Virus record (IMG/VR): IMGVR_UViG_3300031232_000004
Coordinates: 1 to 63,319 of that record
DNA: 63,319 bases
Strand: one strand, 5' to 3'
From: a virus
Shown: piece by piece, positions 1 through 63,319 of the stretch
How the letters are laid out: each line of letters begins with the position of its first letter
How positions within the stretch are numbered: position 1 is the stretch's first letter
The notes under the pieces: model-generated
What the model was told of the DNA's origin: nothing
Seen by the model: only the letters and a program-made list of their open reading frames with translations
Database searches by the model: none
Position numbers and translations under genes: made by a program

Positions 1-1
1 T

Positions 2-3000
2 CTGGTGGAAGGGGACACTTTAACCCTAGGCACAAATTGGCCTGAAGCCTATGTCCAAACCCCAACGATTTCCGATGGAATCAATGTTACCAGCGATTCT
101 AACTATTGGGTAACTATCGATGATCCTAGTGCTAAAAAACTAGAAAACAGCTTTATAGGAGCTAATACAACGGCTCTTCCCACTACCCCAACTTTATCTT
201 CTTATGTTGCTGACGTTCACCCTATTACCCCTAACTGTAAAAAAGGGGACTGGGTTCTGTTTAATGACCCAGGATTTTCTGGAACTTGGAGTAATAAACC
301 CTTCAGGACCGAAACTGATCAAGCTATAACCTTCGAAGCTAAACAGTCTGTAGCCGGTAGGTTTGGGCATACTGCCACAGCCTTAACTCCAGCCACCGGC
401 AAATTATCTACAGTCCTTTTGGTAGGTGGCCTTTCTATACCGGGGCCTGGTATAGGAGCACAAGGAGCACTAAAAGGCCGCAACGTTATCAAAACAGCCG
501 AAATATACAACCCAAACACAGGTGTGTACACACCCACGGCGGCTATGATTACCCCTAGGGCGTATCATACCGCTACTTTACTAGGGGATGGTAGGGTTTA
601 TGTTTGTGGTGGCTTTAATTCATCTGGGGTAGTAATTAGTTCTGCGGAAATATACGATCCAGTCGCTAACATATGGTCGGCTGTGACCGCCTTGTCTGAA
701 GCACGTGCCCACCACACGGCCGTCTTATTAGCGTCGGGCTTTGTTCTCATAGTTGGGGGATGGAGTGGGGCTTACCCCCTTAACACCACCGTAGAATATA
801 ACGCTGGGTCAAATGCCTATGTTAATCCGCGAACCATGATTTCTACAAGATATGGTCATTCAGCTATTGTTTTGGCTGGTGGAGACGTTATTGTTGCAGG
901 CGGGGTAAATTTTTCTGGAAGCAACCTTATTACCCTAGCAACCGCCGAACGTTACACAGCCTCTTCCCATAGCTGGGCTGGAATTTCGGCCATGCCCGTT
1001 GGTAGAGCCTTCTTTGGTTTTCAAACAGTTAGCGCTAACCGGCTTATTGCTATAGGAGACTTGGGTTATCCTAGGTTAGATAATCAGTTCCAAGAATCTG
1101 CCGCTCAAGAAACCTTTAATACTTATCTAGCGACCACCGATACGTGGGGGGGGACTACATCCATTAACGCTGGTTCAAGTTGGACGGCTGGAGAAAAAGT
1201 TAGGGTATGTCAACCTACACTAGGAAGATCTCTTACTACTGGGAAGGTTTGTTTGTTTAACGCTTCTTTCCAGACAATTGCTGGAGAGAATAAGGGGGTC
1301 AATCTAATCTTTGATGGAACAGAATGGGACAAGACGGCTACAAACACTTTCTCCAACCAAATCCCTGGCCTAAGTGGTTGTGTAGGGGTTGGGCTAACGG
1401 GAAACTCGACAGATACTGTCGCGTGGTTCGGTGGTGTTCCTACTGTATATAAAAATACGGTAGACGTATTAGACAACCGAACGTCTGGAGCACCGGCCGC
1501 GATTACTACTCTATATGACGCTACCTTAAATTCCTGGCTAATGCCCAACCCGCTATTCAGTTCAGTGATTCTATCGACAGACCGTCTAATAGTAACCAGA
1601 TCTGAAACCCCTCCTCAAAAAATCTTGGTTGATACGAATAGCGGTGTTAGCTATATGGCATCAACTTTAAGTGACGCTATTAATTCCAACGAAATACATG
1701 CAGAAGCCGAAGTATATAAAACTTCCAAGATAAGGCTAAGCAGCCCGTCCCTTATAGACGGGGCGATCCTTCCAATTGATAAAGACTTTATACTACCAAG
1801 TCTAGGGACAACACTAGCCTCTAGTAAAATAGCCCAACTAGCTACCACAGTTTCATCCAGTGATCTAAAAACTCCTTTCGACTTTACTATATATAATACT
1901 GGGGAGACATCTTCAGGGGTTCTAGGATTTGGACAAACCTCCAGTGTATTAAAATGGACCTACGATATAGATCCCCAAGCTACTGTCTTAGGGTTAAAGT
2001 CCTATATGATGGGGTCGGAAGCTCTAAATTCAACCCACTTTGGGAATATAAAGAATACACGCAACAAAATATCTTCGGTTTCTACTTCTGGAACCGTGAC
2101 AGACCCATTACTTCAACAGCCAGTAACCGCCACCAGCCTATTTTCTCTTAGATCAAGTACCCAGGAATACACTCCAGGCCATCCGGTTGCACTTATGGAG
2201 CCGATGAAGTTTGCTTACAATGATAAACTTATTTTAACCATTGACGGGAATACTGATACTCAGAGATATACCGTCCCCATGTTCCGAAAGGTAATCCCCA
2301 ACGATTCTACTTATGGGAATACTATCTATCTAAAGGACGGGGATAATAACAACAACCAAATCCAAGCAGCTTTTGGAAATATCTATTCTTTCAACGATTT
2401 TGTTTTATTATCCAGGGCTAGGGCTATCAGTAATGCTGCCAATGCTACACTTCGGGTATTGTGGAGATATTCTAGATATGGTGCAGAAGGAAATTCTGTT
2501 GGGGTAAGGTTTGTCCCCCCGATTGGCGCTTCAACATCGTTGTCTTATTCTACCAATGTTGTTCAGGATAGAACACACGCTTTCCTAGACGCCCCTCAAA
2601 TAACAGTCGATCTAGCCCTTCCTGCTGGAGCTAAAAGGACTTCTTCTACTATCGTCCCATCTACTCGTCTAATGTGGACCGCCACTCCTGTTTCAAGCGA
2701 CAACACGGTTCAAAAGAATTTGTTTGCTCTGGGATTCCAAGTAAGTCAAGGATCTAGGGCGACTAGCGGGGCCGTGACTTCCCTTCGATTGACCTGGCCA
2801 AGCTGGGCTGGCTCAACTGGGGTTGAAGAGTCGGATGTATTATATTACCAAGGCGTAGCCCCCTCCCCTACCACCCTTCTTTCTGGACAATTCGTCGTTC
2901 AGTCTGTGACTGCTGGGGCAGGATACGATACGGTAACAGTAAAGGCCTTAAAACTCCATGATGGTACATCTAGCTGGGGGACTGCTACAAACCCAGGATC

Positions 3001-5074
3001 GGTATCTTTGTGTGCAACTGCCGAAGAACGTTTTGATAACGCCACCACCGTAAACGACTGGTTTAAGTTGTCTGATATTTCTCAATACAGCGATTTTTCA
3101 GAAACAGGTGTGACCGATTTTATAGAACACTTCCCAGGAACTGTGTCTAGGATTTCAGCCGTAGACACTAACTTTAGATGGATCGAAACGATATCTCTTT
3201 CCCCCGATATAGCGAACGTTACTGGATCCACCCAATTCAAATTTAAAAAAGACGAAGATTTGTCGGAATCATTCCAAATTTGGGCATCAAATAACAGTAA
3301 CATTAGCACACTAGTAACGGCCATGAATGGTCTACCCCTATGTCCTATATCAGGGGTGTTTACTGGATCGGGGCCTGCTACAGTAACTGCTCCTACCTGG
3401 GAGTCGACTCCAACCTATTTCAGGTTAAAGGACGGGGTTAACTGGGTCTCAACCACTACAAACCCTGCTACAATATCCGACCCTACTGGTTTCACTCTGA
3501 AAAAATCGGTTGACACCACTCTGTCTTCGTATGCTAATGATTTTTCTAATGAAATTTTTTATATTGGCCCTGCTTTTGCAAAAGATATCACAAAATGGTT
3601 AAACACCAAGGCTATTACTGGACTTAGCACTTGTGCTTCAATCGTCACTTCAAACTATAACGAAAAGGTCCAAATATCATCCAATGTCCTAGGACGAGAG
3701 GGGTCGGTATTTGTTGAGGGTGGTAAAGCCAATATGGCTACAGCCCAAGTATTGGGGTCGGCCCAACCATCTCAATATAGCGGACTAGCCATTAAAAAGG
3801 CCCTTACGGTTCAAATTAACGATGCTGAAACCGATGGTTTTACTGGTGGTCAATGGGTAAAATTAACTAATACGAATAACACGTCCAAAGTCAACAATTT
3901 CACCAACACTTGGGGGGACAACAATAAAATTCAGTATATAAGCAGATACGGAGACATTATAGCTACATCCCCTGTTTATAGAGAGATCCACATCGCTCAA
4001 AACGCCTTAAATTATGTCGGTTTTGAGAAGATTGGAGACTACACAGCCATTATACTTTACAAAGGTATGAACCGAGATGTTGAAGCCCCAAATGAGTCCG
4101 GGTATGTGAGAATATATTCAACAATCGCTACTACGGTTTCTAGTGCGAATTGTGGAGTCTTTAAGATCCTAAGAGTTGGAGAAAATGAAAGTTGTGTTGT
4201 GTTGTGGATTCATACTCCAAATACACAAGAAGAACAAGTCCGGGCTGGTATAAAATGCTATTCCGCAGACTCCATTATGCCTGGGGATACTATTACCTTC
4301 TTGACCGACGAATTTGGGATTGGTAATAAAGGATCTTGGACGGTATCAAGTATTGGGGATAATTTTGAAGGATCTCCCGCCGATATTCATCTTGATGTAA
4401 CCAATAAAGCTACCGTCGTCTTCAGTGGATATCTAAATACAAATATTGAAAAAGTTGGGGTTAGTACCTCTACTCCAATGTGGGGGATTAAAAAGGTTCT
4501 AGGAATCCTCCCCGCAGTTACTGGAAATGCTTCCGCCTATATGCTTCTTGACAACGATGACGACTATAATATGTATTCTGAGTCCGCAGGAACAATTATT
4601 CAGTCTCTAGGAAAGATGGGATTCGATCAGACCATTGTCCATGGACGAGACGCCTATAGATATAATACAGGGCTTATCGCCGAATCTAAAAAGGTGGTTT
4701 ATGGAGATCGTGCGGCCCCCGAGGACTACCCAGGTATGGCAGCAGAAGGAGCGAATATCCAGTTCGCCGGGCCTACTATTAAGCGAATCCAAATATCGGT
4801 TGCGGTCAGACTAACAAGCAATGTATCTAATCGAGACATTGTTGACAATGTAAAATCCACCATAGCTGGATATATAAACTCCCAACCGATTGGGGTGAAT
4901 ATCCCCTTGTCGGGTATGGTATCAGCCATAGAATCTTTAGATGGGGTTTCGTCGGTGGCTGTGGTATCGCCTACTTATAATGCCTCTAACGACCTAATCT
5001 TAATATCAAGTGGTGAAAAGGCCATGATTATAAATTCTAGTTCTGACATTACAGTCAGTACGATTGGAATTTAA
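2..5074 (+). CDS. Baseplate J-like protein with Kelch repeats (5' partial)
   Basis: The frame is open to the window edge and the first in-frame GTG (position 5) has no convincing RBS, so this is probably the 3' part of a longer gene; about 1690 residues are visible. Residues ~117-350 carry Kelch-type units (GR..HTA..L..G, V.V.GG, AEIYDP...W) that should fold as a beta-propeller. The last ~130 residues resemble the baseplate J C-terminus (a sheet followed by YINSQPIGVNIPLSG, then an I..L.GV..V segment), the wedge component of contractile-tail baseplates. The stop overlaps the next start by one base. The baseplate role is inferred from that terminal domain and from the neighbours; the propeller may bind a host glycan or another tail protein. 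Confidence 0.7.
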   Translation: MVEGDTLTLGTNWPEAYVQTPTISDGINVTSDSNYWVTIDDPSAKKLENSFIGANTTALPTTPTLSSYVADVHPITPNCKKGDWVLFNDPGFSGTWSNKPFRTETDQAITFEAKQSVAGRFGHTATALTPATGKLSTVLLVGGLSIPGPGIGAQGALKGRNVIKTAEIYNPNTGVYTPTAAMITPRAYHTATLLGDGRVYVCGGFNSSGVVISSAEIYDPVANIWSAVTALSEARAHHTAVLLASGFVLIVGGWSGAYPLNTTVEYNAGSNAYVNPRTMISTRYGHSAIVLAGGDVIVAGGVNFSGSNLITLATAERYTASSHSWAGISAMPVGRAFFGFQTVSANRLIAIGDLGYPRLDNQFQESAAQETFNTYLATTDTWGGTTSINAGSSWTAGEKVRVCQPTLGRSLTTGKVCLFNASFQTIAGENKGVNLIFDGTEWDKTATNTFSNQIPGLSGCVGVGLTGNSTDTVAWFGGVPTVYKNTVDVLDNRTSGAPAAITTLYDATLNSWLMPNPLFSSVILSTDRLIVTRSETPPQKILVDTNSGVSYMASTLSDAINSNEIHAEAEVYKTSKIRLSSPSLIDGAILPIDKDFILPSLGTTLASSKIAQLATTVSSSDLKTPFDFTIYNTGETSSGVLGFGQTSSVLKWTYDIDPQATVLGLKSYMMGSEALNSTHFGNIKNTRNKISSVSTSGTVTDPLLQQPVTATSLFSLRSSTQEYTPGHPVALMEPMKFAYNDKLILTIDGNTDTQRYTVPMFRKVIPNDSTYGNTIYLKDGDNNNNQIQAAFGNIYSFNDFVLLSRARAISNAANATLRVLWRYSRYGAEGNSVGVRFVPPIGASTSLSYSTNVVQDRTHAFLDAPQITVDLALPAGAKRTSSTIVPSTRLMWTATPVSSDNTVQKNLFALGFQVSQGSRATSGAVTSLRLTWPSWAGSTGVEESDVLYYQGVAPSPTTLLSGQFVVQSVTAGAGYDTVTVKALKLHDGTSSWGTATNPGSVSLCATAEERFDNATTVNDWFKLSDISQYSDFSETGVTDFIEHFPGTVSRISAVDTNFRWIETISLSPDIANVTGSTQFKFKKDEDLSESFQIWASNNSNISTLVTAMNGLPLCPISGVFTGSGPATVTAPTWESTPTYFRLKDGVNWVSTTTNPATISDPTGFTLKKSVDTTLSSYANDFSNEIFYIGPAFAKDITKWLNTKAITGLSTCASIVTSNYNEKVQISSNVLGREGSVFVEGGKANMATAQVLGSAQPSQYSGLAIKKALTVQINDAETDGFTGGQWVKLTNTNNTSKVNNFTNTWGDNNKIQYISRYGDIIATSPVYREIHIAQNALNYVGFEKIGDYTAIILYKGMNRDVEAPNESGYVRIYSTIATTVSSANCGVFKILRVGENESCVVLWIHTPNTQEEQVRAGIKCYSADSIMPGDTITFLTDEFGIGNKGSWTVSSIGDNFEGSPADIHLDVTNKATVVFSGYLNTNIEKVGVSTSTPMWGIKKVLGILPAVTGNASAYMLLDNDDDYNMYSESAGTIIQSLGKMGFDQTIVHGRDAYRYNTGLIAESKKVVYGDRAAPEDYPGMAAEGANIQFAGPTIKRIQISVAVRLTSNVSNRDIVDNVKSTIAGYINSQPIGVNIPLSGMVSAIESLDGVSSVAVVSPTYNASNDLILISSGEKAMIINSSSDITVSTIGI

Positions 5075-8000
5075 TGTTAACCATAAAAGAACTGTCGATA
5101 AGTACGGGGGTACCGACCATTGAAAAATGGTTTTGTGTTTCCAATCTTGAAATTATAGATTCCCGTATTGTAAGGATTTGGTTTACCCAAAAACCAAGTG
5201 ACGCTTCCCTTAGCTTAAGTTATTTTACCCTTACTGGGGGAACCACCTCCAGTATCAGTAGAAATACAGTTTCGGATCACTGTTTAGACCTATGGGTAAC
5301 AAATCTGACCCAAGGCCAATTCACCTTAGTGATTTCTGGTTCCGTAACCTCGTATCGGGCATCTGTAGCCTTAACCTCGACGGCTATTGTTTTTGATACT
5401 ATAAACGTAGCCGAAAATACCGTCAATAACGTCAATAACGTCAATCCAGAATCCATTATGAACTGGATTCCGGAAACGTTTAAAAGTAAACCAAAATGGC
5501 AAGGTTTTATACAGGCCTTAGATACCGGCAACCAGATCGTAAGGGATTTAGCCCAAAACGTTTTTAACCAATTATACCTATATACCGCTACAGACTCTTT
5601 CCTTAATACTCGCGCAGCCAATGTCGGGGTAAACAAACCATACAAACTTGGTTTGTCTGACGAGTCTTTTAGATATCTGGCTATTTCGGTCTCAAACCAA
5701 CAAATAATCGAAGAAGCTTTCCTAAACATAGCCGATATCTTATACGGGAAAGAATCTGTAAGGGCCTACCACAAAGCCGGAGGGCCAGGCCCTTATCGTT
5801 TATACGACGGCATGACCCTTACCATAGGGGTAGATGGGGGCAGCCTCCAGACCGTAGCCATTAGCTCTGAGCGCTATGTAAACATAGCCCAGGCCACAAC
5901 CCAGGAACTGGCAGCCGACCTTACTATTGAATTTGAACATGCTGGAATAAAAGCGGTACCTCTTAATATAAACAATACTTTATATATATATATAAAGTCA
6001 AAAGGGTTGGCTTCCAGCCTTACCATTGCTGGTGGAACTCTTCTAACTGCCGTCCCCTTCGAAGCGGGGGGAACACCCTTCTTTTACCAAAATCCAAACA
6101 CCTATGAGTCTATTTTTAGCATAGGGGCCGATCATAACTATACTTGGCACGTGGCCAATCCTTCAACAGGGGTGGTCCGGTTTGAGTCCCACGCCCAGGA
6201 CCATGTAACACATCCGTTTCATTTCCACGAAATCTATCCAGGAGATATCCTAAATATAACCGGCCCCGTTTTTCCAGCTTCGGTGTGTGGATCGTGGGTG
6301 ATATCAGATGTAAACCAGTACTATTCTGGGTCTAATCTCTATTCTTATATTGACATAAAATCGACGGCAACGGGGCTTCCTTCAACGATTGTTCAGAGTA
6401 TTGTAGAATCTTTTGTTGTAGTGAAGAATGTAACAATAAACTGTTATAACGATACCGGATGGGTGGCTGTTAATCCTTCCAGTGGGGAGGCTAATATATC
6501 TATCCCTTCCACTTCCAAAGCGGTACAAAGAAGCCCAAACAATGGAGCCTATCTAAACACGCCCTATACCTGTGAAACCAACTTAAGTTTAGTCCAGTAT
6601 AAAAATCAAGGCCAATCCTACGCAATTGGAAGATTAAACATCGGAGATTTTACTACCGTCCCAGGAATAAATGAAGGCCTAGAAGTAACCAACTTCGTTT
6701 CTACTACCACCCCCTTTAATTCCCCCTACAGTGAATATGGATCTCAAAGTTGGTTTTTAGAAGGTTCTGACCCGGCTTATGCCCTATTTGGGTCGGCCAG
6801 TAGCGGAGCTATTGAAAAGAACTCTCCAACGTCCTGGACCCAATATGCCTGGACATTTGGAGGGGTTAGTGGCCACCCTAGTTGGACTATAAGTAATCGT
6901 GGCTGGTTCCATCTTTGTACTAAAAACAGGACTAATAATGTAGTTGGATCTACTATATCCGCTACTTTTACCCACACAGCCTTTGCTACCATCTTCCCCA
7001 TCGCTATTACCATAAAGTCTGAAACTCGTAAAAACCAACTATTTATAGCCGGTGGATTTGACACCTATCTTACTTCTGTAAATGGTAACACATACTTTGC
7101 AAATGGAGTTTCCAGTACAGTATCTATCGCTACAACAACCCCCTACAATATGATTAAATCGGGGGCTTGTGAAATCCCCACCCACCACACAATTCTGGTA
7201 TGTGGAGGGGCTTTGACTGGATTTTTTGCAACTGCGGCAACAGATGTAGGTTATTTCTATAACCTTACAACAGATTCTTGGTCCCCTATGGTGGGTACCT
7301 TAAAAACAGCCAGATTAGATCACCAATGCATCCTTTTGAACGACGAAACGATCTTGGTAGTGGGTGGGAGAAATGGGTCGTGGGAAACTCCCGGAGCTAC
7401 ACATCCATCCAACACTCTTATAGGAAATGTCCTTAATAGTTGTGAACTTATCACCGTAAATGGAACTACCAATTCAGTAGCCCCGGTCTCAACAGGTAGA
7501 ATGGCCTATAAGAGGTTTGCTTTTGGTAGTATTGTTTTACCAGATGGACGGGTTTTGGTTGTAGGGGGTGTGGGATATCACGGAAACTTTAGTGCGGCAT
7601 TGTCTGAAAACCAAAACCAAAACGAGCTAAAGTCTGCTGAAATATATGATCCAGTTACTGGGGGATGGTCTTCGATCCCAGATATGTTGGATACCCATAG
7701 TTCCTGCACTGTTTCATATAACCCAGATCAAAATCAAATAATGGTTTTTGGTGGGCTGAATTCTATAAAAGCCGAATACCTTGACTTAAATACCATGACC
7801 TGGCATTACAGTGGTAATAAAAGGTATGGTGAATTTTTCCCCATCCTTACCGCAGCCTTTGGAGCACCTTTTACTATCCTAGATGAAATAGGGTGTATCT
7901 ATGGTGGGGGATATTTAGCTGGTGGGGTGTGGTATTCGAATACAAAGTCTTGGACTGTAAATAATAACTACCCAAATAAGGTAAATTACAACGGAATAAA

Positions 8001-8700
8001 TGGACTGTGGAGGGTTTTAAGTAACGACTCAAACTATATTTACATAACCCCTATGGAAAATCGGCACCAAGACTTTGTAGCTATAGCTGGAACGTGTAAT
8101 GTTACAAAGTTTAGAGCACCTACCCCAACCGAGGTAGGGGCAACTCTTATAGATCCTACAGCCCCATATCAAATAACTAACACTAGACTGGGGTTAAACC
8201 AAGTCTTAAAAACCGGAGCCAATTATTCTACAATTCAAGTAGACAGTGGGGGTACCAAAATTGAAAATGATACCTGGATTATAATTGGATACGGCTTTGA
8301 TTATCAGCAAGGCCCTATAAAATGTATCGGCCATGTCTCCGATACTGAAATAATGGTAGATCCTTCTTTTAGGTTCTCTAAAGACATCGATCCCAATGTT
8401 TTGTCTTATGCTAATACCGACATCGTTATTGTGAACCGAGGTGTTTACAGTTCTAATAGATCTTTTTCTAAAGAATTCGTGCTAACAGCATCCAACGCTG
8501 GACGTGAAGCTTTCTTGGGGTATATAAATCAAATATCGGCTACAGGCATTTACAAAAACATCGAAACTAGATACCCTTCAGACCGGGGTTTAGGAAATGA
8601 AGGCTCTTTGTTATCTGGTCTTGGAAAACTGTCGAATATTGTTGAGGTTTATGGTAAAGATGACGTAGATGAAGAACTTAAGGGGTTAAGAAATGTCTAG
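5074..8700 (+). CDS. Baseplate/tail protein with Kelch repeats
   Basis: 1208 residues, start overlapping the upstream stop. The N-terminal ~120 residues look like a beta-sandwich. Residues ~125-230 contain a helical segment (KWQGFIQALDTGNQIVRDLA, then DSFLNTRAANVGV, then a DESFRYLA stretch) that recalls baseplate wedge proteins of the P2 gpI or T4 gp6/gp53 neighbourhood. Residues ~650-960 hold a second set of Kelch-like units (VLVVGG, SAEIYDPVTGGW, IMVFGG, a D-N-T-W motif). Sharing this module with the preceding gene suggests domain duplication or shuffling between adjacent baseplate genes. It ends with an 8-nt overlap into the next gene. Structural role fairly sure, exact subunit not. Confidence 0.6.
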   Translation: MLTIKELSISTGVPTIEKWFCVSNLEIIDSRIVRIWFTQKPSDASLSLSYFTLTGGTTSSISRNTVSDHCLDLWVTNLTQGQFTLVISGSVTSYRASVALTSTAIVFDTINVAENTVNNVNNVNPESIMNWIPETFKSKPKWQGFIQALDTGNQIVRDLAQNVFNQLYLYTATDSFLNTRAANVGVNKPYKLGLSDESFRYLAISVSNQQIIEEAFLNIADILYGKESVRAYHKAGGPGPYRLYDGMTLTIGVDGGSLQTVAISSERYVNIAQATTQELAADLTIEFEHAGIKAVPLNINNTLYIYIKSKGLASSLTIAGGTLLTAVPFEAGGTPFFYQNPNTYESIFSIGADHNYTWHVANPSTGVVRFESHAQDHVTHPFHFHEIYPGDILNITGPVFPASVCGSWVISDVNQYYSGSNLYSYIDIKSTATGLPSTIVQSIVESFVVVKNVTINCYNDTGWVAVNPSSGEANISIPSTSKAVQRSPNNGAYLNTPYTCETNLSLVQYKNQGQSYAIGRLNIGDFTTVPGINEGLEVTNFVSTTTPFNSPYSEYGSQSWFLEGSDPAYALFGSASSGAIEKNSPTSWTQYAWTFGGVSGHPSWTISNRGWFHLCTKNRTNNVVGSTISATFTHTAFATIFPIAITIKSETRKNQLFIAGGFDTYLTSVNGNTYFANGVSSTVSIATTTPYNMIKSGACEIPTHHTILVCGGALTGFFATAATDVGYFYNLTTDSWSPMVGTLKTARLDHQCILLNDETILVVGGRNGSWETPGATHPSNTLIGNVLNSCELITVNGTTNSVAPVSTGRMAYKRFAFGSIVLPDGRVLVVGGVGYHGNFSAALSENQNQNELKSAEIYDPVTGGWSSIPDMLDTHSSCTVSYNPDQNQIMVFGGLNSIKAEYLDLNTMTWHYSGNKRYGEFFPILTAAFGAPFTILDEIGCIYGGGYLAGGVWYSNTKSWTVNNNYPNKVNYNGINGLWRVLSNDSNYIYITPMENRHQDFVAIAGTCNVTKFRAPTPTEVGATLIDPTAPYQITNTRLGLNQVLKTGANYSTIQVDSGGTKIENDTWIIIGYGFDYQQGPIKCIGHVSDTEIMVDPSFRFSKDIDPNVLSYANTDIVIVNRGVYSSNRSFSKEFVLTASNAGREAFLGYINQISATGIYKNIETRYPSDRGLGNEGSLLSGLGKLSNIVEVYGKDDVDEELKGLRNV

Positions 8701-9124
8701 CTCTATTATAACATCCCCTCATCTCTTGGTAAAAATCAATAGTATACCCTTTGGTCGTGTAGCCAGCTTGGATTGGACTGTCAATAGCCCCACTAGGGAA
8801 ATAAACACTATAGATCTACTGGAACCCGCTGAAATAACTAATATACATCTATCTATATCTGGCCGTATCTCTATTTATAGACTTTTAAGAGACGGTGGAG
8901 CAGAAGCTGCTGGAATGATTGGTACATGGAACTCTATGACCCTTGGTAAGTATTTTTCAGTCTCGGTAACCGACCGTAGGATTGACAATGTTATCTTTCA
9001 GGTTGCTAAATGTGTGGTTTCAAGTCAGTCCTGGTCAGCTTCGGCTAAAGGAACGGTTATGGGGCTAATTACCTTTACTGGTTTTCAGTATGTAAACGAT
9101 TCTCAGGACCTAGAACAAGGGTAA
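8693..9124 (+). CDS. Small structural protein, possibly tail-tube/baseplate tube-like
   Basis: 143 residues, overlapping the upstream gene by 8 nt, with a weak purine-rich RBS (AAGGGG) before the ATG. Composition and predicted strands (LLVKINSIPFGRVASLDWTV, then a TIDLLEP stretch, then alternating strands) suggest one beta-sandwich/tube domain like those of tail-tube or tube-initiator proteins. No catalytic motif is visible. The tube assignment is a guess from size, strand pattern and position between baseplate genes; virion protein of unknown role is the safe reading. Confidence 0.45.
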   Translation: MSSSIITSPHLLVKINSIPFGRVASLDWTVNSPTREINTIDLLEPAEITNIHLSISGRISIYRLLRDGGAEAAGMIGTWNSMTLGKYFSVSVTDRRIDNVIFQVAKCVVSSQSWSASAKGTVMGLITFTGFQYVNDSQDLEQG

Positions 9125-9134
9125 TCTTTATTGT

Positions 9135-11348
9135 ATGGCCGTAACTCGTGAATTTAATTGGCAGGGCCAACAGCGGGTAGATTTACCACATCTTCGCGCT
9201 GTTGAATCCGCTGTTCGATATGACCTTGACTCTATAGGATATTGTCTTGTTGGGACTACGACCCCACAAATACTTAAAGGGTTTGAATTAGTTACGACTA
9301 TAAAAGCGGTCGACCTTGGATTAAAGGTCGCTGGAGCAAAGGTTATCCATCCCCTGGCTACCGATGCTGGATCCTTTTTTAGCGTAAGCGATACTCAGCC
9401 TATTGAATCCCTAAATCCAAACATTTCCATTAATATGGTTGGCAGTTGGATTCCAGGGCAAAACAATTATGTTGGGGTAGATTTTGTTAAGAGCGCGGAC
9501 ACTTCTGTTACAGATCTTGTAGCTTTTTCAGATCCTAACACTCAAGAAGAACAAACCTACAAAGTCCCCATCGCAAGGACGGCCCAATACAAGATCCATA
9601 TCAGTTCTGTAGACCATTCTTACAACCGTACCTTCCTACCTTTATATACCATTGCTGTTGACGGTGTAGGGAATGTTTCTAGTGTTATTGATGTCAGGCC
9701 CCTATTTGGCCGTCTAACCCCTGGCGGAACTGTTTCTGGGGATGTTGTCCCCTATGGATGGCCTGGAGGTAGACCGTCGGTTGAATCCTCTAGTAACCTT
9801 GTAGCAGGGGATAAGTCCATAGCAAGTGTAAAGGACCTGGTAAGGGCTATTCAGACGAGGGTGTGGGAAATTGGTGGGGGGCCTTACTGGTATAGCCCCA
9901 CAGCCGACCGTAACGTTAGAATGATCATGGGATCGACAACGTTTACCAGTACCGGGGAAGCGTTTGAAGTAGCTACGGGGCATCTCCATTGGAAGGGGTT
10001 GTCATTTATCTTCGATAACTCTCCAAAGTATTTTTGCACAATAGCCGATCAGCTTGGGAATCAGACCGGCCTAACCGATCTTGCCGATGGGGAATGTGTA
10101 TATTGTGATATAGATCGTAATACAACTTCCAATATTACCTTGCAAAAAGGGGTTCTACTTACCCTAGGCATGTCTTCCAGACCAGGCCAACGTTTTGTAG
10201 TGTGTTGGAGGATTGGTAATAACTATTATGTACGGGATCAGTCTTGGCCCGTCGGGGGTAGCTTTGGTAAGATTTCGACGACCCTTGTTGCAGGTCTTAT
10301 CAAAACTACTATTAATGCCAACGGCAGCGATCTTACTGCTCCTATCGCAGCCAGTATTGCAAACAGTGCCCAAGGGGGCCAAACTGCAACCTGTGGCGGT
10401 GTATCCCGTAACATAGGGCTTACCCCTTCTACTACAAACCTCTTACCAGCCGGGCCGCTATGGATTGGTGGAAACGTTGGGGACCAAGATATAGCTATCC
10501 AGCCCGCTGCTGGTTATAAAACTGTCTTAGCTGCGGAAACTAACGTTGACGCAGCCGTTACTATGTCCCAGTGTTCTCTTTCCACTCCAGATACTACCAA
10601 GATTGCTAAATTTGGCACCTTGTTAGTTGGAGACATACCAACCCGGAGTACGGGGGTTGTAAATGATGATTCGACGGCGGTGGTAGCTATAGACGCTAAT
10701 GGGGCTATTGGTTTAGCTAACACGGACTCAGTGTGGGATCCTGCTTTTGGATACCCTTCTATCCCCTCTACCCCATCGGTTGATAATTTTGGTTTAATTC
10801 GTTCAAAATCATTTGTAAGATCTGATAAGGTTTGGATGGAACCAGTTTCAGCTATATTCACATCGACCTATTTACTAGGCGCATGGACCAACACATCTCC
10901 AGGGGTTTGGACACAAACGGGAACAGCAGCATTGAACCCTGGGCAGTTTGGAGGTGTAACACCGACATTGAATATGCGAGTCTTAGTGTTATCGTCTGAC
11001 GCCACAGTTGAACCATCTCCAGTGCCTTCCGATCCTTATCAGTGGATCTACACGATTACAAATCTTGGCGGCGGGGGGAATAGTGCCGTTTTGACTAGAG
11101 CGTCCGATGCTAATACTAGCAAAAAAGTATTTAAAGGATGCTCGGTTTATCTAAACGCAACTGTTGGCCCCCTCGCTGATAATTATTTTACTATTGCAAG
11201 TCCTTCACCTTTAACACTTGAGACAACCCCCATGATTATATCCTTAACGTCTCCAGAAACAAGAGACGAATTTTGTATAATGTGGCATGATGGCACTTAT
11301 ACCACTATTGCCCAAGGTCCTTTTTATACTTATATCTTACCTTCATAG
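9135..11348 (+). CDS. Large virion protein, probably baseplate-attached fibre/spike
   Basis: 737 residues, rich in Ser, Thr, Gly and Asn with a strand-forming pattern throughout. No membrane segment or enzyme motif is recognised. The N-terminus (REFNWQGQQRVDLPHLRAVE) resembles an attachment domain, and the middle and C-terminal thirds look like tandem beta domains typical of fibre or collar proteins. It sits between the baseplate genes and the glycine-rich adhesin in one rightward series. There is no strong RBS 5' of the ATG. The specific role is unknown; it may connect the baseplate to the adhesin. Confidence 0.5.
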   Translation: MAVTREFNWQGQQRVDLPHLRAVESAVRYDLDSIGYCLVGTTTPQILKGFELVTTIKAVDLGLKVAGAKVIHPLATDAGSFFSVSDTQPIESLNPNISINMVGSWIPGQNNYVGVDFVKSADTSVTDLVAFSDPNTQEEQTYKVPIARTAQYKIHISSVDHSYNRTFLPLYTIAVDGVGNVSSVIDVRPLFGRLTPGGTVSGDVVPYGWPGGRPSVESSSNLVAGDKSIASVKDLVRAIQTRVWEIGGGPYWYSPTADRNVRMIMGSTTFTSTGEAFEVATGHLHWKGLSFIFDNSPKYFCTIADQLGNQTGLTDLADGECVYCDIDRNTTSNITLQKGVLLTLGMSSRPGQRFVVCWRIGNNYYVRDQSWPVGGSFGKISTTLVAGLIKTTINANGSDLTAPIAASIANSAQGGQTATCGGVSRNIGLTPSTTNLLPAGPLWIGGNVGDQDIAIQPAAGYKTVLAAETNVDAAVTMSQCSLSTPDTTKIAKFGTLLVGDIPTRSTGVVNDDSTAVVAIDANGAIGLANTDSVWDPAFGYPSIPSTPSVDNFGLIRSKSFVRSDKVWMEPVSAIFTSTYLLGAWTNTSPGVWTQTGTAALNPGQFGGVTPTLNMRVLVLSSDATVEPSPVPSDPYQWIYTITNLGGGGNSAVLTRASDANTSKKVFKGCSVYLNATVGPLADNYFTIASPSPLTLETTPMIISLTSPETRDEFCIMWHDGTYTTIAQGPFYTYILPS

Positions 11349-11356
11349 GAACATAA

Positions 11357-12418
11357 ATGCCTTTTAATCTTTCTGGTAACGGTCCTATAGTTTCCCCCTC
11401 AACCCTTCAATATGCAGGGGGTTCTCCAAAAGCTTTGATCAAGTTTACATCAAACACATCATCTGGAGGAGATCTTTGTGTTGGCGATTTTTGCGTTACT
11501 AATGGTGCTGTTTACACCTCTAATAACTATCGTATTTTTTGTAAAAACCTTATTTTAAATAACGGTAGAATTACTTGTAATGGAGGAAACGCGAGTGGTA
11601 GCACTAGGGGAACGGCAATAGGAAGAGGATCTTTAGGTGCTGGTGGTAGTGGTGGGAACGGCGCAACTTTCGTAGCTAGTGTCCATATCCCAGCAGTATC
11701 TGGTGAGGGATCTGATGGAGGATGCCTTGGTGGTAGTGGCGGGGCAGGTCAAACAACCCAGTACGATGCTGGTGGAACACCAGCTTATTCTACCGCTGGA
11801 GGCAGTGGTAGATCTAGGTGGATCCCATTTTCGGATTCTGGCACCGACTATATGGGTGGAGCCTATCAACCTCTAGTTTTTTCGTCAGGGATTGCTGCAA
11901 AAACAACCCATGTTTCTGGAGTTTTTGGTTCTACTACATACAGTGTTAGTGGAGGGTGTGGTGGTGGTGGTGGTGGTGGTGTAGGAAGAAATCCCGCCGA
12001 TGGTAATGTTGGTGGTTACGCAGGCGGTGGGGGAGGAGGTGGAGGGGGGGTAGTTCATATTACTTGCTCAGGAGTAATTCATTTAATGAACGGTAGCTCT
12101 ATAGCATCTGTTGGGGGAAATGGAGGGAATGGTGTTACATACTCCACATATGCGGGTGGTGGTGGTGGTGGTGGTGGTGGTGGTGTTATTATAATCACCT
12201 GCCAAGGGATTCATATGGATTCATCATCATATTTGGCTGTTTCAGGTGGAAATCCAGGGACGATAGGGTCACAAATTGGGGAATATGTTCCTGTCGCTGG
12301 AGAGACTGGAAGAATTTTAATTTTAACCCCTAGTGGAGTGTTTGATAATGGGCTTATAGCTTCTACTAGGCCTGGAGTAATCATTGGAAGTGACTACCCT
12401 AATATTCCAACGTTCTAA
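11357..12418 (+). CDS. Glycine-rich tail adhesin-like protein
   Basis: 353 residues preceded by AGGA 7 nt before the ATG. Residues ~75-290 contain many GG.GG and poly-Gly tracts (runs of 8-10 Gly) separated by short hydrophobic strands such as GVVHITC and GVIIITC. This is the layout expected of polyglycine-II sandwich adhesins such as the gp38 tips of T-even/S16-type fibres. It is the last gene of the tail series and its stop overlaps the convergent lipoprotein gene, consistent with a fibre-tip gene at the edge of a variable locus. Host-receptor binding is inferred from the fold; the sequence alone does not prove it. Confidence 0.55.
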   Translation: MPFNLSGNGPIVSPSTLQYAGGSPKALIKFTSNTSSGGDLCVGDFCVTNGAVYTSNNYRIFCKNLILNNGRITCNGGNASGSTRGTAIGRGSLGAGGSGGNGATFVASVHIPAVSGEGSDGGCLGGSGGAGQTTQYDAGGTPAYSTAGGSGRSRWIPFSDSGTDYMGGAYQPLVFSSGIAAKTTHVSGVFGSTTYSVSGGCGGGGGGGVGRNPADGNVGGYAGGGGGGGGGVVHITCSGVIHLMNGSSIASVGGNGGNGVTYSTYAGGGGGGGGGGVIIITCQGIHMDSSSYLAVSGGNPGTIGSQIGEYVPVAGETGRILILTPSGVFDNGLIASTRPGVIIGSDYPNIPTF

Positions 12419-12984
12419 CATCTATTACAAGTGACCTTACAGTAACCACAAGTAATCTGCACAATTCCATCACACAATTCAGATTTTTTTAGATCATCAC
12501 AAGATTGGACCCTTACATCTTTAGTTGGTTCATCATAAAAATATCTTGGAATATCTACACATTGACCGTTTGACATATCAGGCCATTTTTTTAGATCGTT
12601 TACTGAGTATATCAAAGGTGGATTAATACAAGGGTTTTCTTTAGAATTAACAAAAATCTGTGTATCAGTCTGAACAATAGTATCGGGCTTCACTAGAACA
12701 TCTGGGGGCACTCCGGTATCAACCCTCACTGGAATGGTGTCGAGTCTAACCAAGGTATCCTGCCCCACCCCCGTATCTACCCTGGTCTCGGTCTGGGTAA
12801 CGGTAACGGTCTGGACTACTGTTACGGTTTGGATAGGGGTAGTGTCTGGATCACCCGCATCTTTAGACATTACAATACTACTATAGCCACCTCCTCGACT
12901 AGCCCCATTGGCGTCGGCATCTACATAGTTGCTAACGCCTTCAGCAGAACACCCTAACATAAAAATAAACAAAAAGTTTTTCAT
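12415..12984 (-). CDS. Phage-encoded lipoprotein with Cys-rich C-terminus
   Basis: 189 residues. A very short signal peptide ends in the lipobox L-G-C (Cys12), so the mature protein should be lipid-anchored. Residues ~48-110 are a low-complexity Val/Thr/Asp segment with repeated VTVTQT and VDTG/PDT units, a likely extended linker. The C-terminus has eight or more Cys, ending C-x2-C-x3-C-x2-C, which loosely recalls ShK-type disulfide domains. The gene is inverted relative to its neighbours, has its own RBS (AAAGGAA) and a TATAAT about 20 nt upstream of the start. A lone lipoprotein beside a tail adhesin gene suggests receptor masking/superinfection exclusion, as with T5 Llp; this is inference. 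Confidence 0.65.
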   Translation of the reverse strand: MKNFLFIFMLGCSAEGVSNYVDADANGASRGGGYSSIVMSKDAGDPDTTPIQTVTVVQTVTVTQTETRVDTGVGQDTLVRLDTIPVRVDTGVPPDVLVKPDTIVQTDTQIFVNSKENPCINPPLIYSVNDLKKWPDMSNGQCVDIPRYFYDEPTKDVRVQSCDDLKKSELCDGIVQITCGYCKVTCNRC

Positions 12985-13065
12985 AGTTTTTCCTTTATAG
13001 TAATTGATTATACGTATACCTTACCATTCCTTTTTACATAAATCAAGCATAATCTTTAAGATATA

Positions 13066-13362
13066 ATGGCATCATTACTTTTTTATTCTAGGACTTTGAC
13101 CCTTACTGGAGTATCTGGATCTGTTGCTACCGTGGCGTCAACCACGGGCCTAGCCGCAGGCCTAAAAGGCTGGCTAACTACTTCTGTTGGGGGTGGGAAT
13201 ACTAGGGTCTATATATCGGACGTGCTTTCCGCAACAACTATGCGTCTAGCGATTGATCCAGAATCCGGTGGATCCCCTTATGGTGAAACCCCGATGATCC
13301 TTACTAGTTATGCGTCAGGTATTTTGTACCTAGAAGATCAATCCATCTACAATAACTCGTAG
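13066..13362 (+). CDS. Small virion-like protein of unknown function
   Basis: 98 residues, Ser/Thr/Gly-rich with regular strands (TLTLTGVSGSVATVASTTGL, then a loop, then RLAIDPESGG). It has no catalytic motif or membrane segment. The pattern resembles the beta repeats in the large tail proteins of this window, so a minor structural or fibre-associated role is plausible. It lies just upstream of the amidase (6-nt gap). The start is flanked by AT-rich sequence without a clear RBS. Confidence 0.5.
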   Translation: MASLLFYSRTLTLTGVSGSVATVASTTGLAAGLKGWLTTSVGGGNTRVYISDVLSATTMRLAIDPESGGSPYGETPMILTSYASGILYLEDQSIYNNS

Positions 13363-13368
13363 GACTAA

Positions 13369-14145
13369 ATGATTGTTTTAAATGGTATAGAGCGTCCAAC
13401 CGAATTCGAAGTAGAAAATTTCCTTACCAATAAAGCTCTAAAGCTTGGGGAAAGGTCTTGTCGGGGACGTAAGGACGAGGAACGAGCCAAGATTTGTGCC
13501 ATTATTTTTCATACCACCAAGGGAATTCCTGGCGGTAAAGATCTCCGACCGATGGTCCTTAAAAAGGGTCAAGGCCCCAACACGAAGGCAGGGGCTAGAA
13601 CAGTTAGTATGTGGGCTAATGATACAACCCGATACGCTGGGGCACACTTTATAGTAGACTTTGACGGCTCTATCTACCAGTGCGCCGATGTTGTCCTTAC
13701 AGCTACCTACCACGCCGAATTAGCAAATGGACGAACCGTTGGTATCGAGCTATGCCAAGGTAAAGATGCTGAAGTATATGAAGCCCAGATGGAGTCTGGT
13801 GTAAACCTAGCTAATTGGCTCACGGAAAAACTAAGCATCCAACGTCAAATACCAAACAAATATCAAGGCCCTATTGAACGACTAGAAGGTAAGCTTAATA
13901 CCTATGGGGTCTTTGGCCATCGGGATCTTACCAATAGACGTGGGGCTGGGGATCCGGGGGACTTTATCTTCCAGGCCCTCAAAAAAGCCGGGTTTGAGTC
14001 ATGGGACTTTAAGGCCGGGGAAGATATAACCGTATGGCGGGACCGCCAAAGGGACCTAGGGGTACCACCAGATGGACAACCTGGCCCTAAGACCGTAGAA
14101 GCTTTAGTGGATAAGGGTCACCCCCACGGTCTTTGGGTGGAATGA
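13369..14145 (+). CDS. N-acetylmuramoyl-L-alanine amidase (endolysin) with peptidoglycan-binding tail
   Basis: 258 residues with AGGA before the ATG. The Amidase_2/PGRP fold is visible: IIFHTTKG (first zinc ligand), AGAHFIVDFDGSIYQCAD, TYHAEL, NGRTVGIELCQ, and GVFGHRDLTNRRGAGDPGD with the second zinc His and active-site region. The last ~40 residues (VWRDRQRDLGVPPDGQPGPKT) match a peptidoglycan-binding (PG_binding_1) repeat. It should cleave the amide bond between muramic acid and the stem peptide at lysis; no signal peptide is seen, so release would need a holin. No holin is recognised next to it. It is the last rightward gene before the terminator facing the NAD genes. Confidence 0.9.
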   Translation: MIVLNGIERPTEFEVENFLTNKALKLGERSCRGRKDEERAKICAIIFHTTKGIPGGKDLRPMVLKKGQGPNTKAGARTVSMWANDTTRYAGAHFIVDFDGSIYQCADVVLTATYHAELANGRTVGIELCQGKDAEVYEAQMESGVNLANWLTEKLSIQRQIPNKYQGPIERLEGKLNTYGVFGHRDLTNRRGAGDPGDFIFQALKKAGFESWDFKAGEDITVWRDRQRDLGVPPDGQPGPKTVEALVDKGHPHGLWVE

Positions 14146-14170
14146 AAAAGGCCCGGGTTTTAGCCGGGCC
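14145..14170 (-). terminator. Intrinsic terminator of the leftward NAMPT/PRPP operon
   Basis: GGCCCGG / CCGGGCC form a perfect 7-bp stem around a 7-nt loop. On the minus strand the stem is followed at once by five T residues. It lies 7 nt beyond the NAMPT stop and touches the amidase stop, so it separates the two converging units. Confidence 0.8.
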
Positions 14171-14176
14171 TAATCA

Positions 14177-15631
14177 CTACAGACTCTTCAAAGCCCTTTC
14201 TCTAATTGTTTGGAACTGTTCGTGCTTAATAAACTGACCATCCTCCCAAACTGGTTGAAGGATACTTTGGTTTTCTTGTTCTTTGGTTGCTTGATCTACC
14301 AGTTTTAGTCCACTTTCGGTCTGAAGAACAGCTAGGCGACCCTTAGCGCTATTTTTCATACCATTATCGGTAATAGGTTTCTTGAAAATATCAATCCCCT
14401 TGCCATCAATTTGGACCCATGTTGCCTTCATAGCAAAACCAAATGTGTCGCGGGTAACATATTGATAAGTATAAGATCCGATACCAAAAACAATATTACC
14501 AGAAGAAAAACCCTTCTTTTCAAGAAGGTTTAGAATTGTTTCGCATCTTTCTGGGGTAATAGAATCTCCATAGATACATCCAATATGAGAATCTAATGCC
14601 TTAAAGCTTTTGGAAGTAATAGTTCCTCCAAATACGTCCCAAAGGCATTCAACAGTGCCCTTATGTGCTGGAGTCCCAATTGGAGCGTCTGGATCTCCAC
14701 AGATAATCTTAACAGGATCTCCACTATCTGGACGAATAACAACCTTTCCGTTCCTACTTAAAATCTTGTCTTTCAAAGAAGGAATAATTTCTGTCAATAC
14801 CTTCCAGAGATCCCAAGTATCGGATACAATACTTACAACACCTTCCTTATAAATGTCTAGTAGGTTGGAAAAAGTTTCACATTCGCTATTTTCACCACCA
14901 GCACACATTACACTGTGTTCGGTTGCAGCAACGGATCCTCCAATAAGGCCAGGTTTATGGTTGGGGTAATAATCCTCAACCAAATCAAGGGCGGGAATAG
15001 TGTCTGTCCCCGTAAAGAACAGTAGATGGGCTGCTCCGCTTAAAGAAGCGGCTTCTGGGCCAGCCATTCCACGAAAAGAAAAATCATGTCCCTGCCATCC
15101 AACAAAACCTGGGTCAGCACCAGTTCTTTCGGTGGCAGCGTAAATTAGCTTTCGATACCTAGAAGCTGTTGTGGCCGAGGTACAAGGAAGCCATAAAACA
15201 TTCGACAAAATAGTTTCAAAATAATTTACCAACCAGAAAAAGTCTGGGTGGGTGTTTTCAATTGTAAGCATAGGAACACGCAGGGGGACCTTACTACCTT
15301 CGGGGACGGCCCGAATCAAAAGGGGTAAATACCCTAGATCGTGAAGAGCCTTAATATGATCTACACCGACAGAATTGGGGCCTAAGTATCCATTAACACG
15401 ATCCGCATATGCTTTGGCTACAAAAGAAATATGCTCATTAAAAAAGCTCTTGGAGAATTCTTCTTGAAGATACTTCTCTAAAAAGTATTGAAGGCCAAAA
15501 AAATAGACTTCATCTACTCCATCTACCCTAGAAGACCTTGGAGTCCAATTCGAATAAACATATTCGGTTTTTGCAGGGTATTGTCGGCGGTGATCTAGCT
15601 TGTATCCATCGATCAAAGTAACTGGATTCAT
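14177..15631 (-). CDS. nampT: Nicotinamide phosphoribosyltransferase
   Basis: 484 residues, the usual NAMPT length. Family signatures include the N-terminal IDGYKLDHRRQYP and Y-SNWTPRSSR, the central SFRGM and FFTGTDTIPAL, a SVAATEHSV active-site stretch, VSDTWDLWKV, VIRPDSGDP, and GIGSYTYQ near the nucleotide pocket. It converts nicotinamide + PRPP to NMN, the rate-limiting NAD+ salvage step. Start preceded by AAGGAG. It lies 16 nt downstream of PRPP synthetase in a two-gene operon, so the phage supplies both substrate and enzyme. Likely purposes are feeding NAD-dependent enzymes or refilling NAD+ emptied by host defences. Confidence 0.93.
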   Translation of the reverse strand: MNPVTLIDGYKLDHRRQYPAKTEYVYSNWTPRSSRVDGVDEVYFFGLQYFLEKYLQEEFSKSFFNEHISFVAKAYADRVNGYLGPNSVGVDHIKALHDLGYLPLLIRAVPEGSKVPLRVPMLTIENTHPDFFWLVNYFETILSNVLWLPCTSATTASRYRKLIYAATERTGADPGFVGWQGHDFSFRGMAGPEAASLSGAAHLLFFTGTDTIPALDLVEDYYPNHKPGLIGGSVAATEHSVMCAGGENSECETFSNLLDIYKEGVVSIVSDTWDLWKVLTEIIPSLKDKILSRNGKVVIRPDSGDPVKIICGDPDAPIGTPAHKGTVECLWDVFGGTITSKSFKALDSHIGCIYGDSITPERCETILNLLEKKGFSSGNIVFGIGSYTYQYVTRDTFGFAMKATWVQIDGKGIDIFKKPITDNGMKNSAKGRLAVLQTESGLKLVDQATKEQENQSILQPVWEDGQFIKHEQFQTIRERALKSL

Positions 15632-15647
15632 TTTTTCTCCTTGTTTG

Positions 15648-16502
15648 TTAACGGGTCATTGTTTCTACGAAATCTAAGACTACCACACCAACCCCTTGCT
15701 GTAAAGGAATAGAATCGGTAGTATATATCTTTTTAAAGATTTTATTTAAAGCTACAAAGCCTTTACTGAATAGCCCGTGGGTTACGTATAGAGACACTTC
15801 CGCCCCGGCCTCTTTTAGACTGTTACCCAGTCCTATAAAAGTCCCGCCGCCATCACAAATATCATCTACGATTAACAGATCTTTTCCATATAGAGAAGAA
15901 TCGTAATTATGACCAAAGCCTGTAATTGCTCCAGTAGAAATATCCCTTGTTTTATACCCGTTTACAATCGGGATGTTCAACAACTTTGCCACACCCGCCG
16001 CTCGTTTTTCAGATCCAGCATCAGGGGCAACAATTGCCGAAAAAGATGGGAACCTAGTCCAACACATATTAAAAACATCGTCCACCCCGTAAACTTTACA
16101 GTGATTTAGCAATGCTGGAGTCACTTCAGAGTGGGGGTCAAGGACGTGGACGGCTTTAAACCCAACAGAATTGATAATTTTTGCTATCGTTTTGACCGTA
16201 AAGAGGTAGTCCCCCTTCTTATTTAACCGATCTTGGCGTCCACCAGGCATAAATGGCAATACCAATTCCAACCAAGCCCCTGTATTTCTTTCAATATAAG
16301 CTTCCGCCCAAGCAATCCCAGCAATAAAATCAGACATACAAAAAGGACGTAAGACAAGGTGGGAAACGTTTCCTATTTTTCCCCACGTAGAAGGATCTCC
16401 ACTAGGGAAATGGATATAGGGAACATTGTCGGGGTAAACATTGATGGGAATTGAAGTAAAATTATGAAGAGTATCTTTAACGACCATATGTGAACAAAAC
16501 AT
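15648..16502 (-). CDS. prs: Ribose-phosphate pyrophosphokinase (PRPP synthetase)
   Basis: 284 residues, slightly shorter than bacterial Prs (~315). Visible motifs are LVLPFMPGGRQDR (ATP/ribose-5-P region), VLDPHSEV, VAPDAGSEKRA, and the PRPP-binding loop DLLIVDDICDGGGTFI. It makes PRPP from ribose-5-phosphate and ATP. RBS AAGGAG; the promoter lies directly upstream (16520-16548). Co-transcription with NAMPT shows the intended use of the product; PRPP also feeds nucleotide synthesis. Confidence 0.93.
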   Translation of the reverse strand: MFCSHMVVKDTLHNFTSIPINVYPDNVPYIHFPSGDPSTWGKIGNVSHLVLRPFCMSDFIAGIAWAEAYIERNTGAWLELVLPFMPGGRQDRLNKKGDYLFTVKTIAKIINSVGFKAVHVLDPHSEVTPALLNHCKVYGVDDVFNMCWTRFPSFSAIVAPDAGSEKRAAGVAKLLNIPIVNGYKTRDISTGAITGFGHNYDSSLYGKDLLIVDDICDGGGTFIGLGNSLKEAGAEVSLYVTHGLFSKGFVALNKIFKKIYTTDSIPLQQGVGVVVLDFVETMTR

Positions 16503-16519
16503 GTGTCTCCTTTACTGTT

Positions 16520-16548
16520 TATATAACACTTAAAATAAATATAGTCAA
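16520..16548 (-). promoter_or_regulatory. Sigma70-like promoter of prs-nampT
   Basis: Minus strand TTGACT, 17-nt spacer, TATATA, ending ~18 nt before the prs ATG, with RBS AAGGAG between. The -35 overlaps the end of the upstream zinc-ribbon gene. This would let the NAD operon be expressed separately from the long leftward unit. Confidence 0.6.
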
Positions 16549-16751
16549 ATCTTTTTACTCGCTACCGCTTCCCCATAAAAGTCCTCCACAACCCCCTTCC
16601 TTTTGCGCGTAGCCATGCGTCCTTTATAGAATTTTATAAAATACAAAGTGCATCCATAACAATAGACACATATAATATCTCCTTTAGGGGAAAAGAATAT
16701 GTGCCCGGTAGCGGGATGGTAGGGGCCTTTACATTTAAAGCACTTTTCCAA
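16545..16751 (-). CDS. Small zinc-ribbon protein
   Basis: 68 residues. Two Cys pairs (C-F-K-C near residue 4 and C-V-Y-C-Y-G-C near residue 28) suggest a zinc ribbon/knuckle, followed by a basic segment (GRMATRKRKG). The only possible start at the overlap with the exonuclease stop is a TTG, giving a 17-nt overlap and translational coupling. Function unknown; nucleic-acid binding or a regulator is plausible. Confidence 0.5.
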   Translation of the reverse strand: MEKCFKCKGPYHPATGHIFFSPKGDIICVYCYGCTLYFIKFYKGRMATRKRKGVVEDFYGEAVASKKI

Positions 16752-17604
16752 AGATGTCTTTTACTCCATCTAATAACGAAATACACTCATAGGACTCTAA
16801 GGCACTTAGAAGTGGCTCAATACCACCCTTATACACCATAAGGGATTCTTTTTTGAAGTTAAGTTTTGGTGTAATGACCTTGTAGTTTGTCAACACTTTG
16901 TCTTTCGAGGACAGTAGTTTATCCCAGTTCTTGTCTGAAATAAACTCCGGCTTAGTGCTCCCCAGCTTACCATAAAAACTTTCAACATCGGTAACATTTT
17001 GGGCGGCTAAAATAGGTTCAACTTGTTTTTTAGTAAGGCGCTCTATGCCTTTGATCCCGTCGGAAGGATCTCCAAACAATGCCTTAGCAAGATATACCCG
17101 GTTAGGATCGTTTACGTGGAATTCTTCAATAATATCACTCAGCACCACATATCGTCCCAAATTTGGGCTATATACACTTACCTTTACCCCTGTGATTAGC
17201 CCCCACAAATCCTTGTCGGCAGATAAGACAACCACTTCTCCAGGGATCTTAGTAACAGCAAAGGCGATAGCGTCGTCCCCTTCCATGTCGTCTTGGAGGA
17301 TATGGACACCTGGAATCATCCGTATGATAGCTGAGACCTCTGGCAGCGGATTGATCTCATGGGGGATACGGTGGGCCTTATATTCAGGCAATATCTTTTG
17401 ACGTTCCTTTTTAGAAGTAGATCCATCATAACAAAAGATAAAGTCCACCCCTTCTGGGAACTTCTTTGCAAAAGAAAGCAACGAAGATACAGCCCCGAAA
17501 ACATGGCCCGAGAAACGGCCGTCTTGGGTGGTCAGGGTTTTATGGGCAAAGCTACTACGATAAGCCAGGTTAGATACATCTACAGCTACTTTGGTTTTTG
17601 GCAT
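16735..17604 (-). CDS. 5'-3' exonuclease / flap nuclease (T4 RNase H / T5 D15-like)
   Basis: 289 residues. Acidic metal-binding motifs of the FEN family are visible: AVDVSNLAYRS (N-terminal Asp), FCYDGSTSKKERQ, DDMEGDDAIA, VLSADKDLWGL, and DPSDGIKGIE followed by the helix-hairpin-helix-like LTKKQVEPIL. It should remove RNA primers and 5' flaps during lagging-strand maturation. The start is chosen at the ATG 6 nt after a -10 box, which makes the mRNA leaderless. It is separated from the tRNA cluster by a terminator and begins its own transcription unit. Confidence 0.88.
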   Translation of the reverse strand: MPKTKVAVDVSNLAYRSSFAHKTLTTQDGRFSGHVFGAVSSLLSFAKKFPEGVDFIFCYDGSTSKKERQKILPEYKAHRIPHEINPLPEVSAIIRMIPGVHILQDDMEGDDAIAFAVTKIPGEVVVLSADKDLWGLITGVKVSVYSPNLGRYVVLSDIIEEFHVNDPNRVYLAKALFGDPSDGIKGIERLTKKQVEPILAAQNVTDVESFYGKLGSTKPEFISDKNWDKLLSSKDKVLTNYKVITPKLNFKKESLMVYKGGIEPLLSALESYECISLLDGVKDIFGKVL

Positions 17605-17610
17605 CCACAG

Positions 17611-17639
17611 ATAGTATCATATCCACCTTACAAAGACAA
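17611..17639 (-). promoter_or_regulatory. Leaderless promoter of the exonuclease gene
   Basis: Minus strand TTGTCT, 17-nt spacer, TACTAT, then CTGTGG and ATG. With the usual +1 about 7 nt after the -10 box, transcription would start at or within one base of the ATG. It lies immediately after the terminator that ends the tRNA cluster. Confidence 0.55.
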
Positions 17640-17643
17640 TAAA

Positions 17644-17672
17644 AAAGGCCTATAGTTTTTCTATAGACCTTT
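17644..17672 (-). terminator. Bidirectional stem-loop terminator after the tRNA cluster
   Basis: A 12-bp stem built from AAAGGTCTATAG and CTATAGGCCTTT around an AAAAA loop (minus strand), followed by further T residues. The other strand also gives a T-rich tail. It ends the tRNA transcript just before the exonuclease promoter. Confidence 0.75.
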
Positions 17673-17678
17673 TAGAAT

Positions 17679-17780
17679 TGGCGGGGTAGGTAGGATTGAT
17701 ACCTACATTATCTACTATTTGCTAGTTGTATTCATAGAACTCCTAGTTGTCCTAGGCGCGTATAATTCCGCCACTACCCC
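17679..17780 (-). tRNA. Atypical long Leu-like tRNA, anticodon not assignable
   Basis: The acceptor stem GGGGTAG/CTACCCC pairs 7/7, followed by G and an encoded CCA. The D-arm region GTGGCGGAATTATACGCGC looks like tRNA-Leu but lacks the D-loop GG. The T-stem GTAGG/CCTAC is perfect, but its loop is TATCAAT instead of TTCRANY. The middle is ~10 nt too long, contains three CTAG motifs and a repeated ACAACTAG, and I cannot place a normal 7-nt anticodon loop. It could be a degenerate tRNA, a tRNA that needs processing, or a tRNA mimic. Confidence 0.5.
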
Positions 17781-17786
17781 ATAAGG

Positions 17787-17858
17787 TCTGAGATGAGAGG
17801 ATCGAACTCCCATAACCCTGCTCCCAAAGCAGGTGGCCAACCATTGGCCCAATCTCAG
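17787..17858 (-). tRNA. tRNA-Pro (TGG)
   Basis: Complete cloverleaf: acceptor CTGAGAT/ATCTCAG, D-arm GGCC-AATGGTT-GGCC, anticodon stem CCTGC/GCAGG around loop TTTGGGA (anticodon TGG), variable GTTAT, T-arm GGGAG-TTCGATC-CTCTC (one G-U), discriminator A. CCA is not encoded (ACCT follows). It is the one conventional tRNA in this cluster. Confidence 0.92.
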
Positions 17859-17868
17859 ATAACGCTAA

Positions 17869-17888
17869 GGGACACTACCCTGTGCCCC
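17869..17888 (-). other. Stem-loop between tRNA-Pro and permuted tRNA 2
   Basis: On the minus strand GGGGCAC and GTGTCCC form a 7-bp stem (one G-U) around AGGGTA. No strong T-tract follows, so a processing site or spacer structure is likelier than a terminator. Confidence 0.4.
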
Positions 17889-17903
17889 CCAGCTACAGTG
17901 TTT

Positions 17904-18055
17904 TAGAAACTAATAGCAACTTTTAAGATACCGAATCAAATTAATACGGTGATGTCCTTCCGCTAGACGACACCCCCACATTTGGAGGGGATGGAGAGAA
18001 TCGAACTCTCGTCTCAACCAGTTTTTTTCAGTACCGGTCGATCTACTATTTTCTA
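17904..18055 (-). tRNA. Putative circularly permuted tRNA gene 2
   Basis: Reading leftward, the 3' half comes first: variable GAGAC, T-arm GAGAG-TTCGATT-CTCTC, acceptor 3' strand CATCCCC, T, CCA. An 8-nt spacer that includes the CCA separates the acceptor strands, then the 5' half follows: GGGGGTG (5' end at 17977), TC, D-arm GTCTAGCGGAAGGAC, A, TCACC. The two acceptor strands pair 7/7 (one G-U). No T-arm lies further downstream and no matching 5' half lies upstream. Flanks are co-linearly complementary in four short helices (17904-17909/18050-18055, 17913-17916/18046-18049, 17927-17929/18041-18043, 17930-17933/18035-18038), so the ends of the halves can be held together. The break lies in or next to the anticodon arm; the anticodon stem has a mismatch and the anticodon is not assigned. 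Confidence 0.65.
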
Positions 18056-18072
18056 TTTTTGGTTTAAGTTTC

Positions 18073-18214
18073 GGAGTCAAGTCTAAAATTAAGTAAAACC
18101 CATTAAGTGCGTTTACCAGTTTCGCCACCTCCCCATACAGTGGGGAGGGAAGGATTTGAACCTCCAGTTTCTTATCGGTTTTATTAGATTAAGTTTTAGA
18201 TTGAGCTTGTCTCC
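18073..18214 (-). tRNA. Putative circularly permuted tRNA gene 1
   Basis: The 3' half precedes the 5' half: ATAAG, AAACT, T-arm GGAGG-TTCAAAT-CCTTC, acceptor CCTCCCC, A; then 6 nt (CTGTAT); then GGGGAGG (5' end at 18134), TG, D-arm GCGAAACTGGTAAACGC, A, CTTAA. The acceptor strands pair 7/7 Watson-Crick, better than either pairs with any other half in the cluster. CTTA/TAAG can form most of the anticodon stem. Flanks form a long interrupted helix: GGTTTTA (18094-18100) with TAAAACC (18177-18183), TTTTAGA (18082-18088) with TCTAAAA (18194-18200), CTTG with CAAG, CTCC with GGAG. CCA is not encoded. Variable loop length says class I; the anticodon is unknown. Confidence 0.65.
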
Positions 18215-18219
18215 ATATT

Positions 18220-18957
18220 TTAACTACCCAACAGGTAGCTAAAGAATTTGTTTCCGATCCGGATGGATTCAGCCTCTTCTTCATTAGCTGATTCCCGGGC
18301 ATACTTCACAGCCTTAATCAACTTTTCACACTTTGCAACTAGGGCCTCCTTCCGTGGAACGGGAATCGCCCCACTAATACGAATGTTAGACCAAACACCT
18401 ACACGAACATCTTCGGTCACCTTTTCAACTTGAGCCGGATGCTTGTCCGTTGCTGGATATAGGACAACAGGTTTAAGGATCTTCTTCGTCTTAACAGTAT
18501 CAACCTTTTCGGTCTTATAAAGATTCTGGTTTGGGTCCAAAGACCACGACTCCGAAACATCCAGGGTTGGAAGAGCCCGAAGCGTAGTATGGAAATCGGT
18601 AAGAGTCTTTTCCATAAAGAGAAGGAAAGTGGCCGGTACGCCCCCCACCAAAACCTCCCCATCTACCACCACATCCCCCTTGGCCTTACAATTAGCATAG
18701 TCCTTGGTAGCAGAGATATCCATAAGTTCAGCCATCCCAGTTTCAACCTGCTTCAATAGGTCTTCAACCTTGTACTGAACTTGCTTACGCTCTTCGGGCA
18801 GCTTTTCACCGTCCTCTGCGTCGGGACGATATCCCTTAACAAAACCATTAAACAGATCAGACTTTTGAAGAGTATGGTAGACTCCGTTAATGATATCTCC
18901 TTGAATACGACCCTTGATACCTTTTTCTACTGCGATGACTTGATTTAGTTTTTGCAT
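18220..18957 (-). CDS. Conserved phage protein of unknown function
   Basis: 245 residues beginning KLNQVIAVEKGIKGR and containing PEERKQVQYKVEDLLK. This start resembles a conserved protein family I recall from large actinophage genomes (annotated there only as a DUF); the link needs a search. No enzyme motif, membrane segment or signal peptide is visible; the centre has a VVVDGEVLVGGVPATFLLF strand block. RBS AAAGGA before the ATG. It is the last protein gene before the tRNA cluster, and its stop lies a few bases from the flank of permuted tRNA 1. Confidence 0.7.
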   Translation of the reverse strand: MQKLNQVIAVEKGIKGRIQGDIINGVYHTLQKSDLFNGFVKGYRPDAEDGEKLPEERKQVQYKVEDLLKQVETGMAELMDISATKDYANCKAKGDVVVDGEVLVGGVPATFLLFMEKTLTDFHTTLRALPTLDVSESWSLDPNQNLYKTEKVDTVKTKKILKPVVLYPATDKHPAQVEKVTEDVRVGVWSNIRISGAIPVPRKEALVAKCEKLIKAVKYARESANEEEAESIRIGNKFFSYLLGS

Positions 18958-18998
18958 GTTTCCTTTTGTTTGAAGTTGTTAACTATTAAGAGATTATA

Positions 18999-19235
18999 CT
19001 AGGTTTTAGGGGCGGGGTCAATCTTTTTAATGAGAAATCCACCAACCCACCATTCCTGATGACCCCCGGCCCCAATCCAGGCAGGGCCGTCCAGGCGGTG
19101 TAAAAGGCCGTCCTTAAACCATTGCTGACCCCCATCGGCCCAAATGCGGGCCGGGCCGGTTTCGTTATGAAGTTTTCCATTTCTATAACAAAAACGGTCT
19201 CCATTAGGGCTTACCCCCCACCCATTTTTAATCAT
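18999..19235 (-). CDS. Short W/G repeat protein (copy 1 of 4)
   Basis: 78 residues built from ~20-residue units of the form NG-LH-(R/N)-(L/E)-(D/T)GPA-I-ADGGQ-W-KDG, related to MORN/YwqK-like antitoxin-type repeats. It shares obvious similarity, even at DNA level, with the genes at 44336, 51772 and 57446. Its start overlaps the dUTPase stop by 4 nt (ATGA). It is shorter than the other copies and ends without the (L/F)TE-EFNEKYG tail they share, so it may be truncated. Function unknown. Confidence 0.65.
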   Translation of the reverse strand: MIKNGWGVSPNGDRFCYRNGKLHNETGPARIWADGGQQWFKDGLLHRLDGPAWIGAGGHQEWWVGGFLIKKIDPAPKT

Positions 19236-19750
19236 TTTCCAGTACTCCCAAATCCACCTTCACCACGCTCGGTATTGGAAAGTTCTTTAGCCTCTTCAAT
19301 AGGAAGTTGTTCGTATTTCTTAAAAATAAGCTGGGCAATCCGTTGACCTTCCCTTACCGTAGTCCAGGTCGGCCCGATATGGGTAAGTAATACCCCGATT
19401 TCCCCTCTATAATCGGAATCAATAGTTCCAGGTTGGTTAGCCACTACAAGACCCAGTTTAGCAACGTTGCCTGACCTTGAACAGACTTCGGCATAATACC
19501 CTTCCGGGATTTCAACAGCCAGTCCCGTCCCGATCTTTACGACCTCTTCCTTAGAAACCCGGACGGTCTCTTCCCCATCTCGGGGCATCAAAGCTACCAA
19601 ATCTACCCCAGCCGCCCCCGAGGTTTCATACTTGGGGAGCTTAGCCCTGGAATCTAGTTTTTTAAATTTGACCGATGGTAGGTTAGGGACGGTGGTCATC
19701 ATACTTGGGAAGATTTTTTCCATTTCAGACATAGCTTTATCCTTGTTCAC
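19232..19750 (-). CDS. dut: dUTP diphosphatase (trimeric dUTPase)
   Basis: 172 residues. All five Dut motifs are visible: AAGVDL (I), CSRSGNVAKLGL (II), GTIDSDYRGEIGV (III), REGQRIAQLIF (IV) and the C-terminal RGEGGFGSTGK (V). It hydrolyses dUTP to dUMP + PPi, keeping uracil out of phage DNA and supplying dUMP to the phage ThyX (54586-55488). It is translationally coupled to the downstream repeat-protein gene. Confidence 0.95.
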   Translation of the reverse strand: MNKDKAMSEMEKIFPSMMTTVPNLPSVKFKKLDSRAKLPKYETSGAAGVDLVALMPRDGEETVRVSKEEVVKIGTGLAVEIPEGYYAEVCSRSGNVAKLGLVVANQPGTIDSDYRGEIGVLLTHIGPTWTTVREGQRIAQLIFKKYEQLPIEEAKELSNTERGEGGFGSTGK

Positions 19751-19760
19751 TTTAATCTCC

Positions 19761-20270
19761 TTAAAACATTACAATACTATTTTTCATAATATACCAAGCG
19801 GCAATACCAGCCCCACCCAGCACCCCTAATAAAAAGCTCATTCCAACTAATAGATATAGAACTTTATTAAACGGTTTAGTTACCAAATTGGCAACCTTTT
19901 TGTATGTCTCAGGATATCCAATAGGAAGTCCAGTGTTGGGAATAACCCCCACGGCACGATCATCCCACAAATCATGGAAAAATCCTTTGATGTTGGTTAC
20001 GGGAAGAGTTTGACCCAGATATAATTGACACCACGCCTCGATAGCCTCTTTGGCTCCAGTATGATCGAATCCAAGGTTAAGACCGGGGGCCGATCCTGAT
20101 TCAGTAATTCTTGACGTGAACACGACTACTTGATCTCCGTCCTTAAGCCATTGTTGAACCCTTTTCAACATTTCGGGGACGGGCTTGCCCAGGTTGGTGG
20201 GACCTTTCCAGGTATCGTAAAAGGCCAAGGTATTATCAAAGTCTACGTAATGAACTTTCTGTTCAGTCAT
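19761..20270 (-). CDS. HAD-type phosphatase with C-terminal membrane anchor
   Basis: 169 residues. Motif I VDFDNTLAF (Asp10/Asp12), motif II VVFTSRI, and motif IV-like FHDLWDDRAVG place it in the HAD superfamily (nucleotidase or PNK-phosphatase type). Residues ~140-162 form a clear transmembrane helix (LLVGMSFLLGVLGGAGIA region), which is odd for a phage nucleotidase. The substrate is unknown; a 5'-nucleotidase or polynucleotide 3'-phosphatase are options. It sits between dUTPase and two membrane proteins. Confidence 0.7.
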   Translation of the reverse strand: MTEQKVHYVDFDNTLAFYDTWKGPTNLGKPVPEMLKRVQQWLKDGDQVVVFTSRITESGSAPGLNLGFDHTGAKEAIEAWCQLYLGQTLPVTNIKGFFHDLWDDRAVGVIPNTGLPIGYPETYKKVANLVTKPFNKVLYLLVGMSFLLGVLGGAGIAAWYIMKNSIVMF

Positions 20271-20465
20271 CTATTTCCTTATTATGAAAAAGACCGATAA
20301 GACTACAGGAGCCGCCACAACACAAGCAAGAGATAATACAATAGCAAAAACAGTATCGTACCACCGTGGCTTACACATTGACGAAGCTATGATATAGTTG
20401 TCAATACATTCAAAAGCCATATATACACTACACATACACCAAATAAAATATAGAATAAAAAGCAT
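20271..20465 (-). CDS. Small membrane protein, two TM helices
   Basis: 64 residues with hydrophobic helices at ~1-20 and ~40-62 and a short polar, Cys-containing loop between. Stop and start are contiguous with the HAD gene. Size and topology would fit a holin-like or accessory membrane protein, but it lies far from the endolysin; function unknown. Confidence 0.55.
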   Translation of the reverse strand: MLFILYFIWCMCSVYMAFECIDNYIIASSMCKPRWYDTVFAIVLSLACVVAAPVVLSVFFIIRK

Positions 20466-20486
20466 TGTTTACACCTTTTTAGTAAT

Positions 20487-21110
20487 TTAGTAGTTAAAGC
20501 CGCCCTTGATCCCAATTTCTAGCTTGCTATTAGCCCACGCCCCGACATCGATGCCCCCATAGCTTTTTAGGACTTCCCCCTGGATAATAAGGCCGTAGGG
20601 AAGGGGGTTATAACCTTGTCCGCCCCACAAGGCCGGGAAGGAATATCCAACACCCAAATTTAGGTGGAGTTTATTCCTATCTACTAGCTTTGTTACTTCT
20701 TTTTCTACCACCACGGAAGTTTCCTTCCATAGTTTAATTTCATTTTTAGCGATTACATCTTCTTGGGTTTTTGTAGATGTATTTTTAGACACTTCGGTGC
20801 TGGAACTTTCGATTTCTTTTTCCACCTTTTTGCCATCAGGGTAGGTGATAATTACCCGGCTACGGTTCTTATCGACACGCTTGTTTAGCTCTTCAAGTTT
20901 GTCCATAAGGGACTTAATATCAACCGTAGAATTTTGGACCACCGACTCTTTTTGGATCTCCACCCGTTTTTCTTTTTCAACGATCTGGATCTCAGGCTTA
21001 ACAGTATAACGCCCCAGAGCAAAAAGCCCTATCCCTAAAAATCCTACTAAAAACCATTTAATATAAGGCTTGAATTTCGTGATATTCCCAAACATACTAC
21101 TTAGTTGCAT
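20487..21110 (-). CDS. Membrane-anchored coiled-coil protein, possible inner-membrane spanin-like
   Basis: 207 residues: one N-terminal TM helix (~18-36), then a charged coiled-coil region (~42-150), then a ~50-residue C-terminal block with GVGYSF and GIDVGAWAN that looks like beta strands. N-in/C-out topology with a periplasmic coiled coil resembles i-spanins, but no partner lipoprotein lies beside it. Its start overlaps the ClpP-like gene by 14 nt. Function not established. Confidence 0.5.
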   Translation of the reverse strand: MQLSSMFGNITKFKPYIKWFLVGFLGIGLFALGRYTVKPEIQIVEKEKRVEIQKESVVQNSTVDIKSLMDKLEELNKRVDKNRSRVIITYPDGKKVEKEIESSSTEVSKNTSTKTQEDVIAKNEIKLWKETSVVVEKEVTKLVDRNKLHLNLGVGYSFPALWGGQGYNPLPYGLIIQGEVLKSYGGIDVGAWANSKLEIGIKGGFNY

Positions 21111-21717
21111 TCTTTGTCCTTTTCTTAGCTGTTTTGTCTTTAGGAGTAACTATTCCATCAATAAGACCATATCCGCAAGCAATATCTGCTCCAAAATATG
21201 AAACATTAGTACATAGCTTAGCCAGTTGATCTTTTGTTATATTACTTTTTTCATGGACGGCTTTATAATATAGATCAGTTAACGTGCCGCTCTCTTTAGC
21301 TGATTCTTGAAATTCACTAAGGCTAGTATCCCCCGACCCATGAGACCCATTATGTAACATGAAACGGCAATTCTCACTAGACAGTCTTGAATCACATGCC
21401 TGGAGGATAAGTACCGCTATAGACATACACTGTCCATAACATATCCCGATGATCTTATTGGGGGACATGCGGAGGGCATCATAGATGGTCCACCCAGAAT
21501 ATTCATCCCCGCCTCCAGAACTGATATATAGATAAATATCACCCTTCGAAGAATTTAAAATATGCAAAAGACTTACCAGTTCGGAAGCACAATCCGGATT
21601 GATTTCTCCAAATAGATAAATGGCCCTTAAGTTAGGATTCGATCCTACTCCTACCTGGGTAGGGCAGTCTTCTTTACAAGAACTATTCCGGGGTCTTTTT
21701 GATATGCTGTGAAACAT
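21097..21717 (-). CDS. ClpP-like serine protease
   Basis: 206 residues with the ClpP/crotonase fold signatures: YLYISSGGGDEYSGWTIYDAL, GICYGQCMSIAVLIL with nucleophile Ser99, RFMLHNGSHG with His122, and the YGLIDGI end motif. The usual catalytic Asp position before the YGLID helix appears to be Asn/Val, so the triad may be incomplete. It is encoded among replication genes and not next to the capsid, so it may process or degrade proteins early in infection; prohead protease activity is less likely. It abuts the helicase gene. Confidence 0.8.
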   Translation of the reverse strand: MFHSISKRPRNSSCKEDCPTQVGVGSNPNLRAIYLFGEINPDCASELVSLLHILNSSKGDIYLYISSGGGDEYSGWTIYDALRMSPNKIIGICYGQCMSIAVLILQACDSRLSSENCRFMLHNGSHGSGDTSLSEFQESAKESGTLTDLYYKAVHEKSNITKDQLAKLCTNVSYFGADIACGYGLIDGIVTPKDKTAKKRTKNATK

Positions 21718-23196
21718 CTATCCTCCTATAATATCATGCCCACCAACCAAACGCTTCTGTTTATTTACCCAATATGGTAGAAAGTTTTCAGAATATGGCT
21801 TCCACTTATTATCGTTGTCGCATAGATACCCGACATCATAACAAGACCTGTAGCAGTTATTATAGTTGTCAAAAATACCCAAACCAACGGCCTTTAGAGT
21901 TTCCCCGTCTATACGGTTTTTAAGAAGGCGGATAAAAGTAGGGTTACCATTAGCCCTTTGATCGGCCGAGACATATCCCGGCGCGTGAGCTAACATAATA
22001 GAAGTATTGACGATTTTAGTTAGATTGGACGATCCATGGTAAGAATCCAGGTCTGGGACCAGGCCGTTTAGTTTAGCCCCTTTCCTTAGATGGGCAACAT
22101 TTATGATAGGGATTTTGATAGTCTGGATTACATCCCGTAAAGCCTTAATTAGACGAAGCATTTCCCCATTTTCATTAGTAGTATCGACATCTACATAGTG
22201 AATATGGTCTAGGACGATCAGCTTTGCTTCTTTTCTAATCCCCATCAGTTCCCGTTCAAGCTCCTTAATACCGAAATCACGTTCTTTACGGTAGAAGATA
22301 TGTAGGTGTTTGTATTCCTTTTTAAATTCCTCTATGCATTTGTCTTCATAGGGAGATAGTTCTTTGTCCAGTTCATTCTTATACCAGCGTCGATACGAGA
22401 TAAATCCACGAGGGGGGTTGGGGTGGTCTTTTTTATATTCATTGGCAAGTTTACCATAAAGGATCCGACGTTCAATCTCTTTTGGATCAGCTTCTAAGGC
22501 GATATAAAACACTTCCTTTTCAGAGTCCCTGGCCGCATTCCCCGCCACAATCCTGGCGAACTCCGTTTTCCCGGCCCCTGTTCCCCCGCCTATTAGGATA
22601 ATATCGCTTGGAAGGATATTTCCCAACGCATCCTGTAAAAAGTCTATACCCCATGGGATGGAATTTGCCAAGGACTGGAGGCGGTCGGTCTTTTCCCCGT
22701 CGATCTGGTCAGCCGAACAAACAAATTTATCAGGTTCATTCCCTACCAGAACCTCTACCCGCTGGATGCTTTTATTAGCAGCATCCCATACGGAGGTAGC
22801 TTCAGTTATTTTACCTCTCTGGTATAGGTCGGCTACCTTGGTAAGGTTGGAATTTAAAACATAGGCCTTAGCCCACTCCTGAAGCTGGGATTGTAGGATG
22901 TCCCAGTCGTGTGACTTCTTTTCTGCGGCACAAGCATCTAAAACCCTAGTACAAGCTTCTTTATTTAAATCGTCCTGGACAAAATCTAGGATTTCGTTCT
23001 TAGCCTTAGGATAACGACCGTATTTATCTTTAAAGGAATGGATTATACGCCAGAATTCACCTAGAGAATTAGAAGAAAACCAATCCTTATTGATCCCAAA
23101 GTTGCTAAGTAGATCGAACTTAGAGTGATCTCCTAGGCAATATGCCAGGATAGCTGATTGTTGTTGCTCGGAAAAAGCTAATAGGGTAGACGACAC
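21718..23196 (-). CDS. Replicative DNA helicase (DnaB-like)
   Basis: 492 residues. An N-terminal helical domain (~1-130) and linker precede a RecA-fold motor: Walker A GGGTGAGKTEF at ~200, YIALEADPKEIERR (H1a-like), LIVLDHIHYVDVD (Walker B), INVAHLRKG (H3), and an arginine-finger region near LLKNRIDGE. It unwinds DNA 5'-3' at the fork and should work with the primase encoded next to it and the split DnaE polymerase. The order helicase-primase-RecA in one leftward series is typical of large phages. Confidence 0.92.
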   Translation of the reverse strand: MSSTLLAFSEQQQSAILAYCLGDHSKFDLLSNFGINKDWFSSNSLGEFWRIIHSFKDKYGRYPKAKNEILDFVQDDLNKEACTRVLDACAAEKKSHDWDILQSQLQEWAKAYVLNSNLTKVADLYQRGKITEATSVWDAANKSIQRVEVLVGNEPDKFVCSADQIDGEKTDRLQSLANSIPWGIDFLQDALGNILPSDIILIGGGTGAGKTEFARIVAGNAARDSEKEVFYIALEADPKEIERRILYGKLANEYKKDHPNPPRGFISYRRWYKNELDKELSPYEDKCIEEFKKEYKHLHIFYRKERDFGIKELERELMGIRKEAKLIVLDHIHYVDVDTTNENGEMLRLIKALRDVIQTIKIPIINVAHLRKGAKLNGLVPDLDSYHGSSNLTKIVNTSIMLAHAPGYVSADQRANGNPTFIRLLKNRIDGETLKAVGLGIFDNYNNCYRSCYDVGYLCDNDNKWKPYSENFLPYWVNKQKRLVGGHDIIGG

Positions 23197-23243
23197 ACTA
23201 GTCCTTTAATCGACAAACATTATACTCTACATTACACCTGGAG

Positions 23244-24260
23244 TCAAGCTCCAAACAGAGATGGAACATAGATGTAGGGGCGGTGGGGATGGTATAGTTG
23301 GGCGTTATCTATATATGTTTTAGCCTCTTGAAATGAACACTCCCCTAGATCTTTCTTGTTTCTGGGTAGTTCTACTACAAAGTGTTTTATGTTAAAAGGA
23401 ACTTTTTTTATAATGTTTTTAATCCGTCCTAGGGCGTCAGGGTCTATGGCCCAGACTAAAGATTCTACCCCGAAAGATAATATAAAGTCAATTTGTTTTT
23501 GGGTTATATCTTTCCCTAGGGTGGCTATATTGCCTTGAACCAGATGGGCCTTAAGAGCGTCTATAGGGCCTTCACACACCACCCCCCTCCTTACCCCTTG
23601 GAGCCTATTAGAAAACGCCACCAGGTCTTCCCTGGGGCAGTCCGCGCTAGACCAGGCCTTGGGGGAACGCTTAGGCCATCCTTGTGTAAACTTTACGGTA
23701 GGGGTACCAGCTACTCGATGCTGCCATCCATATAGCTTCCCCCCTACCTCTATCGGGAATATGATGGTATTACTATAGGGACTATATCTAATACCGTACT
23801 GAGCAGCAATGTCTTTAGGGACGCCACGGGATTCAAGGTACTCAACCCCGGGTTTAGCATTGGGATGATCTAGCTGGAGATAGTTGTAGGAGAACTGTAC
23901 CACCTTATATTCTTTTGGGGTGGGGATAACTACGGGGGTTTCTTCTATATCGGTCCCGAATAGAGGGGTTGTATTTATATCTATCCTTTGGGTGAGGGGG
24001 CCTAGGTTCTCTTCTAAAAGTTCCTTGGCGATGGTTTCTTCCTTAACCCCCGACAAAGCGGCCAAGGCCTTGGGGGCCAGTCCGCTGAACTTGTTCGTAT
24101 CTACACACCTAAAACACTTAAACTTCCCATCACTCTTACGAATATATAACTTGTCTTCGCCTCCACATAAAGGACAGTCAAAAACAAAGGACTTAGAGTT
24201 TTCTTTTTGGTATACCCCTAAGTCCTTTATATATTGCCCTAGTCTAGGGTTCTCGATCAT
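23244..24260 (-). CDS. DNA primase (zinc-binding + TOPRIM)
   Basis: 338 residues. An N-terminal zinc ribbon (C-P-L-C ... C-F-R-C, residues ~26-50) precedes the DnaG-type RNA polymerase core, with GWQHRVAGTP and a TOPRIM centre (VVCEGPIDALKAHL and AIDPDALG). It lacks a long C-terminal helicase-binding domain, so it is a compact phage primase. It primes lagging strands with the helicase encoded downstream. Overlaps the RecA gene by 4 nt (ATGA). Confidence 0.92.
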   Translation of the reverse strand: MIENPRLGQYIKDLGVYQKENSKSFVFDCPLCGGEDKLYIRKSDGKFKCFRCVDTNKFSGLAPKALAALSGVKEETIAKELLEENLGPLTQRIDINTTPLFGTDIEETPVVIPTPKEYKVVQFSYNYLQLDHPNAKPGVEYLESRGVPKDIAAQYGIRYSPYSNTIIFPIEVGGKLYGWQHRVAGTPTVKFTQGWPKRSPKAWSSADCPREDLVAFSNRLQGVRRGVVCEGPIDALKAHLVQGNIATLGKDITQKQIDFILSFGVESLVWAIDPDALGRIKNIIKKVPFNIKHFVVELPRNKKDLGECSFQEAKTYIDNAQLYHPHRPYIYVPSLFGA

Positions 24261-25366
24261 TCTTCTTCTACAACAGGCCGTAAAGGGCTATCCACCTTAT
24301 GTCCGATAGACTCTTCCCTAGCCATTACACCTTGGATAACCATACTACAGAGATCGGGCCGGGCTGCTAGTGCATCTAAACAAGCGGCTTTACCATTGAA
24401 AGAATTGTCGCCAATCTTATACTGGTTCGCTTCTCGAAGAATAACCTCCCAATTATAACCAATTTGGAAGACTTCTTCATGTGTATTTACAATACCAAGT
24501 CTCTTATCGAATGTAAAAGACGCGGCCCGGTTTTCTGGCCCCATAGTATTACCAGACATCCACACTTTAATATGGTGGGCCAAGGTTTCACCATCGTCAG
24601 AGAGATCCTTCCTAGTCTCGTCCAACAGAGATCTACCAAGAAGGTCTTTTTTAGAGTCCTTAGTTTGATCTCGTTCAACGTTTACGATGAATTCACAGTT
24701 ATGAAAAACAGCATTACAAGCCTTGGGCTTTTTCTTATTCCCACGCATCTGCTCGATTCGATCAAATTCATCCTTTGCGTGAGTGATATAGATAACCCCA
24801 ATACGATTAGTTCTAATCATATTTTTAATTTTTTTAAAACCGACTTCCATCGTAACGGCCCAGTCCCCCATCTGGTGACCGTCCACGCTCTCTTGAACAG
24901 CTTCCCGACGCCCCATAATGTCGGCAATTGAATCCACTATGATTAAACAAACCTTACACCCCTCTTGAATAATAGCTGCAATTTCTTTTGTAATTACATC
25001 AAAAATTCCACTCGCAAGGTTAGTCCGAATGACATGGAACCTCTTTAGATCGATCCCATACTGTTTGGCCGATTCTTCATTTAATTGTCCTTCATCCCTC
25101 ATCTCGGTATCGAACTTAATAACATGGGCTTCAGGATCCGCTTGCATTAACTGACCTGCATAGTCATACGATAGGATAGATTTTCCAGACTTCTTTTCCC
25201 CCCACAACAACATACTATAACCACGTGGGAAGCCGTGGGTACGACCAAAGATAAAATTAAGGCCCGGAGATTTGCTTCGAAGGAGGTTGGAGGGTTGCCA
25301 TGGATCGAACCGTTCAGTTACATACCCACCAATCTTACGAAACATTTTTGCATAATCATTTCCCAT
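24257..25366 (-). CDS. RecA/UvsX-like recombinase
   Basis: 369 residues. Walker A GEKKSGKSIL near residue 56, a VIKFDTEM segment, Walker B CLIIVDSIADI, and GVIYITHAKDEF match RecA-fold strand-exchange proteins. The sequence is closer to phage UvsX-like recombinases than to host RecA. It should drive recombination-dependent replication with the gp32-like SSB and the candidate mediator just upstream. The C-terminal tail is acidic (VVEEE). Confidence 0.88.
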   Translation of the reverse strand: MGNDYAKMFRKIGGYVTERFDPWQPSNLLRSKSPGLNFIFGRTHGFPRGYSMLLWGEKKSGKSILSYDYAGQLMQADPEAHVIKFDTEMRDEGQLNEESAKQYGIDLKRFHVIRTNLASGIFDVITKEIAAIIQEGCKVCLIIVDSIADIMGRREAVQESVDGHQMGDWAVTMEVGFKKIKNMIRTNRIGVIYITHAKDEFDRIEQMRGNKKKPKACNAVFHNCEFIVNVERDQTKDSKKDLLGRSLLDETRKDLSDDGETLAHHIKVWMSGNTMGPENRAASFTFDKRLGIVNTHEEVFQIGYNWEVILREANQYKIGDNSFNGKAACLDALAARPDLCSMVIQGVMAREESIGHKVDSPLRPVVEEE

Positions 25367-25367
25367 A

Positions 25368-25637
25368 TTATAGAACCTTCTTGGAGAGTCTAAGGGACGA
25401 GGTAAATTCCACTGGATTCTTAACTACTACTTCGGCTACAACGTACTTATTAATATCGTCTACCTCTGATTCCCCTAGGAACAGCTTCATAGCTTCAATA
25501 TCGTCTACAGCAAAAAGAAATACAACGTTTTGGCTTTGCATATTAAGTTTAACAGTAGTTGATGGGCAAGGGGGTTCTAGTTCACATTCGTCAAAGTGTT
25601 CTTTATATAGGATGGCGTATAGTTTTTCTTTTTTCAT
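25368..25637 (-). CDS. Small hypothetical protein in recombination cluster
   Basis: 89 residues, no recognised motif. It starts MKKEKLYAILYKEHFDE and has a mixed strand/helix pattern with an acidic middle (DDIEAM). It lies between the candidate UvsY and RecA genes with 1-2 nt gaps, so it is co-translated with recombination proteins and may be an accessory factor. Confidence 0.55.
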   Translation of the reverse strand: MKKEKLYAILYKEHFDECELEPPCPSTTVKLNMQSQNVVFLFAVDDIEAMKLFLGESEVDDINKYVVAEVVVKNPVEFTSSLRLSKKVL

Positions 25638-25639
25638 TT

Positions 25640-26239
25640 TTATTCATATTCTTTCGGAAGTTTATATTCTGTCGGTATGTCTTTGCTATTTGGCCCTTGG
25701 AATGGTTGAGGCCTGTTTGCATCCCCATAATGGGGGGAAGCTATCCAGTTGGATGATACTAACTTACGTACAGCGGAATGTTGATCTCTAAAAGCGTTGG
25801 TCTTACCCCTGATTAGGTCCAAGGCCGCATCTATTTTATCAAGGCGATCTTTAGTGTCTATGACTTCTGGGTCAACCTCTACTAAAGCTTTTCTTAAATC
25901 GGCCGACCCTTTAGAGTGTCCCATCTCTAATAGCTTGGCATCATTACAGTCTAATATTGCCCTAGACCTAGCCCTTTCGTGTTCGTTTTTAGCCTTAGCT
26001 TTTTCAAAGGACAATTGGGTAGCTATTTTATTTAAATCTAACCACCCCCGATTCAAGGCCGATAATAGTTCTGGGGCAGAACTAGGATTAACAAAGGATA
26101 CATCAGCCAACCTGGATTCATGCCTAGCTATCTGACTCAGGTTGACTGATGTAAATCCCGTGCCGTCGCCCTTTGGGATCCTCACTAAATGATCCTGAGT
26201 AATGGGATCTTGTTCCACTACTAATTCTTGGGACGACAT
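25640..26239 (-). CDS. Possible recombination mediator (UvsY-like)
   Basis: 199 residues, largely helical and charged (ATQLSFEKAKAKNEHERARS, KDRLDKIDAALDLIRGKTNA). The KI-AAL-LI-GK-NAFRDQHSAVRKLVSS segment recalls the helical UvsY fold that loads UvsX onto SSB-coated DNA. Support comes mainly from position: it lies exactly between the SSB and RecA/UvsX genes. Sequence similarity is not secure, so this is a hypothesis. Confidence 0.4.
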   Translation of the reverse strand: MSSQELVVEQDPITQDHLVRIPKGDGTGFTSVNLSQIARHESRLADVSFVNPSSAPELLSALNRGWLDLNKIATQLSFEKAKAKNEHERARSRAILDCNDAKLLEMGHSKGSADLRKALVEVDPEVIDTKDRLDKIDAALDLIRGKTNAFRDQHSAVRKLVSSNWIASPHYGDANRPQPFQGPNSKDIPTEYKLPKEYE

Positions 26240-26248
26240 ATTCCTCCT

Positions 26249-27391
26249 TTATGCGAAGATAGAATCAATATCGTCGTCAGTGGCGGGAGTTTCTACAACT
26301 GGCGCAGGAGCGGGGGCTTGCTTCGTCTCGGCCTTAGGCGCTGGGGTAGGAGCGGGGGCGGGGGCTGGCTTGGATTCAACCTTAGCCTCAACCTTAGTCT
26401 CTGGCGTAGGGGCTGGCTTGGCCGGTTCATCTGCTCCGAATGGATCGTCTGGTTCAGGAGCCAAATCGTTCTTAGGTTTAGCTGGGCGCAATAGCTTATC
26501 CACTTCAACCGGATCAGCTACACCATTCCCGGCTCGGTCTAGGGCAACAAGCTTTTCCAACACCTCGTCAGAATACACTTGCTTGTTCTTAATACTAGCC
26601 AGAGTACCGAAGACAGTTTCAATTTCCTTCAAGCCAGCATCGGTAAGGGTATTAAATTGGGGTTGAAAATCTGGACCTAGGAACAATTCGGCGTGATCCT
26701 TGGTCTCACGGCCAAAACCAACCCGCCAAGCCTTGATATAAGGTGCTTTACGGCCAGCCAATTGGATAGGGATAGTAGTGCCGGGATAGTTCTTCTTAGC
26801 CGTTTCACGGAATAGATCGGTTTCAGCGCGCTGGTTCCAAATAGCCTTATATAGATTTGCTCCGATTTGGAACAACCCATACTTACCATCCAGAGTTTTG
26901 ACCCGAAGATAAGCCTTGTTGTTACAATTATGATCGTCTAGCCAACCAAGCTTATCCTTACGCTTTTCCTTGATCTTCTCCTTAGCCTCGTTGATCTTAT
27001 TCTTGTCTGTGATGCCCTTTTCCCGAGCCTTGGCATACATCGCGTCTAGCTCCTTCTTTTCAGCCTCGATATCAGGAGCTAGTTCCTTCTTCTTTTCGTT
27101 CATGTAACGGCAGATTGGGCATTCCTTAACCATCTTACCATAGGACCAGACAGAGTTACAGACGATGGGCCGATGGGCAGGCTTGTCGTTCTTGCTAACA
27201 CCCTTCCATCCAAAGTGGGTAGCCCAATACGCTCCAGGCTCGGGACCAGTACCAGGGGAGTTAGGTAGGATACAGACGATATTTTCTACACCTGGTTTTT
27301 GCTTGATAAAGGAGTATTTTTCTCCAGTGCCAGAGTCATTATTTTGATATTCAGCGGGGAGTTCGTATTCATTGAAAATTTCTTGAGTCAT
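26249..27391 (-). CDS. Single-stranded DNA-binding protein (T4 gp32-like)
   Basis: 380 residues. An OB-type core is suggested by the ENIVCILPNS strand, aromatic residues, and a Cys pair (C-P-I-C near residue 92) expected for a zinc site. A lysine-rich helix follows (~105-150). Residues ~290-365 are an Ala/Pro/Glu/Lys low-complexity linker, and the end (TDDDIDSIFA) is the acidic tip by which phage SSBs contact partner proteins. The RBS is AAAGGT. The long A/C-rich leader (27392-27571) fits autogenous translational control as in T4 gene 32. Confidence 0.82.
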   Translation of the reverse strand: MTQEIFNEYELPAEYQNNDSGTGEKYSFIKQKPGVENIVCILPNSPGTGPEPGAYWATHFGWKGVSKNDKPAHRPIVCNSVWSYGKMVKECPICRYMNEKKKELAPDIEAEKKELDAMYAKAREKGITDKNKINEAKEKIKEKRKDKLGWLDDHNCNNKAYLRVKTLDGKYGLFQIGANLYKAIWNQRAETDLFRETAKKNYPGTTIPIQLAGRKAPYIKAWRVGFGRETKDHAELFLGPDFQPQFNTLTDAGLKEIETVFGTLASIKNKQVYSDEVLEKLVALDRAGNGVADPVEVDKLLRPAKPKNDLAPEPDDPFGADEPAKPAPTPETKVEAKVESKPAPAPAPTPAPKAETKQAPAPAPVVETPATDDDIDSIFA

Positions 27392-27571
27392 GTGTTTTAC
27401 CTTTGTTTGTTTGTAGTGTTTTGTGTTTTTTGGGTTTTTGTAATGGTTTTAAAAGTTGTTATAAAAGTGTTTTATAAAAAGCCTCCTCGCTATTAAGATA
27501 TCAAAAAGCTAAGGCCGTTAGTAACGACCTCGATACTCTTTCTACACATGGTAGACGAGCTAGACAAAAGA
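27392..27571 (-). promoter_or_regulatory. A/C-rich, unstructured leader of the SSB gene
   Basis: The ~75 nt before the ATG are almost free of G on the mRNA strand, with repeated AACA/AAAC motifs, ending in AAAGG. TATAAA/TATAAC-like boxes lie at its start, but no good -35 is seen. No gene of credible length fits here. It could be an SSB-binding operator for autoregulation. Confidence 0.4.
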
Positions 27572-28363
27572 TTAGGTCCCCTTCCTAAAAAGGGCCACGA
27601 TATTCCCCTGGGTAGGTTCCCAGTTTGAAGGAAACTTATAGTTGATAGAATCGCTAAACAAGGGCCGGAGTTCGGCACAATCCTGTAAAGTTGAATTCAA
27701 GACGATTACCGGCAAGGTCTTCCCATAGAGCCCTCGATCCAGGACGTTCTTCAGGACGGCCTTACGGATATACTTATAATTAAAGCTTTCCCCGGTCGTG
27801 AAGATAGATCCCCGAATATGATCTACTAGATCATTAAAGGTAGGACACAAAACATCCTTCATTATAGGGGCCTTAGGATTACTAATCAGTTCCAATTCAT
27901 TACCAAGATGCCGAAGCTCGGTAACAAGCATGGCATATTGCTGGGTTCCAAACTCTCGCTGTACACCAAAGCTTGGCTCGATGTTCTTTGCAATGTCCGA
28001 GTACATCTTTCGAGCGTCGATAACGATCCCCCCACTCTTTTCAACATACAAGGCGGTACTAGCTACGGCCTGGCCATCTCCACCCGCAAAGATACCCTTC
28101 AAACGTGTCGGAATAGTGGCATGTTCTAGCTCTTTAACCAGAAGTTCAAGCTCTTCCTTGGCTGAAGCTATACGGACCTCCCAACCGGGCCGCATACGTG
28201 CATCAATAGATTCAATAGAAGTATTTGCGATCTTATCAGTAGTGTTGATACGATCAAATAGTTCCTTCATAGGGTTCACTGGTTCTGCTTCAGTGGCCCC
28301 AATCGCTTCTTGTGTAGTAACTACTTCTGGAGTAACATCTTCGTCAGTGCTTTTTCGTTTCAT
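27572..28363 (-). CDS. Hypothetical protein upstream of SSB
   Basis: 263 residues. An acidic, Thr/Glu-rich N-terminus (~1-40) precedes a helical domain, including an EELELLVKELEH coiled-coil stretch. No catalytic motif is recognised. The start overlaps the DnaE C-half stop by 4 nt. A replisome accessory role is plausible from position only. Confidence 0.55.
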   Translation of the reverse strand: MKRKSTDEDVTPEVVTTQEAIGATEAEPVNPMKELFDRINTTDKIANTSIESIDARMRPGWEVRIASAKEELELLVKELEHATIPTRLKGIFAGGDGQAVASTALYVEKSGGIVIDARKMYSDIAKNIEPSFGVQREFGTQQYAMLVTELRHLGNELELISNPKAPIMKDVLCPTFNDLVDHIRGSIFTTGESFNYKYIRKAVLKNVLDRGLYGKTLPVIVLNSTLQDCAELRPLFSDSINYKFPSNWEPTQGNIVALFRKGT

Positions 28364-30987
28364 TGTTCTTCCTTGCTTACTGGACCTGATATAACCTCGA
28401 TCTGATTAATACTAAAATTCCACCCCGGAGATCTAGTTAAGATTGCCACTACTACCGATCCTTTTTCAATGGCCTTAACAGAAGGTTCCATTGTTCCATC
28501 TTTCTGAGGCCATTTTACCACATCGCAGCTAAAACCGCAAGCATCAAGATGGAATACACGCATCTGCTTAGTCTTATTCTGATATGCCTTATCTTCAATA
28601 TCCACGACGTAGGCCAGTACACATACCCGGTATCCGTTATCGGGAACATAGTCGGTTTCAGATAACTCTTCAAACTGGACACCGCTAATAACAACGGCCT
28701 TTGTTGAGAACTCTTCGTTAGTTTTAAAATTGGTATAGGAATAGTTGTAATATAAAGATTCTTCTTCTTTAGTGATTTTAGAGTGTTGAACAAGCCCACG
28801 GAAATCAATACTGTAAACAGGTAAAGTTTTTTTAATTAGCTGGTAGCGCTCTAGTTCATTGGGGGACTTATATTTAGTTTTTGTGATAGATACCTTTCCC
28901 CCGGCCTTTTTACAGGCCGCTTTCAGTGCCTTTATATAAAAATCCATGATTTCTGGGATAGTATATTTGATATCGAACAGGGGGTCTAGGAGCCCGGCCG
29001 CAGCCAAGGTGTAAATAGTCCCTACAGTAATAGCTGACTTTCCCCACACATTGTTTTCAGCCGTTGCGATCCGGTGTTTTACAATCCCATCGGCTAAATC
29101 TTGAATATTACTATAGGGGGCATATTTACATAGTTGTACGTGGGCTGCTTCTCCAATACCATGTAAGAGTGACAAAGGGGCTTTGATCTTAGCCCCGGAA
29201 ATAGTAAAGTTATTCACCGGTTCTTTTAGGTTAGGGAGTTCAGTAAAGATGCCGCAATAGGGCCAGAACTTGGTGGGGATTTCAGTTTTCTTAGCGTTTT
29301 GGAGCACACCACACCACCACTCCAGGTTATAGTGGTGTTTCAGGTAGGCGCATGCGTAAGAGATAAAGGAATAGGCCGTTGCATGTGAACAATTGTGGGC
29401 AACAGCCCCATTCTCAAGGAGAAAATTATGGGTCTTGGGTATTTCCATATCCCAAACGGGCTGGATACAAAGGCTTCTTACATTAACTATTTTTTGTTGG
29501 ATCGAACAACCGTTTTTTTTCCTAATTTCTATATCGCCCTTGAAGATTAATTCTTTTAATTCAATCCACTCTTCATCATACAAAAATCTATGGTCTTCAG
29601 TAGCTACATCTTTACTCCCATCAAATAATTCCACCTCAAAAACTTCCTTACGACCCATCTCTTTTACCCACAGAGGATGGACATAAATAATACTACCGTC
29701 TTCTTGTAGAGTAGCTACAAGATCTTTTACGGTTACTTCTTTTATAGGAACATTGCCTCGAAGGGTTTTAATCTTTTGATCTTCATAGAGGCAGTTGAAA
29801 CCGTAGGCCGCCCAACTCACCAAAGAGGCCCATACCCCTTGGGCCTTTTCTTTACCAATCTTGGCCCCGGCCCGTTCCATAAAGAACTTATAGGCCGCGT
29901 CTACCTTTTCCTTTTTCTTTTTGGCTACATTGCCTCGAAACTCCTCCGCTTCCCCTCCTGTACACCCGGTAAGCTCCTGGTAAACCCTTTGTAGGGATTC
30001 TTGGAAGATCAAAATACCTTGGGTTTCTGGGACTAGTTCTTCTAGGATAGGTAGAATATCGGGGCTCTTGGGAAGCCCTTGAAGGCGTTTGGCGTATTCC
30101 ACTAAGGCATTATGTGTCCCCAACCCTTCCCCGTCCTGTACAATGTAATCAAGCGGCCCCGGCCGGTCTAGGGCTGTAAATTCGGCCATAGCCTGGATGC
30201 TGTTAATACCCGGGGTTCCGTCTGGCCGTGTAAAGTCAAAATACTTAAGCCATTTTTTGGCCGATGCAGTATTGAACTGAAAAACTGTTTCTGTAATACT
30301 TTTACTTACATCTTGGAATACGGCGGGATCTTCTGGTAGGAGCCAAATATTTTTGATGCCTTGTTTGGTGGGGATTTCATCAAATGAAGACGTAGCCCTT
30401 TCATCCGGAGTCATATACCGTTCTCTAATCAGCCCCATACACGATTGAATATCGTTGATTTGATTGACTACTAGGAAGTCCATCTTAAGCCCACCAATAG
30501 CCTCGATATCAGGCCCGGTAAAGTCTGTGACCTTCCCGTCCTTAGTGGTGACAATTGGTGTGAAATCACCTACTGAACGATTAGATATTAGGAAGGCGCA
30601 AGCGTGTTTCCCCTTACTTCTAGGTAGAGATATGGCCATCTTTACCACGTCCCACTGCTTGGGGTATTTTTTGATAAACTCTTTTAAAGCTACATCTGTT
30701 TCGATAGATCCTTGGTGGAAGCCCTCGTCGTTCTCCCATCCTAGGATAAATTCAAGGTCATTCGCCCCTTGTGGGGCTACAGACATTTTCTTTGTTAAGG
30801 CGGCTACTTCTGGGGGGACGGCCCCAAACATGGCCCGGGTAACATCTAGGATGGCTGACTTAAGCTTTAGCGTTCCCACGGTAGATATCTGGGCATAATG
30901 CCCACTATACCTTTCCTCTAACCATCCTGGGAAGTATTTGGGGATGGTTCCCTCCTGAGACGATCTAGTGATTTTTGTAAACTTCAA
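28360..30987 (-). CDS. DNA polymerase III alpha-like, C-terminal half, with cis mini-intein
   Basis: 875 residues before splicing, ~741 after. Residues ~21-55 (GWLEERYSGHYAQISTVGTL and following) continue the DnaE palm directly after the PDID catalytic motif carried by the separate N-half gene. The third catalytic Asp should lie in this half; ALDRPGPLDYI and the AAYGFN/CSHATAYS helix-hairpin region follow. It has no beta-binding or tau-binding extension that I can recognise beyond the final ~200 residues. The gene starts with its own ATG and has no C-intein sequence at its N-terminus. It overlaps the upstream ORF by 4 nt. The two halves must assemble non-covalently or be joined in some other way. 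Confidence 0.85.
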   Translation of the reverse strand: MKFTKITRSSQEGTIPKYFPGWLEERYSGHYAQISTVGTLKLKSAILDVTRAMFGAVPPEVAALTKKMSVAPQGANDLEFILGWENDEGFHQGSIETDVALKEFIKKYPKQWDVVKMAISLPRSKGKHACAFLISNRSVGDFTPIVTTKDGKVTDFTGPDIEAIGGLKMDFLVVNQINDIQSCMGLIRERYMTPDERATSSFDEIPTKQGIKNIWLLPEDPAVFQDVSKSITETVFQFNTASAKKWLKYFDFTRPDGTPGINSIQAMAEFTALDRPGPLDYIVQDGEGLGTHNALVEYAKRLQGLPKSPDILPILEELVPETQGILIFQESLQRVYQELTGCTGGEAEEFRGNVAKKKKEKVDAAYKFFMERAGAKIGKEKAQGVWASLVSWAAYGFNCLYEDQKIKTLRGNVPIKEVTVKDLVATLQEDGSIIYVHPLWVKEMGRKEVFEVELFDGSKDVATEDHRFLYDEEWIELKELIFKGDIEIRKKNGCSIQQKIVNVRSLCIQPVWDMEIPKTHNFLLENGAVAHNCSHATAYSFISYACAYLKHHYNLEWWCGVLQNAKKTEIPTKFWPYCGIFTELPNLKEPVNNFTISGAKIKAPLSLLHGIGEAAHVQLCKYAPYSNIQDLADGIVKHRIATAENNVWGKSAITVGTIYTLAAAGLLDPLFDIKYTIPEIMDFYIKALKAACKKAGGKVSITKTKYKSPNELERYQLIKKTLPVYSIDFRGLVQHSKITKEEESLYYNYSYTNFKTNEEFSTKAVVISGVQFEELSETDYVPDNGYRVCVLAYVVDIEDKAYQNKTKQMRVFHLDACGFSCDVVKWPQKDGTMEPSVKAIEKGSVVVAILTRSPGWNFSINQIEVISGPVSKEEQ
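29392..29793 (-). other. Mini-intein in the DnaE C-half
   Basis: 134 residues (protein residues 399-532). It begins with Cys (CLYEDQKIKTLRGNVPIKEV, block A) and has a block B-like DGSKDVATEDHRF. The C-terminal VWDMEIPKTHNFLLENG-AVAHN ends in His-Asn, and the next extein residue is Cys. There is no room for a homing endonuclease. The insertion splits AAYGFN/CSHATAYS, 3 residues downstream of the classic cyanobacterial split DnaE intein site (Y/CFNKSH). Confidence 0.9.
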
Positions 30988-31559
30988 TATTTAATTCCTT
31001 TTTGATCTAGGAGGCTTTTTAGATACCGATTTTGTTCCCCGAGGTAGGCCAGTTGCTTTTCCTGGGTTTGGTATTTTCTATATAGTTCCTGGCGAGTAGC
31101 ATACACCATTCTTAAGAATCTTTCCATACGAAATACTTCATATAATCTAGCGCGGGCTTCTTCTTGGGTAAGTTGGGCTATATATTCGGATTGGGATAGG
31201 CCGTCCGGGGGGTCGTATAACAATCCGGTATCATCGTTGGGGTTATAGAACTTAGCTTTAGGGAATCTCTTTCGGTATCGGGTGATAGGCATTCCCGAGG
31301 CACGGGCCATAAATTTCATATCTTCTATGCCCCAAGGCTTCTTCTTAGACCTTACCCAAAAATCCTCCAACATATCGATACCACATTCCCCTCCAAATTT
31401 ATTCAAGAGGAACTGGACGGCCTGGTTAGGCTGGAAGCATAGCCCCCGTTGCTTGTCGGACATGTCCAAGTATGTAGCATATAAGATACCGTCCTCTACA
31501 ATATAGGGACCTTTCTCGAAGTCGAGTTGGAGTTTTTTTATTTTATTGGGACGGGGCAT
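30984..31559 (-). CDS. Hypothetical protein between the two DnaE halves
   Basis: 191 residues from the ATG at 31559 (MPRPNKIKKL); an ATG at 31592 would add 11 residues and overlap the upstream gene. Basic, with long C-terminal helices (RMERFLRMVYATRQELYRK, then QNRYLKSLLDQ), so it may be coiled-coil. It overlaps the polymerase C-half by 4 nt, so the two are co-translated. It shows no homing-endonuclease or intein motif and may be a polymerase assembly or accessory factor. Confidence 0.6.
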   Translation of the reverse strand: MPRPNKIKKLQLDFEKGPYIVEDGILYATYLDMSDKQRGLCFQPNQAVQFLLNKFGGECGIDMLEDFWVRSKKKPWGIEDMKFMARASGMPITRYRKRFPKAKFYNPNDDTGLLYDPPDGLSQSEYIAQLTQEEARARLYEVFRMERFLRMVYATRQELYRKYQTQEKQLAYLGEQNRYLKSLLDQKGIKY

Positions 31560-31566
31560 TGTAAAC

Positions 31567-31788
31567 TTATAGACCTCTCGCGTCCTTTCCATTACATATA
31601 TGATTTACCAAACGCTTTAATATATTATCTAAAGCACTGTAATGATGCTGGATTTCAATCAAGTCATTAGCATCACACCCCTCGATGTCGGAATCTAGGT
31701 CAATACTATATTCTTCTAAGACCTTTAAGACCATCTGGAAGAGCTTTATCGGATCTTTTTCTTGTGGAGGGGTAGTCAGATCGATCAT
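31567..31788 (-). CDS. Small acidic helical protein
   Basis: 73 residues with RBS AAGGAG ~9 nt upstream. Predicted helices contain IKLFQMVLKVLEEYSIDLDSD and YSALDNILKRLVNHI. No motif recognised. One of four small genes that separate the polymerase halves. Confidence 0.55.
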   Translation of the reverse strand: MIDLTTPPQEKDPIKLFQMVLKVLEEYSIDLDSDIEGCDANDLIEIQHHYSALDNILKRLVNHICNGKDARGL

Positions 31789-31801
31789 AGTGGCACTCTC
31801 C

Positions 31802-31978
31802 TTAAATAAGCCTTTTCAAAATATAAGAAAAGATGAAAAATACCAAAAAGCCCCCGGCAAGTCCACTGTACCAAATACAAAAACTGTGAAAGCTTAATCC
31901 TAATCCAAGAAAGGTACACAACACGAGGAGAGAAAAGACAGCTACCCCAATAGTAGAATATCCAATAATTTTAAACAT
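31802..31978 (-). CDS. Small membrane protein, two TM helices
   Basis: 58 residues from the ATG at 31978 (MFKIIGYSTIG), chosen because AAGGAT lies just upstream and the start overlaps the preceding stop by 8 nt. Two hydrophobic helices separated by a short HSFCIWYSG turn, with a basic end. Function unknown. Confidence 0.5.
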   Translation of the reverse strand: MFKIIGYSTIGVAVFSLLVLCTFLGLGLSFHSFCIWYSGLAGGFLVFFIFSYILKRLI

Positions 31979-32207
31979 TAATATCCTTTCCATACAATTC
32001 TTCCCAAGTAAGACGCGCATCTAAACATTTTGAAATGATTTTAGAAACCTGATTCATAAGGGTGGTGACATTTCCACCAATAGGGGTAAGAACATATCCA
32101 AAGAGTTGGTAGGCGAGAGCCACCGATCTTTCATCTACCCCCGTCCTATTTACCGTTAATAGGTATTTTTGAGCACCTTTATAAACTTGGTACATATCTT
32201 CAGTCAT
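31971..32207 (-). CDS. Small hypothetical protein
   Basis: 78 residues, RBS-like AGGGGGTAGG directly before the ATG. Helical (VALAYQLFGYVL and LMNQVSKIISKCLDARLTWEE). It follows the polymerase N-half after 24 nt. No known family recognised. Confidence 0.5.
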   Translation of the reverse strand: MTEDMYQVYKGAQKYLLTVNRTGVDERSVALAYQLFGYVLTPIGGNVTTLMNQVSKIISKCLDARLTWEELYGKDINV

Positions 32208-32231
32208 CCTACCCCCTTCCCTTTCCTTATA

Positions 32232-33983
32232 CTACCACCAAGGAGTGAAGTCAAGGCCTTTGTCTAGGGCTTCTTTAATGGGGTATACACCCACAGATGT
32301 TTCAATTTTAAAGTCTTCTGGGAGGATATGCTTAGACCCGTCCTCGGCCTCGACTTCAACTACATCACATTCGTAGCCTTCCAATAGGTCCCGGCTCCTA
32401 AGGTCTTGATCAATATCGGGGAACTTACCAGATTTGATACGGTCAATAGTCAAGAATCGGTCTAGGGATAGATTATTTAAAATAGGATCTACATGGGTGA
32501 TCCCTAAAAGATAAGCTAGTAGCAATCCCCCAGCCGACCCACGGCCTGGCCCAGTAAGGTTGCCTTGGTTACGATATAGACGACATACCTCTTCATCGAT
32601 CCATAGATAAGGTAGTAGGTCTACTACCCCGTTATCATGGAGTAATTTAATTTCCTGTCTCAACCTAGCCACGTACACGGGGTTTTTAGGCATACGTCCG
32701 TGTTTTAAGATAAGCTCTTTAGTATGGGCTAAGGTGTCTTTAGGGAAGAATTTGGTAGGGAGTTCTACCTTGGTGTCAAACTTAAAATCCTTAAAGCCTT
32801 GTAGCCAATCCTTAGAGTCTTGAATCCATTTCTCGAAAGTAGTCTGATCTACCCCCATCTCCTTGGAAAAGTAGTCCCAGGCTTGATCTGAGGTAATCCT
32901 ACAGTACGTTTCATGGAAACGCCACGATCCTGACTGGGCCAGTCTTACGTCCTGGACTACTTTGTATTCAGGTAGGGTGAAGTGGGCATCGTCTGAAATA
33001 AGTGTTCTTAACCCATACTTCTTAGCCAGCCCCATCATAAACTTGTTCACCCCCCATTGAAGATCTCCGTTGGGGGCGGCTGGGGAACATTCGTTTTGGA
33101 CAAATTCTTCTTTTAGTTCAACCCGTTCAATCTCTGCACCTACATCCTCCCACGTGTAGTAGTTTTTTACTGCGTCAAACTTCTTATACTTTTTATTTTT
33201 CCAGGTACGGCCCAGTTCTTCGGCCTTCATTTCCACGCCATCGATTTTTAGTGTCTTGTTAAAATAGTGGACGATAGGGTCTATACGACCAGCCACATAA
33301 ATAAACACACCCTGGACCCAGTTGTGGGTACATCGGTGGGGAAAGACTTCCACAAACATCTTTTGACCAAAGATTCCGTACAACCGATCAAAGTATGCCT
33401 TAGCTAGAGACACCTTAGTAGAACCGTCAATCTTATCTGAAATCAAATGCCTGGACGCCATTCCAATAAGACACCCCGACCCCAGGGTAACGTTCATACT
33501 CCCTAGTTCCTCCATATCCCCCCAACCAAAAAGAGGCTTACGTTCCTTTCCATGGAGTTCGGCCCTAGCATCGGCCTTGGACAATAACTTCACACCTTTC
33601 AGATAGGCGTCATAGTCCTGGAAGTGTATGGTAGTGTGGTAGTATTTATTATAATCGATATAAGTACCGTCGGGGTTATAAGATAACCATTCCTCCTTGT
33701 TAGATCCCTTTGGTACAGTCCCCGTCTTGGGGATATTGTGCTTAGTCAGGATAGGGCATTTATCATCCCTGAAATAGGCCTCTAGCCCTAGGACGGGGAT
33801 CAGCCCATTCTTTTTGGCTAAGTCGTATATTTTATATGTAGCCCCTAAAGACCCATGATCGGTACAGGTAATTCCACCGGTTCCAAGTTCCTTTTCTAAC
33901 TTGGCAAAGGATTTAGGGGTGGAAGCTGAGTCTAGGGATTGTGGATGGCAATGCGGGGTAACGAAGTTTTGGAACTTAGACAT
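32232..33983 (-). CDS. DNA polymerase III alpha-like, N-terminal half (PHP domain + partial palm)
   Basis: 583 residues. N-terminal PHP domain: TPHCHPQSLDSAS, GITCTDHGSLG, GLEAYF, a HRCTHNW ligand stretch, and ISDDAHFTLPE. The polymerase part follows: GPGRGSAGGLLLAYLLGI and KFPDIDQDL, which carries the first two catalytic aspartates, then SRDLLEG. The protein then leaves the DnaE pattern with a ~45-residue tail (VVEVEAEDGSKHILPEDFKI, then ETSVGVYPIKEALDKG) ending FTPWW. The tail looks like part of an intein/Hint domain without the N-terminal Cys. The matching C-half is 1.2 kb downstream, after four small genes. Confidence 0.85.
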   Translation of the reverse strand: MSKFQNFVTPHCHPQSLDSASTPKSFAKLEKELGTGGITCTDHGSLGATYKIYDLAKKNGLIPVLGLEAYFRDDKCPILTKHNIPKTGTVPKGSNKEEWLSYNPDGTYIDYNKYYHTTIHFQDYDAYLKGVKLLSKADARAELHGKERKPLFGWGDMEELGSMNVTLGSGCLIGMASRHLISDKIDGSTKVSLAKAYFDRLYGIFGQKMFVEVFPHRCTHNWVQGVFIYVAGRIDPIVHYFNKTLKIDGVEMKAEELGRTWKNKKYKKFDAVKNYYTWEDVGAEIERVELKEEFVQNECSPAAPNGDLQWGVNKFMMGLAKKYGLRTLISDDAHFTLPEYKVVQDVRLAQSGSWRFHETYCRITSDQAWDYFSKEMGVDQTTFEKWIQDSKDWLQGFKDFKFDTKVELPTKFFPKDTLAHTKELILKHGRMPKNPVYVARLRQEIKLLHDNGVVDLLPYLWIDEEVCRLYRNQGNLTGPGRGSAGGLLLAYLLGITHVDPILNNLSLDRFLTIDRIKSGKFPDIDQDLRSRDLLEGYECDVVEVEAEDGSKHILPEDFKIETSVGVYPIKEALDKGLDFTPWW

Positions 33984-33984
33984 A

Positions 33985-34188
33985 CTATTCTTTTAGCATA
34001 CCTAGTAAAGAAGTTTCAATGTCTATCTTATCTTTAAGAGCCTTATCGTAAGCTTCTTGTGCCCTAGCCATTTCCTTCTTGGCCCCCTCTAAAACGCCAT
34101 AGGTTAGAGTTAGGGCGTTTAAGGAACGGTCGTACCTAGCTACCTTATGAATAAAATCTTTGAGTTTGTTGGTCGTGGCATCGGTCAT
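33985..34188 (-). CDS. Small coiled-coil protein
   Basis: 67 residues, almost entirely helical and charged (KKEMARAQEAYDKALKDKID). One-base gap to the polymerase N-half. RBS AAAGGAG upstream of the start. Possibly a structural accessory of the replisome; no family recognised. Confidence 0.55.
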   Translation of the reverse strand: MTDATTNKLKDFIHKVARYDRSLNALTLTYGVLEGAKKEMARAQEAYDKALKDKIDIETSLLGMLKE

Positions 34189-34209
34189 ATTTGGCTCCTT
34201 TATATAAAC

Positions 34210-34449
34210 TTACCATAAAGGATCTTTGAAGTCAAACAATTCCATCGTATTCCGGATCTTGATAACGATACCATCGTACAAACTATTATACTCCTCAACG
34301 GTAATATCTAAGGCTTTAGCCGCTATATGATCTGGTACCCCATCCGGGTACCGTACACATAGAATGTCTAAAGAGTTTTGGAACCGTTTAAGGGCTATAT
34401 AATCCGGAGAGTCTTTAAGTAAATTTGTTGGGACTAAATGTTCATCCAT
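34210..34449 (-). CDS. Small hypothetical protein, possible HTH
   Basis: 79 residues. The segment DGVPDHIAAKALDITVEEYN has the spacing of a helix-turn-helix (A-x-x-LDIT-x-E-E), so DNA binding is conceivable. It overlaps the upstream gene by 16 nt. Function unknown. Confidence 0.5.
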   Translation of the reverse strand: MDEHLVPTNLLKDSPDYIALKRFQNSLDILCVRYPDGVPDHIAAKALDITVEEYNSLYDGIVIKIRNTMELFDFKDPLW

Positions 34450-34838
34450 GGGCCATCCAATCTATTGTTAAGGCATTTTTCGAGCAGCGCGGTGTAGGCT
34501 AGGTATCCAGTATGTAAGGAATCTTTTATTTTTAGGAGGGAGCCCTTTTTTTGTTTGTTTGTTTCTAGGGCTATTTGTAAATCTTCTATTCGTTTTCTTA
34601 CCTTAAAAAGGTCGTTTTTACACGTAACATAGGTAAAAATTGGGATCACAGGTAAGGATAAGACACCCTTGAGAGAAATCAGGATCGACGCTTCTTCTTT
34701 ACGAAGGGTATCGGCTTGATCTAATATTTTTCCAATAATGTCCTCGATCTGAAGGATTGATATAGAACACCCCTTTTGGTCTTCATGTATTTTAGCCAGT
34801 TCGGATTGAATTTCTGGATATAGCATATTATAAGCCAC
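34434..34838 (-). CDS. Hypothetical helical protein
   Basis: 134 residues, mostly amphipathic helices, with one hydrophobic stretch (LISLKGVLSLPVIPIFTYV) that may be membrane-associated. It overlaps neighbours on both sides (11 and 16 nt), so it is translated as part of the operon. No motif recognised. Confidence 0.5.
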   Translation of the reverse strand: MAYNMLYPEIQSELAKIHEDQKGCSISILQIEDIIGKILDQADTLRKEEASILISLKGVLSLPVIPIFTYVTCKNDLFKVRKRIEDLQIALETNKQKKGSLLKIKDSLHTGYLAYTALLEKCLNNRLDGPWMNI

Positions 34839-35922
34839 TATACGGGGTTATGATGTTTTTAGATACACCTTTTTCGGCCCCGTCCACATTTATATACCGA
34901 AGATCTCCAACAACATGCCCTGGGACTGATTCAAAGAGGTATTGACCACAGCTTGAGTCCGGAGAACCAATAGATATAGCAAAAGGATCTGGAGGTACTA
35001 GACACCCATTGGTGATACACGTAACCCCTCCAGACATGTGGGTTACCGAACCAAAATGGACGTGACCACACACAAATAATTTAAAAGGCCCCCCAACGTC
35101 CCTAGCATTGTTCCAACGCATAGCTTGCTGAGTCAATAGGTTAACATTAATAGATTTTCCAGGATATCCCGGCTTAAACACGGTATCACCGTGGGTAAAA
35201 AACCCTTTAGAATCAAAAAGTTGGACGGTATAGTAGGGTCTCTTCGAAATATCGAATTTTACGTTTTTGACTCCGGTAGCCAGGACGGCCTTTTTGACCG
35301 AGAAATAAACCATTGTTTCTATGGCGTCCCATTTCTGGTGGACGGCCCGGTCCGGGTGACGGTCTTTATTTCGTCCATGGTTGCCTGGGGTACAAAATAT
35401 GGATACGCGGGGGTACTCCCCAGCCCAGAACAAAATTAGTTCTACCAGGTAATGGACTGCCGCTGCAAATTGTTCCGCCATAGGAGCCCCATCCCGAGCG
35501 TCGTGGAGCTGCCCTTGGATAATATCCCCTAGTAGGTGTACAAATAGGGAGCTATCCTTCCGGTAATGGGTTTTATAATCGGCTACCGTAGTGGCTACTT
35601 TTTCTAACCGCATAGATTCGGTAATTTGATTATAACCCACAGGACATTCATGGGGATCTAAAAGGGATTGGAAGTGGGTATCACTAATGACGACGTTATG
35701 GATTCGGGACGGGTTACCTTTCTTTCCTTTATATAAAGGGGTTTTAGCCCATCCCCTAGGGAAGGCCCTGGATAAGGAGCCTTCCAGGAGCCTAATGAAT
35801 GATTCTTCCCTAGCGAATTGGGTGACCAGTTTTGAATTAACCGACTTTACTAATCTTGAGTCTCCTTTTACAATTTCTTGAACAATAGCTTCTCGGAATG
35901 ATTGTTTAAAGTCGGTTATCAT
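34828..35922 (-). CDS. Calcineurin-like metallophosphoesterase
   Basis: 364 residues. Dinuclear metal motifs appear in order: VVISDTHF (D-x-H), LLGDIIQG (GD), TPGNHGRN (GNH), FTHGDTV, and CGHVHFGS (GH-x-H). It has ~75 N-terminal residues of unknown function. It is a phosphoesterase, probably a nuclease or nucleotidase; it is distinct from the SbcD-like protein at 58312, which pairs with SbcC. Confidence 0.8.
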   Translation of the reverse strand: MITDFKQSFREAIVQEIVKGDSRLVKSVNSKLVTQFAREESFIRLLEGSLSRAFPRGWAKTPLYKGKKGNPSRIHNVVISDTHFQSLLDPHECPVGYNQITESMRLEKVATTVADYKTHYRKDSSLFVHLLGDIIQGQLHDARDGAPMAEQFAAAVHYLVELILFWAGEYPRVSIFCTPGNHGRNKDRHPDRAVHQKWDAIETMVYFSVKKAVLATGVKNVKFDISKRPYYTVQLFDSKGFFTHGDTVFKPGYPGKSINVNLLTQQAMRWNNARDVGGPFKLFVCGHVHFGSVTHMSGGVTCITNGCLVPPDPFAISIGSPDSSCGQYLFESVPGHVVGDLRYINVDGAEKGVSKNIITPYSGL

Positions 35923-36152
35923 TATTTATACCTTATAGCTACACTATATCTTTTTCCTACTTGTAACGATTCAAACTCCCCAGAAGTTAAATCATTGCAA
36001 GAAAACGTAACACTTCTTTCACCCACCCCCTCTAAAACAACACTACGAATTTCTTTATATAAACCAAATTCAGGATCATATTCCTTATGATTAGAGATGG
36101 AGGTGATGATCATCTCAAAATCCACTTTAGTTAACCCCCTCCGTCCCCTCAA
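35922..36152 (-). CDS. Small hypothetical protein
   Basis: 76 residues with alternating strands (SVVLEGVGERSVTFSCNDLT and YSVAIRYK), so probably a small beta-rich domain. It overlaps the next upstream gene by 26 nt and touches the phosphoesterase start. No family recognised. Confidence 0.5.
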   Translation of the reverse strand: MRGRRGLTKVDFEMIITSISNHKEYDPEFGLYKEIRSVVLEGVGERSVTFSCNDLTSGEFESLQVGKRYSVAIRYK

Positions 36153-36708
36153 CCGGTTCCACCTTGTTCACATACACCCCCAGAAGATTTAAGGAGTCCC
36201 CGTTCTCTAGGAGTTTAGAAGCCCCAACATCTGTCCCCATAAGGAGGGATTGAATATCGGCCTTCAGTGTAGAGAAGGCTGTAACGACTACACCTGGTTC
36301 AAGGGAAATACCTTCCGAGGTAGTTTGAGTGAATTCAACAAAGCAGTGATCATTTTCCAGCTTTGGAACACTAACAATTTCTCCAGCTTCCAAAGCCTTA
36401 TCAATAGCCTCTTTCATTTTCCCGGCTTGGGATCGAAGTTCTACAATCTTATTGTTTCGAATTTTTTGGATGATACGATCTTTAATCGAGGTATCTCCAC
36501 CAACCCCTAAATCAGCCAAAACTTCAACCAGGATACCTATATATTCATCGATCCCCTTAACGTCTTGGGCGAGGGTATTTAGAGCATCTTCAACCCGATG
36601 GGATACAGTTTCAAGATTGAGACTGTTTTGTTCAACTGGGGATAGCACCCGGGTTGGATTGCCATCACTGTTTAATTTAATCTTCTTTTTTGGAGCGATC
36701 TTTTTCAT
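36127..36708 (-). CDS. Hypothetical protein
   Basis: 193 residues. A basic N-terminus (MKKIAPKKKIKL) precedes a helical half, including VEDALNTLAQDVKGID and QAGKMKEAIDKALEAGE, then a beta-rich C-terminal half. No catalytic motif; possibly a structural or DNA-associated protein. Directly follows the Pro-rich gene. Confidence 0.55.
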   Translation of the reverse strand: MKKIAPKKKIKLNSDGNPTRVLSPVEQNSLNLETVSHRVEDALNTLAQDVKGIDEYIGILVEVLADLGVGGDTSIKDRIIQKIRNNKIVELRSQAGKMKEAIDKALEAGEIVSVPKLENDHCFVEFTQTTSEGISLEPGVVVTAFSTLKADIQSLLMGTDVGASKLLENGDSLNLLGVYVNKVEPVEGTEGVN

Positions 36709-36709
36709 T

Positions 36710-37630
36710 CTAAGCCTTTACCTCGTTGTTAATAAGAGCACTAAACCGGGACGGAGCCATATTCAGAGCGTTGGACGCTGAAGCTAAAGTAATACCAGCC
36801 ATTTCCCTAGCCGAAGGCATTGGAATACCACCATGTTGGGCAGCGTTTGGTTTAATATCTACAGGGGATTCGATTAGCTTTGTATAAACACCAGCGTTAT
36901 TCCACACCACTATATTTATACCGGGAACTTTTATAGCTTTACCTTCAGGGATTTGAGTTATAAAATCCCCAATCTTGGGGTTCTCGTAGAATTCATCTGT
37001 TCCGACCATTTGGACATGTCGAATAACAAACTTCACCCCATTTTTACTCACGGCTTGACCATCGGCTGGAATCTTGGTAATCCACTGGGGGGCCTCAGAA
37101 TCGGTTTGAGGAGCAGGCCGAGGGACCGGACGGGGTTGTTGAATGACAGGCTTTGGGGGTAGTGCTTGGACCACCGGGCGAGGCTGGGGGGCCGGGGCGG
37201 GGGCTTGTTTTTGCAAGCGTCCAGGCTTACGGGGCTTGGGTTGGGTGGTAGGTTTCTGGGGGGTACCCCCCGGCCTCTTTATTCCATTTTGAAGTGCCGT
37301 CTTTTCTTTAATTGTACGGACCAGGTTAGCTAAGATCTCCAACCCCTCTTCATCAAACACCTCTGCAAGTTGCTGTACTGATGCCCCCAACCCCATCAAG
37401 GTGTTAAGCCGCCCCATAGCCCACTCCCTAAACTCGGCTTCAACCTCGGACTCGATCTGGGTGGGGACATCCCCAAAAAGGCTATCCCCTAAAAAGGACT
37501 TATAACATTCAGCCTTAGCTAGACGCGCCTCAACCTCGGTAAACTCGGTAGCATTAGATACTTCTTCTGCGTAGTTTACCGTAGTCTGAGGAACCACGTT
37601 TTCAACAAAATCCCATTCCATATCAAGCAT
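36710..37630 (-). CDS. Hypothetical protein with Pro-rich linker
   Basis: 306 residues in three parts: an acidic helical N-domain (~1-115), a Pro/Gln/Lys/Ala-rich disordered linker (~118-175), and a C-domain (~180-306) with VKFVIRHVQMVG and the helical end MAGITLASASNALNMAPSRF. The last ~30 residues resemble an HTH-like helical pair. Domain layout suggests a scaffold or adaptor; function unknown. Confidence 0.6.
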   Translation of the reverse strand: MLDMEWDFVENVVPQTTVNYAEEVSNATEFTEVEARLAKAECYKSFLGDSLFGDVPTQIESEVEAEFREWAMGRLNTLMGLGASVQQLAEVFDEEGLEILANLVRTIKEKTALQNGIKRPGGTPQKPTTQPKPRKPGRLQKQAPAPAPQPRPVVQALPPKPVIQQPRPVPRPAPQTDSEAPQWITKIPADGQAVSKNGVKFVIRHVQMVGTDEFYENPKIGDFITQIPEGKAIKVPGINIVVWNNAGVYTKLIESPVDIKPNAAQHGGIPMPSAREMAGITLASASNALNMAPSRFSALINNEVKA

Positions 37631-37653
37631 TATAGCTTATGTGACGGAGGATG

Positions 37654-38376
37654 TCAAGGGGATTCGGGGAGTACGTATTTTCCAATTTCAATCACTACTG
37701 TTTCCGAAACAGGATCTGGCGTTTCGGGTTCTTCGACAGGTTCCGTCCAGGTTAGATATGGTTCACATTCTTGAAGGACCCCCTCAACCATAGCCCCTCC
37801 AACAACATTTGAATGCTTCACTAAAAAATCCGCAAAAACCCCATCCCAACTACCATATCTTTTTGAAGACTTAAATGAATCAAAACCAGACTTTTTGCCA
37901 GTTTTATAAATAATACTATATTGCCACTCCCCATCGTCTTTACGGTAAAAGTTACCATCAAAGCCAAAACCAAAGATACAAGAAAAACGACCTTTCTTGT
38001 ACGCTGTTTCTAGTTTTTGTAGAAAAGACCTTTCACTAGAGATCTTTATAGGGCCTAATGTATCTGTTTTATTCGCTATGTATTTTATACATTCGAACAG
38101 TTTTATTCCGTCTCCAACATCTTTCTTGAATTCAAGATGTTTCGACTCGTCTAGGTCCTTATCATAAGAAGGAATACCACTCTCTATAAAAACCCTAACA
38201 TCTGGATCTGTAGAGAAAAATACTTTAAGGGGGCCAACCATCTCTGGATCTTTTTGTATAAAGTTATCTTCAAAAAGGTAGACCAAAAATCTTAAAACAT
38301 CATTAAATCCAACATCCCCCCTTTGTCCAGGAATACTAAAGAAAGCTAGTCGAGACATAGTATCTGCCGAATTCAT
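37654..38376 (-). CDS. Hypothetical protein
   Basis: 240 residues from the ATG at 38376, preferred because GGAGGT precedes it and it overlaps the upstream stop (ATGA). No recognised motif; mixed helix/strand, acidic C-terminus ending EIGKYVLPESP. It forms a coupled pair with the next upstream gene. Confidence 0.55.
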   Translation of the reverse strand: MNSADTMSRLAFFSIPGQRGDVGFNDVLRFLVYLFEDNFIQKDPEMVGPLKVFFSTDPDVRVFIESGIPSYDKDLDESKHLEFKKDVGDGIKLFECIKYIANKTDTLGPIKISSERSFLQKLETAYKKGRFSCIFGFGFDGNFYRKDDGEWQYSIIYKTGKKSGFDSFKSSKRYGSWDGVFADFLVKHSNVVGGAMVEGVLQECEPYLTWTEPVEEPETPDPVSETVVIEIGKYVLPESP

Positions 38377-39077
38377 GGTTTCACCTCCTCTGTTCCCCCA
38401 TTTGGAATAATATCTAAAGCAGGTGCCCCAACTTTTTTCCATTCCTGTTTAAAAGCATCATAGCTTTCAAGTTTCCTAGAAAAAGCTTCATCAACATAGA
38501 TAGTTTGATAGAATCTAGCTACGTCGTGGTAATCAGCCGTTGAGCATTCGTCACAGTCGTCATTCTTCGATTCGTGAAGTCTGCACCCCCACACCTTTTC
38601 CAAAACCTTAGAATAATAACCAGCAACTAGTCTATCAAAAGTAGGTTTATTTAAAAGACTAAAGCCACCTTCTTCTACTAGTTTAAAAATAATATCCCAA
38701 TATTTTTTCATATCCCCAAGGATTTCTTGTGGAATCCTAAAAGACAAAATCCCAGATTCTGGATCGATTTTACATAAAGAAAAGCCGTTTTTATTTAACT
38801 TACAAAGTCTATCTAGGACATAAGTAGTGACCAGGGGCCTTACAAGAGACATCGTATTGATTACACGTTTGTAGCCATATTTATAAGGGGTAGTAGAAAA
38901 CTCTTCTTTAGGAATAAACCTACCCCCATTTTCATCCACAGCAACTACCGAAAGCCAATCGTCCCCAGGTTCTACCTTACGAACATTCCTATGATCGAGA
39001 ACAATTGCGTCTACTACTATTTCATCGGCAATTTCCCCAATTTTAATTGTTGTTTTGAAAATATCTTGTGTCTCCAT
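38373..39077 (-). CDS. Hypothetical protein
   Basis: 234 residues. A cluster of Cys/His (WGCRLHESKNDDCDECSTADYH, with one residue before C at ~175) could bind a metal. No recognisable enzyme family. It is translationally coupled to the following gene. Confidence 0.55.
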   Translation of the reverse strand: METQDIFKTTIKIGEIADEIVVDAIVLDHRNVRKVEPGDDWLSVVAVDENGGRFIPKEEFSTTPYKYGYKRVINTMSLVRPLVTTYVLDRLCKLNKNGFSLCKIDPESGILSFRIPQEILGDMKKYWDIIFKLVEEGGFSLLNKPTFDRLVAGYYSKVLEKVWGCRLHESKNDDCDECSTADYHDVARFYQTIYVDEAFSRKLESYDAFKQEWKKVGAPALDIIPNGGTEEVKP

Positions 39078-39086
39078 TTTTGTCTC

Positions 39087-39716
39087 CTAATTTCCCAATC
39101 CTGATTCCTCAAACATCTTGTGGTGTAGTTCCCCATTAGCTCCAGCCGGGAAGCCCCAGCTAGTCAAAATAGCATGGCTGAATTCATGTCTAATCAAGGC
39201 CCAGAATCTTTCTAAGGACGCAGCTGGGGGGCCTACTACCTGGAGAATATTACCCAAAGCTACTCCGGCTAATAATAGTTTAGTACCGGCTAAGGTAAAG
39301 GGCTCTTTTACTATGTGGAGGGAACCACCGGACAGATATTTTTCTGGGTTATTTAACTGGATATTATGGTCGGGGTATTTTTGATCTATGTAATCGTACC
39401 AATTATCCATAAGGGTATTAACTGTATCAGTTATCATGTAATATTCTTCTTCGCCTATATCGGCCCCATCACAAAACACAGCCATGGGCCATAAACTTTC
39501 CCCGATCTTAGGGGCCGAATTCCATGCCTTGTTCCATTCATACCGAAGGATATACCTGTATGTAGTAAAGATCTCGATGGAAAGGGCCGTCCCCCCCACA
39601 ATAAGGCCGCCCACTAGGTCATGGGAAAATCCAGCCACCAAAATAGCTCCCAGAGCTGCGGCAAACAACACGGTCCATATCCAGGCGTCTTTAAATGTAA
39701 ATAATTTTTTAGTCAT
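39087..39716 (-). CDS. Membrane-anchored zinc-metallopeptidase-like protein
   Basis: 209 residues. Two N-terminal TM helices (~10-30 and ~33-52) precede a soluble part with RHEFSHAIL, an HExxH zinc-peptidase motif (HEFSH), followed 20 residues later by HHKMFEESGL, which can provide the third ligand. A hydrophobic helix (LLLAGVALGNILQVVG) lies just before the motif. Topology places the active site at one membrane face. Substrate unknown; host envelope or immunity proteins are possible. Overlaps the next gene by 4 nt. Confidence 0.55.
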   Translation of the reverse strand: MTKKLFTFKDAWIWTVLFAAALGAILVAGFSHDLVGGLIVGGTALSIEIFTTYRYILRYEWNKAWNSAPKIGESLWPMAVFCDGADIGEEEYYMITDTVNTLMDNWYDYIDQKYPDHNIQLNNPEKYLSGGSLHIVKEPFTLAGTKLLLAGVALGNILQVVGPPAASLERFWALIRHEFSHAILTSWGFPAGANGELHHKMFEESGLGN

Positions 39717-40033
39717 GTTATTCTTTCTACAAATTCAACAGTGTTAGTACAAGTTATATTTTCTTGAACTATTTCTATAGTATAATGATAAATATATTTG
39801 ATAGGATAGGTCCAGCTTTGACACATGTCTCGCCAGGGGATTTTATCTTCGTCTTCACATATCTTTTGGATCTTATTCTTTAGGGCTATAGCTTCTTCTA
39901 TCGTATTAAAAATAGATAATTGAAAGAGTTTTGAATTTGGTCCATAAGGGTCAGCTATGATTCTAGCATAACCCTCGGTCATGTCTTCAGGGGAAGAGGA
40001 ACATATAAATCTATTGTGTTTATATTTGGTCAT
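39713..40033 (-). CDS. Hypothetical protein after ribonucleotide reductase
   Basis: 106 residues from the ATG at 40033, chosen because the longer frame would overlap the RNR end and no RBS supports it. It includes IFNTIEEAIALKNKIQKICEDE and a Tyr-rich strand (YPIKYIYHYTIEIV). No family recognised. Confidence 0.5.
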   Translation of the reverse strand: MTKYKHNRFICSSSPEDMTEGYARIIADPYGPNSKLFQLSIFNTIEEAIALKNKIQKICEDEDKIPWRDMCQSWTYPIKYIYHYTIEIVQENITCTNTVEFVERIT

Positions 40034-40038
40034 GTTGA

Positions 40039-42306
40039 TCAGCGAACGGGACATGCTCCACCAGCACAATCTGCTAGCTCCAAATCACTTCCCTCTTGAA
40101 CATTGTTAATATCCAATGGTTTAATTTTAGCGGACAACTTTTCATATTGTTCTTCTGTAATAGCCTCCTTTGGAGCCTGCTTGAATCCATGGCCAGAATG
40201 CCTTAGGAACGATACGGTTTTGATCTCTTTTAGATTGGACCTTAGCCAGTCCTGAATCATGGGAATTTCTTCGTCTTTATAATATACCGTAACAGAAATC
40301 GACTGGTCAGCCCAATGCTTCTGGGCCATCTTAATGGCATCTAGTTGTTTCCAGGTATCAAAGCCACTATCGGCACAAGGCGTCCCTTCGGGAGTCTTTA
40401 CATAAAAGTCGGCTACAACAGTAGAAGGATCGTAGGTTCCATCCAAACGGACTTGGGGTTCGATATAGTGTCCAGCCTCCCGTAGCTTTCCAACCAAGGC
40501 GTCATTAGAGGAAAGCCTGATACGTTGAATAAAGAACCTACTATAAGCGGGGTGAATGCCTTCACATGCGCAATCCATCATCTTAGACCATGTACCCGAT
40601 GGCTTGATAACCGTAGTCCTAATACTTGGGGGAATATTCAGTTCTTTAGAATATTTTACGTTTTCATCCTGGATAGCGGCATATATCCGATCCAACATCT
40701 CGGGGTTAAACAGCTTTGTGTTTTGAACACATCCAGTAATACCCGTTCCGACCCTTCGGTTACGCTTAATCACTTCATCGGCCTGGGGCCAGTGATATTG
40801 TTCACATGTAACCCGCTTACTCCATCGGTGCATCAATCTAGCCGCTTCTTCAAATTCGGCGGGGTCTTCAATAGCCCCCAGGTTGATTTCGGTCAAATTA
40901 CAGGGTTCGGTAGATGAACCAGTAATCCCAGGGAAGCTACGGCCGATCTCAAGGGTGGCTTCGCCGCAATTCCCAACTAACAATCCACCAGTCCAATAGG
41001 TATGGTCGGGGTCGTCTACTGTAATAGAATAGACGGGTTCAATCTGGTTAAAAATGACACTATCGATCTGGTGTGTATTGCCTTCACAGTCATCAATACT
41101 ATTAACCTTACATACTTCAATTTTTACCCCCTTACTAACAACCTTATGGTTTTCTGTTCCAATAAACACACCACCTTTAGTAATATAGGAAAATACTGGT
41201 TTAATACCGGTTTTTTGTTTATTAATAATCTTTGTCCACCGCTTCCCTGACCAAATGGTATCTCCGATATTAGCCTCTCCCATAGTATATTCACCATTAG
41301 GAGTCTTTAAAGTAGCCCATCCCGGTTGGCAAGGATTTACGCAATTAGCCGTGTCCTTTTTCAGTTCCCCCATCCGGCCATATTTCTGGATATTAGAGAC
41401 ATTGACGATACCAAATGGTTCCCCTTGCTTATATGTCTCCCAAAACAAGGGGCGTAGGTCGTGGTCCACATCATCGGCTACCACGCTGAAATTAGCCATA
41501 GCTCTTTGAGTGGGGATAGATCCAAGGTCCCAACGCTTGGCTTTTAGGAAGTTTTTATTAGATGCGTCGCCAAGAATAATAATTGCCGCCCTTCGGACGT
41601 TACCTGATACAACCATCTCCCCGATACAACAGGTAACGTCAGCACTATCAATAGGCCTGAGCTTAATCCCCTGCCTAGAACATAGAATAGCACAAATCTT
41701 TTCTACCATTACAACTAAGGCCCTAGGCCCAGAAGCTACTCCACCAAACCCATTAATAGGTTCTCCAGCAGAACGGATACAAACCGTGGAATAACTAAAA
41801 CTCTTTCCGGTTACGAAATAAGATTCTAACACGCGACGAGTAAGTTCACACCACCCTTCCCTGGAATCAGGAACAATAAAGTCCGCATCCTTGGTAAGTT
41901 TATGGTGGATGAACACATTTTCTTTTACTTCTGGCAGTTTTTCTACATATTTAGATTCAACAGACCACCCAACCCCGCCCCCTAACATCAAAAGGTCTTG
42001 GGCCGTTACCCAATTCTCCCAACAATCCGAAGCCATGGCCCAACAATTTACCAACGCCGCCCCACCTAGCTTGAACTGAGCCTCTGTACCGGACATCCAC
42101 CAACCCCGTCCAGCAGGCCCGGCCAAACGTTCCGAGAGGTAATATCTCAACCTTTGAATTTCATTTTCACCTACATTGTGCCCCCTAACATTCCCTCCTA
42201 TAACTCTATCTACCATATCTGGATAGAAACTTTCAAGTCCAGTGATAGTCTTACGAGCATAAGTACGGGTTGTTACAACATTGGCTAGGTTAGAAAATGG
42301 ACGCAT
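40039..42306 (-). CDS. nrdJ: Class II (B12-dependent) ribonucleotide reductase with mini-intein
   Basis: 755 residues, ~634 after intein removal. NrdJ signatures: GGAALVNCWAMASD (redox Cys), SGNVRRAA, VNPCGE active-site motif (interrupted by the intein), STEPCNLTEINLG, VIKPSGTWSKMM, and a C-terminal tail DCAGGACPVR with the Cys pair that regenerates the active site. It makes deoxynucleotides without oxygen or a beta subunit but needs adenosylcobalamin from the host. Works with dUTPase and ThyX in this genome for dTTP supply. A likely promoter lies 40-65 nt upstream. Confidence 0.92.
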   Translation of the reverse strand: MRPFSNLANVVTTRTYARKTITGLESFYPDMVDRVIGGNVRGHNVGENEIQRLRYYLSERLAGPAGRGWWMSGTEAQFKLGGAALVNCWAMASDCWENWVTAQDLLMLGGGVGWSVESKYVEKLPEVKENVFIHHKLTKDADFIVPDSREGWCELTRRVLESYFVTGKSFSYSTVCIRSAGEPINGFGGVASGPRALVVMVEKICAILCSRQGIKLRPIDSADVTCCIGEMVVSGNVRRAAIIILGDASNKNFLKAKRWDLGSIPTQRAMANFSVVADDVDHDLRPLFWETYKQGEPFGIVNVSNIQKYGRMGELKKDTANCVNPCQPGWATLKTPNGEYTMGEANIGDTIWSGKRWTKIINKQKTGIKPVFSYITKGGVFIGTENHKVVSKGVKIEVCKVNSIDDCEGNTHQIDSVIFNQIEPVYSITVDDPDHTYWTGGLLVGNCGEATLEIGRSFPGITGSSTEPCNLTEINLGAIEDPAEFEEAARLMHRWSKRVTCEQYHWPQADEVIKRNRRVGTGITGCVQNTKLFNPEMLDRIYAAIQDENVKYSKELNIPPSIRTTVIKPSGTWSKMMDCACEGIHPAYSRFFIQRIRLSSNDALVGKLREAGHYIEPQVRLDGTYDPSTVVADFYVKTPEGTPCADSGFDTWKQLDAIKMAQKHWADQSISVTVYYKDEEIPMIQDWLRSNLKEIKTVSFLRHSGHGFKQAPKEAITEEQYEKLSAKIKPLDINNVQEGSDLELADCAGGACPVR
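40969..41331 (-). other. Mini-intein in NrdJ at the NPCGE active-site motif
   Basis: 121 residues (protein residues 326-446). It begins CQPGWATLKTPNGEYTMGEA (block A), has a block B-like FIGTENHKVVSKG, and ends VYSITVDDPDHTYWTGG-LLVGN with terminal Asn but Gly instead of the usual penultimate His. The C-extein starts with Cys (CGEATLE), the catalytic Cys of NrdJ, so enzyme activity depends on splicing. No endonuclease domain. Confidence 0.88.
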
Positions 42307-42342
42307 TCTTAATAGATTACCCTTCTACAAACTAAGTTTCTT

Positions 42343-42370
42343 TATATATACTTTTAGTTAAAAAATTCAA
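42343..42370 (-). promoter_or_regulatory. Possible promoter of nrdJ
   Basis: Minus strand TTGAAT, 16-nt spacer, TATATA, with the ATG ~37 nt beyond the -10. The leader contains AGAAGGG but it is ~15 nt from the start, so translation signals are weak. Confidence 0.4.
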
Positions 42371-42379
42371 CAATTCCAG

Positions 42380-43009
42380 CTATTTACCGTTGCAAAGTTT
42401 CACCCCTTTAAGGTAGGATGTTCCCATACATATAGCATCGGCGATATCATTATCTTTTACGATAAAGTTAAGCCCATAATTTTCATTTACAAAGGCGACG
42501 GCTAGATGCTTGGGGGTCACTTCACCTTTGATACCTAAAGATTTTTTATCAACTTTAATACCAGACATTTTAGCACATTTTGATGCTGAGCGCAAGCGTG
42601 TATTTGCCTGGCGCTGTTCTTTGGATAAAGCCAAGCCCACGGATTTTCTCCAGTCCATGGTATTTATATAATGGACGTGAGGAATCAAAGATCCTCCCCC
42701 AAACTTTTCCAGGTGCTGGAGGAGGGTGTTGTGGAAAAATTCAAGGGCCTTTTGGGAGTACCGGTTACGGCCCTTGTTGGTCTCTTCTATGACTACAGCA
42801 TCCGGCCTGAATTCTATCACTAGTTGCACCAGACCCTCTACCAGAGCCTTGGCCGCATTAACATAGGACCAGGGATATGGACCATACTGGGATATGGTAA
42901 TGGGTAGCTCGGAAAGGCCATAATGTTTGAGTTCTATTTTATTAGAGTCTCCTTCCATTACAGCCCATCCCGTTTTAGTGGACACATCCAGGGATAAGAT
43001 GCGTTCCAT
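42380..43009 (-). CDS. RuvC-like Holliday-junction resolvase
   Basis: 209 residues. RNase H-fold acidic residues are placed as in RuvC: ILSLDVSTKTGWAV (first Asp), AVVIEETNKGRN (second Glu), and NDIADAICMGTSYL (C-terminal Asp pair). It should cut branched recombination or replication intermediates before packaging. Overlaps the next gene by one base. Phage resolvases of this type are usually near DNA metabolism genes, as here. Confidence 0.82.
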   Translation of the reverse strand: MERILSLDVSTKTGWAVMEGDSNKIELKHYGLSELPITISQYGPYPWSYVNAAKALVEGLVQLVIEFRPDAVVIEETNKGRNRYSQKALEFFHNTLLQHLEKFGGGSLIPHVHYINTMDWRKSVGLALSKEQRQANTRLRSASKCAKMSGIKVDKKSLGIKGEVTPKHLAVAFVNENYGLNFIVKDNDIADAICMGTSYLKGVKLCNGK

Positions 43010-43746
43010 TAGTCCTTAACGGTCCACCATGCGATGTTTTGGTGTGGGGATCCTGAATATGTGTCGGCCAGATACACGCCGTTTTTATCAAGGGGAAATT
43101 CACCATAGCTCTCTCCATCTGAAGAGATCATTACTCCAGACTTGGCAAGGTCCAGTTTCGTGTCGTGATACAGTTCGTGGGTGCCACACACCACCCCGTC
43201 CTTAATAATACCATTCGTGATAAATTTAACCTTACTTCCAATCGGGACTAGATATTTAGTAAGATCTACTGGGGCGGGCCTGGGGGTGGAGATGCTGACA
43301 GTTTTTGGTTTAGTATAGCCCCAGTCATAACCATAATAAATATACGGAGGCTTTTCTAGGAAATAGTTTGGATATGTAGGGATCTTCAGGCCGGGGTTAA
43401 ACAAATAACTAGTATCAAAGGTCTTCATTCCATCCAAGAAAGCTTTATTAGAATCTTCCTTAAGTTTCCTTACCTTAATCTCATCGATAGTATTAATCAG
43501 GCAACTACTTACCTGGTTCAGCTTGTGATTCCATTTTTGGATATTTCCTTGAACACTTACGACAAGTTCTTTAGCCTGGATATAAAGGCTGTCACCTGGA
43601 ACAAGACATCCTAAGGCTTTTTCATAGCGGGCCTTTTTTTTGTGGAGTTCGATAATCTCTACATTAAGATTGCCGATGCTCTTATTAAGGCCATGTTTTC
43701 TACGTTCAAGTTGATCTAGGGTGAGGGATGACAATTCATTTTCCAT
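43009..43746 (-). CDS. Coiled-coil protein with small beta domain
   Basis: 245 residues. The first ~100 residues are a coiled coil (QLERRKHGLNKSIGNLNVEI and onward), followed by a Pro/Tyr-rich linker and a C-terminal beta-rich domain (GSKVKFITNGIIKDGVVCGT). No catalytic motif recognised. One-base overlap with the resolvase gene suggests functional coupling; possibly virion or DNA-associated. Confidence 0.55.
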   Translation of the reverse strand: MENELSSLTLDQLERRKHGLNKSIGNLNVEIIELHKKKARYEKALGCLVPGDSLYIQAKELVVSVQGNIQKWNHKLNQVSSCLINTIDEIKVRKLKEDSNKAFLDGMKTFDTSYLFNPGLKIPTYPNYFLEKPPYIYYGYDWGYTKPKTVSISTPRPAPVDLTKYLVPIGSKVKFITNGIIKDGVVCGTHELYHDTKLDLAKSGVMISSDGESYGEFPLDKNGVYLADTYSGSPHQNIAWWTVKD

Positions 43747-43971
43747 TTATTCTTCCTTTAAAATATTGATTTCTAAAACTTCTTCTACAAAAAACCTTGG
43801 GACGGATACGGGTGAATCTTTACGATAGTAAGCTATTACATATCCTTGAAGGACTGGAGACACTTCTACGGTATGGATTCGGTTGGAATGAGATGGGTGG
43901 CGTTTGTAAAAATACTTAGCCACCTTTTTCAGATTGGAAAACTTAATTAGACTATTCGGCCGGGTTTCCAC
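43747..43971 (-). CDS. Small hypothetical protein
   Basis: 74 residues from a GTG at 43971, which overlaps the upstream stop by 20 nt; an ATG at 44022 would overlap by 71 nt and is less likely. Basic helix KVAKYFYKRHPSHSN followed by strands (TVEVSPVLQGYVIAYYRK). Start uncertain, frame supported by its clean join to the next gene. Confidence 0.45.
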   Translation of the reverse strand: METRPNSLIKFSNLKKVAKYFYKRHPSHSNRIHTVEVSPVLQGYVIAYYRKDSPVSVPRFFVEEVLEINILKEE

Positions 43972-44305
43972 CCTTCCCCCCGTTCTCGGCGAATTCCAGG
44001 ATCTCATCCAGCCCCGGAACATCTACACCCCGGCTTTGAAGAACCTGGATAATATACTCGGCCCGAATTTCCCCGACCTTGATAACTTCATTATACCCGG
44101 CTGCGGCAGTCTTGATTTGTTCCCGGAGTTCCTTAAGCTGGGGATCAACCTTCTTGGCCAGTTTGTTCTTAAAGACTTCCATACAAACCTCATTATAGGC
44201 TTGTCGGAGCTTTTCTTCTGAGTTTTGTTCCTGATTGGTCTTCCAGTCGGTATCGAGTTTTTCAAATCGCTTCAGTTGCTTTGCTTTGTACGTTTCTTCG
44301 GTCAT
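43952..44305 (-). CDS. Hypothetical helical protein
   Basis: 117 residues, nearly all charged helix (KQLKRFEKLDTDWKTNQEQN, LKELREQIKTAAAGY), RBS AAAGGA upstream. Likely coiled-coil; no motif recognised. Ends with a Gly/Pro-rich tail overlapping the following gene. Confidence 0.55.
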   Translation of the reverse strand: MTEETYKAKQLKRFEKLDTDWKTNQEQNSEEKLRQAYNEVCMEVFKNKLAKKVDPQLKELREQIKTAAAGYNEVIKVGEIRAEYIIQVLQSRGVDVPGLDEILEFAENGGKGGNPAE

Positions 44306-44335
44306 TTTAAATCCTTTGGTTTGTTGTTAAATTGT

Positions 44336-44962
44336 TTATTTGATTTTTTTAAAAGTAGTTCTTAGGACAGGTGGGGTTACTTCAAATTTAGCTACGGGGG
44401 CATTTAGTTCATATACAGACAAGATACTTTTATTGTCCTTATCTGTCAAACATTCATCTTCTATATAATTTTTAACGGCCTCTTCTGGAGTGTTATAACA
44501 ATAGTATTTTCCAGACCCTATATTATTTTCAAGACATACTACCCACATCTTTTCAGTTTGCTTCTTTTTAGTCACTTTTTTCACCCCATACTTTTTATTA
44601 AATTCAGTTTCGGATAAAGCACTTCCCTTTATATACCACCCCAGCGTTCCACTGGCCCCAATATAGGCCGGGCCTGTTTCGTTATGGGGGAGCCCCTCCT
44701 TATACCAAAACTTAGTTCCATCGGTCCAATCGATAGCCGGGCCGAAGTCTCGGTGTCTAAGTCCGTCCTTATACCATTCTTTTTCACCATTACGTCCAAC
44801 ATAGGCAGGGCCATCTAAGCGGTGTAGTTGGCCATCCTTGTACCAGGCTTGGCCCCCATCTTCACGAAGAATGGCCGGGCCGAAGTCACAGTGACAAACC
44901 CCGTTCCGATAATGGCATTTATTACCGTAAGAGTCTGTCTCCCAGCCATTCTTTTTAGCCAC
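44336..44962 (-). CDS. W/G repeat protein (copy 2 of 4)
   Basis: 208 residues from a GTG 2 nt after the upstream small gene. Five or so ~20-residue units (NGWETDSYGNKCHYRNGVCH, then DFGPAI-REDGGQ-WYKDGQLHRLDGPA) occupy residues ~1-105, followed by the shared S-TEFNKKYG motif and a ~90-residue unique C-terminal domain (KMWVVCLENNIGSGKYYCYN). The repeats resemble MORN/YwqK-type units and the copies at 18999, 51772 and 57446. The unique C-termini suggest a common scaffold with different effectors. Confidence 0.65.
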   Translation of the reverse strand: MAKKNGWETDSYGNKCHYRNGVCHCDFGPAILREDGGQAWYKDGQLHRLDGPAYVGRNGEKEWYKDGLRHRDFGPAIDWTDGTKFWYKEGLPHNETGPAYIGASGTLGWYIKGSALSETEFNKKYGVKKVTKKKQTEKMWVVCLENNIGSGKYYCYNTPEEAVKNYIEDECLTDKDNKSILSVYELNAPVAKFEVTPPVLRTTFKKIK

Positions 44963-44964
44963 GA

Positions 44965-45135
44965 TTACCTACCACAGTTACAGCCATGTCCCTTAAACTT
45001 GTTTTTTCCACAGTAGTGACAATATCCGGCTAGGAATAATGCTTCAACCCGTGTGGCATCATCCCCAAGTTCTCCTAAAATCTTCTTAATTTTTTGGGAG
45101 GCTAGCGCTACCACGTCATTTTTACTGTCTTTCAT
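44965..45135 (-). CDS. 56-residue zinc-ribbon protein
   Basis: Open frame of 57 codons with RBS AAGGAG and an ATGA overlap with the replication protein stop. A helical N-terminus (SQKIKKILGELGDD) precedes a metal site C-H-Y-C ... C-N-C at the C-terminus (GYCHYCGKNKFKGHGCNCGR). Its tight coupling on both sides supports a real gene despite its size. Function unknown; a replication accessory or regulator is possible. Confidence 0.65.
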   Translation of the reverse strand: MKDSKNDVVALASQKIKKILGELGDDATRVEALFLAGYCHYCGKNKFKGHGCNCGR

Positions 45136-46385
45136 TTGTTCTCCTTATCAAAGTTTTCATGTCCGTACATTAACCCCTTTTCTATACAAAAGTCAAGTGG
45201 TTCTCCTTTAGAAAAGTCCCATCCCTTAACCGGTTTGCATAACACTTTTTGCTTACATAAACTATAAATCTTTGATACTAAACCATAATCAACATTTTCA
45301 TCCCCACTTAGAGACAAAAATTCACTTCGCTTACGCCGTAGCATATATACTTTTTCTACTATTCGGTTAATCACCTCTAACGTAGGCCGAATACCTTGGG
45401 CTTCTAGTAGGGAACCGTTACAATACGAAGTAATCACGGAATGAAGGGTGTTATAAGAATTACCGTTCCCAAACATATGGGGTTCTTCCACACATCCCTC
45501 GTAATTGTTGTATAATTGATCTTCCCCCCATTTTTCAATAAACACGGTATTAGCGGCTTCAAAGATAAGATCCCCTTTTTGGGTCATTGTGTTATATTCA
45601 CGCCACTGCCCCATAAACTTAATAAATCCAAGGTTGAATTGACCAGACGAATCTTTGGAGGGATTCCATTTATCCCTCATATACCTTACAGCAGAATACA
45701 TATCACACATATCTTCTTCATTGAAGAATCTACGGAAGAATGTAAAAGAATCCCTTAGTACGTCTTGACGAGTCTTCCCCGAAAATGGGGGGTAGATATC
45801 CCAAAACACATCAAAATAAGTTTTAGCTACCCCCCCATCATCGTACCGGGCCTTTTCCAAATACATTTCTATCCAGTCCTCGTCTATGAAAGCCTTGGAC
45901 ATCTTTTTAGCATGAACGATCCCGAGGGAAGGGTCGGACATTTCTAGGATATAGACCTGGGCTACTTTTAGAATTTTGTCTACCCCATATTCTTTTACGG
46001 CGGAACGAAAGGAGTCCCATGCCTTAGCCTTTCTATCTGGGTATTCATGGTTTACGGGCCACTTCACCCAAATCTCCTCGAAACTATTTTTAAGCTCGGG
46101 CGATTCGGTCCTGGAATCGCCATAGATATTAACCGAAGGAGCGACCGTGGTATTTTGTACCAGTTCTTTTTCAGCGGGGGTGGAGTGACCCTTTTCAATA
46201 GCTTCCAAAGCTACGTATAAAGTGGCGTGGCGGTTCTTGCGGTTGTCGTTAAAAAATTCCCGAAGTTCCTCATCCAAACTATCCCCAAGTTTTAGGACCA
46301 GTGCATCATACAAAAGGGATTCCTGGATGCTGATCCCCCCCTTGGTTTTAGTATGCCAAATTTTACGAATATCTTCTATGGACAT
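45132..46385 (-). CDS. Replisome organiser / replication initiation-like protein
   Basis: 417 residues. Two copies of the phage replication-protein motif F-x-x-(I/F)W-x-x-(W/Y)P are visible (FEEIWVKWPVNHEYPDRKAK near residue 102, FDVFWDIYPPFSGKTRQDVL near residue 190), each followed by a basic helix, so the DNA-binding module is tandemly duplicated. The C-terminal half is helical. It is 2 nt downstream of a winged-helix gene and ~0.4 kb from the iteron array, which together look like an initiation cassette. Function by motif and context. Confidence 0.6.
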   Translation of the reverse strand: MSIEDIRKIWHTKTKGGISIQESLLYDALVLKLGDSLDEELREFFNDNRKNRHATLYVALEAIEKGHSTPAEKELVQNTTVAPSVNIYGDSRTESPELKNSFEEIWVKWPVNHEYPDRKAKAWDSFRSAVKEYGVDKILKVAQVYILEMSDPSLGIVHAKKMSKAFIDEDWIEMYLEKARYDDGGVAKTYFDVFWDIYPPFSGKTRQDVLRDSFTFFRRFFNEEDMCDMYSAVRYMRDKWNPSKDSSGQFNLGFIKFMGQWREYNTMTQKGDLIFEAANTVFIEKWGEDQLYNNYEGCVEEPHMFGNGNSYNTLHSVITSYCNGSLLEAQGIRPTLEVINRIVEKVYMLRRKRSEFLSLSGDENVDYGLVSKIYSLCKQKVLCKPVKGWDFSKGEPLDFCIEKGLMYGHENFDKENK

Positions 46386-46387
46386 GA

Positions 46388-46717
46388 TTATTCTTTTGTC
46401 TTTCTGGATAGATGTAGAACAAGACCAGAAATATTATAATGGCCCTTAGACTCTTTTACTATAAACTCAAGGTCTTCCATGTTATAGAAAAAATTGGCTA
46501 CAGTTTTCCTGGAAACCCTGGTGTAGGTTTCGACTTCTTCTCGGGTCAATTTTAGGGAAGTATCTTTCATTTTAGATTTAGTTAATATAAACAAGATACA
46601 TAAAATTTCACTAGGGGAATATCCAAGGTCTCTGGCACGGGGAATAAGGGCCGGGGGGAGCCGTAGGAAAGAATCCTCGTGTAGGCCAAGGTAGGGGTTT
46701 GTGGGGGTGGTCTCCAT
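46388..46717 (-). CDS. Winged-helix DNA-binding protein, likely origin/regulatory protein
   Basis: 109 residues. LPPALIPRARDLGYSPSEIL, then LKLTREEVETYTRVSRKTVANFFYNMEDLEF forms a helix-turn-helix with a wing, like the N-terminal domains of replisome organisers and plasmid initiators. First gene of the whole leftward block, with a strong promoter (46731-46759) and the iterons immediately behind it. It may bind these repeats as initiator and autoregulator; this is inferred from position. Confidence 0.68.
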   Translation of the reverse strand: METTPTNPYLGLHEDSFLRLPPALIPRARDLGYSPSEILCILFILTKSKMKDTSLKLTREEVETYTRVSRKTVANFFYNMEDLEFIVKESKGHYNISGLVLHLSRKTKE

Positions 46718-46730
46718 TCACTGTCCCCAG

Positions 46731-46759
46731 ATCATACCACACCCAAAAACCAATTGCAA
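46731..46759 (-). promoter_or_regulatory. Promoter of the leftward replication block
   Basis: Minus strand TTGCAA, 17-nt spacer, TATGAT preceded by TGG (extended -10). Predicted +1 only ~7 nt before the ATG, giving an almost leaderless mRNA. Iteron R1 begins 6 bp upstream of the -35, well placed for autoregulation. Confidence 0.65.
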
Positions 46760-46764
46760 CCATC

Positions 46765-46911
46765 TTGCGTAAAAATTGCCCAAAATCTTTATTTAAACCA
46801 GAACCGAGAGTTAAATAAAACTGCGTAAATTTTGCCCACTTTTGCGTAAATTTTGCCCAAACCCCAAAAGTTTTGCGTAAATTTTGCCCAATTTAGGCAA
46901 TTTTTACGCAA
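46765..46911. repeat. Iteron array (five 19-bp repeats), candidate replication origin
   Basis: Consensus TTGCGTAAATTTTGCCCAA. Copies at 46765-46783 (AAAAATT variant), 46821-46839, 46842-46860 and 46873-46891 in direct orientation and at 46893-46911 inverted. Three direct copies are spaced 21 and 31 bp apart. Each is an imperfect palindrome, so a dimeric HTH protein could bind. The array lies between divergent transcription units, next to initiator-like genes. Confidence 0.8.
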
Positions 46912-47382
46912 GAATTTCACTTCACTCCTTATTAGATCTTAGATATAGATCTAAGATAAGAAAAGATCTGAGATCAAGCACCAAGCACGGAGTAGTAGTA
47001 CGTAGTATAACCACACCCACGCTTCCTCGCTGCGCAAGGAAGCTGAAAAGTGCTAAAAAAAATGACACATATATTTCCCTATTAAAAAATTCAGAAAAGA
47101 TCCAGAGTTCAAAAAAGAGGGGAAAAACGGGTTTTGTAACCTTGCTTACACTTTTTACTTTTAAAAAGGGGCGAAACGCTTTAAACGCTCTCCCAGCCCT
47201 TATAAGGCGTCCCAAAACGTCTTGGCTATCTCGCTATTCCCCGGCCATCAAACCGGCCCCAGCTTTAAGCCTATTGACAATGGCGGTGCTTTTAGGGGGT
47301 ATTTTCCCCCGGCTTTTTACCAGTCGCCCACCGACGATAAAAACTTTACTTAATGTTTTTTATATTAACCATACTTTTGGGC
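46912..47382. other. Non-coding origin/control region
   Basis: No credible gene: open frames here have untypical Lys/Arg/Ser-rich translations and no RBS. It holds an AT-rich imperfect palindrome (46938-46955, CTTAGATATAGATCTAAG) that could be a duplex-unwinding element and a 7-bp hairpin GCTTCCT/AGGAAGC (47021-47043). AGATCT occurs repeatedly. Confidence 0.45.
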
Positions 47383-47410
47383 TTGATTTACCAGAAAACC
47401 ATGGTATAAT
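47383..47410 (+). promoter_or_regulatory. Upstream promoter of the GroEL unit
   Basis: TTGATT, 16-nt spacer, TATAAT preceded by TGG. Its transcript would run through the twin operators into groEL. Confidence 0.5.
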
Positions 47411-47431
47411 AAAATGAAAAAACCTTGAAGA

Positions 47432-47468
47432 TGTAAAGAAGCTTTACAACTTGTAAAGTAACTTTACA
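47432..47468 (+). promoter_or_regulatory. Twin 17-bp operators upstream of groEL
   Basis: TGTAAAG-AAG-CTTTACA (47432-47448) and TGTAAAG-TAA-CTTTACA (47452-47468): two perfect 7-bp inverted repeats with 3-bp spacers, centres 20 bp apart (about two helical turns, same face). They lie between two promoters, suited to repress the upstream one and to block or activate the downstream one. The cognate regulator is unknown. Confidence 0.7.
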
Positions 47469-47493
47469 CCCCGATTTTGATGCAAAAAGACTA

Positions 47494-47522
47494 TTGACTT
47501 TTTACGTTAAAAGACTTATAAT
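47494..47522 (+). promoter_or_regulatory. Strong leaderless promoter of groEL
   Basis: TTGACT, 17-nt spacer, TATAAT, then CCGTTTC and ATG (47530). Predicted +1 coincides with the A of the ATG. An upstream ATG at 47494 lies on the -35 and is not a plausible start. Confidence 0.75.
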
Positions 47523-47529
47523 CCGTTTC

Positions 47530-49416
47530 ATGGAATATGTTAAGAATCACACAGCCTACAAAGAGATGGTTTCGAGGGGAGCTAAGCTTGATAAGATTTT
47601 GCTTGATAGCACCAGTGAAATCGCCCGTTTGGTCGGGTCTACCCTCGGCCCAGGTGGACGCCCCGTAGCTATCGAACGCCAAGAGTGGAACCTCCCACCA
47701 GTCTTGACCAAGGACGGGGTTACTGTTTTCCGGTCTCTGGGCTTTAGAGATTCTTGTAAGCAGGCCGTGTTAGAACTTATGCGTGATGCCAGTGTCCGTA
47801 CCGCCGATGAAGCCGGGGATGGGACGACCACGGCTACTATTCTGTCTGAAATTCTATTTCGAAAAACACATGAATTCTGTAAGAACCATCCCCACACCCC
47901 TCCTATCCGTGTAATCCACTCCATTAACCGGATTTGGAAAGAAATCCTAGAACCTTCGATTTCTGATTTTTCCCTGGAATGTGATTTTTCTACTCCCCAA
48001 GGAAAAGAGCGTTTGCGCCAGGTCGCCCTTATTTCGGCCAATGGTGACAAAGAGTTGTCCGAAGCTGTAATCAAGTGCTATGAGATAGCCGGTGACGATG
48101 GGAATGTTACTATTCTTGAGTCTTCAGGCCCGTTTGGATATGAAGTAGAAAAACTAGAAGGATTCCCGGTTCTTACAGGTTTTGAAGAATCTTGTGGAAA
48201 GTTCTTCCCAGTTTTCATTAATGATCAAGCAAATCAACGGGTTATGGTTGATAAGCCGATGTTTATTTTGTTCAATGGCCGGATTTCCGATTGGAATGCT
48301 TTATCTAGGGTGTTAATGAAGCTTCAGGTCGGATATATGTCTGGGGAAATTAAGACCCCTAACCTGGTTGTTTATGCCGCTGGATACGGGGACAATGTTC
48401 TTGCCAACCTAGCCAGTGTTTGGGGGGATGGATCTCAACTCAATATCTTCCCCGCCCTTATCCCTAATCGTGATGCCATCCTTAATGCCCAGACATACTT
48501 CCTAGAAGATTTGGCCGCTATTACTGGGGCTAGTATTTTTGATCCAGGGGTAACTAAATCCTTGGACGATCTAAAAGAAGACGACATCGGGAATCTGTAT
48601 TGGAAGGATGATGACCCCGAGACTAGGGTATTGGTTCCTCAAGGGGTTAAGTTTTTTGAATGTAACAGGTATCGTAGCAATATCGTTGGTTATGCCGATC
48701 CTGAACAGGTCCTGGTTCGGGCCGATGAAATTAAAGCTTCTATTGCTGCTGCTGAATCTCAATATGACCGAATCTATCACCAAGAACGGTACGGTAAGTT
48801 GTCCGGGGGGCTGGCTAAGCTTCGTGTCGTGGGATCTAGCAACGGTGAACTAAAAGAGCGTCGGGACCGGGCCGAAGATGCCGTGTGCGCTGTTCGTGGG
48901 GCGATCAAACATGGTTGTATTATTGGGGGTGGATGGACTCTCCTTGCTTTGAGGCAAAAACTACAAGAATCCCTAAAGAATGGGACTCCGCTAGATATTG
49001 AAATCTATAATGAGATCTTGAATGAAGTATTAGTAGCTCCACTCCTGGTTCTACATTCTAATGCGGGGTATGTTACCCAGGTAGAAAAGACGGAATCTAA
49101 TCCTGATGGCTTGGAAGTAAGTGAAGACATTAATGAAATGTATATGTCCGTTACTGGGAAACTTGACCCTAAAAAGGCCAAGACTTTTGACGTTGCTAAA
49201 GGAAAGCTTGTTAGTGGGCTAAAAGAAGGTATTTTGGATTCTACACCAGCCCTGAAAGAAGCCCTCCGAAATTCCATTAGTATTGCCACTAGTTTGGGGA
49301 CTTTGGGTGGTATAGTTGTCCAGCCTCGGGTAGAAGCCGTTGATAGGCAAGAGGCCCGTGATGCTAAGGACTATGATCGGGCTGCTAGGGAGTTTGATCC
49401 TAACGACAGGACGTAG
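47530..49416 (+). CDS. groEL: GroEL-like chaperonin (Hsp60)
   Basis: 628 residues, longer than bacterial GroEL (~548). Equatorial/ATP motifs: LGPGGRPVAIE, VLTKDGVTVFRSL, ADEAGDGTTTATIL near residue 95, and the C-terminal DAVCAVRGAIKHGCIIGGG. The apical domain is divergent and enlarged (~residues 190-400). There is no GGM-repeat tail. It should fold phage proteins, perhaps a capsid or polymerase subunit that the host chaperonin cannot fold. The start is set by the promoter. A GroES-like candidate is at 57989. Confidence 0.93.
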   Translation: MEYVKNHTAYKEMVSRGAKLDKILLDSTSEIARLVGSTLGPGGRPVAIERQEWNLPPVLTKDGVTVFRSLGFRDSCKQAVLELMRDASVRTADEAGDGTTTATILSEILFRKTHEFCKNHPHTPPIRVIHSINRIWKEILEPSISDFSLECDFSTPQGKERLRQVALISANGDKELSEAVIKCYEIAGDDGNVTILESSGPFGYEVEKLEGFPVLTGFEESCGKFFPVFINDQANQRVMVDKPMFILFNGRISDWNALSRVLMKLQVGYMSGEIKTPNLVVYAAGYGDNVLANLASVWGDGSQLNIFPALIPNRDAILNAQTYFLEDLAAITGASIFDPGVTKSLDDLKEDDIGNLYWKDDDPETRVLVPQGVKFFECNRYRSNIVGYADPEQVLVRADEIKASIAAAESQYDRIYHQERYGKLSGGLAKLRVVGSSNGELKERRDRAEDAVCAVRGAIKHGCIIGGGWTLLALRQKLQESLKNGTPLDIEIYNEILNEVLVAPLLVLHSNAGYVTQVEKTESNPDGLEVSEDINEMYMSVTGKLDPKKAKTFDVAKGKLVSGLKEGILDSTPALKEALRNSISIATSLGTLGGIVVQPRVEAVDRQEARDAKDYDRAAREFDPNDRT

Positions 49417-49695
49417 ATGCCTATATATAATTTAAAGTGCCTAAAATGCTGGGAAACTAAAAGGTTGCTTTCTAGTGAACCTTTTGATAAAATACCTGTT
49501 ACAGACCTTATATGTAAATGTAATTATATAATGGTAAGGGCGTTTTCAGGTCCTCAATCAACCCTAGTAAAAGAAACCCTAGACAATGGAGCTATGCGAC
49601 ACGCCGTAGAACGTCCTGCGGATATTGAACGTATTATGCGTGAACGTATAGCTAAGGCAGATCCTTTGGCCGGAACAAACAAGAACTATAGCTAA
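49417..49695 (+). CDS. FmdB-like small zinc-ribbon protein
   Basis: 92 residues with the family start MPIYNLKC-x2-C and a second C-x-C pair (LICKCNYIM), forming a zinc ribbon in residues ~7-36, then a helical tail (ADIERIMRERIAKADP). Directly abuts groEL and overlaps the SbcC start by one base. These ribbons are often called regulatory, but the function is unknown. Confidence 0.7.
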   Translation: MPIYNLKCLKCWETKRLLSSEPFDKIPVTDLICKCNYIMVRAFSGPQSTLVKETLDNGAMRHAVERPADIERIMRERIAKADPLAGTNKNYS

Positions 49696-51770
49696 TGATA
49701 CATACTTTAACAGACATTGAACTAGAAAATTTTGGTCCTTTCGTAGGATCTCACAAACTCCCCTTGCCTGAAACTGGTATGTGCCTGTTTAAGGGCAAGG
49801 TAGAAGAGACTGGATCAGGATCGGGGTGTGGGAAGAGTTTTGCCCTGAATACTATTTCGTACGTCATGGGGGGGTGTCCTTATCCTGCTACTGAACTCCA
49901 GTCTTGGCATACGGAAGATCTACCTAGTGTTAAAGTAAGTTGGAAGGCCGGGGATAACCTATACACGGCTACTAGGGCTAAGGGGTTAGGTCTAACTGGT
50001 AATGGTTTAGTAAAGGGTCTAAAGGGGAAGGCCGCTGAATCCCAGCTAGATCAAATCTTTGGACTAGATGAAAAGGCTCGGGCCGTTATTACTTATCGGC
50101 CCCAAGGCGAACCTGGGAGATTTTTAGCACTTTCAGATTCTGAGAAAAAAGAATATTTATCTAAGTTGTTAGATTTATATAAATATGAACTAGTAGCTGC
50201 GGAGGCTCAAAAGGTTATATCAACGTTAGAAAAAGATCTTGGTGTAAAGAAGGGGGTATTGGAACAGTTGGAGTTAAGGGGCGGCGGCGATGTTGCCCCA
50301 CTAGAACAAGAAATCGAAAGTATAGTATCCCAAATTGAAAAGCTTAAAAATGATCAGTCCCTGTTACATGAAAAAATCGAACAGACGCAAAACGCTATTG
50401 TTTTAAAACAGAACGAATATAAATCTGCGGTCCAAGAAAATTCTAAGGCCCTCACCCAAATCCTTAGTGAGATCCAACACCAGGCACTGGAAATTAGTTC
50501 TATGGCTGCCCCCATGGAGCTAGGTGTTTTAGGGGATAAGATCCAGTCGTTACAAAAAGACCTCCGAAAGATGATCCAAGAGGACGGGGTAAGGATGTCT
50601 ACCCATAACTCTGGGAAAAATACTATAGAACAGTCCATATCTAAAATCCAAGTAGAACTCCGGCAAAAACCCCGTCTACAGCAAGAAATCGCCCGGTTGA
50701 AGGATGAATATAAGAAAATTCAAGCCCAGATATGCCCCACATGTGAACAAACATGGGCTACCGAGTCTTCTAAGAAGAAACTGGAAGATATCAAGGTAGA
50801 AGGCAAAAGGATTAATGACCAGCTAAAAGATCTCTTAGAGAAAGAGTCCCGTCTAGGCACCCTACAAAAAGAAGCGGGGGAATACCCCGCCTTTGAAAAG
50901 AACCCCGGTATAGCTGTAGCTGAAAACGATATTCTATTGTACAAGGAAAAAGAAACTGGGATTCGTTTGGAATTCGAATCTTCTAAGAAAGAGAAACTAA
51001 AGGTACTTAAAGAAAAAGAAAATCTAGCTAAGGCTGACTTTAAAGCCCCGGTAGACGTAGCAAGTATTGATACCGCCCTTAAGACCCTTAATGCTATTGT
51101 TGGTACATATAATACCGAAAATAGTAACATTTTTAACCAGATGTCTAACCTGGAAAGAACAAAGATCGATCTTGTTTCTAAAGTAAAGAATATTGTCACC
51201 AACCAAAAAGAAATTGAAAGTATCCGAGCCAAAATCCTTGATACCCAGACTAAATTCAATTTTGAGTCCGACCTAGTAGCCATGGTTGGTCGCCAGGGCT
51301 TTTTGGGTGGTATCTTCGAAGAAGTATTGGCCGAAATAAGTTCTTCTGCCAATGATATCTTGGGACGGGTAGCCAACGTAAGACACCTAAGTATTGAATT
51401 CCAAACAGAAAAAGAAGCCCAAAATGGGAACATCGCAGCCCGTATTACCCCCGTCCTATACAGTCGGGGAAACAAAATCGGGTTCAAGGCCGGGATTTCT
51501 GGGGGGATGAAGGTCTCGGTAGATCTGGCCGTGGATCTGGCCTGGGGGGATGTTATTAGCCGTCGCCGGGGATCTTATCCTGGATGGGTGATCTTAGACG
51601 AGTCGTTATACGGCCTTTCTGGAACCGATAAAGAATCTTGCCTGGAAATGTTAGCAGATTCTGCTTGCAATAAGCTGGTACTAGTGGTAGATCATTCTAG
51701 TGAATTCCAGGGACTATTTCACCAAGTAGTCGAAATCGAAAACGTAGACGGAAAGGCTAGATTTATCTAA
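49695..51770 (+). CDS. SbcC/Rad50-like (T4 gp46) recombination nuclease ATPase
   Basis: 691 residues. Walker A GSGSGCGKSFALN near residue 38, long coiled-coil arms (~170-330 and ~355-520), a zinc hook C-P-T-C near residue 347, an ABC signature-like AGISGGMKVSVDLAV, and Walker B GWVILDESLYGLSG. It forms a complex with the SbcD-like nuclease encoded at 58312, resecting DNA ends for RecA/UvsX recombination. About half the length of bacterial SbcC, typical for the gp46 group. Confidence 0.9.
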   Translation: MIHTLTDIELENFGPFVGSHKLPLPETGMCLFKGKVEETGSGSGCGKSFALNTISYVMGGCPYPATELQSWHTEDLPSVKVSWKAGDNLYTATRAKGLGLTGNGLVKGLKGKAAESQLDQIFGLDEKARAVITYRPQGEPGRFLALSDSEKKEYLSKLLDLYKYELVAAEAQKVISTLEKDLGVKKGVLEQLELRGGGDVAPLEQEIESIVSQIEKLKNDQSLLHEKIEQTQNAIVLKQNEYKSAVQENSKALTQILSEIQHQALEISSMAAPMELGVLGDKIQSLQKDLRKMIQEDGVRMSTHNSGKNTIEQSISKIQVELRQKPRLQQEIARLKDEYKKIQAQICPTCEQTWATESSKKKLEDIKVEGKRINDQLKDLLEKESRLGTLQKEAGEYPAFEKNPGIAVAENDILLYKEKETGIRLEFESSKKEKLKVLKEKENLAKADFKAPVDVASIDTALKTLNAIVGTYNTENSNIFNQMSNLERTKIDLVSKVKNIVTNQKEIESIRAKILDTQTKFNFESDLVAMVGRQGFLGGIFEEVLAEISSSANDILGRVANVRHLSIEFQTEKEAQNGNIAARITPVLYSRGNKIGFKAGISGGMKVSVDLAVDLAWGDVISRRRGSYPGWVILDESLYGLSGTDKESCLEMLADSACNKLVLVVDHSSEFQGLFHQVVEIENVDGKARFI

Positions 51771-51771
51771 A

Positions 51772-52296
51772 ATGATCGAAAACGGCTGGGTAACAGAAAA
51801 AAATGGCGACCGTCTCCATTATAAAAATGATTTTCTACATTGTGATTCCGGCCCGGCCATTATCTACGCCGATGGGGGTCAAGCATGGTATAAGGACGGC
51901 CTTTTACACCGCCTGGACGGCCCGGCCCGCATTTGGGCCGATGGGGGCCAAGCATGGTTTAAGGATGGAAAATACCACCGCCTAGATGGCCCTGCCTATG
52001 TGGGCAGTAGTGGATATAAAGCATGGTGGGTGAACGGGGGTAGACACCGCCTAGATGGCCCGGCCTATATTGGGGCCGATGGGTATAAAGAATGGTGGGT
52101 GAAGGGGCGGGAATTGACCGAGGAAGAGTTTAATGAGAAGTATGGAAAGAACAACCTCTCTAAAAATAACAAAAACTTCAACTTAATTAAATTTAATAAA
52201 GTTGGTAAGGAAGTATTTGGGGATAAGTTCTGCTTAGAAAACATGGTTGTGATTGATAAAATCATAACCGCCTGGGAAAAGATCCGAAACCGATGA
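51772..52296 (+). CDS. W/G repeat protein (copy 3 of 4)
   Basis: 174 residues. Five units of ~20 residues (NGWVTEKNGDRLHYKNDFLH, then CDSGPAI-ADGGQAWYKDGLLHRLDGPA and so on) occupy residues 1-112, then LTEEEFNEKYGKNN and a short Lys/Asn-rich C-terminus. Units 2 and 3 are nearly identical at DNA level, indicating recent internal duplication. ATG immediately after the SbcC stop. Function unknown. Confidence 0.65.
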   Translation: MIENGWVTEKNGDRLHYKNDFLHCDSGPAIIYADGGQAWYKDGLLHRLDGPARIWADGGQAWFKDGKYHRLDGPAYVGSSGYKAWWVNGGRHRLDGPAYIGADGYKEWWVKGRELTEEEFNEKYGKNNLSKNNKNFNLIKFNKVGKEVFGDKFCLENMVVIDKIITAWEKIRNR

Positions 52297-52406
52297 AATC
52301 TGTTATTGAAACGATTAAACTTATTATTAGTTTAGCTATAGCCTTCCCCGTGTGTATTTTTATCTTAATTTTTGGACCATTAATTGATTACTATAAGAAC
52401 AAATGA
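52293..52406 (+). CDS. 37-residue single-pass membrane protein
   Basis: Overlaps the preceding stop (ATGA) and the following start (ATGA), so it is in a coupled operon. Sequence: short polar N-terminus, one TM helix (LIISLAIAFPVCIFILIFGP), charged end YYKNK. Function unknown. Confidence 0.55.
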   Translation: MKSVIETIKLIISLAIAFPVCIFILIFGPLIDYYKNK

Positions 52407-52750
52407 CCAACCCCCTGATCCCCATCGTCCAGAACCCTAGGTTTTTGATTGAAAACTGGCTGTTACCTGAATCCTTTTTTCGAAGGAAACTGGTGCGTCT
52501 AAAGTGGAATCTAGGTAACCCTAAAGTAGAAATGAATCTGTGTGAATGGATATTTTATGGGACGGCTGGGGAAAAGGTCTTTAAGTTGTCCTGGGTTAAA
52601 GCCGAGGAAGGGCCATACACTTTGAGTTACGAAGCTATTTTCTATACTAAAAACGAAATTGCTATGGCAAAAGTAAACACTTTCTTTAAAGCCCTTCTAC
52701 GTGGAACCCGTAAGGTAAAGATTTATGGTAAAGGCGCTGTATGTCCCTAA
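52403..52750 (+). CDS. Hypothetical protein
   Basis: 115 residues, beta-rich with aromatic strands (EWIFYGTAGEKVFKLSWVKA, GPYTLSYEAIFYTKNE) and a basic helix near the end (VNTFFKALLRGTRKVKIYGK). Coupled on both sides, 10-nt overlap into the helicase gene. No family recognised. Confidence 0.55.
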   Translation: MTNPLIPIVQNPRFLIENWLLPESFFRRKLVRLKWNLGNPKVEMNLCEWIFYGTAGEKVFKLSWVKAEEGPYTLSYEAIFYTKNEIAMAKVNTFFKALLRGTRKVKIYGKGAVCP

Positions 52751-54327
52751 CCTTAGTCACCCCGGTAAAAATTCGTATAGACGTTGCCCCAGAAATCTTA
52801 GATCGGCTTAGGGAAAATCTGGCTTATACTGACGAAAGGCTAAACCATTCTATTAAGATGTGGAAAAACATCTTAGACCAGGACGTTAAATGGGAAAAGG
52901 GTGGAAAGAAATGGTCTCGGCACTGGTTCTTTAATAAAAATAGCCGTAGCGACCTGGTACAAAAGATTTCCGATTTAAAGGATCAACAATCCAAGACTCT
53001 CCTATTCGAGGATAAGGAGGGGTATTGGACATATTCTGGTATAGCGTCTGTCCTAGAGACTATATGTGGGGAAAAAGTAGTGGTGTCCTATCCCCTCCCC
53101 GAATATGGGGTAATCCCCTGGGCAACCCCTCCGGCCCGTAGTCCTAGGTGGTACCAGTCGAAGGCCACAGAGCTTTTTGCCCCGGCTGTACCTACAGCCC
53201 TACCTAAGGCCGTGGAGCTTGCTACGGGGCTGGGGAAGACTTTTATAGAGATCCTTGTTACGAAGGAGATCGGTCTACCAACAGTAGTAGTTACACCTAC
53301 CCTCAACATTGCAGAAAACACTATCCGGGACTTCATCCTACACTTTGGAAAAGGCAAAGTTGGCCAATTCTTTGACGGTAAGAAACAATCCGATAAACTT
53401 ATTACCGTGGCTGTAGCTAAGTCATTGTCCCTGGTTAAGCCTGGGGATGAACACTATGACAACTTACGGGCTAAAAAACTTCTAATAGTAGATGAATCCC
53501 ATACCTGTCCCCCGGATGAGCTTCAGTCCGTCACTATGGGGCTTATGGAAATGGTTCCATACCGTGGTTTCGTGTCGGGGACTCAGATGCGTACCGATGG
53601 CCTTAGCCCCCTACTCCAAGCCATTACCGGAGATGTATTGCTTAGGATGTCTGTCAAGGACGGGGTGGAACAAGGATTTTTATCACCACCTAACTTCTAT
53701 CAATTTACGATAGATTCGAATGAACGAAACGAAATTAAGGAAATCACACCTACCGGAAAGGAAAAGATAAAGAAGATATCATCCAAAGATGTTATGAACC
53801 TTACCCGGATCCACGTCCATCGTAATCCCCTGATATATAAACATGCTGTAAAACTCATACATAGCGCGGTAGCGAAGGGGCGCAGGGCTTTAGTCTTGGT
53901 AGATGAAATCTTTCAATTCCAATGGTTGTTGGATCATGGATTAAACATAAAAGCCATGTTTGCCCATGGTGGGGTAACTAAAGATAATAAACATCTCGTC
54001 CCTAAAGAACACCATAAATCAGACACCTACGATCTAATACAACGATTTGACGATGGTGAATTCCCCGTCCTAGTGGGGACATCTTGTATCGGGATGGGTA
54101 GCGATATTAAGTCGGTATCACTAATTGTTGACTTGTTTGGAAATTGTTCTGAAACCAGGATCCGGCAGGGGGTGGGGCGTGGCACTAGGTTGTTTGAAAA
54201 TAAAAAAGACTTTGTTTATGCTTGCTATTGCGTCAAAAACGTGTTACCATTATACAATCAAGGTCGGGCACATAGAGAAGTTCTTGACGACATTTATGGA
54301 CCAGTAAAAGTAATGGAGGCTAAGTAA
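52741..54327 (+). CDS. SF2 DNA helicase (UvsW-like)
   Basis: 528 residues. N-terminal DNA-binding region (~1-130), then a DEXH motor: RWYQSKATELF (Q-like), ELATGLGKTFIEI (Walker A), TVVVTPTLNIAENT, LLIVDESHTCPPDE (DESH), GFVSGTQMRTDG (motif III), GTSCIGMGSDIKSV and RIRQGVGRGTRLFE (motif VI). It should remodel branched DNA and promote strand annealing or branch migration, partnering the recombinase and resolvase. Confidence 0.88.
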   Translation: MSLTLVTPVKIRIDVAPEILDRLRENLAYTDERLNHSIKMWKNILDQDVKWEKGGKKWSRHWFFNKNSRSDLVQKISDLKDQQSKTLLFEDKEGYWTYSGIASVLETICGEKVVVSYPLPEYGVIPWATPPARSPRWYQSKATELFAPAVPTALPKAVELATGLGKTFIEILVTKEIGLPTVVVTPTLNIAENTIRDFILHFGKGKVGQFFDGKKQSDKLITVAVAKSLSLVKPGDEHYDNLRAKKLLIVDESHTCPPDELQSVTMGLMEMVPYRGFVSGTQMRTDGLSPLLQAITGDVLLRMSVKDGVEQGFLSPPNFYQFTIDSNERNEIKEITPTGKEKIKKISSKDVMNLTRIHVHRNPLIYKHAVKLIHSAVAKGRRALVLVDEIFQFQWLLDHGLNIKAMFAHGGVTKDNKHLVPKEHHKSDTYDLIQRFDDGEFPVLVGTSCIGMGSDIKSVSLIVDLFGNCSETRIRQGVGRGTRLFENKKDFVYACYCVKNVLPLYNQGRAHREVLDDIYGPVKVMEAK

Positions 54328-54512
54328 TGGTTAGTGTTATTCTTTTTATAAATCTTTATGTTCTTATGGGGTGGTTTGGGTATGAACTCTACCTCCTGAA
54401 TAAGAATAAGTTTAATATGATTGTTTTAGAAAAAGATTGCCAGGACGTGAAGTGGGAAGTGGTTAAGAAGGATTATACTGAAAAGGAATATACCACGGGT
54501 GTGGAAGTATAG
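54327..54512 (+). CDS. Small membrane protein
   Basis: 61 residues with one N-terminal TM helix (VILFINLYVLMGWFGYELYLL) and a charged tail. Start overlaps the helicase stop (TAATG). Function unknown. Confidence 0.5.
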   Translation: MVSVILFINLYVLMGWFGYELYLLNKNKFNMIVLEKDCQDVKWEVVKKDYTEKEYTTGVEV

Positions 54513-54585
54513 CTGCTTCCAAGGTTCGGCTTTAATTGCTCCAGGTATTTATGTACTTTCTACCTACAATCAAACAAGGAATTCC

Positions 54586-55488
54586 ATGCCCCGTCCCTCT
54601 AACCCCGCCCTTGAAGATGTCCTAGGTGTCCAATATCCCGTCTTAGATCACGGGTACATAACCCTGATCGACTATATGGGGAATGACGACGAGATCGTTC
54701 GGGCAGCTAGGGCTAGTATCAGTGCTGGACAAAAAATCAGCGATACAAAAAGCCTTATACGCCACCTTGTAAAGAATAGGCATACATCCCCTATCGAACA
54801 AGTTCAAATGAAGTTTCAAGTCAAGATGCCGATTTTCATTGCCCGTCAATGGGTCCGGCATCGTACCGCCAAACTTTCTGAGTTTTCAGGACGGTATAGT
54901 AAGTTTGAATGTGAATTCTACGTCCCTACCCTGGATGCTATTAAGGCCCAGTCTAAAGTAAATAAACAAGGGTCGGACGGGGAACTACCGGAAGAAACTA
55001 AGATCAAGGCCCAAGAGACTCTAGCCTTAAACTCGGCTGAAGCCTTTGATGCTTATGTTGGACTGATTGAATCAGGTATAGCCAGGGAAACGGCCCGGGA
55101 GCTTTTGCCAGTAAATATGTATACTACCATGATCTGGACCATGGATTTACATAACTTATTACATTTTATCAACCTTCGAATGGACTCCCACGCCCAATAT
55201 GAGATCCAAAAATATGCCGTAGTTTTAGCTAAATTTGTCTATATTGGTTTTCCTCTCCTATGGGAAGCTTTTGAGGACTTTACATATGGGGCACTTACTT
55301 TAAGCCGGTTGGATATAGTTGCTCTAAGACTGATTGGTGATTTTCACGGAGAAAAATTCTCAGAAGAATGTAAAACCAAGGTTGAAGAAGTCTTTAAAAA
55401 TGTTTCGAGAAGTGAACTTAATGAGTTTTTTGAAAAACTTTGTTTAATTACGGGGTATATGGTAGATGGCCAAACAAAGCAAGGATAA
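54586..55488 (+). CDS. thyX: Flavin-dependent thymidylate synthase
   Basis: 300 residues from the ATG at 54586, chosen because AAGGA lies 6 nt upstream; the longer frame has no RBS. The ThyX signature RHRTAKLSEFSGRYS (RHRx7S) is at ~residue 90, with EQVQMKFQVKMPIFIARQWV before it and a TARELLPVNMYTTMIWT stretch followed by HNLLHFINLRM for the active site. It makes dTMP from dUMP using FAD/NADPH and methylene-THF, linking to dUTPase, RNR and NAD supply. Confidence 0.93.
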   Translation: MPRPSNPALEDVLGVQYPVLDHGYITLIDYMGNDDEIVRAARASISAGQKISDTKSLIRHLVKNRHTSPIEQVQMKFQVKMPIFIARQWVRHRTAKLSEFSGRYSKFECEFYVPTLDAIKAQSKVNKQGSDGELPEETKIKAQETLALNSAEAFDAYVGLIESGIARETARELLPVNMYTTMIWTMDLHNLLHFINLRMDSHAQYEIQKYAVVLAKFVYIGFPLLWEAFEDFTYGALTLSRLDIVALRLIGDFHGEKFSEECKTKVEEVFKNVSRSELNEFFEKLCLITGYMVDGQTKQG

Positions 55489-56068
55489 GGGGCATACTAA
55501 ACAAGACTTCAGAACCCCCAAGGACTTCCTAGATCGTCTTCAACTATTCTTTGGCCCTATCGTATTAGATCTGGCTGCGGTAAACAGCAATAAGGTATGC
55601 AAAGAGTTTTTTGGGCCTGGCTATGAACAGTATGTAAAGTGTTTAGGGAAGGAATATATTGAAGAATTCCTTAAGACTGGTACCGAACAAGACCTTAGAG
55701 ATCAATGGTATAAGGAGACGGACGGAAGCCTCATTCCTTCAATAAGTACGTTTTCCCTTTGTTTGGAGAAAGGTGGGGTGGCTTTTTGTAATCCTCCCTT
55801 TGGTGATATCTACGACTTTTCTTTCTTTAATAAGACTTTTTCTGAGAATACTAATAAACCTATAGTAATGTTGGTGCCTATTGGTGTTACTGATTGGTTT
55901 GTTGAAAACGTCCTACCATATGCTGAAACCAAGCTTTTGAAAGGGCGGTTGTCTTTTATTGAAGGTAACACTTTCCCTAAAGACTGTATGGCTTGTTTTT
56001 ATGGTATAGGTAAACCCGGAAAGATATCCGTGTGGGATTGGCGTAACGAGGATTTAAAACTAGGATAA
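55466..56068 (+). CDS. DNA N6-adenine methyltransferase (phage Dam-like)
   Basis: 200 residues. KQDFRTPKDFLDRL-x5-GPIVLDLAA (SAM-binding region) and FCNPPFGDI (NPPF catalytic motif) match small phage Dam-type methylases. It probably methylates adenine in phage DNA to avoid restriction; target unknown. Overlaps thyX by 23 nt. Confidence 0.85.
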   Translation: MAKQSKDKGHTKQDFRTPKDFLDRLQLFFGPIVLDLAAVNSNKVCKEFFGPGYEQYVKCLGKEYIEEFLKTGTEQDLRDQWYKETDGSLIPSISTFSLCLEKGGVAFCNPPFGDIYDFSFFNKTFSENTNKPIVMLVPIGVTDWFVENVLPYAETKLLKGRLSFIEGNTFPKDCMACFYGIGKPGKISVWDWRNEDLKLG

Positions 56069-56069
56069 A

Positions 56070-57143
56070 ATGTCAAACAATAACTGGTTGTCTACAGAAG
56101 ATCAAGAACATTTTAGACTCTTTGCCGGTAGGGTAAAGGCTAAAATTGCCAAGTATGGTAAAATGGATAACGACGAGGAGGTTCTGGCCCAGCAACGCTC
56201 CCAGGTAGAAGAACTTCAATCCCTAGAAAAGGAATGGAAAACCAGTGTTATCAACAGTGGGAAGGTCGAGGAGGCTTATGGGATTTTCTTAGACTTTATT
56301 TTAAATGAAAAGAAGAACCGTCTAGCAGCCCGGCCTTATTTCAGGGAGCGTCAATCGGTTTTTACAGCTTCTATATCCCCCGGTATCAAGGCTCGGGATG
56401 TTGATAAGATTCAAAAATATGACATAAATTTCTTGTTTATTAAACTTGTAGCAAAGACGTTCCAACAGCCTAAAGACTTGCTGGCTATATATAATAAGGT
56501 CATCAAGGCCCGAAACGCTTTGATTGAAATCAACGCTCCACTCGCCATATCTAAGGCCACTAGCTTTGGCCGTAATACCCCCCAAAGCCACCTCACCTTC
56601 ATGGACCTGGTAGAAATCACCCTGGAAGGCCTTACCAATGGTGTTGATAAATTTTGTGGTGAATATTCCGATACCTGGCGGGCCGTGTGTATTGGGCGTA
56701 TGACTGGGAATCTGATCGAAGACTATAACCAGACCCTTATCCACTTCTACCCTGCCGATAAGAGAAAACTGTACCGAGCCCATAAATTTATTTCTAGGAA
56801 GGTCCCAGGATCGTTCGATATTAAGGATGTGGTGGTAGCTGTCAACACTTCCCCTAAAGAGAAAAATGGTAAGAAGATCAAGGTTCTACCAAAGGTAACA
56901 GAAGAAGAAATGTCTGATTTGTTGGCCGCAGCCTCTACCGTAAGTTCAGATTCTATCATGCCTGAAGATGATGATAATGAAGGGGACACCGCTATTACAG
57001 AATACCCTGACCCAGTGGAAACCCGTCCCGATATCATGGTAGAAGAACATGAAACCGTGATGAAGGTTAGGAAGGCTTTGGAGTTTTTGACCCCCTATGA
57101 ACATAAAGTATTGAGGCTTAAAGGGGTTGATTTCGGGGGTTGA
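56070..57143 (+). CDS. Divergent sigma70-family RNA polymerase sigma factor
   Basis: 357 residues. Region 2-like sequence starts near ~155 (ARNALIEINAPLAISKATSF, then a 10-residue gap, FMDLVEITLEGLTNGVDKF) with a region 2.4-like basic helix after it (WRAVCIGRMTGNLIEDYNQT). The C-terminus (ALEFLTPYEHKVLRLKGVDF) resembles region 4. An acidic stretch (~300-330) separates them. It could direct host RNA polymerase to late promoters, such as the TGGTATAAT-type ones here. The -35 of the next promoter overlaps its stop codon. Confidence 0.6.
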   Translation: MSNNNWLSTEDQEHFRLFAGRVKAKIAKYGKMDNDEEVLAQQRSQVEELQSLEKEWKTSVINSGKVEEAYGIFLDFILNEKKNRLAARPYFRERQSVFTASISPGIKARDVDKIQKYDINFLFIKLVAKTFQQPKDLLAIYNKVIKARNALIEINAPLAISKATSFGRNTPQSHLTFMDLVEITLEGLTNGVDKFCGEYSDTWRAVCIGRMTGNLIEDYNQTLIHFYPADKRKLYRAHKFISRKVPGSFDIKDVVVAVNTSPKEKNGKKIKVLPKVTEEEMSDLLAAASTVSSDSIMPEDDDNEGDTAITEYPDPVETRPDIMVEEHETVMKVRKALEFLTPYEHKVLRLKGVDFGG

Positions 57144-57168
57144 CTTTTTTAGTCAGCTTTGGTATAAT
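57140..57168 (+). promoter_or_regulatory. Leaderless promoter after the sigma gene
   Basis: TTGACT, 17-nt spacer, TATAAT preceded by TGG, then AAGAAA and ATG (57175). Predicted +1 at the A of the ATG. Confidence 0.75.
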
Positions 57169-57174
57169 AAGAAA

Positions 57175-57453
57175 ATGTTTAGTAGCTCACAGATCCAAAT
57201 ACGTGGCCCTAAAATAGATATCCGTCCTACCAATGACACTAACCTTGTAGCATATGTGGACAAGGCTGGTAACCAGGTAGTGGCTTCAGGCAGTGTGTTG
57301 TTGGCGGGTCTTATGCTGATAGCCAGCAATAAAGGAATTACCTTGGAACAAGTATTGGCCCAGGGAAGGGACGAAGCTATTAAGTTCTTTGGTCCCGAAC
57401 CCGAGCCCGAAGGAGAAGAGTTGGTAGTGGAAGGTGGCCCAAAACATGATTAA
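57175..57453 (+). CDS. Small hypothetical protein under a strong promoter
   Basis: 92 residues from the ATG 7 nt after the -10; a more upstream ATG (57127) lies inside the promoter and sigma gene and is rejected. N-terminal strands (IQIRGPKIDIRPTND), a helical middle (GLMLIASNKGITLEQVLAQG) and an acidic tail (PEPEPEGEELVVEGGP). First gene of the last rightward unit; function unknown. Confidence 0.6.
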   Translation: MFSSSQIQIRGPKIDIRPTNDTNLVAYVDKAGNQVVASGSVLLAGLMLIASNKGITLEQVLAQGRDEAIKFFGPEPEPEGEELVVEGGPKHD

Positions 57454-57985
57454 TGATGGGTGGTGGACAGATTCCAGGGGTGATAAGTATCATTTTTGGA
57501 ACGGGGTACTACATTGTGATACTGGCCCGGCCATCATTCGGGCCAATGGGAGTCAGGAATGGATTAGAGAAGATAAACGCCATCGTGACTCCGGCCCGGC
57601 CTATATTGGGGCCAATGGGACACAAGGATGGTATAAGAACGGCCTTTTACACCGTTTGGACGGTTTCGCTTGGATTGGATATGATGGGCGTCAAGAGTTT
57701 TGGGTGGAGGGGACGGAGTTTACCGAGAAAGAGTTTAATGAGAAATATGGTGTACATAAAAATAAAACCGATTTCAAATCCCAACTCCAATCCCTCATTA
57801 ATTTACATTTGTTAGAAAATGGTAGCGATACTCCAGACTTTATCCTAGCCAAATACCTTAGCCGATGCCTTGAAAATTGGGACCTAACCACCCTGGAACG
57901 TGACAAGTGGTATGGAATTCCACGAGGATGCCCTAAATTTATAACTACTCCAAATAGCAAGTCAATCTTTATTGAAAGTAAATAA
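57446..57985 (+). CDS. W/G repeat protein (copy 4 of 4)
   Basis: 179 residues from the ATG at 57446 (8-nt overlap); a GTG at 57434 is an alternative. Four repeats (INDGWWTDSRGDKYHFWNG through GLLHRLDGFAWIGYDGRQEF), then FTEKEFNEKYG and a unique ~75-residue C-terminus (LINLHLLENGSDTPDFILAK). Same family as the copies at 18999, 44336 and 51772. Confidence 0.65.
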   Translation: MINDGWWTDSRGDKYHFWNGVLHCDTGPAIIRANGSQEWIREDKRHRDSGPAYIGANGTQGWYKNGLLHRLDGFAWIGYDGRQEFWVEGTEFTEKEFNEKYGVHKNKTDFKSQLQSLINLHLLENGSDTPDFILAKYLSRCLENWDLTTLERDKWYGIPRGCPKFITTPNSKSIFIESK

Positions 57986-57988
57986 AAA

Positions 57989-58315
57989 ATGTCACTTACA
58001 TCTTACGGAAATTATGTAATCACCAAGCCCTTCCCTAAGGCCGAGGCCCCCAAGACTAACCTCGCCACAGGACAATCTATTGGAAATTCTAATACCCTCA
58101 TAGAATTGGAAGTCCTGGTAGGGAATACTTGGACGGATAGCGGAGTTATGTCCACGGTCGACGCTAAGGTAATGATGAAAAAAGGGGATTCCATTTTTGT
58201 AGATAATAAGTGTCGTGTTCAGGAGTGGGCTAAGAATACTTATAATAACCCCAATCTTATCGATTCCTATTACATCATCGTTCCCCTAGATCAAGTCCGC
58301 ATGGTGAAAATTTGA
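57989..58315 (+). CDS. GroES-like co-chaperonin candidate
   Basis: 108 residues. YGNYVITKPFPKAE at the N-terminus, LIELEVLVGNTW in the middle, KKGDSIFVDN (compare the V-G-D-x-V-x-F block of GroES) and a C-terminal YYIIVPLDQVRMVKI (compare the EVLIM-x-D-x-L block) follow the GroES beta-barrel order; the mobile-loop region would be residues ~20-35. The phage encodes its own GroEL, which makes a matching lid plausible. Similarity is at pattern level only. Confidence 0.45.
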   Translation: MSLTSYGNYVITKPFPKAEAPKTNLATGQSIGNSNTLIELEVLVGNTWTDSGVMSTVDAKVMMKKGDSIFVDNKCRVQEWAKNTYNNPNLIDSYYIIVPLDQVRMVKI

Positions 58316-59313
58316 TACCGAGTCTAATTATAGGGGATATCCACTGTACCCCACAAGAAATCAAGGACTGTGAATCTTTAGCCGAGCTTATTGTACAAAC
58401 TTGTAAAGAATACACCCCTAAACGGGTTATCTTTATGGGGGATTTGTATAATAATCACGATGTAGTCAATACTCTTACTATATCCTACTATACCAAGCTT
58501 TTTAGTCAAATTGAAGATATTGTAAAATCTAAGCCCGTTGTTATTGTAGGGAACCATGATCAATATACCCCGTCTATTAGACATCCTCACGCCATGTTAT
58601 CCCACACCCAGGGAGCGGTTGTCATTGACGGCCCTTGTCGGCTTGACGATCTATCGTGTGGGATGCCATACTATTACGATCCTAAAGAGTTTATCCAAGA
58701 AGCTGTAAAGCTTAAAGAACAAAACCCGGACTGCGAAACTCTTTGGTGTCATCAGACCTTTGATGGAGCTAAACTTCAAGAGGGATTTTATGCTAAGGAT
58801 GGGGTAGATCAAGACGCAGTACCCTTCAAGACCATTATCTCGGGGCACATTCATGGTCCTACCAAGATGGGGAAAGTTCTATACGTGGGGGCTCCAAGGT
58901 GGAGGACTTTAACTGATTCCGAATATGAAGATCGCTTCCTTTTATTGCTAGGAGGAAAGCCGGTTAAAATCTCAACCAATAAGGTCTGTAAGAGAATCTA
59001 TAAATATGAAGATAGGGAATCAACCCCTTGTGTAATAGACATCCCCGAAGAACTGCTACCTAAAGCAGATATTCGGGTTGATATCTATGGTTCCCCAGGC
59101 TACATAAAGGATCGTATTGTAGAACTGCGTGCCAAATATGGGGTTAAATATCGTACTTTTCCTATTAGTTCTCGTATATCCAAGGTATCTGAGTCCCAAG
59201 GAGTATCCAAGGCTTTTGATACCTATTGTGAGATGTTTAAGCCACCGTTCGGTTCCAAGGTGGAAAGCCTCATAGAATCATTTAAGGAGCGTTCCAATGG
59301 ACTTAGACTATAA
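58312..59313 (+). CDS. SbcD/Mre11-like (T4 gp47) nuclease
   Basis: 333 residues from a TTG overlapping the upstream stop. Metallophosphoesterase motifs: LIIGDIHC (D-x-H), FMGDLYNNHDVV (GD), VIVGNHDQY (GNHD), LWCHQTF, and IISGHIHGPTK (GHIH). It should form the end-resection nuclease with the SbcC-like ATPase (49695). The two subunits are encoded 6.5 kb apart, with helicase, ThyX and sigma genes between. Confidence 0.88.
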   Translation: MIPSLIIGDIHCTPQEIKDCESLAELIVQTCKEYTPKRVIFMGDLYNNHDVVNTLTISYYTKLFSQIEDIVKSKPVVIVGNHDQYTPSIRHPHAMLSHTQGAVVIDGPCRLDDLSCGMPYYYDPKEFIQEAVKLKEQNPDCETLWCHQTFDGAKLQEGFYAKDGVDQDAVPFKTIISGHIHGPTKMGKVLYVGAPRWRTLTDSEYEDRFLLLLGGKPVKISTNKVCKRIYKYEDRESTPCVIDIPEELLPKADIRVDIYGSPGYIKDRIVELRAKYGVKYRTFPISSRISKVSESQGVSKAFDTYCEMFKPPFGSKVESLIESFKERSNGLRL

Positions 59314-59692
59314 ATCCCTAGATTGGGCACAGCAACTTTTACTGTGTAAAGATCTGACCGAAAGGTTTGGTGTCTTACACGAGGCACAGATCCTTCAGCT
59401 TAAAGGATGGCCTATCCTTAAGTATGGGGCAAAGAAGTCTGAGGCCTTGGTTAATATTGAAGATAAAACCCTTACTTTTAATTGGGAAGGCGCGGCCAAT
59501 ATTGCTAAAAAGGACTTCGGTCCTCTTAGGTGGGGGATCGATTATATTCTAGGAAAAGGCTGGAAAATGGAGATCAACCTTAACGGCCGCCTAATCTTTC
59601 CAGTAGATGTTACTCCACCAAGAAAAGCTGGGACTATTAAATCGATCAGAAAGAAACGCCCTGGAGGTGTTTCTCGCAAAAAGCGGCGATAA
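59297..59692 (+). CDS. Hypothetical basic protein
   Basis: 131 residues; 17-nt overlap with SbcD. Contains KDLTERFGVLHEAQILQLKG and a strongly basic C-terminus (RKKRPGGVSRKKRR) suggesting nucleic acid contact. No family recognised. Confidence 0.55.
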   Translation: MDLDYKSLDWAQQLLLCKDLTERFGVLHEAQILQLKGWPILKYGAKKSEALVNIEDKTLTFNWEGAANIAKKDFGPLRWGIDYILGKGWKMEINLNGRLIFPVDVTPPRKAGTIKSIRKKRPGGVSRKKRR

Positions 59693-60257
59693 TGTCTTAG
59701 ACTCATTTGATATTGTTCCTGAACTTCAGATCCAACTCTTCAATTCCTTTTTACAGGGTAAAACCCTCCAAACTATCCAAGAACAAGCACCGGCTATATC
59801 CCTGGGCCAGTTAGTTAATACTGCCCTTACCTTGGATTGGCACGGCCAGAGGGAAGAATATTTACAAGACCTATACTATAAAGCTAAAGATTCTTTAGCC
59901 AGGACTATATTACAGGGTATAGATTTCCTTACGACGGCCTTGGGGGTGGTTCATCAGGTAATGGGAGAAAAATATGCCCAATACTTGATAACCAAAGATC
60001 CCACTGTTTTAGAAGAGTTTGGTATAAAGAACTTCCACCAGTACAGCAACGTCCTGGACACACTTATGGTATATGCTGGGGAGAACAGCCTCCTTAAGCC
60101 GATGGAAAAGGCCAAGCAGGCCGATCCCCCTAAAGAAGAAGAAACCGAAAAGCCCCCGACAGCAAATCTTCTAAAGAAGCTTTCAGAGCAAAAGAAAGTT
60201 GAACTTGAAGAACTTCGCCGTACCCAGGCCCTAAAGAAGGGTGCAGAAAATGGCTAA
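59667..60257 (+). CDS. Candidate small terminase subunit
   Basis: 196 residues from a GTG at 59667 (26-nt overlap); an ATG at 59607 would overlap the previous gene by 86 nt. Helical with QIQLFNSFLQGKTLQTIQEQ and LGQLVNTALTLDWHGQREEY, an HTH-like N-terminal segment, a central helical bundle, and a charged Pro/Glu/Lys tail. It sits immediately before, and overlaps, the large terminase gene, the standard place of the DNA-recognition subunit. Assignment rests on position and helical pattern. Confidence 0.45.
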   Translation: MFLAKSGDNVLDSFDIVPELQIQLFNSFLQGKTLQTIQEQAPAISLGQLVNTALTLDWHGQREEYLQDLYYKAKDSLARTILQGIDFLTTALGVVHQVMGEKYAQYLITKDPTVLEEFGIKNFHQYSNVLDTLMVYAGENSLLKPMEKAKQADPPKEEETEKPPTANLLKKLSEQKKVELEELRRTQALKKGAENG

Positions 60258-62253
60258 AAAGGTTCTTAGTGGGGAAGAGCGTGAAATACGGGACGCTCTC
60301 TTTACTCCCCCGGCCACAAGGGAAGAACTCCACAATTGGGTTCATACCTTCCTAGACCTAGATCTCCCTGGTACCATCATAGATGAAGATTCTAATTCCA
60401 CCCCCTTAGACATGGTGTGGGAAGTCTATTCCAGTCTTGTCTATGGATGTGAAGAGGACGTGTCTAGGATTTTATATTACTCTGGACGAAGCGCCGGAAA
60501 GTCATTATGTGAATCCGTAATCGAGGTTATGTTGTTGCTCCATATGCGGGGGAAGGTTGTCCACCTAGCCGCAATTAAGGAACAATCCAAGAACGTCCAA
60601 AAATACATTAAAGGCTTTTTTAGTAAGCCCCATTTAATGGGGTATGTTCAACGTGATTCTATTGAAACAACCGAAGTCTGTTTCTACGTCCCCACCGAAC
60701 TAAAAGATTTTTCCTTACTATACAAGAGCAAACTACCCGTCCTAAAAGAAAAGGAATGGAAGTCACTACCAGATAAGGAACAAGAATCCTACTCCCAAGT
60801 AATCACGGTATGTGAAGTTATCGTGGCTACTATGCAGTCCGTGAATGGTAAGCACGGGATCCTTATTATGGACGAGTTAGACGTTATGGATAACATTAAC
60901 GTCTATCGAGAGGCCCAAAACATCCCTGACAAGGTTATGCGTAGCGATGGGACCTATGCTGAGCCTGTTAGCGTGCTGACCTCTACTCGAAAGACCAATA
61001 CAGGTATTGTTCAACAGGAAATAGACGGGGCAGCAGTGTCTGGCCTTCTTATAAGACACTGGAACACCCTGGACGTGACTGAAAGGTGTCCAGCCTCCAG
61101 GCACGAACCTGAAAAACCTAAAATTACTATTTACAGAAGCAATGAAAGCCTTAAGTCTATTACTGAGGAAAACTATGCTTCTCTCCCTGAAAAAGAAAAA
61201 GAAACTTATATAAAAGACCAAGGTTATCAGGGGTGTTTAAGTAAATGTAAAATGTTTGCTTTTTGTCGGGGCCGCTTAGCCACAAAGCAAACTTCGAATT
61301 CAAAGTTCCTAAAAGGTATCACCTATGTCCAAAAACAATTCAAGGTTAATACCCTTGAAATGTTCAAGGCCCAGCACTTGTGTTGGAAGCCAGGGTCATT
61401 CGGTAAGGTGTATCCTCGCCTAGATAAAGTGTCCCATATGATCACCCCGGCCCAGGCATATGTAAAGATATTTGGGGAAGATTCATTGTCCCCTGATCTG
61501 TCTAAAGATGCTTTGGTTAAGCAGATCGGTAGTATGGGGGAATGGATTGGTGGCATAGACTTTGGTTTTTCCCACTACTTTGCCTTTGTAATAGGCTTTG
61601 TGTGGGGGAAGAACTGTTTCGTTCTATATGCTGAAGCCGCAACAGAACTTGAGCCTAATGCCCAAATAGAGACCTCGGAACCATATAAATGGTTAGATCC
61701 TAAGGTATATGCCGACCCAGAAGATCCTAAGATGGTCAAGATGTTTAAACAGCATGGATGGCATATGCAAGCCTGGAAGAAGGGCACAGGTTCCGTTGTG
61801 GGTGGTATAAGCGTGGTGAGGATGAAACTATCCCCTAATGGGGAAGAGCCCGAACTCTTTTTCGTTAGGGACCTAGGGGAAGATCCTATGATGGACCTTT
61901 TATATAAACACCTAGATGAACATAAATGGAAGTTTGACGCCGCAGGCCGTATCACCAATAACGTAACCGACGATAACAAAGACTTGCCAGACGCCCTACG
62001 TTACATGGTTATGAATAAATTCGACCCCAAGGGGAAGTTTAACGTAAAGAACACCCCAGTAGTGACTCCTAAGGAAGACTATTTGGACGGAGTTTATACC
62101 GTAGAAAATTGGGCTAAGAAAAAGATAGTGGAACTGGCTACAGACACGGCTTCATATGAAGAAGGGGCGGGGACGGGGTGGTATGGACAACAGCTAGAAA
62201 AAGGGAAGGGTCAATCCAAGGGGAAGAGAAAAGGTTTTTGGTATACTTTTTAG
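60250..62253 (+). CDS. terL: Terminase large subunit
   Basis: 667 residues from the ATG at 60250 (8-nt overlap; AGAAGGG ~10 nt upstream). ATPase: YYSGRSAGKSLCE Walker A near residue 77, GILIMDELDVMD Walker B near 205, VLTSTRKTN coupling motif. A Cys-rich insert (CLSKCKMFAFC near ~330) may bind a metal. Nuclease: GGIDFGFSHYFAF with Asp near 437 and DNKDLPDALRYM with the last acidic residues near 577. It powers DNA packaging and cuts the concatemer. Confidence 0.93.
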   Translation: MAKKVLSGEEREIRDALFTPPATREELHNWVHTFLDLDLPGTIIDEDSNSTPLDMVWEVYSSLVYGCEEDVSRILYYSGRSAGKSLCESVIEVMLLLHMRGKVVHLAAIKEQSKNVQKYIKGFFSKPHLMGYVQRDSIETTEVCFYVPTELKDFSLLYKSKLPVLKEKEWKSLPDKEQESYSQVITVCEVIVATMQSVNGKHGILIMDELDVMDNINVYREAQNIPDKVMRSDGTYAEPVSVLTSTRKTNTGIVQQEIDGAAVSGLLIRHWNTLDVTERCPASRHEPEKPKITIYRSNESLKSITEENYASLPEKEKETYIKDQGYQGCLSKCKMFAFCRGRLATKQTSNSKFLKGITYVQKQFKVNTLEMFKAQHLCWKPGSFGKVYPRLDKVSHMITPAQAYVKIFGEDSLSPDLSKDALVKQIGSMGEWIGGIDFGFSHYFAFVIGFVWGKNCFVLYAEAATELEPNAQIETSEPYKWLDPKVYADPEDPKMVKMFKQHGWHMQAWKKGTGSVVGGISVVRMKLSPNGEEPELFFVRDLGEDPMMDLLYKHLDEHKWKFDAAGRITNNVTDDNKDLPDALRYMVMNKFDPKGKFNVKNTPVVTPKEDYLDGVYTVENWAKKKIVELATDTASYEEGAGTGWYGQQLEKGKGQSKGKRKGFWYTF

Positions 62254-62281
62254 TAGACTTTTCCTTAGAATGTGGTATAAT
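62254..62281 (+). promoter_or_regulatory. Promoter after terL
   Basis: TAGACT, 16-nt spacer, TATAAT preceded by TGTGG. It starts at the base after the terL stop and reads into the short structured RNA and terminator. Confidence 0.6.
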
Positions 62282-62287
62282 GTTTTT

Positions 62288-62376
62288 ATAAGTTAGATAG
62301 TTTTGGTGGCTAGGACTATAAACCTTAAGCCACTTTTCCCCAACAGGAGTTTATTTTTTCTCCTGTTGGGGTTTTT
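62288..62376 (+). ncRNA. Predicted ~89-nt structured RNA / terminated leader
   Basis: From the predicted +1 to the terminator T-tract there is no reading frame worth noting. It contains hairpin GTGGCT-AGG...CCT-TA-AGCCAC (62306-62333) directly followed by the terminator stem. It may be a small RNA or a leader that controls read-through into the next structural gene. Confidence 0.5.
62338..62376 (+). terminator. Strong intrinsic terminator
   Basis: CCCCAACAGGAG and CTCCTGTTGGGG form a perfect 12-bp stem around a 10-nt T-rich loop, followed by TTTTT. It lies ~85 bp downstream of terL and 25 bp before the next gene. Confidence 0.9.
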
Positions 62377-62389
62377 GTTATAGTAACAA
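62375..62389 (+). promoter_or_regulatory. 15-bp inverted repeat before the last gene
   Basis: TTGTTA-TAG-TAACAA, a perfect 6-bp inverted repeat with 3-bp spacer, 11 bp before the ATG at 62401. The format (half-site, 3-bp gap, half-site) resembles the groEL operators, with a different sequence. Confidence 0.45.
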
Positions 62390-62400
62390 TCTTTATATCA

Positions 62401-63319
62401 ATGGGTACGCTTAATATAAACTACACCGTACTGGGGTATGAAGATTCTAATGCTACTAACAATCCGCGCCAAAAGGCCGTGGACTGGAACCGCCAACTGG
62501 GTGGCCTTATAGTAAATAATCCAGGGAATATTCCCTACAGTATCCCGGCTTTACAGTCTGTGGAATGCTTCAACGGCACGCAGGTCCTAGGGTACGATTC
62601 CACCACCTCTTTTAGTATAGCTTTGGTCCCTAACTATACTAATAGATATCGGCTAGTTTATAACAGTGGTTCTAACCCCGTCTTCAGGACGGCCAGGACC
62701 TTGGCGGTGGCAACTGGTACACTTACCCTTACTGTCCAAGCTAACGCCACTGTAACCGTTACAAGCTCTCTAGGGAACGTTTTTGGTAGTATTCAAGCCG
62801 GGGATAATGTTTATATTCCTGGTACCACTATCGGTGATACGGCGGGGCCATTCGATCCTCTAAACGAGGGGCTGTGGAGCGTTATCTTGGCTTCGAACAG
62901 TTCTATCACTATCGTTCGGGACATCACCCAGGTCTTTTCTGGGGTGACTGAGACTGTAGCTATGTCTAGTAACGCCCAATTCCGGGTCTTTAGCTCGGAC
63001 GGTGTACAAGTAGATGATATCCTTGATATTTTTGACGGTTTCGCTACGGCCTATCTTCGTAGCTATGAAATTGTAGGTGTTACGGATACATTTTTAGAGT
63101 TTGTGTCGGGGGTAGCCCTTCCAACTGGGACCTTTACCCCTGGGGCCGGTTCTTTTGTCTGTTATAGTGAAGGAAAACAATTCCTCCTTATCGAATCAGA
63201 CCAAGAGATCGCGGTTAGGTTGAACGGGGACGAAGACAATACTTTAAGAGTAGAACCTATTTTAGCTGGGAACGCTATTCGACCCGGTTTTTGTATGCAT
63301 ACTGGTACGGTATATCGAC
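62401..63319 (+). CDS. Large structural protein, 3' partial
   Basis: Open from the ATG at 62401 to the window end (306 codons, no stop). Ser/Thr/Asn/Gly-rich with regular beta strands (NVYIPGTTIGDTAGPFD, AYLRSYEIVGVTDTFLEF), like the tail proteins at the left end of the window. No RBS is seen. Its place after terL and a terminator suggests a virion gene at the start of a structural block; subunit not identified. Confidence 0.6.
   Translation, partial: MGTLNINYTVLGYEDSNATNNPRQKAVDWNRQLGGLIVNNPGNIPYSIPALQSVECFNGTQVLGYDSTTSFSIALVPNYTNRYRLVYNSGSNPVFRTARTLAVATGTLTLTVQANATVTVTSSLGNVFGSIQAGDNVYIPGTTIGDTAGPFDPLNEGLWSVILASNSSITIVRDITQVFSGVTETVAMSSNAQFRVFSSDGVQVDDILDIFDGFATAYLRSYEIVGVTDTFLEFVSGVALPTGTFTPGAGSFVCYSEGKQFLLIESDQEIAVRLNGDEDNTLRVEPILAGNAIRPGFCMHTGTVYR

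What the first reader, a model, noticed from the sequence alone, without database searches (positions are those of the whole stretch)
17904..18055. Second, tandem circularly permuted tRNA gene
The same inverted order recurs directly downstream: T-arm GAGAG-TTCGATT-CTCTC, acceptor CATCCCC-T-CCA, spacer, then GGGGGTG-TC-D-arm. The pairing is 7/7 (one G-U) between these halves. A normal tRNA made from the 5' half of gene 1 and the 3' half of gene 2 would have a mismatched acceptor and a 150-nt length. The flanks again show four co-linear complementary blocks. Two independent cases in tandem make chance unlikely and suggest a specific processing system. An encoded CCA lies in the spacer.
Basis: partly seen in the sequence, partly recalled or inferred. 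Interest (0 to 1): 0.93.

Follow-up and report, generated by a model that had tools for sequence, protein, structure and literature searches.

The report
Tandem tRNA-mimic RNAs beside DUF7873
What looked like a back-to-front tRNA gene in a virus is one of a matched pair of small RNAs that imitate a tRNA with its halves swapped; the pair sits right after one uncharacterised protein gene in phages and in bacteria such as Streptomyces, which points to an undescribed RNA-protein partnership.

Summary
On the minus strand, 17904-18055 has T-arm, acceptor 3' strand, 9-nt spacer, acceptor 5' strand and D-arm, with the acceptor paired 7/7 and complementary flanks; a second copy lies at 18073-18214. A both-strand scan of the window finds only these two.

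The interpretation (permuted tRNA gene with its own processing system) is not supported. The same pair (RNA A, RNA B) follows the DUF7873 gene: at least one element in 40 of 40 IMG/VR relatives, 80 of 80 fetched bacterial loci and 11 of 12 fetched named phage or plasmid loci (scanner or model). In 150 genomes of the Streptomyces genus, full-length RNA B occurs in 69 of 69 with DUF7873 and 0 of 81 without. Covariation supports the tRNA-like top and a long stem made by the two ends, with no anticodon loop. This is the topology of YrlA, the tRNA-mimicking bacterial Y RNA. But these RNAs mostly lack the Ro60-type CGAAG motif, stay below Rfam's YrlA cut-off, and track DUF7873 rather than Ro60.

Best reading: a Y-RNA-like class of tRNA mimics with DUF7873 as probable partner. 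The function is inferred, not shown.

The parts
18220..18957 (-). CDS of 245 aa, DUF7873 (PF25283), directly upstream of the two RNAs; probable protein partner
   Evidence: Pfam 312 bits, E 4e-93; only gene conserved in 50 of 50 compared loci
18073..18214 (-). RNA A: first permuted tRNA-like RNA with long lower stem
   Evidence: scan; fold z -4.13; matches the RNA B model at 29.2 bits although no A element was in its training set; family covariation
18149..18165 (-). RNA A T-arm GGAGG TTCAAAT CCTTC
18142..18148 (-). RNA A acceptor 3' strand CCTCCCC
18135..18141 (-). RNA A loop that closes the acceptor stem (ACTGTAT)
18128..18134 (-). RNA A acceptor 5' strand GGGGAGG
18109..18125 (-). RNA A D-arm, tRNA-Leu-like (likeness recalled)
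17904..18055 (-). RNA B: second permuted tRNA-like RNA (the finding)
   Evidence: R1 104.4 bits at 17909-18050 (this row was in the training set); fold z -3.24
18011..18055 (-). RNA B 5' strand of the lower stem, holding the AUCGACC motif
   Evidence: alignment A3
17994..18010 (-). RNA B T-arm
17987..17993 (-). RNA B acceptor 3' strand CATCCCC
17978..17986 (-). RNA B loop that closes the acceptor stem (TCCAAATGT, contains CCA)
17971..17977 (-). RNA B acceptor 5' strand GGGGGTG
17954..17968 (-). RNA B D-arm GTCTAGCGGAAGGAC
17904..17953 (-). RNA B 3' strand of the lower stem (inner-loop motif AATTTGA and outer motif CTTAAAA)
   Evidence: alignment A3

Best explanation
The element is a small noncoding RNA of about 140-150 nt that mimics a tRNA with circularly permuted strand order. 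The acceptor stem is closed by a short loop, and where a tRNA has its anticodon loop the RNA's own two ends run on as a long stem with conserved internal loops. It is one of a tandem pair (A, B) made from the gene cassette DUF7873-A-B. I infer, not shown, that the lower-stem motifs bind DUF7873 and that the tRNA-like head engages a tRNA-handling enzyme (RNase P, a modification enzyme, a tRNA nuclease or an exoribonuclease), so that the RNA acts as a tether or decoy in a DUF7873 particle, as Y RNA does for Ro60. Shown here: sequence, pairing, covariation, conservation, genomic coupling. Inferred: expression, protein binding, tRNA-enzyme engagement, biological role. The confidence below is for the RNA's nature and its coupling to DUF7873; for the tether or decoy step alone I would say 0.4.
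For: (1) Two permuted elements in the window, none elsewhere in it. (2) At least one element right after DUF7873 in 40 of 40 IMG/VR loci: strict scan 35 of 40; relaxed scan adds L021-L023; model R1 adds L010 and L024. 79 of 80 fetched bacterial loci by relaxed scan, the 80th (L131) by R1 at 80.8 bits; 2 scan hits in 821,143 bases elsewhere on the same strand of those loci. (3) RNA B: 35 pairs, 33 with double changes, 92.9% of cells paired against 66.3% shuffled and 39-47% slid. RNA A: 37 pairs, 27 with double changes, 85.1% against 74.5% and 32-43%. (4) 150 Streptomyces-genus genomes: R1 full-length at 62 bits or more in 69 of 69 with DUF7873 and 0 of 81 without, same strand, 144-349 nt behind the gene; TROVE/Ro60 is independent (41 of 69 vs 39 of 81, p 0.19). 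(5) No other gene is conserved around 50 loci. (6) Rfam YrlA matches the L012 B element full length at 47.6 bits, E 6e-10; bacterial Y RNA 6CU1 superposes on tRNA as a circular permutation (PMC11472068, passages).
Against: No expression or binding data. Foldseek finds no relative of DUF7873 at E <= 0.001 and VIA-align Z is at most 6.1, so the fold gives no hint of RNA binding; its pI is near neutral or acidic (median 6.2 over 40), not typical of a strong RNA binder. One cyanobacterial genome, G334, has A and B without detected DUF7873; RNA A there has lost its 5' strand at a junction with another gene, which looks like a deletion scar. The lower stem of A is less well supported than that of B: its innermost helix pairs in 51.7% of cells. 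The window's B MFE prefers a local hairpin in place of the middle helix. Microcoleus phage L070 lacks a clear element behind its DUF7873. Adjacency alone does not prove a shared particle.
Confidence: 0.78

Rival explanations
1. A true circularly permuted tRNA gene: the transcript is cut and joined at the anticodon end, the spacer removed by RNase P and 3' processing, giving a functional tRNA.
For: 7/7 acceptor, T-arm and D-arm are tRNA-like; B encodes CCA here; A has a tRNA-Leu-like D-arm and A at position 73. Permuted tRNA genes exist in algae and in the archaeon Thermofilum (PMC3978253, passages).
Against: Past the 5-bp inner stem there are internal loops of about 11 and 14 columns with a conserved 3' strand, then 8-bp and 6-bp covarying helices: no 7-nt anticodon loop and no bulge-helix-bulge form. 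CCA follows in only 29 of 123 B and 24 of 81 A elements. None of the window ORFs given to Pfam showed an RNA ligase or splicing-endonuclease domain (not every ORF was tested).
Confidence: 0.04
2. Genuine Ro60-type Y RNAs (YrlA) whose partner is Ro60, with DUF7873 a neighbour or accessory.
For: Same permuted topology; L012 B matches YrlA at E 6e-10. TROVE occurs in 6 of 32 viral records and 18 of 27 bacterial genomes with DUF7873; in L025 DUF7873, one A-type element, three Ro60-side elements and TROVE lie together.
Against: Perfect coupling to DUF7873 but independence from TROVE in 150 genomes. CGAAG-like motif in the 5' flank in 9 of 13 Ro60-adjacent elements but 8 of 81 A and 13 of 123 B. Ro60-adjacent RNAs in the same genomes are separate and match R1 mostly only over the tRNA-like module. 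No window match to YrlA.
Confidence: 0.12
3. Decayed or reshuffled tRNA genes in a tRNA array, or tandem tRNAs with introns.
For: A real tRNA-Pro lies next door; the cross pairing A5'-B3' is 6/7 here and Rfam scores it 33.7 bits. Tandem ordinary tRNAs can mimic the order.
Against: Conserved in diverse bacteria, with compensatory changes in all arms; the A5'-B3' cross pairing reaches 6 of 7 in only 5 of 75 loci.
Confidence: 0.02
4. A permuted two-piece tmRNA.
For: Rfam RF04321 aligns 40 nt at 17.9 bits.
Against: Cut-off is 47 bits; no tmRNA found by ARAGORN in the window; a full D-stem; the lower stem closes where a coding region would be. No tag frame was sought.
Confidence: 0.01

Closest known systems
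YrlA, tRNA-mimicking bacterial Y RNA (Rfam RF02553; structure 6CU1)
   Same: Circularly permuted tRNA-like module with capped acceptor stem; 5' and 3' ends form a long stem with internal loops; can be tandem (yrlBA); reported in phages
   Different: Lower-stem motifs differ (AUCGACC / CUUAAACG in B), CGAAG motif mostly absent, below Rfam cut-off, coupled to DUF7873 and not to Ro60
Circularly permuted tRNA genes (Cyanidioschyzon merolae, green algae, Thermofilum pendens)
   Same: Order 3' half, spacer, 5' half
   Different: No anticodon loop or splice motif; ends are a conserved long stem
Permuted tmRNA (RF04321)
   Same: T-arm, acceptor, CCA, spacer, acceptor order
   Different: Below cut-off; full D-stem; no tag region recognised

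Membership tests
YrlA / bacterial Y RNA | Permuted tRNA-like module (T-arm, closed acceptor, D-arm) | tested here: met
YrlA / bacterial Y RNA | 5' and 3' ends pair in a lower stem | tested here: met
   covarying helices
YrlA / bacterial Y RNA | Ro60-binding CGAAG-type motif in the lower stem (motif recalled; positive control from Ro60-adjacent RNAs) | tested here: not met
   8 of 81 A, 13 of 123 B, against 9 of 13 Ro60-adjacent
YrlA / bacterial Y RNA | Score above Rfam cut-off (69 bits) | tested here: not met
   best 47.6 bits among 12 records searched; none in the window
YrlA / bacterial Y RNA | Genomic association with Ro60/rsr | tested here: not met
   41 of 69 vs 39 of 81 genomes, p 0.19
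YrlA / bacterial Y RNA | Binds Ro60 | not testable with these tools
   needs pull-down
Circularly permuted tRNA gene | 3' half before 5' half with pairing acceptor | tested here: met
Circularly permuted tRNA gene | Joins to give a 7-nt anticodon loop; splice motif at the joint | tested here: not met
   internal loops of about 11 and 14 columns, then covarying helices, in B
Circularly permuted tRNA gene | Mature charged tRNA | not testable with these tools
   needs RNA sequencing
Permuted tmRNA | Rfam RF04321 cut-off | tested here: not met
   17.9 of 47 bits
DUF7873 (PF25283) | Pfam cut-off | tested here: met
   312 against 27 bits

The most novel reading that the evidence does not exclude
DUF7873 with RNAs A and B is an undescribed, Ro60-independent ribonucleoprotein built on tRNA mimicry and shared by phages and bacteria. 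The two RNAs carry different lower-stem motifs and so bind different surfaces or partners. In phages, often inside tRNA arrays, it shields or polices tRNA, for instance by decoying tRNA-cutting defence nucleases.
Probability: 0.4. Interest if true: 0.88.

Novelty: new variant of a known kind. Interest (0 to 1): 0.76.

Why it matters
Ro60 is the established partner of tRNA-mimicking Y RNAs in bacteria. A second, equally tight protein-RNA coupling, in 69 of 150 Streptomyces-genus genomes and in fetched phages of Gordonia, Rhodococcus, Arthrobacter, Rhizobium, Vibrio, Klebsiella and Pseudanabaena, gives a testable role for an unnamed protein family and a way to ask what tRNA mimicry is for. It also warns that permuted tRNA halves in bacterial or phage DNA should be tested for Y-RNA form before being called tRNA genes.

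Tried and rejected
Near-identity search of phages with 12 kb of the window: no match. Relatives of the neighbouring exonuclease in IMG/VR: none confirmed. PHROGs, NCBIfam and PADLOC give no family for DUF7873. The AlphaFold model (pLDDT 87.6) has no clear structural relative: Foldseek best E 0.015, VIA-align best Z 6.1 with rmsd 12.6; fold searches say little here. RNAalifold on A elements predicted only T-arm, acceptor and D-arm; the lower stem of A was taken from one sequence (L147) and then counted, which leans towards it. The alignments used 41 of 56 non-redundant B and 36 of 49 non-redundant A elements. For R1, one row (L026) was dropped as misaligned, five rows over 160 nt were left out and three more were not carried over, leaving 32. 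Chen 2014 and Sim 2020 on bacterial Y RNAs are not held, so I could not check whether DUF7873-linked RNAs appear there; what I know of them is recalled or from citing papers. 'DUF7873' occurs in 0 papers of the library, and the searches listed no title or abstract start naming such RNAs (read as listings, plus passages of the papers cited). R1 partial hits at model positions 18-121 in Streptomyces look like tandem tRNA genes; not checked one by one.

Full report
Observation. The window is an IMG/VR virus record of 63,319 bases, listed with the linear or fragmentary ones. On its minus strand at 17904-18055 lie, in order, a T-arm, the 3' strand of an acceptor stem, a 9-nt spacer that begins TCCA, the 5' strand of the same acceptor stem (7/7, one G-U) and a full D-arm. 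A copy of the same build lies just upstream at 18073-18214. A strict scan of both strands finds these two and no other. ARAGORN reports only tRNA-Pro at 17785-17858; Rfam adds a 149-nt 'tRNA' that joins the 5' half of one copy to the 3' half of the other at 33.7 bits. Across relatives that cross pairing fails: of 75 loci with both elements 69 pair 7/7 inside both, while the two cross pairings reach 6 or more in 5 and 6 loci.

Conservation. The gene upstream, 18220-18957, is DUF7873. Its relatives were found in 40 IMG/VR contigs, 73 named phage records, 4 plasmid-collection records and 240 bacterial stretches, of which the best 80 were fetched. Permuted elements follow DUF7873 in 35 of 40 IMG/VR loci by strict scan, with L021-L023 added by the relaxed scan and L010 and L024 by model R1, so 40 of 40. 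They follow it in 79 of 80 bacterial loci by relaxed scan, and in the remaining one, L131, by R1. Of 12 named phage or plasmid loci fetched, 11 have an element; Microcoleus phage L070 does not clearly. By the relaxed scan 57 of 80 bacterial loci show two elements; elsewhere on the same strand of those loci the scan gave 2 hits in 821,143 bases. In the annotated phage records the space right behind DUF7873 is mostly unannotated and the protein is 'hypothetical'.

Structure. I aligned 41 second elements (B) and 36 first elements (A), chosen from 56 and 49 non-redundant ones. For B, RNAalifold predicts 35 pairs, 33 with compensatory changes; 92.9% of cells are paired against 66.3% after shuffling and 39-47% when slid. 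The form is: outer 6-bp helix; internal loop with AUCGACC on the 5' strand and CUUAAACG on the 3' strand; 8-bp helix; internal loop with a conserved G-A-Y-U-G-A on the 3' strand; 5-bp stem; then T-arm, closed acceptor stem and D-arm. For A, a structure taken from L147 gives 85.1% paired cells against 74.5% and 32-43%, with 27 of 37 pairs showing double changes; its innermost helix is weak. There is no 7-nt anticodon loop in B and no candidate splice motif was seen. The two window copies fold with z -4.13 (A) and -3.24 (B).

Relation to Y RNA. Rfam's YrlA model matches the B element of L012 over its full length (47.6 bits, E 6e-10), below the curated 69 bits; weaker matches fall on other elements of L005, L014 and L018; the window gives none. 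The tRNA likeness of bacterial Y RNA is a circular permutation in the published structure comparison (PMC11472068, passages). Salmonella has two Y RNAs in its rsr-yrlBA-rtcBA operon (PMC7790460, passages), and phages with Ro60-like proteins or Y RNAs have been noted (PMC7765460, PMC7824862, PMC12282133, passages). Permuted tRNA genes are reviewed for algae, a nucleomorph and an archaeon, with 'phage' absent from the text (PMC3978253, passages).

What differs. TROVE (Ro60) was found in 6 of 32 viral records (five over the cut-off) and 18 of 27 bacterial genomes with DUF7873. The permuted RNAs that lie beside Ro60 in those genomes are separate and mostly carry a CGAAG-type motif (9 of 13); the DUF7873-linked ones mostly do not (8 of 81 A, 13 of 123 B). 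Model R1, built from 32 B elements, was run on 150 genomes of the Streptomyces genus: full-length matches of 62 bits or more occur in 69, exactly the 69 with DUF7873, on the same strand 144-349 nt behind the gene; none of the 81 others has one. TROVE is in 80 of the 150, 41 with and 39 without DUF7873, p 0.19. Some R1 training rows come from Streptomyces, so the sensitivity there is helped, but not the zero in the other 81. In 194 cyanobacterial genomes DUF7873 is in 8; R1 at 60 bits or more hits 7 genomes, 6 of them with DUF7873; the other two DUF7873 genomes have weaker elements behind the gene (53.9 and 42.3 bits). The seventh, G334, has both RNAs but no DUF7873; its A element has lost its 5' strand where another gene begins, which reads as a deletion scar. 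No gene other than DUF7873 and its shadow frames is shared widely by the 50 loci compared.

Mechanism. Shown: two conserved, covarying, tRNA-mimicking RNAs are tied to one protein gene. Inferred: they are its RNA partners. By analogy with Ro60, whose Y RNA tethers PNPase in Deinococcus (PMC4726728 and PMC7790460, passages), I propose that the lower stem binds DUF7873 and the tRNA-like head binds or blocks a tRNA-handling enzyme. The predicted DUF7873 fold is confident (pLDDT 87.6) but without a clear known relative; its best conserved stretch, TDKHPAQ, lies between two long strands, a plausible contact site. In phages the cassette often sits within large tRNA arrays, which fits a role in tRNA protection, but bacteria carry it too, so the role need not be viral. 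A decoy role for the YrlA tRNA-like domain was suggested for Salmonella (PMC7790460, passage).

Verdict. Observation confirmed; tRNA-gene interpretation not supported; a Y-RNA-like, DUF7873-linked RNA pair, new variant of a known kind.

Noticed in passing
17680-17780 (-): A tRNA-like stretch (GGGGTAG ... CTACCCC G CCA, class-II-like) that ARAGORN and Rfam do not report; its anticodon arm looks wrong, perhaps a decayed tRNA.
   Followed up: no
28360-33983 (-): DNA polymerase III alpha in two frames (32232-33983 and 28360-30987) with a 202-aa frame between, and a weak intein-splicing match (26.1 bits, under cut-off) in the second: possible split or intein-bearing polymerase.
   Followed up: no
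14177-16502 (-): Two adjacent frames that look like nicotinamide phosphoribosyltransferase and PRPP synthetase (recognised by eye, not searched): NAD salvage.
   Followed up: no
47494-49416 (+): Phage-encoded Cpn60 chaperonin (Pfam 102 bits).
   Followed up: no
L025:6001-9520: DUF7873, one A-type element, three permuted RNAs on the Ro60 side and TROVE in one stretch: both systems side by side in one virus.
   Followed up: partly
L168:1700-2060 (-): Cyanobacterial genome G334 keeps A and B without DUF7873; looks like a deletion scar.
   Followed up: partly
L027:911-983: ARAGORN calls a tRNA with anticodon CTA in a viral tRNA array: possible amber suppressor.
   Followed up: no
G163:C1:141430-141684: Three R1 partial hits with 78-nt period, probably tandem identical tRNAs that mimic the permuted order: a false-positive source for such scans.
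   Followed up: no

What the first reader, a model, noticed from the sequence alone, without database searches (positions are those of the whole stretch)
18073..18214. Circularly permuted tRNA gene 1 in a phage
The T-arm/3' acceptor half (GGAGG-TTCAAAT-CCTTC-CCTCCCC-A) is encoded before the 5' acceptor/D-arm half (GGGGAGG-TG-GCG...CGC), separated by 6 nt. The acceptor halves pair 7/7. The outer flanks are co-linearly complementary (7+7+4+4 bp with bulges), which would hold the split anticodon arm together. Permuted tRNAs are established in red and green algae and some archaea, where a bulge-helix-bulge endonuclease joins the ends. Bacteria lack that enzyme, and the flanks are too short for a group I intron, so a different joining route would be needed.
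Basis: partly seen in the sequence, partly recalled or inferred. Interest (0 to 1): 0.95.

Follow-up and report, generated by a model that had tools for sequence, protein, structure and literature searches.

The report
Paired tRNA-mimic RNAs beside DUF7873
The "rearranged tRNA gene" is real, but it is most likely not a tRNA: it is one of a pair of tRNA look-alike noncoding RNAs, built like bacterial Y RNAs, that sit right after one unstudied protein gene in hundreds of phages and in about 60% of sampled Streptomyces-family genomes, a partnership for which I found no earlier description.

Summary
The permuted order (T-arm and 3' acceptor before 5' acceptor and D-arm) is real, on the minus strand. 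A second permuted copy, B (17918-18042), follows the reported one, A (18073-18214). In 34 tandem loci the permuted acceptor pairs average 6.97 (A) and 6.91 (B) of 7; the ordinary order with an intron gives 4.24.

The joined-tRNA reading is not supported. In 77 B copies no join register gives a U33 anticodon loop in more than 26% (real tRNAs in the same loci 91%). In several phages A is replaced by a plain hairpin. Conservation extends into the flanking helices, where B shows strong covariation.

The topology is that of bacterial Y RNAs (YrlA), whose tRNA-like module is a circular permutation of tRNA. Rfam's YrlA model is the best match to both arms in Streptomyces, but far below its cut-off. 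Ro60/TROVE is missing from 8 of 9 complete phage genomes that carry the RNA. It is instead tied to DUF7873: in 101 Streptomyces-family genomes, 61 of 62 RNA hits lie just downstream of it.

Best reading: a tandem pair of Y-RNA-like tRNA mimics forming an RNP with DUF7873. The pair and its linkage are shown; binding and function are inferred.

The parts
18220..18957 (-). DUF7873 (PF25283) protein, 245 aa; immediately upstream of the RNAs in transcription order
   Evidence: Pfam 312 bits, E 4e-93; AlphaFold model mean pLDDT 89.8, no confident PDB or BFVD match
18073..18214 (-). RNA arm A (the reported feature): stem capped by a circularly permuted tRNA-like domain
   Evidence: fold z -3.28; acceptor pairs conserved in tandem loci; hit at 18078-18189 by model R1, built from type-B arms only, 37.2 bits, E 7e-5
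18149..18165 (-). A: T-arm
18128..18148 (-). A: acceptor helix CCTCCCC/GGGGAGG (18142-18148 with 18128-18134) closed by loop ACTGTAT (18135-18141)
18109..18125 (-). A: D-arm GCGAAACTGGTAAACGC
   Evidence: sequence
17918..18042 (-). RNA arm B: second circularly permuted tRNA-like domain on a conserved stem
   Evidence: R1 match 97.9 bits (this sequence is in the training set); covariation of the family
17994..18010 (-). B: T-arm GAGAGTTCGATTCTCTC
   Evidence: alignment A2
17971..17993 (-). B: acceptor helix CATCCCC/GGGGGTG (17987-17993 with 17971-17977) closed by TCCAAATGT (17978-17986), which carries an encoded CCA
17954..17968 (-). B: D-arm GTCTAGCGGAAGGAC
17922..17926 (-). B: TTAAA, 3' half of the conserved internal-loop motif ATCRA (18038-18042) / TTAAAYG
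   Evidence: invariant columns of A2
17785..17858 (-). ordinary tRNA-Pro(TGG) downstream on the same strand
   Evidence: ARAGORN, Rfam 54.3 bits
17643..17673 (-). terminator-like hairpin closing the minus-strand RNA cluster
   Evidence: consensus scan, about one expected by chance

Best explanation
The feature is arm A of a tandem pair (A, B) of Y-RNA-like noncoding RNAs encoded right after a DUF7873 gene. Each arm is a long interrupted stem. At its tip sits a tRNA mimic attached where the anticodon arm would be, so T-arm, acceptor and D-arm appear in circularly permuted order and the acceptor helix is closed by a loop. No splicing or ligation is needed and no codon is read. Proposed mechanism: DUF7873 binds the conserved stems (ATCRA/TTAAAYG loop) as Ro60/Rsr binds Y RNA stems, and the tRNA-like tips dock a tRNA-binding effector, or act as a decoy for one, so the RNP tethers or redirects RNA processing or decay. 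Shown: permuted fold, covariation, pairing with DUF7873, lack of an anticodon loop in B, usual absence of TROVE in the phages. Inferred: expression, binding, effector and function.
For: Permuted acceptor pairing 6.97/7 (A) and 6.91/7 (B) against 4.24 for the ordinary order. A model-free column scan of 29 B arms finds the outer helix at 90-100% pairing with up to 6 pair types; the full structure has 90.7% cells paired against 58.9% shuffled and 34-45% slid, 283 double changes; the outer helix and P_a were not used to select loci. R1 matches all 80 bacterial loci, none in its training set. In 101 Streptomyces-family genomes 61 of 62 RNA hits lie next to DUF7873. Rfam YrlA is the best match to both Streptomyces arms, E 4e-5 and 1e-3, full-length model. 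Y RNA superposes on tRNA by circular permutation (PMC11472068); YrlA mimics D, T and acceptor arms and tethers Rsr to PNPase (PMC8394870). U33 at most 26% in any register. A is replaced by a hairpin in some relatives. Rhizobium phage RHph_TM21B has a DUF7873-linked RNA at 108431 and, 4 kb on, two R1 hits at 112247 and 112433 just before a TROVE gene.
Against: YrlA scores (26-31 bits) are far below the gathering score of 69, and the window itself gives no YrlA match up to E 10. Encoded CCA right after the acceptor in 67 of 142 copies hints at processing or recent tRNA origin, which Y RNAs do not need. In L058 the 5' half of A holds a plausible Leu(UAA) arm, and L025 has extra permuted copies with anticodon-like loops. 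DUF7873 shows no fold match to an RNA-binding family. No expression or binding data were available.
Confidence: 0.77

Rival explanations
1. A and B are true circularly permuted tRNA genes: the precursor is cut in the flank helix, its ends are joined, the loop is trimmed by RNase P and 3' processing, and the product decodes.
For: Permuted order with conserved acceptor pairs; encoded CCA at the exact position in 67/142; L025 copies 1 and 2 have near-identical flanks but differ at TCT versus GCA inside CACT[NNN]AATGG, with A73 and T73 as expected for Arg and Cys.
Against: No register gives U33 above 26% in 77 B copies, against 91% in real tRNAs; A replaceable by a hairpin; no conserved bulge-helix-bulge; RtcB missing in the window and 8/9 phage genomes.
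Confidence: 0.07
2. A multi-piece RNA like permuted two-piece tmRNA: RNase P and 3' processing open each acceptor loop, and the pieces stay paired without joining.
For: Encoded CCA in 67/142 loops; same local order as permuted tmRNA, which Rfam ranks weakly (17.9 bits).
Against: D-arms are canonical tRNA D-arms with stems, unlike tmRNA; L044 and Gordonia phage Phendrix carry separate tmRNA genes; some loops are only 4-7 nt and CTTCG-like, suiting a closed hairpin.
Confidence: 0.1
3. One ordinary-order tRNA-Leu (A 5' half plus B 3' half) with a 91-nt insert, flanked by two orphan half genes.
For: Rfam tRNA calls 17986-18134 at 33.7 bits, above its gathering score of 29; 6/7 acceptor pairs; Leu-like D-arm.
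Against: Across 34 tandem loci the ordinary-order acceptor pairs 4.24/7, near the 3.7 of shuffles, while the permuted order pairs about 7/7.
Confidence: 0.02
4. A special case of the best explanation: the tRNA-like tips are a decoy that soaks up tRNA-directed nucleases or modification enzymes during phage infection, with DUF7873 as a stabiliser.
For: Common in phages rich in tRNA genes; PMC7790460 suggests the YrlA tRNA-like domain may competitively inhibit an anticodon nuclease.
Against: No anticodon loop to be cut in B; also a chromosomal single locus in Streptomyces, outside tRNA clusters.
Confidence: 0.2

Closest known systems
Bacterial Y RNAs, YrlA type (Rfam RF02553; structure 6CU1), partner of Rsr/Ro60
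   Same: T-arm, acceptor and D-arm in circularly permuted order on a long stem at the anticodon position; closed acceptor; can occur as two RNAs beside an RNA-binding-protein gene
   Different: scores 24-39 bits against a gathering score of 69; distinct conserved stem motif (ATCRA/TTAAAYG); linked to DUF7873 instead of TROVE; usually no TROVE in the phage genome
Circularly permuted tRNA genes of algae and archaea (review PMC3978253; known here from its abstract and from general knowledge)
   Same: 3' half encoded before 5' half, intervening sequence between the 3' end and the 5' end, flank helix
   Different: no anticodon loop in any register for B, no bulge-helix-bulge motif, flanks conserved as structure, found in bacteria and phages
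Permuted two-piece tmRNA (Rfam RF04321)
   Same: T-arm and acceptor 3' strand before acceptor 5' strand
   Different: canonical D-arm with stem, far below the Rfam cut-off, separate tmRNA genes present in some of the same phages

Membership tests
Bacterial Y RNA (YrlA) | circularly permuted tRNA-like module (T-arm, acceptor, D-arm) on a stem | tested here: met
Bacterial Y RNA (YrlA) | score above the Rfam gathering threshold | tested here: not met
   31.1 and 26.2 bits against 69 in Streptomyces; none over cut-off in 41 genomes; no match for the window
Bacterial Y RNA (YrlA) | gene linked to, or at least co-occurring with, rsr/TROVE | tested here: not met
   TROVE absent from the window record, present in 1 of 9 complete phage genomes and elsewhere in 12 of 19 bacterial genomes
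Bacterial Y RNA (YrlA) | stem binds Ro60/Rsr | not testable with these tools
   needs a binding assay
Circularly permuted tRNA gene | 3' half precedes 5' half and the acceptor halves pair | tested here: met
Circularly permuted tRNA gene | joining restores a 7-nt anticodon loop with U33 | tested here: not met
   at most 26% U33 in any register for B, 77 copies; A was judged by eye only, and is mixed across relatives
Circularly permuted tRNA gene | bulge-helix-bulge at the future junction | tested here: not met
   between P_a and P_b of B lies an asymmetric loop; the column scan finds no helix there
Circularly permuted tRNA gene | mature joined tRNA in the cell | not testable with these tools
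   no RNA data at hand
Permuted tmRNA | match to the permuted tmRNA model | tested here: not met
   12.9-17.9 bits against 47, partial model only
Permuted tmRNA | tag reading frame | not tested
   no tag frame was searched for
Ordinary tRNA with intron | A 5' half pairs with the downstream 3' half | tested here: not met
   4.24/7 across 34 loci

The most novel reading that the evidence does not exclude
DUF7873 and its tandem tRNA-mimic RNAs form a Ro60-independent ribonucleoprotein, a second Y-RNA-like system parallel to Rsr/Y RNA, carried chromosomally by most Streptomyces and repeatedly by phages.
Probability: 0.6. Interest if true: 0.85.

Novelty: new variant of a known kind. Interest (0 to 1): 0.74.

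Why it matters
It turns an apparent oddity, a permuted tRNA in a phage, into an abundant structured RNA class that standard tools misread as an intron-bearing tRNA or miss entirely. The near-perfect linkage to one uncharacterised protein family gives that family a first functional lead, and culturable hosts (Gordonia, Arthrobacter and Rhodococcus phages, Streptomyces) make it testable at once. It also supplies a Ro60-free comparison for asking what the tRNA mimicry of Y RNAs is for.

Tried and rejected
Ordinary-order tRNA with intron: rejected by comparison across 34 loci. Group I intron: flanks too short and no Rfam match; rejected. Bulge-helix-bulge splicing: no conserved helix between the two stems of B. 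tmRNA: weak partial match only, and true tmRNA genes occur elsewhere in two of the same phages. Self-cleaving ribozyme flanks: known motifs looked for by eye only, none convincing; not tested further. A 16S-like word GGGTGAAGTCG 3' of B in one subgroup looked like a decoding-site mimic but is not kept in other subgroups; treated as coincidence. A search for relatives of the neighbouring exonuclease gave nothing. A DNA-level phage search with the RNA region gave nothing, as expected at this divergence. Fold searches for DUF7873 gave no match below E 0.001. All five contigs with the 3' B motif were already DUF7873 contigs. Genome searches with a locus as centre failed and were redone with a genome handle.

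Full report
Observation. The reported stretch is read on the minus strand. It holds T-arm, acceptor 3' strand, a 7-nt loop, acceptor 5' strand and D-arm in that order, and folds as described with z = -3.28. ARAGORN and Rfam at curated thresholds see only the tRNA-Pro further downstream in this region. With a permissive search Rfam's tRNA model reads A's 5' half and the next 3' half as one tRNA with a 91-nt insert at 33.7 bits, a misreading shown below. A second permuted unit, B, follows A.

Conservation. A relative of the 245-aa gene upstream (18220-18957, DUF7873) was found in 40 viral contigs at 31-47% identity. A strict permuted-tRNA scan over 43 loci gave 43 hits, none in shuffles, clustered just after that gene. 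With a profile, 416 viral stretches encode the protein, and 73 phage records do, including Gordonia, Rhodococcus, Arthrobacter, Pseudanabaena, Rhizobium, Vibrio and Klebsiella phages. Permuted units were found right after the gene in these phages. In the annotated phage records examined, no RNA feature is annotated over the A/B units.

Order. In 34 tandem loci the acceptor strands pair within A (6.97/7) and within B (6.91/7). The ordinary order, A 5' half with B 3' half, gives 4.24, close to the 3.7 of shuffled partners. The within-unit values are partly selected for by the scan, but the ordinary-order values are not, so the contrast refutes the intron reading. In 67 of 142 units CCA is encoded exactly one base after the acceptor.

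Structure. Twenty-nine B arms including the window's align over 137 columns. A scan of all column pairs recovers an outer helix that was never used for selection, at 90-100% pairing with up to six pair types. The five-helix structure has 90.7% paired cells against 58.9% in shuffles and 34-45% when slid, with 283 double changes. The invariant parts are ATCRA on the 5' side and TTAAAYG on the 3' side, besides the tRNA elbow. A covariance model, R1, finds the window's B (97.9 bits, in training) and the window's A (37.2 bits, not in training), and places B-like arms next to DUF7873 in nearly all viral loci and in all 80 bacterial loci, which were not used in training. Among viral loci with enough sequence, L061 and L063 (identical) have none, and L110 was found only by a relaxed scan. 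For A the flanks were compared only informally.

Not a decoding tRNA. In 77 non-redundant B arms no way of joining the two sides makes a 7-nt loop with U33 in more than 26% of cases; ordinary tRNAs in the same loci have it in 91% by the same script. In L006, L012, L021 and L080 arm A ends in a plain hairpin although the flanking motifs remain. The window and eight of nine complete phage genomes lack RtcB; other ligases were not tested. This does not exclude joining in every case: L058's A has a plausible Leu(UAA) arm, and L025 has three further permuted units, two of which differ exactly at an anticodon-like triplet.

Not only phage. DUF7873 occurs in many bacterial genomes, mostly Streptomyces, also Planobispora, Actinomadura, Sorangium, Ktedonobacterales, cyanobacteria and Armatimonadetes. 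In 101 Streptomyces-family genomes DUF7873 is present in 64 (one a weak partial hit) and the RNA in 62; 61 of the 62 RNA hits lie a few hundred bases downstream on the same strand, and the one exception is a partial tRNA-core hit. The genomes were drawn from the family of one DUF7873-positive Streptomyces, so the percentage is for that family. The Streptomyces locus examined is single and has ordinary chromosomal neighbours.

Comparison with the known. Bacterial Y RNA superposes on tRNA as a circular permutation (PMC11472068). YrlA has a basal stem bound by Rsr and a tRNA-like domain resembling D, T and acceptor arms, and with PNPase forms an RNA degradation machine (PMC8394870). Rfam's YrlA model is the best match to both arms of a Streptomyces locus over its full length, at 31.1 and 26.2 bits, well below the gathering score of 69. 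TROVE is absent from the window and from eight of nine complete phage genomes and present elsewhere in 12 of 19 bacterial genomes. Where TROVE is present, Y-like hits, sometimes as a pair, can lie beside it, for example in Streptomyces echinatus (G003 contig 15) and in Rhizobium phage RHph_TM21B, which also has the DUF7873-linked RNA. These TROVE-side hits match R1 mainly in the tRNA core, so the stem motif marks the DUF7873 class. The arms therefore work like Y RNA tRNA mimics in topology, but fail two membership tests for YrlA.

Mechanism. Shown: fold, covariation, linkage, lack of an anticodon loop in B. Inferred: one transcript with DUF7873, binding of DUF7873 to the stems, docking or decoy action of the tRNA-like tips. 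DUF7873 is a confident alpha-beta model without a known relative. The literature at hand, open PMC papers only, has no paper naming DUF7873 and none I found describing permuted tRNA in phages; the original Y RNA papers could not be read.

Noticed in passing
L025:4702-4806, 4863-4965 and 5161-5284: Three further permuted tRNA-like units in one viral contig; two have near-identical flanks but TCT versus GCA in an anticodon-like loop with A73 and T73. They could be true permuted decoding tRNAs; the predicted folds are ambiguous.
   Followed up: partly
L025:4186-4262: An intact tRNA-Met lies inside the acceptor loop of that contig's B unit.
   Followed up: no
window 17679-17780 (-): Ordinary-order Leu-like tRNA with 7/7 acceptor, Leu-like D-arm and CCA but no normal anticodon loop (stem CCTAG/CTAGG with 5-nt loop); missed by ARAGORN and Rfam.
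   Followed up: no
window 17986-18134 (-): Rfam tRNA scores 33.7 bits here, above its threshold, by joining halves of two different permuted units; an annotation trap for this RNA class.
   Followed up: yes
window 28360-30987 (-): DNA polymerase III alpha-like protein that appears to carry an intein (Intein_splicing match below cut-off, typical ends).
   Followed up: no
window 14177-16502 (-): Nicotinamide phosphoribosyltransferase-like gene next to a phosphoribosyltransferase/PRPP synthetase-like gene, suggesting phage NAD synthesis.
   Followed up: no
window 47494-49416 (+): Phage-encoded Cpn60/TCP-1-like chaperonin (Pfam 102 bits).
   Followed up: no
L066 and L067, just after DUF7873: What looks like an endonuclease gene is inserted between DUF7873 and the RNA, pushing the B arm to 4286-4406 in L066; the RNA is kept.
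   Followed up: no
L044:5543-5840: A separate permuted tmRNA gene in a phage that also has the A/B pair.
   Followed up: no
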